Shown: piece by piece, positions 1 through 25,100 of the stretch
Layout of the letters: each line of letters begins with the position of its first letter
How positions within the stretch are numbered: the first letter of the stretch is position 1
Program-made: the position numbers and the translations under genes
Notes under the pieces: generated by a model
Told to the model about the DNA's origin: nothing
The model's input: the letters and a program-made list of their open reading frames with translations, nothing else
Databases searched by the model: none
DNA from: a virus
IMG/VR virus record: IMGVR_UViG_3300010371_000109
Span: 1-25,100 of that record
DNA length: 25,100 nucleotides
Direction: 5' to 3' (one strand)

Positions 1-318
1 ACAGCCTATCCGACCCCGGCGACCAGCGCCGGGGGAAATGTCTCTGGGACGATCGCCTCGACCGGGGCTTTTCAGAAGCTCTGGGGGGCGACTGGAGGCT
101 CTGCCGGGCCGTTTCGGAAAGGCTGTACGATTCAGAACAACGGCACGCATAATATGAATGTGAGTGAGGGGTTGGGGGTTGCTGGAAGCACAACCGGGAA
201 CTCGGTGGTGGTGCCTGCCGGGGGGATCTATTATTGCCAGGTCGGGCAAATTGTGTTGACTGGGGAAATTGATATCACTGGGACCGCCACCGATGCGTTT
301 TATGCGGCGCAGTATTAA
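1..318 (+). CDS. C-terminal part of a phage tail/fibre-type protein (5' end outside window)
   Basis: An open frame runs from the first base to a TAA at 316-318 and gives 105 residues without a start, so the gene begins upstream of the window. The product is rich in Gly, Ser, Thr and Val and ends in short beta-strand-like stretches (for example NSVVVPAGGIYYCQVGQIV, then DITGTATDAFYAAQY). This resembles the C-terminal beta domains of phage tail or decoration proteins, but no family can be named. Codon use (many GGG) matches the tail genes that follow. Its end overlaps the start of the spike gene by 26 bases in another frame, which suggests translational coupling. The function is inferred from position and composition only. 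Confidence 0.6.
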   Translation, partial: TAYPTPATSAGGNVSGTIASTGAFQKLWGATGGSAGPFRKGCTIQNNGTHNMNVSEGLGVAGSTTGNSVVVPAGGIYYCQVGQIVLTGEIDITGTATDAFYAAQY

Positions 319-3300
319 CGCACTCGCACTCGCGCTTGCGCTTGGGCTTGGGCTGGGGTTGTTGGGGCTTGGAGCCGAGGCTTCCGCCCAAACCCCCAGC
401 CCACAGTGCGTAGCCAGCGCACTCGCTGGAGGCACCGTCAACGCGATCACAATTCCGGCGCTGCCCTGTACCGGGACTTCCGCGCTGGTGCTGGTGACCG
501 CCGCTGGGGCCAACACCGGGGCCGTGACGCTGCAGCAGATTGGCCAGCCGGCGCTGGCGGTGACCAAGCTGGGTGGGGCGGCCTTGGTAGCTGGGGATAT
601 CCCGATCGCTGGGGCGGTGATGCTGCTGCAAGCGACCGGGCAGCAGTGGGTGCTGTTGAACCCAGGAACCACCGGGGGTGTTGGGGTTGTACCGACCGTT
701 GCGGCGTTGCGGGGGTTGACCGCTGGCGCGGCCTCGACTGCTGTGACACAGGGGTATAATAGCGCTGGGGACGGTGGCGGCGCAACTTATCAATGGGCCA
801 GCGGCTCCAGTTGCACCGACGACTCGGTGACTTGCATCCGGCCGAACTCGGCACCGGTGACTGGTCGCTGGCTGGGGGTGTTTCCGTCAGGGGCGGTGAA
901 TCTGTATCAGGCTGGGCTGGTGCCTAGCAGCAGCACTGCTGACGATGCCTCTGGGCTGATGAATGCGATCTGGACGGCCGGGCTGAGCGTCTACGTGCCG
1001 CCGGGTGAGTGGCACATTAAAAACCAGCTGTTGTGCAAGGCTGGGCTGGAGTTGGAGGGGGCGGGACAGTTTGCCTCGATCATCACCATCGGCGCGGCGA
1101 CGAATGATTTCAACCTCTCCGCGAGCAGCGTGCTGCAAGCTGGGACGTATGGGAACAACGGGTGTCAGATCGACGGGGTGAAGCTTCAGTTCTATCAGCC
1201 GTCATTCGGCGGGATGACGATCGCGAATATTGTGCATTACCCGGTGGCGATTGATGGAGGAAACTCGACGGCCAGCGGAAATTGGATCTACGGCGGGTCG
1301 ATTGGGACTGGGAGTCCGGTCCAGATCACCAATGCCTGGACCTGTGTTTCGCTGAACAACACTCAGGCGCTGGGAGAGGGAGCTTGGCATCTGGGGAATG
1401 TCAACTGTAGTGATTATGCTGGAGGGCTGACGCTCGGTGGGGTGATCTCGACGATCTGGGTGGCAAACTGGGACGAGGAAACCTTCGGGATGACCTCGGA
1501 CCAAGCGCTGGTGTATGAGTCCCAGGGAGAGAGCGGAGCTGCACTGGCGGTCCAGATTGGACGCTGTGATGGATGCTCGTTTGGGACATTTGCGACTTTC
1601 GCGCATGGGTTTAAACAGCTGGATTCCGGGGCGACGCGTGGGCCGGCGACTGATATCACCGGGGTTAATGTGGGAGTGCTGGAACTGGATGGTGACGGTG
1701 CAACGCTGATTAATGGCGGAGGGTATGTCCGGGTAGGGGCGCTCTACGGGACGAATAGCTCAGCTGACACGGCAGGGAAAATCAAGTCGAACCCAGGGGC
1801 TGGGCTATATGCCTATACAACTATCGCCACGCTCGGAGTGACCGATGGTGCTCCGAGCGGAGATATCGCAACCAGCGGGGCTGGAGTGACCGTGCTTACG
1901 CTGGGTTCCGGCTGGTACGAATCCCTCACGACGAACTCTGGAGCGAGTCCTTGGAACTTTGCCGGCAGCAACGTGACGGTGGTGGTTGGGGGGATCAACT
2001 ATATTGATCCAGGTGGAGAGACCGTTCCGCAGATCGTCGCAAACTGCACCTGCACGGTGAAATTTACTGGGACGAGCTTCACCGTTCCGAATAGCAATCG
2101 CAGTGCGGCAGTTGTAAGCCAGGCTGGGACCGGGACTAATCTGGTCATGCAGGGGGTGAGCTTTACCCCGGGGACCTCCACTGGAAATGTGATCGTGGTT
2201 GGGAGTGATAATGTTGGGAATTTCCTAGGTAGCATCTCCGCACACGGTTGGGGAACGAGTCTTGCTGGAACAAATAATGGAATTTACTGGCTCAATGAGA
2301 GTGTTAATAAATTAAACGTAAATCAAGGCGTGACAGGAAATGTACAGGGACATGTCGCAACGCTGGCAGCACTACAAGATTCGTGTTTCAGCGCGACGGG
2401 CTGCACGCTTGGCGCAGGCGGCGGTATTTTCTCGGATCCCAACCGGGTGGTACGTCGTGACGATTACAGCGCCGGTCTCGGCGCGCCCGCTCTCGATTTT
2501 AAGGGCGAGACGGGAACGTGTGCTGCGAACGGCCATATCGGCGCGACCCTCGCGACTTCCTCTATCAGCGGCACGACTCTGACTGTTGGCAGTGTCTCGG
2601 CAGGGACGATCGCTAGTGGGCAGTTCATCGATGGCGTAGCAGCCGGAACACAAATTACCGCCGGATCGGGTTCTTCGTGGACCGTGAGCGTGTCGCAGAC
2701 CGTTGCGTCACAGACGCTGAATACCTCCGATCACGGCTCTTGTGTCAACACGACGAGCGGAGATGGCAACAGCTTCTATGCAGTTTTTGCATCCTCTGGC
2801 GCGGATATGCGCGAGTGGGGCTGTAAGGCAGACGGGGGCACGACCGATAATGGCCCGTGTATTCGTAACGCAGCGGCATGGGGGGCGGCGTACGGCACTC
2901 CTCTTCTTTTGCCAGCGGCTAGCAGTTCTTACACCATCAATACTCTGGACGGGTCGGCTGATGCCGCGCTGGTGATTGGTGATGGTACTTGTTTGGGGAA
3001 TACCAAACCGGCGCCTACGATCATAGGCTCGGCCTCGAGCGACTACCCGGATGCCTATTACAACTCGCCAGAAATTACCCTTGGGAATGGGCTGAACCGG
3101 CCTATCGTCTTTGTTCGCAAATGCGCGTCAAGCCCCTTTTTCCAAAATCTTGATTTCGAGGGGAACCGCGCTGGTCAAACTGGCTGCACGACAGCGGCAT
3201 ATTGTCCGAGCGGCCTTCTTTTCGTTATCGTGGCAGAGGATTTTGCCAGCCCCTCGACAGAAAGCTCTATCGCCGCTGATCGAGTTGTTATTCGTGGCGG

Positions 3301-4567
3301 CTATAACGGAGATCTCTATATTGGGGGCGGGCGCGGCACCACTTGGCTCAAAGATACGTGGCTTCAATATAGCGGCCAATCGACCGCAGATTCAGCCCTT
3401 TATCTCAATGGGTTTGATGGGACGTTTGACAATCTCCAAGTAGGGTCGAATGCCGGGAGCGGGATTCTGGTCAACGAGGGCAGCCAATACCAATTCGCGA
3501 ATGGTGCGGTCTTTTTGAATGGTGCTCAGGGGATCATCATAAACGGGGGCAGCGTCGGCAACATATCCTCCGTGAACCTTATGCTTCAGCGCAACGGCAA
3601 AGAAGGCATCAAAGTCCTCGACGCCGCCGTTCCTGCCAACGATAACGTTGGATCGTGGAATTTCGTAGGAACGCAGTTCAACAACAATTCGCAGTCGCAA
3701 ACTGGCGCCTTTTCCGATGTAAACGACCTATGCACGGCGGCGCATTGCGGAGCCGCGATGCATCTTGACCATCCTGGCATGTATGGAGGCGACCAAAGCG
3801 TCGACGCGACCGGAACCGGAGGCACAAGCGGCAGCAGCACTACTCTTACGCTCTCGGGCGCCCCCACAGGCACTGTAAACGTTGGCGACGGCATTTCATA
3901 TTCCGGCAGCCCTGCTGGTCTCTATGTGACGGCCTACAACTCGGGTACGCACGTCATCACGATGTCGGCGGCGGAGACCATCGCGGGCGGCACATCGATT
4001 ACGATCACGGCCCCCCTCCCGAATTACCATATCCAGACCAACAGCACCGCGAAAGTCTATGTGACTGCGCCTGGGTTTGGCACTGGCACCAACGCCGTGA
4101 CGGGCTTTACGGACGATTTCATTCTCGTCAACGGCGACTATTCGATCTTGGCACCATACACGATGGGGCTGTATGGGAGCGGAAGCGGCTCGACGCAAGT
4201 CACTTATCAGAGCGGCTATCCCGTAGGCACTTTAGACAGGCACGGCAATCACATCACAGTGAGCGAAACCGTCCAGTGGACGAGCCTCAACAGTATCACC
4301 GGCAATCTGATCGGACAGTTCCTTCCAGTAGCATCCACGAGCACGAGTAGTAACTACACAGCGGCATGCTCTCTTGGTGTTGTCAATGGATGGACCGATG
4401 GGGCCGGGGGATTTACGCAGCTAGATGCGATAATCACCAGCAACGATCAGACTGTATTTTTCGGGAAGACGGGCAGCGGAAAGAACTGGACACAAACGCC
4501 GGTCACAGAGTGGGGGGCTACGGGGAAAATATCATATACCTGTTCCTACGATGCGGATGCCTTCTGA
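293..4567 (+). CDS. large tailspike with signal peptide and two pectate-lyase-like beta-helix regions
   Basis: This 1424-residue protein is a likely receptor-binding or polysaccharide-degrading tailspike. The first ~32 residues look like a Sec signal peptide: MRFMRRS, an Ala/Leu/Gly core (ALALALALGLGLGLLGLG), then a probable AEASA cleavage site. Residues ~38-125 resemble a small fibre domain (NAITIPALP, NTGAVTL, GGAALVAGDIPIAGAVML, QQWVLLNPG). A spike-entry region follows (TVAALRGL, YNSAGDGGGATYQW) and leads into a first beta-helix from ~205 (VYVPPGEWHIKNQLLCKAG). A second entry motif, EWGCKADGGTTDNGPCIRNA, lies near residue 835 and starts a second beta-helix. Between them (~760-812) and again at ~1175-1240 sit small SGTTLTVGSVSAGT-type repeats. 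ATG 293 has GGGA nine bases upstream; ATG 302 and TTG 269 are alternatives. Codon use shifts near 2330. The enzyme activity is not established. Confidence 0.85.
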   Translation: MRFMRRSINALALALALGLGLGLLGLGAEASAQTPSPQCVASALAGGTVNAITIPALPCTGTSALVLVTAAGANTGAVTLQQIGQPALAVTKLGGAALVAGDIPIAGAVMLLQATGQQWVLLNPGTTGGVGVVPTVAALRGLTAGAASTAVTQGYNSAGDGGGATYQWASGSSCTDDSVTCIRPNSAPVTGRWLGVFPSGAVNLYQAGLVPSSSTADDASGLMNAIWTAGLSVYVPPGEWHIKNQLLCKAGLELEGAGQFASIITIGAATNDFNLSASSVLQAGTYGNNGCQIDGVKLQFYQPSFGGMTIANIVHYPVAIDGGNSTASGNWIYGGSIGTGSPVQITNAWTCVSLNNTQALGEGAWHLGNVNCSDYAGGLTLGGVISTIWVANWDEETFGMTSDQALVYESQGESGAALAVQIGRCDGCSFGTFATFAHGFKQLDSGATRGPATDITGVNVGVLELDGDGATLINGGGYVRVGALYGTNSSADTAGKIKSNPGAGLYAYTTIATLGVTDGAPSGDIATSGAGVTVLTLGSGWYESLTTNSGASPWNFAGSNVTVVVGGINYIDPGGETVPQIVANCTCTVKFTGTSFTVPNSNRSAAVVSQAGTGTNLVMQGVSFTPGTSTGNVIVVGSDNVGNFLGSISAHGWGTSLAGTNNGIYWLNESVNKLNVNQGVTGNVQGHVATLAALQDSCFSATGCTLGAGGGIFSDPNRVVRRDDYSAGLGAPALDFKGETGTCAANGHIGATLATSSISGTTLTVGSVSAGTIASGQFIDGVAAGTQITAGSGSSWTVSVSQTVASQTLNTSDHGSCVNTTSGDGNSFYAVFASSGADMREWGCKADGGTTDNGPCIRNAAAWGAAYGTPLLLPAASSSYTINTLDGSADAALVIGDGTCLGNTKPAPTIIGSASSDYPDAYYNSPEITLGNGLNRPIVFVRKCASSPFFQNLDFEGNRAGQTGCTTAAYCPSGLLFVIVAEDFASPSTESSIAADRVVIRGGYNGDLYIGGGRGTTWLKDTWLQYSGQSTADSALYLNGFDGTFDNLQVGSNAGSGILVNEGSQYQFANGAVFLNGAQGIIINGGSVGNISSVNLMLQRNGKEGIKVLDAAVPANDNVGSWNFVGTQFNNNSQSQTGAFSDVNDLCTAAHCGAAMHLDHPGMYGGDQSVDATGTGGTSGSSTTLTLSGAPTGTVNVGDGISYSGSPAGLYVTAYNSGTHVITMSAAETIAGGTSITITAPLPNYHIQTNSTAKVYVTAPGFGTGTNAVTGFTDDFILVNGDYSILAPYTMGLYGSGSGSTQVTYQSGYPVGTLDRHGNHITVSETVQWTSLNSITGNLIGQFLPVASTSTSSNYTAACSLGVVNGWTDGAGGFTQLDAIITSNDQTVFFGKTGSGKNWTQTPVTEWGATGKISYTCSYDADAF
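319..367 (+). repeat. hexamer-based imperfect tandem repeat encoding the signal-peptide core
   Basis: Degenerate six-base units of the form GC[A/G]CT[C/T], then GGGCTT and GGGCTG, run through this stretch and encode the alternating Ala-Leu then Gly-Leu hydrophobic core of the spike signal peptide. The repeat is seen directly. Slippage in multiples of six would lengthen or shorten the hydrophobic core without shifting the frame. Confidence 0.55.
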
Positions 4568-4663
4568 ATTTCGAGACTCACTCTTTGCCGATCCGTTCAG
4601 TCATGGCGCGACTAAAGCACTTTTGGGATCGCCTCTGTCAAGGACGTCTTTTCTAGACCATGA

Positions 4664-4694
4664 GCCGACGGGAGGTGTGCCGCCTCCCGTCGGC
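4664..4694 (+). terminator. perfect 12-bp hairpin after the tailspike gene, probable terminator
   Basis: The left arm at 4664-4675 (GCCGACGGGAGG) pairs perfectly with the right arm at 4683-4694 around a 7-base loop, TGTGCCG. It lies 96 bases after the spike stop codon and before the next fibre gene, where a terminator or RNA-processing hairpin is expected. No T-run follows the stem, so classic intrinsic termination is not certain. An mRNA-stabilising hairpin is an alternative. Confidence 0.5.
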
Positions 4695-4717
4695 CCTGAC
4701 CATCCACAAGCACTGTT

Positions 4718-4723
4718 GAGGAG
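4718..4723 (+). promoter_or_regulatory. Shine-Dalgarno GAGGAG before a 12-codon ORF
   Basis: GAGGAG sits nine bases before the ATG at 4733. It is the only strong ribosome binding site near the following fibre gene, whose own ATG at 4768 has none at normal spacing. This suggests that ribosomes load here and reach the fibre gene by termination-reinitiation. Confidence 0.45.
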
Positions 4724-4732
4724 TGCCCGAAC

Positions 4733-4771
4733 ATGGCGCGTAGAACGGTAGAGTTTAGGCCAGATAAATGA
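4733..4771 (+). CDS. 12-residue leader peptide ORF coupled to the fibre gene
   Basis: ATG 4733 opens MARRTVEFRPDK and ends in TGA at 4769-4771, overlapping the ATG of the fibre gene (4768) as ATGA. A good GAGGAG site precedes it by nine bases. The peptide is basic and has no recognisable function. The arrangement fits a leader that delivers ribosomes to the fibre start. It could also be chance, since the ORF is only 13 codons long. Confidence 0.35.
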   Translation: MARRTVEFRPDK

Positions 4772-5829
4772 CCCAGCTCCAGCTCTTCGGTGGTGAAGTT
4801 CAGTTCTGCGACGCCAACGGTGCGCCGTATGCGGGAGGGACTGTTTGGTTCTATATCCCGGGGACAACAACTCCGAAAGCTACATATCAGGACGTGAATG
4901 GGCTGGTGCCGAATACTAACCCGGTAGTGCTGGATGCTGCTGGGCGTGCGAGGGTCTGGGGGACTGGGCAGTACCGGCAGGTGCTGGAGGACTCATCTGG
5001 GACGCTGGTCTGGGATCAGATCGTCGCGACGGCAAATACGATCTCCGGGCCTGGGAGCTCGACAGCCGGAGATGTGGTGACCTGGGGAGACACGCTGGGG
5101 AGCGAGCTACTAGACTCTGGTGTTACGCTTAGTGCGTTGGCGTTGCTGGCCACCACGGTTGGGGTGGTTGCGCTGCAGGTGTTTACTGTCTCGGGAACTT
5201 ATGTTCCGACGGTGGGAATGTTGAAGGCTCTGGTGATTGTAACAGGAGCTGGTGGTGGGGGTGCCGGGACGCCGGGCTCGGCAGCTGGAGATACCAGGAG
5301 TGGTGGAGGTGGGGCTGGTGGTGGGACTTCAATCTCCTTACTCACCGCAGCACAGATTGGAAACAGTCAAGTGGTGACGGTTGGGACGAAGGGAGCTGGA
5401 GGCGCGGCCGGAGATAATGCCGGAGGGGCAGGTGGAGGGAGCTCGCTGGGCACGCTTGTAACAGCGAATGGTGGACCTGGTGGAGTAGCAAGTGCTGGGG
5501 CGGGGACTGGGGTGGCTGGACCGGCGGCTGGGACGGCAACCAGTCCGGGGAGTGCATTCCCAGGGGCTGATGGGGGGCAAGGAATCTCAGCCATCGCGGC
5601 GACGGTTGGTGGGGCTGGAGGTTTGGGCGGAAGTAGCTGGTGGGGGGCTGGAGGAGCTGGTGCGCTGGCAAGCTCTGGAGTAGGTGCAGCGGGGAGAAGT
5701 AGCGTTAGTCCTGGCGGTGGTGGGGGTGGCGGGGTGAGTGTGAACGCTGGTGGTCCGGCAGCGGGAGGCAACGGCAGTGATGGTACGGTTTGGGTACTAG
5801 AATTCTGCGCCGGGCAGACCGGCGCATGA
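4768..5829 (+). CDS. tail fibre with spike-type head-binding domain and glycine-rich C-terminal domain
   Basis: This 353-residue protein starts with a spike head-binding-like domain (residues ~1-95). It shows the order LFGGEVQFCDANGAPYAGGTV, PGTTTPKATYQD, NTNPVVLDAAGRARVW and GQYRQVLEDSSGTLVW, which is common at the N terminus of podoviral tailspikes and anchors the fibre to the virion. A short spacer follows. From about residue 135 to the end is a glycine-rich domain (TVSGTYVPTVGMLKALVIVTGAG, then GGGG runs separated by AG, TS and NA). Such domains occur in phage fibres and may fold as packed polyglycine helices, as in the T-even-like Gp38 adhesin. That fold is inference here. The start at 4768 overlaps the upstream mini-ORF stop as ATGA. 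The variable Gly-rich loops are the likely receptor contact. Confidence 0.8.
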   Translation: MTQLQLFGGEVQFCDANGAPYAGGTVWFYIPGTTTPKATYQDVNGLVPNTNPVVLDAAGRARVWGTGQYRQVLEDSSGTLVWDQIVATANTISGPGSSTAGDVVTWGDTLGSELLDSGVTLSALALLATTVGVVALQVFTVSGTYVPTVGMLKALVIVTGAGGGGAGTPGSAAGDTRSGGGGAGGGTSISLLTAAQIGNSQVVTVGTKGAGGAAGDNAGGAGGGSSLGTLVTANGGPGGVASAGAGTGVAGPAAGTATSPGSAFPGADGGQGISAIAATVGGAGGLGGSSWWGAGGAGALASSGVGAAGRSSVSPGGGGGGGVSVNAGGPAAGGNGSDGTVWVLEFCAGQTGA

Positions 5830-5900
5830 GTGAACAGGGAAGCTGGGAGCGCTGGGCGCCTGGTTTCCCTGCATTTCAAAGCCCAGTGGAGAATGCGCAA

Positions 5901-7307
5901 ATGAAGCGGCGAAAGAGCGCCTTCTGGCGCGGAGTACTGCCGGGCGCAGCTTTAGCTGCTGTCATGGCGCTAAGCGGGCAGATGGCCCAGGCGGCTGGGA
6001 CTTTTACCAATGGAGTTTGTACGGCTGGGAGCACCGGAACTTCCACCGGGACCCCAGCGGTGACATACTGTAACAACTCCAACACTTATCCGCTTACCGG
6101 GAATGAAACCATTCCGGCGGATACCCAGCTCTCCGGCGGACAGAGCCCGCAGAGTGAGGCGATTTTGACCCGACAGCTGGCCCAGTTCGGTTCCAGCCAG
6201 CTAACCGGAAACGTACTGATCGGTGGTGATGCTGGGACGAACCTCTGGCAGCGTGCAACGACTGGTGCAAGCCAGACCACGACGGTGGCTTATGGTGGGC
6301 CGGATCGCTGGGCATACTGGAGCGGCACCAACACTGCTGTCACGGTGAGCCGGAGCAACACCGCAGCGGCGCTTCCAGTTGGATACCAGCAGTCGTTTCG
6401 GATGCAGCGGACGGCGGCTCAGACCGGGGTTGTGCAGGTTTGCATGGCTCAGGAAGTCGAAAGCGCAAACGCGTTGCAGCTTGCTGGGCAAACTGTCGAG
6501 CTGGATTTCCACGCATTCACTGGGGCGAATTTCTCGGCCGCCAGTCAGCAGATGAAAGCGTATATCATCTACGGGACTGGAACTGACGAAGGCATGACCA
6601 ACATGGCCTTCGGCCTCAATGGCGGTGGTGGCGGCGCGACTGGCTGGACTGGTCAGACTAACATCGGCGAGACCATCGGGCTGCAGGCCGTGAGCACGCT
6701 GGGCAAGTACGCTGCGGTGGCAAAGATTCCAGCAACTGCGACGGAAGTCGGCGTGGCGCTCTGCTACACCCCGGTTGGGACAGCAGGGACCACTGATGCC
6801 CTGTATTTCTCGGGAATTCAGCTGGTTCCAAACGCAAACCTGACTAGCGTGGCGTTGAGCGCGAGCGGGAATGGATTCTCCTGTGACAACACGGCGAATA
6901 CCCAGCTGCAGTGCTCAGCTTTCCAGCGGAGAAGCCAGGCGCTGGAGAGCCTGCTTCAGTATCGGTACTATTACCAGATCTCTGAGGGCGCAACGGTGTT
7001 GGATCGCGGGGTCTGCCGGAGCCGAAGTGTCACGACTTGCAGCTGGAATATCCAGTTCCCGACTGTGATGCGAATTGCTCCGACGGTGACGTATACTGCT
7101 GGGTTCGCGGTGGAAACGACCGTTGGCGGCGGGACGCTGAATGCTTGCAGCGCGCTTGCCAATGATGCGACGGTGACAGGTGCGACGCCGAGCACTACGA
7201 ATGCCTACGCGCTTTGCACCGCGACGACCGTTCCGGCGGCTGGGACGGTGGATCAGGTGTATGATAACAACGGCTCCGGCGCGGTGAAAGCTACGGCGGA
7301 ACTGTAG
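5901..7307 (+). CDS. tail-associated carbohydrate-binding-like protein with signal peptide
   Basis: This product is about 468 residues long. It begins with a clear Sec-like signal: MKRRKSAFWR, a hydrophobic stretch GVLPGAALAAVMALSG, then QMAQAAG with AQA as probable cleavage site. The mature protein has the order of a widespread phage tail family: a GNVLIGGDAGTNLWQRATTG segment, GPDRWAYWSG, TVSRSN, a jelly-roll-like middle (QLAGQTVELDFHAFTG, LYFSGIQLVPN), then FQRRSQALESLLQYRYYYQ. Members of this family carry a carbohydrate-binding-like beta-sandwich and sit near fibre genes. ATG 5901 is preferred because GGAG lies nine bases upstream and the signal peptide then starts exactly. ATG 5826 overlaps the previous stop as ATGA and would add 25 polar residues. 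A perfect hairpin follows the stop. Confidence 0.75.
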   Translation: MKRRKSAFWRGVLPGAALAAVMALSGQMAQAAGTFTNGVCTAGSTGTSTGTPAVTYCNNSNTYPLTGNETIPADTQLSGGQSPQSEAILTRQLAQFGSSQLTGNVLIGGDAGTNLWQRATTGASQTTTVAYGGPDRWAYWSGTNTAVTVSRSNTAAALPVGYQQSFRMQRTAAQTGVVQVCMAQEVESANALQLAGQTVELDFHAFTGANFSAASQQMKAYIIYGTGTDEGMTNMAFGLNGGGGGATGWTGQTNIGETIGLQAVSTLGKYAAVAKIPATATEVGVALCYTPVGTAGTTDALYFSGIQLVPNANLTSVALSASGNGFSCDNTANTQLQCSAFQRRSQALESLLQYRYYYQISEGATVLDRGVCRSRSVTTCSWNIQFPTVMRIAPTVTYTAGFAVETTVGGGTLNACSALANDATVTGATPSTTNAYALCTATTVPAAGTVDQVYDNNGSGAVKATAEL

Positions 7308-7315
7308 GGCAAGAT

Positions 7316-7348
7316 TGAGGGAGCGGAGCTGGTCGTTCCGCTCCCTCA
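7316..7348 (+). terminator. perfect 12-bp hairpin at the end of the tail gene block
   Basis: TGAGGGAGCGGA at 7316-7327 pairs perfectly with 7337-7348 around a 9-base loop, starting nine bases after the stop of the tail gene. Only a short TT follows, so it is a strong stem with a weak U-tract. Its position between the adsorption genes and the packaging genes makes it the likely boundary between two transcripts. Confidence 0.6.
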
Positions 7349-7357
7349 TTTGCAGGG

Positions 7358-7363
7358 AAGGAG
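7358..7363 (+). promoter_or_regulatory. Shine-Dalgarno AAGGAG of the 46-residue basic gene
   Basis: AAGGAG lies seven bases before ATG 7371. It is among the best ribosome binding sites in the window and is the main evidence that this very short gene is translated. Confidence 0.6.
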
Positions 7364-7370
7364 TCAGGTG

Positions 7371-7511
7371 ATGGCTAAGTCAAAGCCGAACGATCGTTCA
7401 CAGGACGCGAAGATAGTAACACGAGGGGTACATCAGCATGAGGGGAACATGCATAAGGGGGAGAAGAAGACCCAGCTGAAGCTGGGGAGCGGAGGGAAGA
7501 AAGGGAAGTAG
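7371..7511 (+). CDS. 46-residue lysine-rich protein upstream of terminase
   Basis: The product starts MAKSKPNDRSQDAKIV, has HQHEGNMHKGEKK in the middle, and ends LKLGSGGKKGK. It is strongly basic and probably disordered, with no membrane segment. An AAGGAG site seven bases upstream and its position directly after a hairpin support it as the first gene of the packaging/head transcript. It occupies the place where a small terminase subunit often lies but is far too short for one and shows no helix-turn-helix. Nucleic-acid binding is a guess from charge only. Confidence 0.65.
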   Translation: MAKSKPNDRSQDAKIVTRGVHQHEGNMHKGEKKTQLKLGSGGKKGK

Positions 7512-7536
7512 GGTCGGGGGAAAGTGGCCACGTTTG

Positions 7537-9009
7537 ATGGTCAAAATCCCCTACCATCCAGGCAAACCCTCTCCCCTCCCCCAGTCAAATCTAGGAACCT
7601 CCCAGTTGTCCATCCAATTCCCCGAAAAGATGCAACCGCTCTTTCGCCCGAAGCGATTTAAAGTCTTCTGGGGCGGACGTGGCGCGAGCCGGAGTTGGAG
7701 CTTCGCTCGGGCGCTGTTGTTGAAGGGGACACAGCAGCCGCTGCGGGTGCTTTGCGCGAGAGAATTTCAGAACTCGATTGAAGAGTCGGTTCATAAGGTA
7801 CTCAGCGATCAGATTCGAAACCCGCCGCCGGAAGGGCTGGGACTGGAGCACGCGTATCGGATTGAGAAGGCACATATTTATGGTCCTGGAGGAACGACGT
7901 TTAGCTTTGAGGGGATCAAAAACAACACTAACCGGATTCGATCCTACGAGGGCATTGATGTATGCTGGGTGGAGGAGGCAATTAAGGTCACTCGGGCGAG
8001 TTGGAACATCCTGATCCCAACGATCAGGAAGCCCGGGAGTGAGATCTGGATGAGCTTTAATCCGGAGCTGGAAGATGATTACACCTATGAGAGATTTGTG
8101 AAGGAGGTTCAAGCCGATGGGGAACCGGCTGGGCCTGGGGCCTACGAGACTGATCTGGTGATCTCTGTCAAGATGACTCACGCAGATAATCCGTGGTTCC
8201 CGGAGGTTCTGGAGCTCGAACGCATGGAAGCCAAGCGGAGAGGCGAGCGCCCGGGGCATGAGCAAGACTATGCGGATTACCTGAACGTCTGGGAAGGGCA
8301 TTGCCTCCAGATGATTCACGGCGCTGTGTTTGCGCGGGAGATGTTGCGAGCTCAGGAAGAAGGCCGGGTATGTAGCGTTCCCTGGGAGCGTGCTTGGCCG
8401 GTGGATACGTTCTGGGATCTTGGTCGCGCGGACCAGACGGTTGTGTGGGGCGCACAGCGTGTGGCGATGCAATATCGGGTGCTGTTTTGCTATGCGGCGA
8501 GCGGTCAGCATATCGGACACTTTACCCGGGAGTTGCAAAACCGGGAGTATCAATATGGAACCCATTACCTCCCCCATGACGCGAAGGCCAAGCGACTGGG
8601 AAGTAAGCGAACGATTGAGGAAATGATCCGGCAGGCGTTTCCGAATTGCAGCACTCGGATCGTGCCGAAGCTGAGTGTGGTGGACGGGATCAACGCAGCT
8701 AGGACGATTCTCCCAAACTGCTGGTTTGACGAGGAAGCCTGCGAGGATGGCCTTCGGGGGCTGAAGCACTACCGATATAACGTAGTGAATGGGCAGCTGA
8801 GCAACGAGCCGCTACACGATTGGGCAAGCGACTATGCAGATGCTTTCCGATATCTGGCGGTATCGATGCGGGCTGAGGGCCAGCGCGCTGGAAGCGGAGT
8901 CCAAGCTCGGCTGGATCGCGCGCGAGAAGCCTCCCGCAGCGCGGCGTTGGAGTCCTCTGGTCGGCTGCGCGGGGGCGTGGCCTCGGCCCTCGGCTGGATG
9001 GGCCTGTAA
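7537..9009 (+). CDS. terL: terminase large subunit (ATPase and nuclease for DNA packaging)
   Basis: This 490-residue protein is the packaging motor. The N-terminal ATPase shows LSIQFPEKMQPLFRPKRFKV, then a Walker A-like GGRGASRS at ~46-53. Arg replaces the usual Lys there. The Walker B segment is IDVCWVEEA (~140-148), followed by a coupling motif SEIWMSFNPE. The nuclease domain shows WDLGRADQTVVW near residue 292, YLPHDAKAKRLG, and HDWASDYADAFRYLA near ~427, which supply the expected acidic residues. Length and order fit the Terminase_3/6-type large subunits of P22-like and related phages. The start is uncertain: ATG 7537 lacks a well-spaced ribosome binding site, TTG 7534 is adjacent, and the conserved region begins only near TTG 7606 or ATG 7630. 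The portal gene follows directly. Confidence 0.95.
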   Translation: MVKIPYHPGKPSPLPQSNLGTSQLSIQFPEKMQPLFRPKRFKVFWGGRGASRSWSFARALLLKGTQQPLRVLCAREFQNSIEESVHKVLSDQIRNPPPEGLGLEHAYRIEKAHIYGPGGTTFSFEGIKNNTNRIRSYEGIDVCWVEEAIKVTRASWNILIPTIRKPGSEIWMSFNPELEDDYTYERFVKEVQADGEPAGPGAYETDLVISVKMTHADNPWFPEVLELERMEAKRRGERPGHEQDYADYLNVWEGHCLQMIHGAVFAREMLRAQEEGRVCSVPWERAWPVDTFWDLGRADQTVVWGAQRVAMQYRVLFCYAASGQHIGHFTRELQNREYQYGTHYLPHDAKAKRLGSKRTIEEMIRQAFPNCSTRIVPKLSVVDGINAARTILPNCWFDEEACEDGLRGLKHYRYNVVNGQLSNEPLHDWASDYADAFRYLAVSMRAEGQRAGSGVQARLDRAREASRSAALESSGRLRGGVASALGWMGL

Positions 9010-9024
9010 AGGAGCACATGAGCT

Positions 9025-11277
9025 GTGGCTGGTGATCCGCGTCCAGGAGTCGAACAACTCACCGGGGATCCGGTGGTGGATGAAGCCACGACTTTTTTCA
9101 ATCATGTGGCAGAGTATGAGGCCGACTGGCGCACGAGGTTTATTGAAGATATTCGGTTTGAGAACGGGGACTCGACGAACTACTATCAGTGGCCGGATCA
9201 GCTGCGCAACGCGCGGAGTGCGGACAACAAGCCCTGTCTGACCATGAATATGATCCGACAGCATAATCTGTTAATCTCCAATCAGCTACGGAAGAACAAA
9301 TCCTCGCCGAAGGTTATCGCGATGGGAGGTCAGGCAACGCAAGAGTCTGCCTCTATGATGAAGGCTCTGATTCGGCATATCGAGTACCAGTCTGATGCGC
9401 AGGACGCCTATACTGTTGGCCGGAGCTTCCAGATCGGCGGGGGTATTGGCTGGGTGCGGTTGGTTACCGACTGGGTTCCGGGGACATTCGAGCAGGAGAT
9501 CTACATCCGGCCGATTTTGGACCCACTCACGGTCTTTATTGACCCTAATTGCAGGCAGAAGTTCACCAAGTCCGACGCGAAGCGCGCGATTGTCTTCGAC
9601 ACACTCCCGGTGGATGAGTTCCTGGAGGCATTTCCGGAGGCCGAGGACTGTGTGGGACTCCAGCCGCTGGGGGTTGGAACGACTGATGGGGATTTGATTT
9701 CCAAGGATCAGGTTCGAGTAGCGGAGTATTTCCGCCGGGTGACCCGACGGGATCGGCTGATCAGCTTTGTCCATGAGGGAAAGCGGAGGAGCATCCGAGA
9801 GTCCATGCTCTCTGGGCAAATCGGCCGGATGATTCTCGACGACCCGTTGACTAAAGTCCGAACGGTTATGGATGAGGTGGTGGAGTGGAAGCTGATTGCC
9901 GGGAGCCGAGTGATTGACGAGACTGTCTGGCCAGGAGAGTGGATTCCGCTGATTCCGTTCCTGGGCGAGGAGACCGTCATCGATGGTCGGTTGGATCGCA
10001 AGGGTCACACTCGGGCGATGAAGGATGCACAGCGGATGTATAACTACGCCGCGAGTGCTAGTGTGGAGGTGGTAGCAACTCAGACCAAGACTCCTTGGGT
10101 CGCGTCCGCTCGTGCCATCGAGGGTCATGAAGTCCAGTGGAACTCGGCCAACACGCAGAACGCGAGTGTTTTGGTCTGGAACGATGTGGATGAGGACAAC
10201 CCGGACACAAAGATCGATAAGCCCGAGCGTATTCCTCCACCAGTAGCAAGTCAGGGCTTTGAGACCGCAATGGTAACAGCCCAGCAGCAGATGATGCTTA
10301 CCTCGGGGCAATATCAGAACGCGCTGGGACAGCTGGGAAACGAGCGAACTGGAAAGGCCATTACTGCTCGGCAAGAGCAGAGCGACACCCAGGTTTTCCA
10401 TTTCCAAGACAACTACGAGTCCGGGCTGAAGTTCCTTTGCAAGCAGATCATCGGAGTGATTCCGAAGGTCTACGACACGCAAAGGGTGGTGAAAATCCAG
10501 GCGGAAGATGGGACGGATCTGGAAATCGAGATCGATCCTGGCGCACGGCTAGCGTACTTGCAGGAGGTCGGGCATCAAGGAGAGGTGGCGCGGAGGATTT
10601 TCAACCCAGCTCTCGGCCGGTACGACATTGCTGCAGATGTGGGGCCGGCCTATACCAGTCGCCGCCAAGAGACTCTCGACGCGCTGACGCTGATCTTGAC
10701 CCAGGCCCCTGGGCTGGTCGGGATTATCGGGGACTTGCTGTTCAAGAACATGGAGTTCGACGACGCGATGGAAGCAGCACAGCGCCTGCGTCGGATGGTT
10801 CCGCCGGAAGCTCTTGGTCAAGGCCCTACCCCGGCTGAGCAGCAACTGCAAGCCCAGGTGGCGGCGCTGGGAGGCCAGCTGACCAAGCTCTACGAGACTG
10901 CTGGGAAAGACAAGATCAAGCTGATCGGAAAGGATCAGATGAGGGAGATTGATGTTTACAAGGCCGAGACAGATCGGATGAAAGCCCTGGCAGATGTGCT
11001 TCCCCTCGACCAGCCAGGGCTGGAGCAGCTTGTGGGACAGCTGGTTCAAGAGGCCCTCAAGACCAGCTTGGTGCCGATATTGAAAGAAAATCTTGGAAAC
11101 GACGAGGGAAGCGTGACTGGTGATCTCCCCCAGGCCGAGGCTGAAGCCCCTCCGATCCCTGGTGCTCGTCGGGCTCCTGACAACAACTGGTATCTGGCCG
11201 ATCCGACCAGGACCGGGAAATATCTCCGAGTTGGTCCACTCGCTCAACAGCGGGGTACCCCGCAGCGGGAGGCTTGA
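9025..11277 (+). CDS. portal protein, P22 gp1-like
   Basis: This 750-residue protein forms the dodecameric DNA entry ring. It matches the P22-type portal layout: an N-terminal segment with FFNHVAEYEADWRTRFIEDIRFENGD, QWPDQLRNAR and PCLTMNMIRQHNLLISNQLR, then GGGIGWVRLVTDW, DPLTVFIDPNC and SDAKRAIVFDTLP. A long helical and Gln-rich C-terminal part (AEQQLQAQVAALGGQLTKLY) could form the barrel. The length fits the family (P22 portal is about 725 residues). GTG 9025 is chosen because GGAG lies ten bases upstream, whereas ATG 9018 meets a stop after five codons. It lies 15 bases after terminase and 1 base before the lysozyme-like gene, the standard packaging gene order. Confidence 0.95.
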   Translation: MAGDPRPGVEQLTGDPVVDEATTFFNHVAEYEADWRTRFIEDIRFENGDSTNYYQWPDQLRNARSADNKPCLTMNMIRQHNLLISNQLRKNKSSPKVIAMGGQATQESASMMKALIRHIEYQSDAQDAYTVGRSFQIGGGIGWVRLVTDWVPGTFEQEIYIRPILDPLTVFIDPNCRQKFTKSDAKRAIVFDTLPVDEFLEAFPEAEDCVGLQPLGVGTTDGDLISKDQVRVAEYFRRVTRRDRLISFVHEGKRRSIRESMLSGQIGRMILDDPLTKVRTVMDEVVEWKLIAGSRVIDETVWPGEWIPLIPFLGEETVIDGRLDRKGHTRAMKDAQRMYNYAASASVEVVATQTKTPWVASARAIEGHEVQWNSANTQNASVLVWNDVDEDNPDTKIDKPERIPPPVASQGFETAMVTAQQQMMLTSGQYQNALGQLGNERTGKAITARQEQSDTQVFHFQDNYESGLKFLCKQIIGVIPKVYDTQRVVKIQAEDGTDLEIEIDPGARLAYLQEVGHQGEVARRIFNPALGRYDIAADVGPAYTSRRQETLDALTLILTQAPGLVGIIGDLLFKNMEFDDAMEAAQRLRRMVPPEALGQGPTPAEQQLQAQVAALGGQLTKLYETAGKDKIKLIGKDQMREIDVYKAETDRMKALADVLPLDQPGLEQLVGQLVQEALKTSLVPILKENLGNDEGSVTGDLPQAEAEAPPIPGARRAPDNNWYLADPTRTGKYLRVGPLAQQRGTPQREA
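11267..11272 (+). promoter_or_regulatory. Shine-Dalgarno GGGAGG deciding the GTG 11279 start
   Basis: GGGAGG lies inside the last codons of the portal gene, six bases before GTG 11279. It fixes a GTG start for the next gene in preference to the long open frame that extends back into the portal gene. Confidence 0.6.
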
Positions 11278-11278
11278 G

Positions 11279-12133
11279 GTGGCAGAGCCAATGATGATTT
11301 CTGGGCTTTGGCCGAATGTACAGCCGGAACTGAGCGATCCCTGGGCCGACAATCCGTATATTGTCGGTCCTGTTCCAAGTCCAAATGAACATCTACCTGA
11401 TCCAACAACTCTTACTGGGAGAGCAACGCAGCCTGTGCCTGGACCGGGGGCGGGGATAGTTGGTTCTGGCTATACTGGACCTGGGACCTCGCCAGTAGCC
11501 CCGACACTCCAGGGCCTGGACCCCAGGATTCCGGTGCAGCGGGAGTCCCGAGGTATGCCGTATGTGGGATATACCTCACCGGAAACGTTCCGCCGGACAG
11601 GACAGTTTACCGACCTCCGTGATGCTCCGGTGGATGAAACTGGAGCACCGATCTGGGCTGGGGATATGGGGCCAGCGGGGAGATCAACGGCTTTCGGCCC
11701 GGCGCAAATTACACGCTCGACCTGGGCACCGATTGCGCGAAAGCTGGGGATCACCGACTGGCGCGCGCCTGGGGCCTACGCGGCTGTTGCGAATGAACTG
11801 TATCGGGAAGCTGGGTCTGCGCCTTGGAGGGCGAGTGCCCCTGGTGGAGGGCAGGCGCCAGTTCCAGGTCCAGCCGGAACCCAACTCGCCTATGCAGGGG
11901 CGCCAGCGCTTGCGCTCCCGGCAAATGCCCCACCTCCGCCGTTGCCGGAGCCGACTCAGGTCCAGCCGGGATTGCCAAACCTGGGCTTGGCGCTGCTAGG
12001 TGGGCTGCTGCGCGGGGTGAAATTCACTCCGGTTAGCTATGACCCCTGGAAGATTTACAAGCTGGGGGAAAACCCAGTGGGAGCCCCGACGTATCGGTTG
12101 GGGAGTATCGGGGGAGGGCAGGCCGGTGGCTGA
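11279..12133 (+). CDS. virion lysozyme/transglycosylase-like protein
   Basis: This 284-residue protein is predicted to cut peptidoglycan during DNA entry. Residues ~1-80 are Pro/Gly-rich linker. The core at ~83-180 has VQRESRGMPYVGY, where Glu89 is the candidate acid, then AGDMGPAGRSTAFGPAQIT and STWAPIARKLGITDWRAPG, followed by AVANELYREAG. This is the familiar order E-S-x-G, then G/A-F-G-x-x-Q-I-T-x-x-T-W, seen in lysozyme-like and soluble-transglycosylase-like domains. A Pro-rich C-terminal tail follows. The open frame reaches back into the portal gene, but GTG 11279 with GGGAGG six bases upstream is clearly better. No signal peptide is present, which fits a virion component rather than a secreted endolysin. 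The next gene overlaps it by eight bases. Confidence 0.65.
   Translation: MAEPMMISGLWPNVQPELSDPWADNPYIVGPVPSPNEHLPDPTTLTGRATQPVPGPGAGIVGSGYTGPGTSPVAPTLQGLDPRIPVQRESRGMPYVGYTSPETFRRTGQFTDLRDAPVDETGAPIWAGDMGPAGRSTAFGPAQITRSTWAPIARKLGITDWRAPGAYAAVANELYREAGSAPWRASAPGGGQAPVPGPAGTQLAYAGAPALALPANAPPPPLPEPTQVQPGLPNLGLALLGGLLRGVKFTPVSYDPWKIYKLGENPVGAPTYRLGSIGGGQAGG
12113..12117 (+). promoter_or_regulatory. Shine-Dalgarno GGAGG deciding the GTG 12126 start
   Basis: GGAGG, eight bases before GTG 12126, lies inside the end of the lysozyme-like gene. It selects this GTG over the longer frame that begins at 12039. Confidence 0.6.
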
Positions 12134-13487
12134 GCAGAGCAGCGTTCCGCAGGCAGAGGGTCCGCTGGGGCTGGATCTGTCCCCGGTAACCCCGGCTGAG
12201 CATTTGCTCTCCGCTGCACTAGCCCCGGGTGGAGAGCTTTACCAGCCCAGGCCAGAGGGATTGTTTGGACATTTACTGCAGACCGCGATTGAGCCCCTCC
12301 AGGCGGCGCCGGCAGCTGCCCAGGGGACCCTAGCCGATAGGCTGGCCGGGCTGGGGAATATCGTGATCCCGTATGTTGTTGGGGGCGCTCCGCGTGATGC
12401 ACTCAGCGCTGGGGTAAAGCTCTCGACCGGAGACCTGGGTGGCTATCACGGCACGCCACATACGTTTGCACCGGAGCCTGGTGCGCCTTTCGGGTCGTTT
12501 CGTAACGAGGCGATTGGAAGTGGAGAGGGCGCGCAGGCGTATGGCTGGGGGCACTATATTGCGGGGAATCCAAAGATCGCGGAGGCGTATCAACAAGCGC
12601 TGGCTGGAGAACCAGTTGTAACCATTGACGGAATAAATGCTTTTGAACACCCAGACGTAAATGCTAATAATCCACATATTCAAATGGCTATAAATGAAAT
12701 AAATGCAGCTGGAAATGTAGGTGATGCGATTAAACAGATTGACAATCATATTAATTATCTGTCAACCCCTAGTCATCCCAATGCTAATAATTACGGTGTT
12801 TTCGATTCTGAAATTCAAAGACTTAAAGATGCAAAGAATTGGATTTCGTCTAACAGAAACAGCCTGGAAATGCAACCAGCTGGCCATCTCCTCGAAGTCC
12901 ACATTCTCCCGGAGGAATCTCAGCTGCTCGACTGGGACAAACCACTGAGCGAGCAGAGCCCGGAGGTGCAGGTGAAACTTGCTCCAATTTGGCAAGAGGT
13001 ACAAGGTGAATCCAGTCTTTCTCGTGGCGGTTCCTTGTATACAAAAGATCCAGATCCAGCTGGATCGCAGCTTTATCGTCAGCTTTGGCGTATTTCAAGA
13101 ACAGATTCTGATTTAGGACAAGATGCTTATCGGCGTCTACAGCAATTTGGTCGCGGAGATCAAGCCGTTTCTCAGGTCTTCCACTCCGCCGGAATTCCTG
13201 GGCTGAAGTATCTGGACGCGGGGAGCCGGAACATTTCCGTTGCTCCGCTTGAAGGTCCATCTGGTGCTGGATCCTGGCAGGTCTTTAATAATTCCAGAAT
13301 CAATCGAGCTGGTGAAGGGCAGTTGCTTTCCAGCCATCCGACCCAAGCTGAGGCAGAGGCTGCTGCTGATCGATTACGCACACACAACTACGTAATTTTC
13401 CACCCGTCCAACCTCCGCATCGTCGCGCGCGACGGGACTCCCCTCACCCCCGTCGATCACGACCCGTTTGCCGAAGGCGCTCCTTGA
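12126..13487 (+). CDS. polyvalent virion protein with ADP-ribosyltransferase/PARP-like signature
   Basis: This protein is 453 residues long. Residues 107-112 read YHGTPH, followed by GSGEGAQAYGWGHYIA and NPKIAEAY (~131-155). This H-G-T, then G-x-G-x-Y-x-A, then A-x-x-Y order is the layout of the H-Y-E class of ADP-ribosyltransferases such as PARPs. Later motifs are LLDWDKPLSEQSPEV (267-281), GIPGLKYLDAGSR (356-368) and NYVIFHPSNLRIV (421-433). All are typical of ART-like domains in large polyvalent proteins of phages and conjugative elements (Iyer, Aravind and colleagues). His108 and Tyr144 are candidate NAD-binding residues; the third catalytic residue is not assigned. An AT-rich, Asn-rich insert lies at ~165-245. 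Starting at GTG 12126 with GGAGG eight bases upstream, it overlaps the lysozyme-like gene. Placement among virion genes suggests packaging and injection (inference). Confidence 0.7.
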   Translation: MAEQSSVPQAEGPLGLDLSPVTPAEHLLSAALAPGGELYQPRPEGLFGHLLQTAIEPLQAAPAAAQGTLADRLAGLGNIVIPYVVGGAPRDALSAGVKLSTGDLGGYHGTPHTFAPEPGAPFGSFRNEAIGSGEGAQAYGWGHYIAGNPKIAEAYQQALAGEPVVTIDGINAFEHPDVNANNPHIQMAINEINAAGNVGDAIKQIDNHINYLSTPSHPNANNYGVFDSEIQRLKDAKNWISSNRNSLEMQPAGHLLEVHILPEESQLLDWDKPLSEQSPEVQVKLAPIWQEVQGESSLSRGGSLYTKDPDPAGSQLYRQLWRISRTDSDLGQDAYRRLQQFGRGDQAVSQVFHSAGIPGLKYLDAGSRNISVAPLEGPSGAGSWQVFNNSRINRAGEGQLLSSHPTQAEAEAAADRLRTHNYVIFHPSNLRIVARDGTPLTPVDHDPFAEGAP

Positions 13488-13774
13488 TGTTCTCCACCCG
13501 TGCTCTGCTTGACCAACACCAGCGTGATTGCCGTGAAGATCGTGAGCGGACGGCAGGACAGTTCTCTCAGGTCAGTGATCGTATCAGTGCCCTGGACACG
13601 AAGATCGACAAGCTGGACGAAAAAAACGACCGGAAACATGCGGAGAATGTCAGTAACATCAACAAGGTTTTGAGGTATATCTGGATCGCAATGGGCATGT
13701 TTGCGATGCTGAGCTTCTTGATCTCCCATGATGGGCTAGGAGAGGTGGTTAAGACTTTTCTTGGAGGGAAGTGA
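13487..13774 (+). CDS. coiled-coil protein with single C-terminal membrane segment, holin/XhlA-like candidate
   Basis: This 95-residue protein starts at ATG 13487, overlapping the previous stop as TGATG. Residues ~20-60 look like a charged coiled coil (FSQVSDRISALDTKIDKLDEKNDRK). One hydrophobic segment, YIWIAMGMFAMLSFLI (~64-79), follows, and then a short tail ending in FLGGK. This layout resembles XhlA-like or other small phage membrane proteins used in lysis, but it also fits a membrane-anchored accessory protein. No endolysin or spanin gene is adjacent, which weakens a lysis assignment. Confidence 0.55.
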   Translation: MFSTRALLDQHQRDCREDRERTAGQFSQVSDRISALDTKIDKLDEKNDRKHAENVSNINKVLRYIWIAMGMFAMLSFLISHDGLGEVVKTFLGGK

Positions 13775-13775
13775 A

Positions 13776-14171
13776 ATGGGACAGAATAAGCCGCAGGCTC
13801 AGCCGCAGGCTCAGCCGCAAGTGCTCCGCTCGGGCGATCCGATTGCTCACTTGGCCGTTGCCAAAATTGCTCGGGAAGCTGCGGCTGAGCTCTACGAGAC
13901 CTTGATGGGTGATAATCAGCTCCGCGCCGAGTGGCTCCGGCAGCACCCCGGGAAGACTGAGAAGCAGCTGCTGGTGCTGTTCGTGCGAAAACACTGGGGA
14001 AAGTGCATACCGTTCGCCCGGGCCACGATGGCACGAATGTTGGACAGTCCACTACCGCCCCACTTGAAAGATGAAATCCTAGATGCTCTAATCAAGGACC
14101 GATCGCTGCGACCACTGGAAGCCTCCAAGGCCCCAGCAGCGGTGATACTGAATCGAGAGGCGCTAAGGTGA
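13776..14171 (+). CDS. unknown phage protein, 131 residues, between membrane protein and scaffold
   Basis: ATG 13776 has GGAGG eight bases upstream, inside the preceding gene's end. The N terminus is a PQAQPQAQPQ repeat, and the rest is helical with HLAVAKIAREAAAELYETLM, LRAEWLRQHPGKTEKQL and FVRKHWGKCIPFARATMARML. It looks soluble, with no signal or membrane segment. The family is not recognised. Position upstream of scaffold and the GTGA overlap with it suggest a role in head assembly, but this is context only. Confidence 0.7.
   Translation: MGQNKPQAQPQAQPQVLRSGDPIAHLAVAKIAREAAAELYETLMGDNQLRAEWLRQHPGKTEKQLLVLFVRKHWGKCIPFARATMARMLDSPLPPHLKDEILDALIKDRSLRPLEASKAPAAVILNREALR
13791..13820 (+). 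repeat. 12-bp tandem repeat encoding PQAQ units
   Basis: CCGCAGGCTCAG occurs twice in direct tandem (13791-13802 and 13803-13814), followed by a partial third unit, CCGCAA. It encodes the Pro-Gln-Ala-Gln N terminus of the unknown protein. Unit length is a multiple of three, so copy changes stay in frame. Confidence 0.7.
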
Positions 14172-15058
14172 CAGCAGTGTGGCAGCAGAATTGGTGGGAG
14201 CTTGAGTGGATTTGCCCGGTCCAGGCTGGAATCACCATGATGGCTGGAGAGCCGGAGCCAGACCCTGAGCCTGGGGCGGGGGCAGAGCCAGCAGCCCAGG
14301 CGATCCCGGCCGATCCACAGCCGCAAGCCGATGATTCAGATCCCCAACCGCAGCCGGACCCGCCCGCACCCCCGCAGACCACAAAGCCAGCTGGAGATGA
14401 GTGGTGGCAGCGGAGGATCAACAAGCTTACTGCCAAAGCCAAAGCGTTGGAGGCAGAGAACGCCCAGCTGAAGCAAGCCCCCGCAACGCCCCCTATTCCG
14501 CCGGCTCATGTCCCAGGCGCTGTCCCCGGATCGCCTGAGTACCAAGAGGCCGTGCGTGCGGAAGCCCGAGCACTCGCCGCCAAAGATCGTTTCGATCAAC
14601 AGTGTGCGGATATTGCTACCGCCGGCCAGGAAGCCTTTGGAAAGGACGCGTTCGACCGGAGCGTGATGGGACTGGTAAACCTGGTTGATCGGTCGGACCC
14701 GGAAGAAATTGGACAGTACCGATCTCTGATCGAGGCTGCGATTTCAACCGGAGAGGCTCCTCGGCTGGTGCATCTGCTGGGCTCTGATCCTAATGAGGCT
14801 ACTCGACTGCTTGCCCTTCCGCCGGCCAGGATGGGAGTTGAACTCGCGAAGCTCGTGCTGACCCAGCCGGACCGGACAGTTTCCGGGGCACCCAAGCCAG
14901 CAAGTGTTCCCCGAGGCTCCGGCGGTGGCCAAGCCCCGCACACCAGCATTGATCCGACGGACCCGGAGCGGAGCGATAGGCTTTCAACTGCCGAGTGGAT
15001 GCGGAGGAGAAACGAACAGTCGTCCAGGTGGGATAATCAACCGAGGGGCGGGCGATGA
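14168..15058 (+). CDS. capsid scaffolding protein
   Basis: This product has up to 296 residues. It has an acidic Pro/Gln-rich N-terminal part (EPDPEPGAGAEP, DPQPQADDSDPQPQ), then a predicted coiled coil (WWQRRINKLTAKAKALEAEN), helical segments with EYQEAVRAEARALAAKDRF, and a C terminus with DPTDPERSDRLSTAEWMRRR. The acidic head, coiled middle and basic EWM-type tail, directly before coat, are hallmarks of podoviral scaffolding proteins, which template the procapsid and then leave. GTG 14168 has GAGAGG seven bases upstream and overlaps the previous stop as GTGA. ATG 14237 would remove an odd Trp-rich leader (VWQQNWWELEWI) and is a real alternative. The next gene starts in its stop codon (ATGA). 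Confidence 0.85.
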   Translation: MTAVWQQNWWELEWICPVQAGITMMAGEPEPDPEPGAGAEPAAQAIPADPQPQADDSDPQPQPDPPAPPQTTKPAGDEWWQRRINKLTAKAKALEAENAQLKQAPATPPIPPAHVPGAVPGSPEYQEAVRAEARALAAKDRFDQQCADIATAGQEAFGKDAFDRSVMGLVNLVDRSDPEEIGQYRSLIEAAISTGEAPRLVHLLGSDPNEATRLLALPPARMGVELAKLVLTQPDRTVSGAPKPASVPRGSGGGQAPHTSIDPTDPERSDRLSTAEWMRRRNEQSSRWDNQPRGGR

Positions 15059-15456
15059 ACTCAGATGTGACAACCTGGCCGATTTTGGCTGAGTTTCCCT
15101 GGAACTGGAAGCTCCCTCGTTTTGTTGAGGCCCGGCATGCTTCAGCAATCGAAGCATACGGGGAAGGGGAAGGGTATATCTTGGCGTTTTGGTGTCCTAA
15201 ATACCAGAAACACGTTGATGTAACAATCAATCTTCCACTTGACGATCCCTCCTGTGAGATTTATTCTCCAGATTTCTGGAATCACATGATGCGGCCGATG
15301 CTATGTAATCTCGGCAAATCAATTTTTGAATCAGTATATCCAGGTGAATTTGGAGGCATGCTTAGACGTAAACTACAGTCGGAAATTGCTGGGGGAGAAA
15401 GATGGCCAGAGGCAGATCGAGAGAAATGGCTGCTGTATAATTCGTTACAGTACTAA
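15055..15456 (+). CDS. AT-rich unknown gene between scaffold and coat
   Basis: This 133-residue protein starts at ATG 15055, overlapping the scaffold stop as ATGA, with GGGGCGGG just upstream. It has many aromatic residues (FPWNWKLPRFVEARHA, YILAFWCPKYQKHVDV, SPDFWNHMMRPML) and looks like a compact soluble fold. The family is not recognised. GC falls through the gene: by hand count, 74 G/C in the 180 bases 15181-15360, well below its neighbours. That suggests recent acquisition. About 150 bases without a convincing gene follow before the coat start. Confidence 0.7.
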   Translation: MNSDVTTWPILAEFPWNWKLPRFVEARHASAIEAYGEGEGYILAFWCPKYQKHVDVTINLPLDDPSCEIYSPDFWNHMMRPMLCNLGKSIFESVYPGEFGGMLRRKLQSEIAGGERWPEADREKWLLYNSLQY

Positions 15457-15603
15457 CTTGAAGTTTTCCCCTTCTGATGCTGGGGTAAATCGCATCTGCC
15501 GGCGACTGGGCGCTTAATCCCTGGACGGAGTTCACTGGGCTGACTCCAGCCTAAACGACGGCAAAGGTATGGAGACCTGTTGCCGATATCTGGAGCCAAT
15601 AAG

Positions 15604-16827
15604 ATGGCCGATGCGTTACTTACCATCAACATGATTACTCGAGAGGCTGTGCGCCTCTGGAAAAACACCAACGCTTTTCTGCAGAACGTGGACATGCAGT
15701 ACGACTCCAGCTTTGCCGTCACCGGCGCGAAGATCGGGTCGAGCCTCCGCATTCGTCTGCCCAACGACTTCACCGTAACGACCGGCCCGGCGCTCTCTGT
15801 CCAGGACACGGCGGAGCAGTCAACCACCCTGGTGCTGGCTACCCAGAAGCACGTGGACGTGTCGTACTCAACGGCCGATCGCACGCTGAGCCTGGACGAT
15901 TACTCCCGCCGGGTGCTCGCCCCGATGGTAAACAACCTCGCCGGTGCGGTCGCGGTGGATATTATGTCCGGGAGCGAGGGCGGGATTTCCAACTTCGTCG
16001 CGAACCAGGATGTGAACAATAATATTCTCTCCCCGATTGCATCCACCTATTTGAACTCCGGGGCGAGCCTGGACCTGCAATCTGCTCCGATCGCCAATCG
16101 GAAGATTGTCAACAGCCCCCGGACCGAGGCCCGAGTGGTGAGCGCGCTCAGCGGATTGCTGAACCCTGGGAGCGAGATCAGCCGCCAGTACGTTACCGGG
16201 CGGATGTACGATGCGCTTGGGTTTATCTGGATGAAAGACCAGACCGCGATTGTCCATACCACCGGGACGCTGGCTCAAGGTTCTGCCACTGTCAACGGGG
16301 CGAACCAGACCGGACTCAGCCTTGTTGTGAATGCCCTTGCTGGGAGTCTCAACGTCGGAGATATTATCACCATCGCTGGCGTGAACGCTGTCAACCGAAT
16401 CACCAAGCAGTCCACCGGAGAACTGATGCAGTTTGCTGTCACGTCAAATGTGGCGGTGAATGCGACGGTGATTCCAATCTACCCGGCGATTGTTCCGGCC
16501 AGCGGCGGACAGGCTGTCCAGTATCAGACGGTCACGGCGTCTCCGGCAAGCGGTGCTGCAGTCAATCCCAGCAACGGGCTGGCTGCCAGCACGGCTTATC
16601 GGAAGAACTTCGCGTTCGCTCCAGAAGCGGTTACGCTGGCCACGGCGGACCTTGAGATGCCGCACAACGTCCATGAGGCTGCGAGAGAAGAGTTCGACGG
16701 GGTGAGCATGAGGATGGTGACTGACTATTTCATCGGAACCGATCAGCTTATCACCCGGCTTGATGTTCTCTATGGGTATCTCTGGATTCGTCCCGAATGG
16801 GCCTGCGTTGTGGCTGATGTAGTGTAG
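15604..16827 (+). CDS. major capsid protein, P22 coat gp5-like
   Basis: This 407-residue protein forms the shell. The N terminus MADALLTINMITREAVRLWKN, then NVDMQYDSSFAVTGAKIGSS, RIRLPNDFTVTTGPALSVQD, TTLVLATQKHVDVSYSTADR and LSLDDYSRRVLAPMVNNLAG matches the gp5-type coat layout point by point, with an HK97 fold known for that family. Middle residues carry an insertion-like beta region (GTLAQGSATVNGANQTGLSLV, ITIAGVNAVNRIT). ATG 15604 is chosen because GGAG sits nine bases upstream; TTG 15580 would add eight residues. It follows scaffold with one gene between, as expected for a P22-like head operon. Confidence 0.93.
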   Translation: MADALLTINMITREAVRLWKNTNAFLQNVDMQYDSSFAVTGAKIGSSLRIRLPNDFTVTTGPALSVQDTAEQSTTLVLATQKHVDVSYSTADRTLSLDDYSRRVLAPMVNNLAGAVAVDIMSGSEGGISNFVANQDVNNNILSPIASTYLNSGASLDLQSAPIANRKIVNSPRTEARVVSALSGLLNPGSEISRQYVTGRMYDALGFIWMKDQTAIVHTTGTLAQGSATVNGANQTGLSLVVNALAGSLNVGDIITIAGVNAVNRITKQSTGELMQFAVTSNVAVNATVIPIYPAIVPASGGQAVQYQTVTASPASGAAVNPSNGLAASTAYRKNFAFAPEAVTLATADLEMPHNVHEAAREEFDGVSMRMVTDYFIGTDQLITRLDVLYGYLWIRPEWACVVADVV

Positions 16828-16838
16828 GTCCTCCTCCA

Positions 16839-17288
16839 GTGCTCCAGTGGAAACTCCTCCATGATCACCTGGTCAACCAGCCGCAGCACTACGAGCGTCC
16901 GCAGCAGGTCGCTCGGATCGCTCGTGCGCTGACGCTGGTCCAGGAAGGTCTGGAGGAGCTTTCCCGGCTGGGGCATCATTTTGAACTTCTTGGGACAGAT
17001 GTTCCTCGGGACTCCTGGCCACGACTGGTGTTCCACCTGCAAAAGGCCCCGCGCGGGTTCTTTTGTCTCTCCGAATTTGATTTCGAGCATGCACTGGGCG
17101 GGACTGAGGCCGGCTGGCACGACACGCTGGATGAAGCGAAACACTCAGCTGGGATGGACAAGCAGTTCACCAGAGGTGGAGTGTTTCCGAAGCGCGGGCT
17201 GCCTGCGCTGGGAGCCCCCGAGGATCTCACCCCGCTGGAGCAGCTTCGCCGCCGAGGGCTGCTGGATTCAAACGGAAACAGGGATTGA
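16839..17288 (+). CDS. accessory protein A of a three-member FPKMLY-like family
   Basis: This 149-residue product has no clear database-level name. It aligns by eye with the next gene: LVQEGLEELSRLGHHFELL here against EVEQGMEKLRALGHHLYLA there, then DSWPRLVFH against DEFPKMLYR, then AGWHDTL against DGYDDHPS. The C-terminal third (GGVFPKRGLPALGAPEDL) is unique to this copy. GTG 16839 has no good ribosome binding site, so the start is uncertain. The gene lies 11 bases after coat. A capsid decoration or accessory role is possible from position, not shown. Confidence 0.6.
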   Translation: MLQWKLLHDHLVNQPQHYERPQQVARIARALTLVQEGLEELSRLGHHFELLGTDVPRDSWPRLVFHLQKAPRGFFCLSEFDFEHALGGTEAGWHDTLDEAKHSAGMDKQFTRGGVFPKRGLPALGAPEDLTPLEQLRRRGLLDSNGNRD

Positions 17289-17302
17289 AAGGAAACATTC
17301 AA

Positions 17303-17686
17303 ATGTCTGACATATCAATCGCCGGAGCCAGCGCACTATTCTCCGGGTCTCCGGCTGAGATAAGCGATCTCCGAGCCGAGCTCGCTGATCATCATGCTGA
17401 TGAGCCCCAGAAGGCGATGCTTGCTGATCTGGCACTCCGCGAGGTCGAGCAGGGGATGGAGAAGCTCCGCGCGCTAGGACATCATTTGTACCTGGCCTGG
17501 GGAGAAGGCCCGGCGCGGGATGAATTCCCCAAAATGCTCTACCGGGACCGAGACGAGCTGCAACAGGTGGTATTTACCGAGGGAGAAGAGGCGCAAGCCC
17601 GCGCCGATGGGTATGACGACCATCCGAGCCTGCGGAAGCCTGTGGCACCTGAGAGCCAAATCCCGCGCTCCGATCCACAGGTGTAG
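17303..17686 (+). CDS. accessory protein B of the FPKMLY family
   Basis: This 127-residue protein starts at ATG 17303 with AAAGGA about nine bases upstream; TTG 17285 is a poorer option. It has an N-terminal helical part (EISDLRAELADHHADEPQK), then EVEQGMEKLRALGHH (LGHH at 58-61), then EFPKMLY at ~74-80, an acidic EGEEAQARADGYDD segment and a Pro-rich tail. The EFPKMLY, then acidic residues, then GW/GY plus a Pro or Ser-rich end is a short motif seen in small phage proteins near head genes. Related copies lie on both sides. The role is unknown. Confidence 0.7.
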   Translation: MSDISIAGASALFSGSPAEISDLRAELADHHADEPQKAMLADLALREVEQGMEKLRALGHHLYLAWGEGPARDEFPKMLYRDRDELQQVVFTEGEEAQARADGYDDHPSLRKPVAPESQIPRSDPQV

Positions 17687-17690
17687 CCTG

Positions 17691-17858
17691 ATGCCGGTCG
17701 GGAGCAAAGTTGCAGAGGTTAAGTCCAAGCTGAAGCAGGAATACCCTGGGAATCCCTCTGCGGTCTACGGAACGCTGAACAAGACAGGGCTCATGCATGG
17801 AAATAAGCCCACGCGAAAAGGGCTGGAGAAAGCGAAGCCAAAGGGTTATGGGCGATGA
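17691..17858 (+). CDS. 55-residue basic protein ending in GYGR
   Basis: ATG 17691 has AGGTG seven bases upstream. The product is MPVGSKVAEVKSKLKQEYPG, then NPSAVYGTLNKTGLMHGNKP, then a Lys-rich tail ending KPKGYGR. It resembles small Lys-rich phage proteins with a YP-x-NP...GTLNK-x-G-x-MHGNK core, found next to head genes, but no function is known. The following tiny gene overlaps its stop (ATGA) and ends in almost the same tail. Confidence 0.65.
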   Translation: MPVGSKVAEVKSKLKQEYPGNPSAVYGTLNKTGLMHGNKPTRKGLEKAKPKGYGR

Positions 17859-18025
17859 AGGGGGAGGGGAGCACTCAGCCTCGGACGATCCGGCCCAAGC
17901 TTGAGCCGCTTGCTCGGACAGGTGGCCTGGCGTTGGACTCAGCCGGCGTGCTCTCCGAGCAGCCGAAAGCTCAAGCCCCCGGGCCGAAGCAGAAATTCAA
18001 ACCACTGGCCGGTTATGGCCGATAG
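17855..18025 (+). CDS. 56-residue protein ending in GYGR
   Basis: ATG 17855 overlaps the previous stop as ATGA and has AAAGGG nine bases upstream. The product starts MKGEGSTQPRTIRPKLEPLA and ends PGPKQKFKPLAGYGR. It is Pro/Lys-rich and probably disordered, with no hydrophobic segment. It matches nothing recognised. Its stop is part of the AGGAG site of the Tad2-like gene, so the two are closely coupled. Confidence 0.55.
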   Translation: MKGEGSTQPRTIRPKLEPLARTGGLALDSAGVLSEQPKAQAPGPKQKFKPLAGYGR

Positions 18026-18033
18026 GAGCAGTA

Positions 18034-18312
18034 ATGGAAACAATTGGTTGGGCAGTAAAACAGATGCACGACGGAGCGCGAGTACGTCGTGCTGGCTGGA
18101 ACGGGAAAGATATGTTTCTTTTCCTTGTGCCTGGTTCGCGATTTCAAGTAAATCGTGCTCCGTTACTGGGGATTTATCCCGAGGGAACAGAGATCGACTA
18201 TCACCCTCACGTGGACATGAAAACTGCACAAGGCTATGTGGTTCCGTGGCTGTGCTCGCAAGCAGATTTGCTTGCAACTGACTGGGAACTTGCTGACGAG
18301 GAGCCGGGCTAA
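18034..18312 (+). CDS. tad2: Tad2-like (DUF2829) anti-Thoeris protein
   Basis: This 92-residue protein matches the DUF2829/Tad2 family along nearly its whole length. In order: IGWAVKQMHDGARVRRAGWNG (residues ~4-24), KDMFLFLVPGSRFQVNRAPL, LGIYPEGTEIDYHPHVDMKT, and VVPWLCSQADLLATDWEL near the end. The R-x-G-W-N-G, FLVPGS, VNR-x-P-L, IYPEGTEI and VPWL-x-S-x-x-DLL-x-x-DW blocks are the family hallmarks, and the usual length is about 90 residues. Characterised Tad2 proteins bind and sequester the cyclic ADP-ribose-type signal of Thoeris defence, so the host effector is not activated. AGGAG lies five bases before ATG 18034. It sits in the accessory cluster behind the coat gene and overlaps the next gene as TAATG. 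Confidence 0.88.
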   Translation: METIGWAVKQMHDGARVRRAGWNGKDMFLFLVPGSRFQVNRAPLLGIYPEGTEIDYHPHVDMKTAQGYVVPWLCSQADLLATDWELADEEPG

Positions 18313-18785
18313 TGCGCGGATCGACACGGAATATCCATACTCGCTACCATGCGATGGAGGCGGCTGGAGCGTTTGACTCCAACCCGGCCAACCCGACCTC
18401 TCGGGATCAGGATGGCCAGACGCTTTACCGGGGGCCGGTGGAATTCCCGAAGATGCTCTATCATCCTCAGGGCCTCGAACGCGTAACGGTCCCGGGGGAG
18501 GTGGTGTTGTCCCCTGGTGGGCGCGAGGTGCTGCTGGGGCAACAGCGCGAGCTGATTCACCGGATTGTGGCGGACGCGGTGGAAGAGGCCGAGGCCCTTG
18601 CCGAAGGCTGGCATACCACTCCAGCTAAGGCTATTGCTGCCAGCGGTCGCACGCCCCCGCCGGAAAGCCCCGCCCAGGTTATATCCGACAAGGACGCGGA
18701 GATTGAACGTCTGCGTGCGCAGCTGGCGGAGGTACAGGGGGCTGGAGTCGGGAAGAAACATGCTAGCGCGGGGGCTGCGCCATGA
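18312..18785 (+). CDS. accessory protein C of the FPKMLY family with C-terminal coiled coil
   Basis: This 157-residue protein starts in the Tad2 stop (TAATG). It has a disordered-looking N terminus (HAMEAAGAFDSNPANPTSRD), then VEFPKMLYHP at ~43-52, an inserted stretch with ERVTVPGEVVLSPGGRE, then EEAEALAEGWHTTPAKAI at ~91-108. A likely coiled coil (DKDAEIERLRAQLAEVQ) ends the protein. The FPKMLYHP...EEA...GWHTTP pair is the same as in protein B, with an insertion between the halves. The conserved motif is common in small phage proteins of unknown role; an accessory head or neck function is possible. Confidence 0.7.
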   Translation: MRGSTRNIHTRYHAMEAAGAFDSNPANPTSRDQDGQTLYRGPVEFPKMLYHPQGLERVTVPGEVVLSPGGREVLLGQQRELIHRIVADAVEEAEALAEGWHTTPAKAIAASGRTPPPESPAQVISDKDAEIERLRAQLAEVQGAGVGKKHASAGAAP

Positions 18786-19012
18786 CCGGGCCGGAGGATA
18801 TCCAGGTCACAACTGGAACTGTCCCAGCTGATGCTGAGACGGGAGCGCAAAATCAGCAGGTGGTGATTCAAGACTCCAGTGCCCGGCGAGCCTGGACTGG
18901 TGAGGGCACCACGGTTGGGGAGGCTGCGACGCAGGCGGTGCGAAAGCTGCTCGGCGATCGGCGGGTGCGGGAGTACACTGGGACTGGGCTTGGACTTGGG
19001 ACCAGGGACTAA
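18782..19012 (+). CDS. 76-residue unknown protein before the tail-adaptor gene
   Basis: ATG 18782 overlaps the previous stop as ATGA. The product starts MTGPEDIQVTTGTVPADAET and continues with QQVVIQDSSARRAWTGEGTT, VGEAATQAVRKLLGDRRVRE and a Gly-rich end. It looks like a small soluble protein with one helix near the C terminus. No family is recognised. Six bases separate it from the adaptor gene. Confidence 0.6.
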   Translation: MTGPEDIQVTTGTVPADAETGAQNQQVVIQDSSARRAWTGEGTTVGEAATQAVRKLLGDRRVREYTGTGLGLGTRD

Positions 19013-19018
19013 CCGCCA

Positions 19019-19807
19019 GTGGCCCTGCTAAACCCCGCCGCACTTACTGCCGGCGATCTTTGTACCCAAGCCCTCCGCGAATGCGGCGCGCATGGACAGG
19101 GGACTACTCCGACCGCAGATGAGCTGGAGGACGCGCAGTTCCGCCTGCAGACCATGCTGCAACAGTGGCAGAATCAGCGCTGGCTGGTCTATCACCTGGT
19201 AACCTACAACGCTACGAGCGGCGGTCAGCAGGTCTACACAGTGGGACCGGGGGGTTCAATCGATCCGGGTGTTCAAACTGATCTCTCCCCCGCGCTGCCG
19301 AGCTATCAGCGCCCGGATCGAATCGAGTCCGCGTTTCTCCGGCAAATCCAGAACTCCCAGCCCAATCAGATCGATTATCCGCTGGTACAACTCCCCTCCA
19401 TGGAGGACTACAACCGGATCGCGCTGAAATCCCTGGTAAGCTTTCCGGGTTGGTTCTTCTATGACCCAGCTTGGCCATTGGGGCAACTCCACGTCTGGCC
19501 AGTCCCGAACGCCTCGATCTACGGGATTTTCATCTCGATCAAGGAACAGCTCCCCGCGAGCTTTGCAACCAGCGCCTCAACGTTCAACTTGCCGTATGAG
19601 TACTATGGTGCAATGCTCTGGAACCTCGCCGAGCTGCTCTGTCCAAGCAAAGGGCTGCCAGTGAGCGTCGATCTTCGTCGGAACGCCAAGAACGGCCGAG
19701 GAGTGCTCCGGGCCAGCGCCACCGCGATCAGCAACCTGGTGATGCCACGGGAGGTCCTGGGCAAGCGCCGGGATGGGTATAATATTTTCTCCGATCAGTT
19801 CTACTAG
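19019..19807 (+). CDS. head-to-tail adaptor / tail accessory factor, P22 gp4-like
   Basis: This 262-residue protein opens with AALTAGDLCTQALRECGAHG, TPTADELEDAQFRLQTMLQQ and WQNQRWLVYHLVTYN, the layout of P22 gp4-like tail accessory factors (known to bind the portal and stabilise packaged DNA). The remainder has beta-rich segments (IYGIFISIKEQLPASF) and a typical NLPYEYYGAMLWNLAELLCP motif followed by a basic tail region. GTG 19019 is the best start, with AGGGA about ten bases upstream. It is longer than P22 gp4 (about 166 residues), like many relatives in other phages. Confidence 0.85.
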   Translation: MALLNPAALTAGDLCTQALRECGAHGQGTTPTADELEDAQFRLQTMLQQWQNQRWLVYHLVTYNATSGGQQVYTVGPGGSIDPGVQTDLSPALPSYQRPDRIESAFLRQIQNSQPNQIDYPLVQLPSMEDYNRIALKSLVSFPGWFFYDPAWPLGQLHVWPVPNASIYGIFISIKEQLPASFATSASTFNLPYEYYGAMLWNLAELLCPSKGLPVSVDLRRNAKNGRGVLRASATAISNLVMPREVLGKRRDGYNIFSDQFY

Positions 19808-19822
19808 AAGGAGCTTTCGATA

Positions 19823-20272
19823 ATGTCCATCATCTCCGCCTTGATCGACCTCTTTCCCAGCTTCATTCCCGGCCCGCGCCTGGTTGACGGCGGAGAGTGT
19901 CTCCAGCTGGCTCAGTTAATCTGCTCGGCCAAGACCGGATACACCGCGCTCGCGGGTGGAGGCCAAGCCGGGGCAACTCAGCTCATCACCACGCTGAATG
20001 AAGTCCCAAACGTCGCGAGCGACAATGACTCGGTGATGCTTCCGCTGGCCATCCCAGGCCGTTGGGTGGTGGTGAATAACACCAGTGGACACAGCCTCCA
20101 GGTCTTCGGCCAGCCAATCAACCCGAACAATGCTGGTGCCGGCGATACCATCGCGCCGAATAACTCGGTCATCCAGGCCGCGACGGCGACCGGCGTAGCC
20201 CAAGCCACTGCCGTCATGGCCATCTATGTTTGCACGACTATTGGTCAGTGGAAACAGGGCTCGATGGCGTAG
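19823..20272 (+). CDS. beta-rich structural protein of unknown role between gp4- and gp10-like genes
   Basis: This 149-residue protein has AAGGAG nine bases before ATG 19823. It has a hydrophobic N-terminal stretch (MSIISALIDLFPSFIPGPRL) and then a beta-rich domain with VMLPLAIPGRWVVVNNTSGH, SLQVFGQPINPNNAGAGDTI and AVMAIYVCTTIGQWKQG. The latter strongly recalls small beta domains at the ends of phage fibre and decoration proteins, where a value-like loop with VVVNN and IxPNxS turns repeats. Placement in the neck gene block suggests a virion part, for example a decoration or fibre-associated protein. Confidence 0.7.
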   Translation: MSIISALIDLFPSFIPGPRLVDGGECLQLAQLICSAKTGYTALAGGGQAGATQLITTLNEVPNVASDNDSVMLPLAIPGRWVVVNNTSGHSLQVFGQPINPNNAGAGDTIAPNNSVIQAATATGVAQATAVMAIYVCTTIGQWKQGSMA

Positions 20273-20284
20273 CAGGGCTGGGAA

Positions 20285-21799
20285 TTGGCTCGCATTCCTC
20301 TCATCGGCGGGGCGTACAGCAGCCGGAGTGTGATCTCCGGGGCTGGAGGCCGCTGCGTGAACCTGTATCCAGAGCGAAACCCGCCAGATGCTCTGGTCCC
20401 TGTCACACACTACCAGCGACCGGGACTACGCGCGCTGGTTCAAGGGCCTTCTGCTCCCGTTAGGGGCTTGTGGCGTGCGAGCAACGGGAACGGCTATTGC
20501 GTGATCGGCCAGGGATTTTATCAGATCGGAGCAAATTGGGCGTTGACGCACCTGGGAGATCTCTCCCCCGGACGGAGCAACCCATGTAGTTTTACCGATT
20601 TTGGTGCTGCGGTTGGAATCGGCCTGGTGGTTGATGGCAGCTCCCAGGGCTGGCAGGTCAATCTGGCCTCCGGTGCGTTCAGTGCGGTGATTGACCCAAC
20701 TGGGAGCTTCGTTGGCGCGGACCGGGTGGATTATATCGACACTTTCGTTCTGTTCAACATCCCTGGAACCAATCAGTTCGGTTGTACGCTGAGCAACGAG
20801 CTGGCTTTTGACCAGCTGAACCTGGCTGCCAAGACGGATTATCCAGATTTGCTCCAAACCCTGATCGTAAACCGCCATGAGATCATTCTGTTCGGAACGC
20901 TCAAGTCTGAAATCTGGTACGATGCTGGGAATGCCCAGTTCCCCTTTGCCGAGCTCCCAGGGGCCTATATCGAGCATGGTACGGTAGCGAAATATAGCGT
21001 GGCCAGCGCGGATATCTCGGTGTTCTGGTTGGGAATGGACCTACAAGGCCAAGGCTACGTGTTCCGTCAGCGTGGGTATGAAACCACGCGAATCAGCAAT
21101 CACGCGCTGGAGTGGACGCTTTCTCAGGTGCAAGAAGCTGGTGGGACCCTGACAGACGCCATCGGCTACACGTTCCAGAAGTCCGGGCACCTCTTCTACG
21201 TGCTCCAATTCCCGTCCGCCGACATGACTTGGGTCTACGACGACGCGGTGCAAGATCCGCTGATTGCCTGGCATCAGGAAGCCTGGACAGACTCCAACGG
21301 CACGTTGCACAGGCATCGAGGAAACTGCTGCGCCTTCATCAACGGGGTGAATGTCTGTGGAGACTGGCAAAACGGGACCTTGTACGCGATGGACTTCGGG
21401 AGCTTCACCGATGAAGTCCTCGGAGTCCCCGGGCCTATCAGCTTCATTCGGACTTTCCCCCACCTCGGCGCCATCACCAGCCGGGAGGGTTTCCCAGCCA
21501 TTCCGACTGACGGCCGCCGAGTGGTTTTCAATCGTCTGATGCTGGATATGGAATGCGGAACCACCGGAGACCTGTCCGAGTTCCCGGCCCAGATCACCTG
21601 TCGGTACTCCGACGACCGAGGGAAGACCTGGAGAGGAGTAGTGCTGCAATCCGCCGGGGCACAAGGGCAATATGATACCTGGCCGCTCTACAACAACCTG
21701 GGCGAGGCGCGTGATCGGGTGTTTGAGATCGAATACTCAATCCCCGGCCCAGCCGCGCTCAACGGGGCTTGGGTGGATGGTCAGCTGGCGAGGAGCTGA
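20285..21799 (+). CDS. packaged DNA stabilisation protein, P22 gp10-like
   Basis: This 504-residue protein starts LARIPLIGGAYSSRSVISGA and GRCVNLYPERNP, and continues with RPGLRALVQGPSAPVRGLW, NGYCVIGQGFYQI, VDYIDTFVLFNIPGTNQFGC, LTLIVNRHEIILFGTLKSEI-like blocks (LQTLIVNRHEIILFG, EIWYDAGNAQFPF), and VFWLGMDLQGQGYVFRQRGY. This is the gp10-type family that forms part of the tail hub below gp4 and plugs packaged DNA. P22 gp10 is 472 residues, so the length fits. TTG 20285 is accepted because the family's IPLIGGAY block begins immediately after it; AGGG lies about eight bases upstream. The next gene begins in its stop codon (TGATG). Confidence 0.9.
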   Translation: MARIPLIGGAYSSRSVISGAGGRCVNLYPERNPPDALVPVTHYQRPGLRALVQGPSAPVRGLWRASNGNGYCVIGQGFYQIGANWALTHLGDLSPGRSNPCSFTDFGAAVGIGLVVDGSSQGWQVNLASGAFSAVIDPTGSFVGADRVDYIDTFVLFNIPGTNQFGCTLSNELAFDQLNLAAKTDYPDLLQTLIVNRHEIILFGTLKSEIWYDAGNAQFPFAELPGAYIEHGTVAKYSVASADISVFWLGMDLQGQGYVFRQRGYETTRISNHALEWTLSQVQEAGGTLTDAIGYTFQKSGHLFYVLQFPSADMTWVYDDAVQDPLIAWHQEAWTDSNGTLHRHRGNCCAFINGVNVCGDWQNGTLYAMDFGSFTDEVLGVPGPISFIRTFPHLGAITSREGFPAIPTDGRRVVFNRLMLDMECGTTGDLSEFPAQITCRYSDDRGKTWRGVVLQSAGAQGQYDTWPLYNNLGEARDRVFEIEYSIPGPAALNGAWVDGQLARS

Positions 21800-22203
21800 T
21801 GACAAACCCGATCCAACACCAGCTCTACCAGCCATTTCCGAAACTGGACTCCCCCCTCGTCGGGGCAAACGGCCAGCCGAGTATTCCGTGGTACTATCTG
21901 CTACTGGCCCTTTGGCAACGTACTGGAGGGTCGAGTGTACCTGCGACCGCTGGGATAATTTTTGACATCAGTGCTGGAGCGACCGAGAGTGTGCTGGGGC
22001 CTGTAAACTCCCCCTTTACCTTCACCGCACCGCTAGTTGGATTTCTAACCTCTGCCGGTGGGAAGATCGAGCTGAATCGAAGTGGGACTTGGCGGGAAGT
22101 CAGCCTGGTCGGAGGCTCGTTCTGGCTGATGGCCGGAGACAGCGTTCGCGTGAGCTGGTTTGGTCAAGGCCCACCGGAGGTAATCTGGTGGCCGAGCAAA
22201 TGA
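21799..22203 (+). CDS. small tail protein with fibre-anchor-like N terminus
   Basis: This 134-residue protein starts at ATG 21799 in the previous stop (TGATG), with AGGAG only three bases before it. Its first half (MTNPIQHQLYQPFPKLDSPL, PSIPWYYLLLALWQRTGGSS) carries the PWYYLL...LW-x-R-TGG stretch found in many podoviral tail proteins, where it probably attaches to the tail tube or stem. The second half is a short beta domain (SPFTFTAPLVGFLTSAGGKI, GSFWLMAGDSVRVSWFG). A role as a small fibre or fibre connector is inferred. Confidence 0.65.
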   Translation: MTNPIQHQLYQPFPKLDSPLVGANGQPSIPWYYLLLALWQRTGGSSVPATAGIIFDISAGATESVLGPVNSPFTFTAPLVGFLTSAGGKIELNRSGTWREVSLVGGSFWLMAGDSVRVSWFGQGPPEVIWWPSK

Positions 22204-22216
22204 TGGGGCATTTCAG

Positions 22217-22795
22217 ATGTTCATGATCCTCTCGCTCCCGCGCTCGCGCTCCGCTTGGCTCGCCCATTACCTAAACTACGGCTCACGTCGGTGCGGACAT
22301 GATCTGGCAATCCAGGCCGATACGATTGAACAGTTCCTGGGGGCATACCAGCAGGGGCTCTGGGGAACCTGCGAGACCGGAGCGGTGGTTGCTTGGCGGC
22401 TTATCCGGCATCTCGCCCCGGAGCTTCGCCTGGTAACCGTCCACCGTCCGCTGATCGAGGTCTGTCGGAGCCTAGAGGCTCGAGGGCTCGTCCCTCGGCT
22501 GGATGAGCTGGCCCAACGAGAGGCCGCGCTGGAGGCGCTTGCCAAGCAGCCTGGGGTGCATTCCCTGGATTTCCGAGATCTGGCCTCGGTCGATGCGTGT
22601 GGTTGGTTGTTCGAGCACTGTCTGGAACTTGAATTTGACCCAGAGTGGTATGCAAGATGTTCGATACTGAATATCCAGGTGGATCTCGTGGCGCGGGAGG
22701 CTCAACTACGCGCGCGGGCTCCGGCAATCGCAGGGCTGATGGCGGAAGTTCGACGGGAGACCCTTCGGCTGGGGCTGGGGAGAGGGCTGAACTGA
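22217..22795 (+). CDS. sulfotransferase-like P-loop protein
   Basis: This 192-residue protein begins MFMILSLPRSRSAWLAHYLN. The LPRSRSAWLA segment (~7-16) corresponds to the 5'-phosphosulfate-binding loop of sulfotransferases (usual form LPRSGTTWL, and PRSRTAW in phage relatives). A second segment, LRLVTVHRPLIEVCRSLEAR, carries an Arg and Ser at the spacing expected for the 3'-phosphate-binding motif. The following part (HSLDFRDLASVDACGWLFEH, ELEFDPEWYARCSIL) fits phage sulfotransferase-like proteins. The length suits a compact phage version. The substrate is unknown; host surface glycans, nucleotides or virion proteins are all possible. There is no strong ribosome binding site at ATG 22217, and ATG 22223 is an alternative. 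The GNAT-like gene follows with overlap. Confidence 0.75.
   Translation: MFMILSLPRSRSAWLAHYLNYGSRRCGHDLAIQADTIEQFLGAYQQGLWGTCETGAVVAWRLIRHLAPELRLVTVHRPLIEVCRSLEARGLVPRLDELAQREAALEALAKQPGVHSLDFRDLASVDACGWLFEHCLELEFDPEWYARCSILNIQVDLVAREAQLRARAPAIAGLMAEVRRETLRLGLGRGLN
22780..22785 (+). promoter_or_regulatory. Shine-Dalgarno GAGAGG before a probable CTG start
   Basis: GAGAGG lies six bases before CTG 22792. No ATG, GTG or TTG in the GNAT frame falls at a suitable distance, so this site supports initiation at CTG, coupled to the overlapping stop codon CTGA at 22792-22795. Confidence 0.4.
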
Positions 22796-23262
22796 CGCTG
22801 CAGGAAGAGTCCTGGAGCAAGTGCACGGAGGAAATCCAAGCGCTTGCGGCTGACAGTTGGGAGGAGACCGTGCCGGAGCTGGAGCCTGGACGCCGCTTTG
22901 GACTGGACCTGGTCGCGCTGGCTCAGATGGACAACCTGGGTGTGCTGAAAATCATCACCGCGCGGCGAGGAAGCGAGCTGGTTGGTTACATCTCCTGGGT
23001 GCTCCAGTTCGACCTGGAGTCCTTTGGCACCCTGATCGCCCAGCAAGGTAGTTGGTATGTCAAGCCTGGGGTTTGGGGCGCTGGGTGGAAGCTGCAGCTG
23101 CAGTCCTGGGAACTACTCCGCCAACTAGGGGTCAAGTGGGCTTACCCGCATCAGCGAACTCTCGGACGCTCTGCCGGAGTTGGTCGCTGGTTCGAACGCG
23201 CAGGATGTAAGCCGGTGATGATTGTTTGGGCGCGGAATTTGGAGGATCTGGGAGATGCCTAG
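22792..23262 (+). CDS. GNAT-family acetyltransferase-like protein
   Basis: From the proposed CTG 22792 the product has 156 residues. The order EPGRRFGLDLVALAQMDNLG, LKIITARRGSELVGYISWVL, GTLIAQQGSWYVKPGVWGAG and WKLQLQSWELLRQLGVKWAY, ending GRWFERAGCKPVMIVWARNL, is that of phage GNAT-like proteins: strand ELVGYI, conserved WYVKP-x-x-W/Y-x-x-G loop that binds acetyl-CoA, and a final RLFE-x-x-G-[CY]-K-P block. The start is uncertain. The open frame reaches back to ATG 22645, but that would overlap the sulfotransferase by 150 bases with an odd Gly/Arg/Ser-rich leader. It overlaps the ejection gene by eight bases. Confidence 0.7.
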   Translation: MTLQEESWSKCTEEIQALAADSWEETVPELEPGRRFGLDLVALAQMDNLGVLKIITARRGSELVGYISWVLQFDLESFGTLIAQQGSWYVKPGVWGAGWKLQLQSWELLRQLGVKWAYPHQRTLGRSAGVGRWFERAGCKPVMIVWARNLEDLGDA

Positions 23263-24064
23263 TATCAGCGTTCCAACAGCGGTTCTTGCCGGCGGTGCGC
23301 TGAGCGGCGCGTCCAGCCTAGCTTCCGGTCTGATCGGGTCCAGCGCAGCTACCAGTGCGGCCAAAACCCAAGCCGCTGCTGCGCGCAATGCCTCTGCTCT
23401 CCAGGCCGCTATTTATCAGAATAACCAGGGACTGCTCCAGCCGTTTATCAACGTGGGACAGAGCGCACTTTATAGCCTCCAGGGCGCACTGAATCTAACC
23501 CCAGGTGGAAGCCGCCCTGACGGACTTCCCTACAACCCGACGACTTCCCAGCTAGCCGCCCCGTTCCAGCCGACGATGGCACAGCTGGAATCCACTCCAG
23601 GCTATCAGTTCACGCTCCAGCAGGGCGAGCGCGCGACGCAGAACGCATATGCTGCGCAGGGCCTGGGGTCGAGCGGGGCTGCACTCAAAGGCGCGGCGAA
23701 CTATGCTGAGGGCCTGGCCGGGACAACCTACCAGCAGCAGTTCCAGAACTACTTGGACCAGAACCGGCAAATCTTCAATATGCTGTCCGGCCTGGCTGGG
23801 ACCGGGCTCTCGGCTGGTGGCGCGTTAGCCGGGGTAGGGCTGCAGACTGGGAGTCAGATTGGGAACACCCTAACCAGCGGCGCGGCGGCGCAAGCGGCAG
23901 GGCAAGTTGGGAGCGCAAATGCCTTGACCAGTGCGTTGAGTGGGCTTACCGGCAGTGCTGGTAACACTGCATTGATGTTAGCCCTTAACAACGCCGGGAT
24001 GTTCGGAACCTCGGGGGGCGGTGGTGGCTATGGCAATGGTGACTTTGGTGGAGGCCAAGCCTGA
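23255..24064 (+). CDS. DNA ejection protein, P22 gp7-like family
   Basis: This 269-residue protein begins MPSISVPTAVLAGGALSGAS with a Gly/Ala/Ser-rich hydrophobic start, then AATSAAKTQAAAARNASALQ. The conserved middle has NNQGLLQPFINVGQSALYSL, ESTPGYQFTLQQGERATQNA and YAAQGLGSSGAALKGAANYA, then GLAGTTYQQQFQNYLDQNRQ. This YQF-x-L-x-x-G...N-x-A-A-x-G-x-x-x-S-G block is typical of internal virion proteins ejected ahead of the DNA. The C terminus is Gly-rich. ATG 23255 has GGAGG nine bases upstream and lies eight bases inside the GNAT gene's end. The next gene starts in its stop (TGATG). Confidence 0.8.
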   Translation: MPSISVPTAVLAGGALSGASSLASGLIGSSAATSAAKTQAAAARNASALQAAIYQNNQGLLQPFINVGQSALYSLQGALNLTPGGSRPDGLPYNPTTSQLAAPFQPTMAQLESTPGYQFTLQQGERATQNAYAAQGLGSSGAALKGAANYAEGLAGTTYQQQFQNYLDQNRQIFNMLSGLAGTGLSAGGALAGVGLQTGSQIGNTLTSGAAAQAAGQVGSANALTSALSGLTGSAGNTALMLALNNAGMFGTSGGGGGYGNGDFGGGQA

Positions 24065-24585
24065 TGCAATCCGCTCGTCGCACACTGACACTCCAACGCC
24101 CTGGGACTCCTCCGGCCAATCCGGCCCTGGCTCAGGCCCAAGCCACTCACGCCACGGCGGTGGCCCAGTTCAACCAGGCCGAAGCTGCGATGACCATGCT
24201 GGCTCATGTCAAAGCTGGACTGGACCAAGTGCGTAAGCTAGGTGACATGGTCACCCCGGAGGATGTAATCGAGGAAGCCGGGAAATTGGTTGGCCAGGGC
24301 GCATCGGCGGGGCAGATCGCAGCGCTGCTGAGCTCCATGCCGCAGGCTGGGGGAGTCGCACTCCAGGCTTGGGTATCCCAACAAGAAGCCTTTGTAGCGC
24401 AGAAGGAAGCTGAGTTATTCCCGGCTCACGCTGTCTTGGGGCACCGGATGGCTCAGAGTGCACTGGGGGTGATGCAAGCAGGGATGGGAGCAGGGACGCA
24501 GGAGCAGGCGCAAGCGCAAGCCCAGCCGGAGGTCCAGCCCGACGCCTCCTCGCTTAATATCCAACCGCAGGCCCAGCAGCAGTAG
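24064..24585 (+). CDS. unknown helical protein between ejection genes, probable internal virion protein
   Basis: This 173-residue protein starts at ATG 24064 in the preceding stop, with GGAGG nine bases upstream. It has helical segments (LAQAQATHATAVAQFNQAEA, MLAHVKAGLDQVRKLGDMVT, PEDVIEEAGKLVGQGASAGQ) and ends in a Gln/Ala repeat (EQAQAQAQPEVQPD, NIQPQAQQQ). It lacks Cys and any membrane segment. The family is not recognised. Its position between two ejection-type genes suggests an internal protein or chaperone for ejection. Confidence 0.65.
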   Translation: MQSARRTLTLQRPGTPPANPALAQAQATHATAVAQFNQAEAAMTMLAHVKAGLDQVRKLGDMVTPEDVIEEAGKLVGQGASAGQIAALLSSMPQAGGVALQAWVSQQEAFVAQKEAELFPAHAVLGHRMAQSALGVMQAGMGAGTQEQAQAQAQPEVQPDASSLNIQPQAQQQ

Positions 24586-24596
24586 GAGCCCCTCCC

Positions 24597-25100
24597 GTGG
24601 CCCTTGACCCGAATATCTCCCTCGCTGTAGCCCCAGCTGGAGGCCAGCAGGTCGCTCAGGCTGGGGGCAACCCGCTTGCCCTGGTCGAGGGTTATGTTGA
24701 TACCGCGCAGAAGCTGCAGCAATTTCGCCTGCTGAATCAGACCCTCCAGGCACGTCAGCGCGCGAGTGAAATCATCGCGGCCACCCCAGCAAATCCTGAT
24801 GGCAGTATCAACTACGATGCGATTGCTCGGAATGTTTTCGCTGATCCGACTGCAGCATTCGGCGCTGCGGAGACCATGAATCAGCTTCGTCAGGGGGCAC
24901 TTGCCACCACCCAGCAGCAAAGTGAAATCGGCAAGATGCAATCTGGGGGAGTTCAGTCCCTCATCACCGCTTTGATGGGCTCGGTGGATGATCCGAACGC
25001 AGCAGCTCCGCTTGCCCAGAGCATCATCCAAGCCACCCCGCCCCAGGCACGTGGGGCAGTCCAGGGGGCTTATGAAAATCTCCAGCGTTATCTAGACTCC
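24597..25100 (+). CDS. N-terminal part of a DNA ejection/injection protein (cut by window end)
   Basis: GTG 24597 has AGGAG eight bases upstream. The visible 168 residues start VALDPNISLAVAPAGGQQVA, then NPLALVEGYVDTAQKLQQFR and LLNQTLQARQRASEIIAATP, with ADPTAAFGAAETMNQLRQGA later. The opening PNISLAVAP...NPL...YV...QK...LNQ...F/L-QARQRA is typical of large injected virion proteins (P22 gp20/gp16 position), in which the N terminus is a helical region and an enzymatic domain may follow. The end of the gene lies outside the window, so no enzyme domain can be judged. Confidence 0.75.
   Translation, partial: MALDPNISLAVAPAGGQQVAQAGGNPLALVEGYVDTAQKLQQFRLLNQTLQARQRASEIIAATPANPDGSINYDAIARNVFADPTAAFGAAETMNQLRQGALATTQQQSEIGKMQSGGVQSLITALMGSVDDPNAAAPLAQSIIQATPPQARGAVQGAYENLQRYLDS

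What the first reader, a model, noticed from the sequence alone, without database searches (positions are those of the whole stretch)
12126..13487. Candidate injected ADP-ribosyltransferase in the virion gene block
YHGT at 107-110, then GWGHYIA and NPKIAEAY, is the H and Y part of a PARP-like NAD-binding fold, and the later LLDWDKPLSEQ, GIPGLKYLD and NYVIF blocks match ART-like domains of polyvalent proteins. The gene lies between a virion lysozyme-like gene and the scaffold, so it could enter the cell with the DNA and modify host targets before phage transcription starts. Together with Tad2, this would give the phage two NAD/ADP-ribose-related activities, one consuming NAD and one binding a NAD-derived signal.
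Basis: partly seen in the sequence, partly recalled or inferred. Interest (0 to 1): 0.68.

Follow-up and report, generated by a model that had tools for sequence, protein, structure and literature searches.

The report
Tagged ADP-ribosyltransferase-like phage head cargo
A short-tailed phage carries, between its portal and capsid genes, a protein with the fold of ADP-ribosylating enzymes, and this protein ends in a seven-residue tag that many unrelated phage effector proteins share, which may be an address label for loading them into the virus particle.

Summary
The 453-aa ORF (GTG 12126) holds a diverged ADP-ribosyltransferase (ART) domain, residues about 104-435. No Pfam or PHROG model catches the window protein, but a profile trained without it does (E 4e-39). 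The predicted structures of the window protein and of a short relative match PARP, tankyrase and diphtheria toxin folds. Best of all they match gp27 of cyanophage A-4L, solved inside a pre-ejectosome. His108 and Tyr144 are conserved (89/91, 91/91). The third catalytic position, Glu/Asp in known relatives, is an almost invariant Asn421 (90/91), so NAD chemistry is possible but unproven. Stand-alone copies beside portal genes are common and already described in general terms.

New here: the ART ends in PVDHDPF. Versions of this peptide end the neighbouring lysozyme-like protein and unrelated slot proteins in relatives (transglycosylases, VanY, zincin-like). Across IMG/VR, exact PVDHDPF is terminal in 76 of 81 ORFs and sits on ARTs, nucleases, cell-wall hydrolases and an acetyltransferase. 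The gene just upstream is often a portal, from several families, ending APDGxxYVPDPxRPGKYLxV. I infer a virion-loading tag, perhaps docking to that tail.

The parts
12126..13487 (+). ART-fold cargo gene, 453 aa, GTG start with a ribosome-binding-like site
12435..13430 (+). ART domain, residues about 104-435 (H108 at 12447-12449, Y144 at 12555-12557, N421 at 13386-13388)
13449..13469 (+). C-terminal tag PVDHDPF of the ART protein, 5 residues from its end
11291..12133 (+). Lysozyme-like slot gene (the mechanical ORF opens at 11120; ATG 11291 is the likelier start); ESRG...GPAQIT transglycosylase-like motif, no Pfam hit
12029..12049 (+). Variant tag PVSYDPW near the C terminus of the lysozyme-like protein
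9025..11277 (+). P22-type portal protein
   Evidence: PF16510 E 9e-138; phrog_156
11179..11232 (+). Portal C-terminal tail DNNWYLADPTRTGKYLRV, the window's version of APDGxxYVPDPxRPGKYLxV
14168..15058 (+). Scaffold protein, downstream border of the cargo slot
   Evidence: phrog_8865 E 7e-9
15580..16827 (+). Major capsid protein, P22 coat type
   Evidence: PF11651 E 1.7e-34; phrog_283

Best explanation
The gene encodes an internal virion cargo protein of a P22-type podovirus: an ART-fold domain with a C-terminal loading tag, PVDHDPF. It is made late with portal, scaffold and coat (inferred). It is taken into the procapsid through the tag, probably by docking at the portal or at another protein bearing the conserved APDGxxYVPDPxRPGKYLxV tail (inferred from co-occurrence and gene adjacency). 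It leaves with the DNA at infection (inferred). In the cell it most likely binds NAD and ADP-ribosylates or otherwise modifies a host target (inferred from the fold, His108 and Tyr144). Because the third catalytic residue is Asn, I put active ADP-ribosyl transfer at only about one half, given that the rest is right. The slot between portal and scaffold is a cargo bay whose occupants swap between phages (shown by sequence), while the terminal tag is kept (shown by sequence).
For: Fold: window model core pLDDT about 90, matching 9k3a_B Z 10.3, PARP-2 Z 6.2, exotoxin A Z 5.7. A relative's domain modelled at pLDDT 90, pTM 0.83 gives 9k3a_B Z 10.1 and then PARP, tankyrase, diphtheria toxin, SAIP and ParT at Z 7.7-8.5, with no non-ART among the listed rows below the top. 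Foldseek: 9k3a_B E 1.8e-4; 43 viral models at E <= 1e-3, many named ART-PolyVal-like. 9k3a_B is A-4L gp27, identical over 1717 aa. Family: 84 of 91 homologues hit PF18760 at E <= 0.01. Slot: same position in phiGT1 and in many IMG/VR contigs; other cargo in the window's nearest portal relatives. Tag: a relaxed form lies in the last 90 aa of 17 of 30 slot proteins against a shuffled mean of 0.02, maximum 1 in 2000; strict motif 6 and 7 occurrences against at most 0 and 1 for 200 permuted motifs; terminal in 76 of 81 ORFs, with 70 different DNA spellings in 95 occurrences, so the peptide is what is kept. Carriers are ART, cell-wall hydrolase, WHH nuclease, InPase, LPD23, GNAT and colicin-DNase types. 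Tail: found upstream within 6 kb for 48 of 70 tagged ORFs, immediately upstream for 39; tag and tail associate in sets not chosen for the tag; tail bearers are portals of several PHROG and Pfam families.
Against: No virion proteomics, binding or enzyme data. Asn421 replaces the catalytic acid. Most stand-alone ARTs of this family lack the tag, phiGT1_5 included. Fourteen records with tagged proteins but no tail in the DNA first held were searched whole: only one shows the tail pattern. In Pam5 the tail sits on a tail lysozyme, not on the portal. The tests on loci are not corrected for shared descent. The small relative used for the better model is not the window protein itself.
Confidence: 0.62

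Rival explanations
1. The domain keeps the ART fold but has lost ADP-ribosyl transfer. It serves as a structural or NAD/ligand-binding module of an ejection complex.
For: Asn421 in 90 of 91 relatives. The best structural match, A-4L gp27, is part of a pre-ejectosome and reads TTLVIN at the third motif, so it also lacks Glu (my reading of the sequence).
Against: H, Y, the GxGEGxQ loop, YLD and SR are nearly invariant across very diverged sequences and architectures, which looks like an active or ligand-binding site. PARPs without the Glu can still mono-ADP-ribosylate (own knowledge).
Confidence: 0.35
2. The protein is not packaged. It is an effector made in the infected cell from a gene that merely sits in the late operon.
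For: No proteomic evidence. The authors of the 2022 survey themselves leave open that such ARTs protect packaging components (PMC9503650).
Against: The same slot and the same terminal tag are shared with wall-degrading enzymes, which act from the virion in other podoviruses, and the closest solved relative is in a pre-ejectosome.
Confidence: 0.2
3. The PVDHDPF peptide marks something other than loading, for example recognition by a maturation protease, by the scaffold or coat protein, or by a host factor after injection. The portal tail then co-occurs only by shared ancestry.
For: Records with the tag but no detected tail; the tail on a lysozyme in Pam5. Terminal position fits any binding peptide.
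Against: Tail and tag lie in neighbouring genes across portals of different families. The 59-62 tail-less homologous portals have no tagged neighbour.
Confidence: 0.4

Closest known systems
ART-PolyVal (PF18760), ARTs of polyvalent proteins (Iyer et al. 2017, PMC5512222)
   Same: YHG[ST] and YG.GxYFA blocks; phage late-gene and head context; 84 of 91 relatives match the model at E <= 0.01, mostly over the N-terminal half
   Different: The window protein itself does not match at E <= 0.01. The described active site is H-Y-D, here H-Y-N. It is a stand-alone cargo protein with a terminal tag, not part of a giant polyvalent protein.
Anabaena (cyano)phage A-4L gp27, PDB 9k3a chain B (pre-ejectosome)
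   Same: Best structural match of both models (Z about 10); H and Y present; a virion/ejectosome protein of a podovirus
   Different: 1717-aa ejection protein with no detectable sequence match at E <= 10; a different third residue; no PVDHDPF tag noticed
T4 Alt (head-packaged, injected ART)
   Same: Proposed route: packaged in the head, injected, acts at the start of infection
   Different: Alt belongs to the R-S-E clade (PMC5512222), this one to the H-Y-x type; Alt is loaded by an N-terminal capsid targeting sequence that is cleaved (own knowledge), here the candidate signal is a C-terminal peptide
Encapsulin cargo-loading peptides and T4 capsid targeting sequence (as analogies)
   Same: A short terminal peptide on unrelated proteins that directs them into an HK97-fold shell
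   Different: Unrelated sequence; found at N or C terminus, often in tandem; linked to a conserved portal tail. Analogy only.

Membership tests
ART superfamily, H-Y-[EDQ] clade | ART fold | tested here: met
   Window model PARP-2 Z 6.2 and exotoxin A Z 5.7; relative's model Z 7.7-8.5 to many ARTs
ART superfamily, H-Y-[EDQ] clade | His in strand 1 and Tyr in strand 2 | tested here: met
   H108 89/91, Y144 91/91, in predicted strands 104-110 and 143-146
ART superfamily, H-Y-[EDQ] clade | Glu, Asp or Gln at the third position | tested here: not met
   Asn421 in 90/91. Its match to the PARP Glu rests on the motif and on the end points of the structural alignment, not on inspected coordinates
ART superfamily, H-Y-[EDQ] clade | NAD-dependent ADP-ribosyl transfer | not testable with these tools
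   Needs purified protein
ART-PolyVal (PF18760) | Score above the curated cut-off | tested here: not met
   No match of the window protein at E <= 1; relatives match at 20-30 bits, cut-off 31.2
ART-PolyVal (PF18760) | H-Y-D active site as described in 2017 | tested here: inconclusive
   H and Y met; Asn421 at the third motif, but D364 (86/91) lies in the preceding strand and could be the residue meant
Polyvalent protein | Two or more effector domains in one large protein | tested here: not met
   One recognisable domain in 453 aa
Injected head protein | Presence in the virion | not testable with these tools
   Context and tag only

The most novel reading that the evidence does not exclude
PV[DE][HY]DPF and the portal tail APDGxxYVPDPxRPGKYLxV are two halves of a general, transferable docking code by which many phages load assorted enzymes, this ART among them, at the portal for injection ahead of the DNA.
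Probability: 0.38. Interest if true: 0.87.

Novelty: new variant of a known kind. Interest (0 to 1): 0.67.

Why it matters
Head-packaged ARTs have been predicted for years, but how small enzymes get into podovirus heads is mostly unknown. If the terminal tag is a loading signal, it would give a sequence rule for predicting injected phage effectors in unannotated genomes, give unknown proteins next to portals a testable role, and offer a short peptide for loading chosen proteins into phage particles. It would also sharpen the chemistry question: an H-Y-N site kept across about ninety diverged relatives asks for a direct NAD test.

Tried and rejected
Direct Pfam, PHROG and PDB sequence searches with the window protein: nothing significant. 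PDB profile search with A2 gave only HIV gp41 constructs at about 1e-3 through the low-complexity middle, rejected as spurious. Foldseek with the full window model: no match at E <= 1e-3, many helical look-alikes to the 160-250 insert; solved by using a shorter relative. Megablast of the window against phages: no match. A DNA-level reason for the tag (ribosome site, recombination site) was rejected: 70 different spellings in 95 occurrences. Chance was rejected by shuffles and permuted motifs. Whether phiGT1_5 was seen in virions could not be read: the mass spectrometry table is in a supplement. No held paper contains VDHDPF, VEHDPF or VDYDPF, which is weak evidence of novelty since logos and supplements are not searched. 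No paper on the A-4L pre-ejectosome was held. The AF2 tool folds single chains only, so tag-tail docking could not be modelled.

Full report
WHAT IS THERE. The reading frame 12126-13487 is open and starts at a GTG with a ribosome-binding-like GGGGGAGGG, overlapping the stop of the gene before it. The genes around it are those of a P22-type podovirus: portal 9025-11277 (PF16510, E 9e-138), a lysozyme-like gene ending at 12133, this gene, two small genes, scaffold 14168-15058 and coat 15580-16827. The record is a 25.1-kb virus contig.

IS IT AN ART. By sequence alone the window protein matches nothing in Pfam, PHROGs or the PDB. Relatives settle the matter. A profile of 8 relatives without the window protein recovers it at E 3.8e-39. 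Of 91 aligned members, 84 hit PF18760 ART-PolyVal at E <= 0.01, mostly with the N-terminal half and below the curated cut-off. AlphaFold2 with these relatives gives a confident core for residues 100-440. Its best structural neighbour is chain B of 9k3a, the pre-ejectosome of cyanophage A4 (Z 10.3 over 155 residues), followed by PARP-2 (6.2) and Pseudomonas exotoxin A (5.7). A shorter relative without the long helical insert gives a better model (pLDDT 90, pTM 0.83) and a cleaner list: 9k3a_B Z 10.1, then tankyrases, PARP-1, diphtheria toxin, SAIP and ParT at 7.7-8.5; BFVD neighbours are named ART-PolyVal-like. The 9k3a chain is identical to gp27 of Anabaena phage A-4L over 1717 residues, and its matching part reads LYHGT...GTYFS. 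So the fold claim stands, and a relative of this fold is known to sit in a podovirus pre-ejectosome.

THE ACTIVE SITE. His108 (89/91) and Tyr144 (91/91) are the expected first two residues. In the third motif the family has Asn421 (90/91), in THNYVIF, where PARPs read NE(Y/F)IVY (PARP sequence from own knowledge). The end points of the structural alignment with PARP-2 put residue 421 at its catalytic Glu545 if there is no gap (inference; coordinates were not inspected). The polyvalent ARTs were described as H-Y-D (PMC5512222), and viral ARTs of this type as H-Y-[EDQ] (PMC9503650). An invariant Asn is neither the classic acid nor random drift. GxGEGxQ, YLD and SR are also nearly invariant. I therefore call it an ART-fold protein with an unusual H-Y-N site and put ADP-ribosyl transfer at about even odds. 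A-4L gp27 also lacks the Glu.

THE SLOT. phiGT1 has a stand-alone relative at the same place, after the portal and a structural protein and before a small gene and the scaffold. Many IMG/VR contigs show portal, this domain and coat together. In phages whose portal is 51-56% identical to the window's, the slot holds other things: a transglycosylase (SLT) followed by an LPD23/zincin-like HExxH protein (L093), VanY plus lysozyme (L094), two zincin-like proteins (L095), ARTs again (L182, and three in tandem in the more distant L202), or only short proteins. That placement of ARTs near portals was noted in general before (PMC9503650).

THE TAG. The C termini of these unrelated slot proteins are alike. 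The window ART ends LTPVDHDPFAEGAP; the window lysozyme-like protein has TPVSYDPW 27 residues before its end; L093 SLT ends PIDYDPW..., L093 zincin PVEHNPFGEQP, L202 ARTs PVDHDPFKDSGQ, L195 PVDHDPFA. A relaxed form of the peptide lies in the last 90 residues of 17 of 30 slot proteins; shuffling gives 0.02 on average and at most 1 in 2000 runs. In loci chosen without regard to the tag, PV[DE][HY]DPF occurs 6 and 7 times, against at most 0 and 1 for 200 permuted motifs. Of 81 ORFs read, 76 carry it at a terminus, about 23 being expected if placed evenly; it is often in tandem at the N terminus, as in MPDLIPVDHDPFAPPSLIPVDHDPFDPE. It is spelled in 70 ways in 95 occurrences. The carriers are effectors and wall enzymes: ART-PolyVal 11, Hydrolase_2 4, WHH nuclease 3, InPase 2, LPD23 2, one each of GNAT, colicin-DNase and histidine phosphatase, plus 7 of DUF7178, among 61 proteins; PHROG adds endolysins, DarB-like antirestriction and minor head proteins. 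In bacterial genomes LVPVDHDPF is found mainly in Bradyrhizobium, Methylobacterium, Mesorhizobium and Ancylobacter, again mostly near N termini. No held paper contains the peptide.

THE TAIL. The gene just before the tagged gene is usually a portal whose last residues read APDGxxYVPDPxRPGKYLxV, even where the portal body is too diverged to match the window's. Within 6 kb upstream this holds for 48 of 70 tagged ORFs, and immediately upstream for 39. Tail bearers fall into several portal families (phrog_156, phrog_1216, phrog_12082; P22 and SU10 types; some also match phrog_332), and in Pseudanabaena phage Pam5 the tail sits on a tail lysozyme next to a tagged protein. In two sets not selected for the tag the two features go together: [[3,1],[0,152]] and [[9,0],[6,74]]. 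The odd ones out mostly carry variants that the strict patterns miss (L087 tail APDGFWYHPDSANPGKYLQV; L178 PVDYNPY; L180 RVDYDPF); in L184 only a degenerate trace remains. These counts are not corrected for common descent. Fourteen records with tagged proteins and no tail in the DNA first held were searched whole, and only one shows the tail pattern, so the tail is not obligatory or has a divergent form.

MECHANISM. Shown by sequence or model: fold, conserved residues, slot, swapped cargo, terminal tag, tail and their co-occurrence. Inferred: late expression, loading of cargo through the tag, docking at the portal interior (where the P22 portal's C-terminal barrel points; PMC4992974, abstract), ejection with or before the DNA, and action on a host target through NAD. 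The tag gives the packaging claim a footing it did not have. The chemistry remains open because of Asn421.

VERDICT. As an ART next to a portal it is a further, diverged member of a described kind. The shared terminal tag and the portal tail are, as far as I can see, undescribed and are the part worth following.

Noticed in passing
window 18034-18312 (+): Tad2-like anti-Thoeris gene among the structural genes (PF11195, E 2.8e-23).
   Followed up: partly
window 12600-12880: A-rich, lower-GC stretch inside the ART gene that encodes the helical insert (residues about 160-250); its composition differs from the GC-rich flanks and may mark a recent insertion.
   Followed up: no
L202 11219-11923: Portal gene followed, overlapping, by a GNAT-like acetyltransferase with PVDHDPF before it and a second copy of the DGxWYxPxPxRPGKYLxV tail at its end; then three tandem tagged ARTs.
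   Followed up: partly
L382, L399, L383, L401 N termini: Other tagged or neighbouring proteins open with a different short module, (V/I)EFPxGTSxEEMTTALRKHYG or IIEFEGQRHEFPDDFTQADI, perhaps a second N-terminal targeting module of phage virion proteins.
   Followed up: no
L256, L257, L266, L276, L283, L292, L293, L300, L310, L324: A family of proteins (780-1220 aa where complete) opening with DLGDYDVxPVEGNPFGSMASSPNDYDVxPVDHDPF on contigs up to 78 kb, in which the portal tail pattern was not found in the records searched.
   Followed up: partly
window 269-4567 (+): A 1432-aa ORF at the start of the window without any Pfam match.
   Followed up: no

Follow-up and report, generated by a model that had tools for sequence, protein, structure and literature searches.

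A Tad2 homologue in the head-tail operon of a virus with a P22-type coat: a predicted nucleotide-signal sponge that looks like mobile cargo

Why should a gene for a predicted nucleotide-signal sponge lie among the head and tail genes of an uncultured tailed phage? We addressed this question in the window, the whole stretch of DNA analysed, which is the entire IMG/VR record of 25,100 bases and possibly a genome fragment. A preliminary description had assigned one of its small ORFs to the Tad2/DUF2829 family and had regarded its position in the late structural block as odd.

RESULTS

The ORF encodes a Tad2 homologue

The tad2 ORF (positions 18034 to 18312, plus strand) runs from ATG to TAA and encodes 92 amino acids, as translated from the window. 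All the peptides quoted in the preliminary description (RAGWNG, FLVPGS, and the others) were found in this translation, and the family assignment made there was supported by the profile search it had called for. The ORF matched PF11195 Tad2-like, the DUF2829 family, with an E value of 2.8e-23 and 82.7 bits against a curated Pfam cut-off of 25, and the match covered residues 3 to 86 of the protein and positions 2 to 72 of the 73 in the profile. A separate genome scan scored the ORF at 81.7 bits for Tad2-like. In a phmmer search against the PDB, all seven distinct sequences at E ≤ 10 were Tad2/AcrIIA7 chains (best E value, 4e-14), in the order Myroides odoratus Tad2 (ModTad2; 8v3e/9eib), SptTad2, HgmTad2/AcrIIA7, and SPO1 Tad2. 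The PHROGs families matched by the protein were only ones annotated as unknown function, and NCBIfam profiles gave nothing at E ≤ 0.01. Eight columns were invariant among 81 aligned sequences (R19, G21, W22, W72, S75, D78, D83, and W84), and residues R19, G21, W22, N23, G24, K25, W72, S75, D78, D83, and W84 of the window protein were identical in ModTad2, SPO1 Tad2, and SptTad2.

The structure prediction that had also been suggested gave a fold in agreement with known Tad2/AcrIIA7 structures. The AlphaFold2 model, built as a single chain from an input alignment of 81 sequences, had a pLDDT of 92.8 and a pTM of 0.78. All 24 Foldseek matches at E ≤ 0.001 were Tad2/AcrIIA7 entries, the first being ModTad2 with His-ADPR (4.2e-8). 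In VIA-align, the Z scores of the model were 11.7 against 8v3e and 9eib, 11.5 against HgmTad2 and SptTad2, and 11.2 against SPO1 Tad2 with gcADPR (10.2 to 11.7 for the Tad2 entries overall), while the first unrelated entry scored 5.0. According to excerpts of PMC12043709, Tad2 is a homotetramer with ligand pockets between protomers. These results confirmed that the ORF is a Tad2 homologue of a known family, well supported but ordinary.

The tad2 gene lies between coat and adaptor genes

The genes of the window are ordered, all on the plus strand, as tail-fibre genes, terminase large subunit (TerL), portal, scaffold, P22-type coat, four small ORFs, tad2, b1, b2, Ad3, Hc3, and ejection protein. 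The head-tail setting proposed earlier thus held in Pfam and PHROGs searches, with TerL, portal, scaffold, and coat upstream of tad2 and Ad3, Hc3, and the ejection protein downstream. For comparison, we used 80 viral loci, including several near-duplicates, whose coat gene is 75 to 99% identical to that of the window (hereafter, coat relatives). One of them, L098, lies on the same contig as the tad2 locus L001; the remaining 79 are the basis of the counts below.

7534-9009, plus strand: terminase large subunit (phrog_3717, 1.4e-47)
9025-11277, plus strand: portal protein (phrog_156, 5.1e-99)
14168-15058, plus strand: head scaffolding protein (phrog_8865, 7.2e-9)
15580-16827, plus strand: major coat protein, P22 type (Pfam P22_CoatProtein, 1.7e-34; phrog_283, 7.8e-57)
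16839-17288, plus strand: lineage gene a1 (a1 or a2 homologue in 45 of 79 coat relatives)
17285-17686, plus strand: lineage gene a2 (counted jointly with a1, as above)
17691-17858, plus strand: small variable ORF a3, about 55 amino acids (this stretch differs between the window and L001)
17855-18025, plus strand: small variable ORF a4, 56 amino acids (142 of 186 aligned positions match L001)
18024-18028, plus strand: ribosome-binding site AGGAG, spaced 5 nt from the tad2 ATG and overlapping the stop of ORF 17855-18025 (read in the sequence)
18034-18312, plus strand: tad2-like gene, 92 amino acids (Pfam, PDB phmmer, AlphaFold2, Foldseek, VIA)
18310-18314, plus strand: TAATG stop/start overlap from tad2 to b1 (read in the sequence)
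18312-18785, plus strand: lineage gene b1, a conserved gene of the coat-adaptor interval (69 of 79 coat relatives)
19019-19807, plus strand: head-tail adaptor, Ad3-like (phrog_637, 1.6e-7; phrog_12985, 1.7e-26)
20285-21799, plus strand: head closure protein Hc3 (phrog_578, 5.7e-84)

The tad2 gene starts 1,207 nt (about 1.2 kb) downstream of the end of the coat gene. Coupling to both neighbours had been claimed; it stands downstream, where the tad2 stop and the next ATG overlap at base 18312, but upstream the link is loose, with the a4 stop 8 nt before the tad2 ATG. The products of a2 and b1 showed weak similarity (E value, 0.031), a possible duplication.

Two further features of the window were recorded. 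The late-block gene at 22217-22795 matched a PHROG annotated "hydrolase" (1.4e-8), and many coat relatives have a related gene in the corresponding position; the N terminus of its product may resemble a sulfotransferase P-loop. Long antisense ORFs on the minus strand at 7591-8769 (392 amino acids) and 9286-10482 (398 amino acids) lie opposite TerL and portal and are probably GC-driven artefacts.

tad2 is a constrained gene that looks like mobile cargo

Among the 80 coat loci, tad2 was present in L098 alone; it was not found in any of the other 79 (tblastn, E ≤ 1), 64 of which span coat to adaptor. The downstream gene b1, described earlier as an accessory gene, turned out to be a lineage gene, as its presence in most coat relatives indicates, and it is tad2 that looks like the newcomer at the locus. 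The coat-to-b1 interval ranged from 53 to 1,585 nt in the 64 spanning relatives (median, 703) and is 1,485 nt in the window. In L110 and L134, the same slot holds HNH-type endonuclease genes (Pfam HNH_3, 3.4e-10 and 1.6e-8). The endonuclease ORFs after the coat gene are at 7237-7821 in L110 and 7240-7779 in L134 (HNH) and at 2360-3055 in L133, where an AP2 match was seen below the cut-off only. Because such HNH/AP2-type ORFs occupy it in relatives, the slot after the coat gene accepts cargo. Some relatives also carry large ORFs between b1 and the adaptor gene (L110, 9624-12064; L122, 7344-11084; L139, 2346-3653), with starts that by eye resemble signal peptides; a Pfam scan of these three gave no match for two and only scattered, unconvincing matches for the third.

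Base composition and divergence were compared. The GC content of tad2 was 0.513 and its GC3 0.462, against a GC3 of 0.63 to 0.72 for the coat-to-adaptor genes; its plain GC is low, not extreme, near the 6th percentile for 279-base segments of the window. The tad2 genes of the window and L001 match at 267 of 279 positions, and nine of the 12 differences are synonymous (dN, 0.014; dS, 0.159). Against L002 and L003, synonymous sites were saturated at a dN of 0.06 to 0.07. The gene is under purifying selection. In L002 to L006, Tad2 is 83 to 91% identical to that of the window, L002 being the nearest relative outside the window/L001 pair (91% by tblastn, 87% over the alignment). In the flanks fetched for these five loci, the other window proteins were not found (BLASTP, E ≤ 1e-3), save for one 23% Hc3-like match in L002. 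Phages that are otherwise unrelated carry copies up to 91% identical to the window tad2. From the dN and dS values, the sporadic presence, and the similar copies elsewhere, we conclude that tad2 is an old, constrained, mobile gene that apparently arrived sporadically in this lineage, and it looks like mobile cargo. A DNA search against 50,697 phage records matched 93 of the 7,901 bases searched, in one record.

Elsewhere in the window, ORF 15055-15456, upstream of the coat gene, was the poorest in GC among the genes measured (0.455; GC3, 0.433) and the sole one with GC3 below that of tad2. Its relatives are weak (27%) and occur in few coat relatives, and it is possibly another late-arriving gene.

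Tad2 genes elsewhere have late as well as replication neighbours

The neighbourhoods of other Tad2 genes were examined at 78 loci, which remained from 96 after 18 redundant-looking or distant ones were dropped by eye. At 17 or more of the 78, the nearest same-strand ORF of at least 70 amino acids on one side was a virion or packaging gene. All of these loci but L002, which was placed from the neighbour tally, come from a scan of 20 neighbours from 18 loci, picked for length, among which 17 neighbours matched virion or packaging families, two had no match, and one matched a DNA primase.

Portal neighbour: L009, L014, L034, L041, L048 (scaffold on the other side), L056
TerL neighbour: L027, L030, L047
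Head-tail adaptor neighbour: L015, L045, L091
Internal virion protein neighbour: L024, L053
Tail gene neighbour: L083
Tape measure neighbour: L011
Coat/protease neighbour: L002

In L002, the gene immediately upstream of tad2 matches "major head and protease protein." Fifteen annotated phage records with a Tad2 gene were also read, five of them with mostly hypothetical neighbours. In Koot, two internal-virion-protein genes flank it, and in phiAH14a, it is flanked by head morphogenesis and coat genes. PmP19 has it close to tail and TerL genes, Pm86 has it between lysis and terminase genes, and in AB4P2 it adjoins lysis genes but lies on the opposite strand. In MW202475, MW202665, VLCpiS11a, RcXuper, and DSS3_MAL1, its place is inside, close to, or at the end of a set of replication or nucleotide-metabolism genes. 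For Sinorhizobium phage AP-20-A, the gene numbering in the parts of PMC13299392 consulted runs holin p014, Tad2 p015, autolysin p016. The position outside an early antidefence island, pointed out earlier, is not special, since Tad2 relatives adjoin virion or lysis genes as well as replication genes.

Enrichment of Tad2 in late modules was considered but not demonstrated; a random-ORF control from the same loci showed no clear difference. Nearest same-strand neighbours numbered 69 upstream and 74 downstream for Tad2 and 52 and 50 for the random ORFs, which came from 60 loci, and both sets include terminase, virion-structural, and tail genes. Only a large difference is detectable in this comparison, because the tallies give the first 25 families and count families, not proteins. 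Six upstream portals were confirmed for Tad2, against none among the 25 of 44 upstream-control families listed and one among the downstream controls; this excess was picked post hoc and is suggestive. What we claim is thus the recurrence of late neighbours, not enrichment.

Distances from coat to Tad2 varied. Pfam profiles placed TerL in 10 of 36 records of at least 30 kb, HK97 coat (PF05065) in none, and portal (PF04860) in two, and were too insensitive for distances. Coat genes were placed in two of 50 records with phrog_4523 and in five of 50 with phrog_283. Tad2 was adjacent to the coat gene in L002 and separated from it by 2.9 kb in L034, 3.3 kb in L041, 6.0 kb in L016, 6.2 kb in L024, 10 kb in L038, and 17.7 kb in L049; with distances from adjacency to about 18 kb, coat adjacency is not a rule. 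PDB searches with the ORFs that precede Tad2 in L002 and L005 gave nothing at E ≤ 0.1.

Some Tad2 genes differ in form or carrier. The Tad2 domain forms the C-terminal end of longer proteins in L188 (3770-4240; phiAH14a), L190 (3848-4291; 45A6), and L192 (3482-4264; SSP002). The window protein is matched by phrog_1048 and phrog_872 in their C-terminal halves only; partner domains at the N terminus may therefore be frequent. In addition, 257 plasmid records carry a Tad2-like gene less than 60% identical to that of the window (183 from Escherichia and 28 from Klebsiella); of H81 to H90, nine of the 10 listed are about 108 to 110 kb and may be phage-plasmids.

Late placement would fit a possible head-protein trigger

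Head proteins are made late in infection. In Staphylococcus aureus Thoeris, signal synthesis requires the major head protein, which alone suffices for it, and the prophage mutants described lost the trigger only without the head protein gene or rinA, as excerpts of PMC12578639 report. The same trigger is stated in the section consulted of a review (PMC12043709), and coat proteins, among them the one from Streptococcus pneumoniae phage Cp-1, also trigger a streptococcal Thoeris system (PMC12578639, in part). Capsid sensing is shown for certain Thoeris systems, not all, and is not known for P22-type coats; by analogy, the P22-type coat protein of the window is a candidate Thoeris trigger. Phage Cp-1 is a podovirus. 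In S. aureus, where the head protein is the trigger, a sponge made with the coat would appear together with it. The view that late timing is odd had presumed a signal made early in infection; given the head-protein trigger of some Thoeris systems and the recurrence of late neighbours, this premise does not hold.

We consider it probable that the Tad2 sponge is mobile cargo in the variable coat-adaptor slot, made with the coat and binding a TIR signal before the effector responds. The gene would have arrived in the slot between coat and adaptor genes and would be read from the virion operon, so that Tad2 is made together with the coat. A host TIR sensor of the Thoeris type would meet the new coat protein and start synthesis of an ADP-ribose signal, and Tad2, already accumulating, would bind this signal before the killing effector responds. 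Late transcription, ligand binding, and coat-triggered signalling in the host of this phage are supposed. Among bacteria with a close Tad2, the ThsB_TIR profile matched five of 11, against one of 14 control genomes, and ThsA_Macro matched none of 11, a profile for which the control matched nowhere either. The strongest ThsB_TIR match was in a Limnohabitans MAG, where a neighbouring gene had a below-cut-off Shedu match only.

An unrecognised promoter, phage-specific or of the host, could instead drive early expression of the same sponge, which would make its late position incidental. Other nucleotide-signal inhibitors act early; in the portion of PMC11722364 available, the 3'3'-cGAMP-binding activity of SPO1 appears at about 15 min and is likened to T4 Acb1. 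Tad2 relatives also occur among replication genes, and our promoter scan covered the sigma-70 consensus, which leaves room for other promoters. However, no separate tad2 promoter was found above chance in that scan: in 15400-19900 there was one sigma-70-like site against 1.1 expected from shuffles, downstream of the tad2 start, and the stop/start overlap ties tad2 to the next gene. Early expression is therefore unlikely. A literature search, mostly without subscription journals, found nothing on Tad2 timing or coat-operon placement.

If sponges sit in coat operons because the coat raises the alarm, the timing of counter-defence would be predictable from the trigger of each defence system, and, if so, cargo slots of late operons would be places to seek new counter-defence genes.

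A subfamily motif and the likely ligand

The window protein carries the motif S.F.VNR.PLL.I..EGT....H.H.D near the likely pocket. Positions S35, F37, V39, N40, R41, L44, L45, I47, E50, T52, H57, H59, D61, and P71 were at least 82% conserved over 76 rows, that is, the 81-sequence alignment minus five distant sequences. At these 14 signature positions, none agreed in ModTad2, SPO1 Tad2, or SptTad2. The motif is partly ascertained, as 80 viral Tad2 loci were found with peptide patterns from the window protein. In a pattern-free check, four of 15 phage records scored 9 to 13 of 14 and eleven scored 5 or less; these were a nonrandom sample, hand-picked at the better-scoring end from 60 listed of 360 tblastn matches. 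The nearest solved structures are about 31 to 37% identical to the window protein, and the motif marks a Tad2 group without a close solved relative. Because cultured representatives exist (Alteromonas phage AD45-P1, with 9 of 14 signature residues, and phage DSS3_MAL1, with 10 of 14), the ligand of the group is directly testable.

In the part of PMC12043709 consulted, the SPO1 pocket is assigned to strand beta4, the beta1-beta2 and beta3-beta4 loops, and portions of the final loop and helix. On our model, these elements appear to hold the shared invariants (20-27 and 72-78) plus H57, H59, and D61. A beta2-beta5 insertion, given there as the route of cyclic dinucleotide binding, is missing in the window protein, which in this region is 9 residues shorter than SptTad2 and about 15 shorter than HgmTad2/AcrIIA7. 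Because this insertion is missing, the ligand most likely belongs to the ADP-ribose class, judging from sequence. The same point bears on the alternative that the protein sequesters cyclic dinucleotides of CBASS, or inhibits CRISPR-Cas9 as the name AcrIIA7 implies, instead of binding a TIR product. AcrIIA7/HgmTad2 belongs to the same family, and the titles of structure entries name SptTad2 and AcrIIA7 with cGG, but without the insertion this alternative is improbable. Reuse of the Tad2 fold in a protein carried in the virion or serving assembly would suit the late position and the Koot homologue, but is very improbable given the retained family invariants, the homologues in replication modules, and the absence from the 79 other coat relatives, by which tad2 is not needed for this virion type.

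Returning to the coat-coupled sponge, a bolder form of it is that the motif marks an uncharacterised Tad2 subfamily whose ligand is a TIR product distinct from both gcADPR and His-ADPR, and that the protein is made alongside the coat as an antidote, coupled to the trigger, against immunity that senses coat protein; this we hold as a doubtful, though not idle, conjecture. The Tad2 family itself is already known, and the parts worth testing are the coat-coupled timing and the subfamily motif.

Comparison with known Tad2 proteins

The best sequence and fold match of the window protein is ModTad2, from a Myroides odoratus prophage (PDB 9eib, 8v3e), which has a similar length and likewise no long insertion. 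The two are 31 to 36% identical in structural alignments and have none of the 14 signature residues in common. Excerpts of PMC13299392 present ModTad2 as binding His-ADPR and acting against type II Thoeris. SPO1 Tad2 (Gp34.65; PDB 8sme/8smf/8smg) has the same family, fold, and core invariants but 0 of 14 signature residues, and it sequesters gcADPR (PMC12043709, in part). SptTad2 and HgmTad2/AcrIIA7 (PDB 8wjd, 8kbi-8kbk) share the fold (VIA Z, 10.2 to 11.5) but have the beta2-beta5 insertion, and SptTad2 likewise lacks all 14 residues of the window subfamily. In its setting, the closest published case is P015 of AP-20-A, a predicted Tad2 of a podovirus in a late-type neighbourhood; it has 97 amino acids, is closest to ModTad2 (50.5%), and belongs to a different phage lineage, according to the parts of PMC13299392 consulted.
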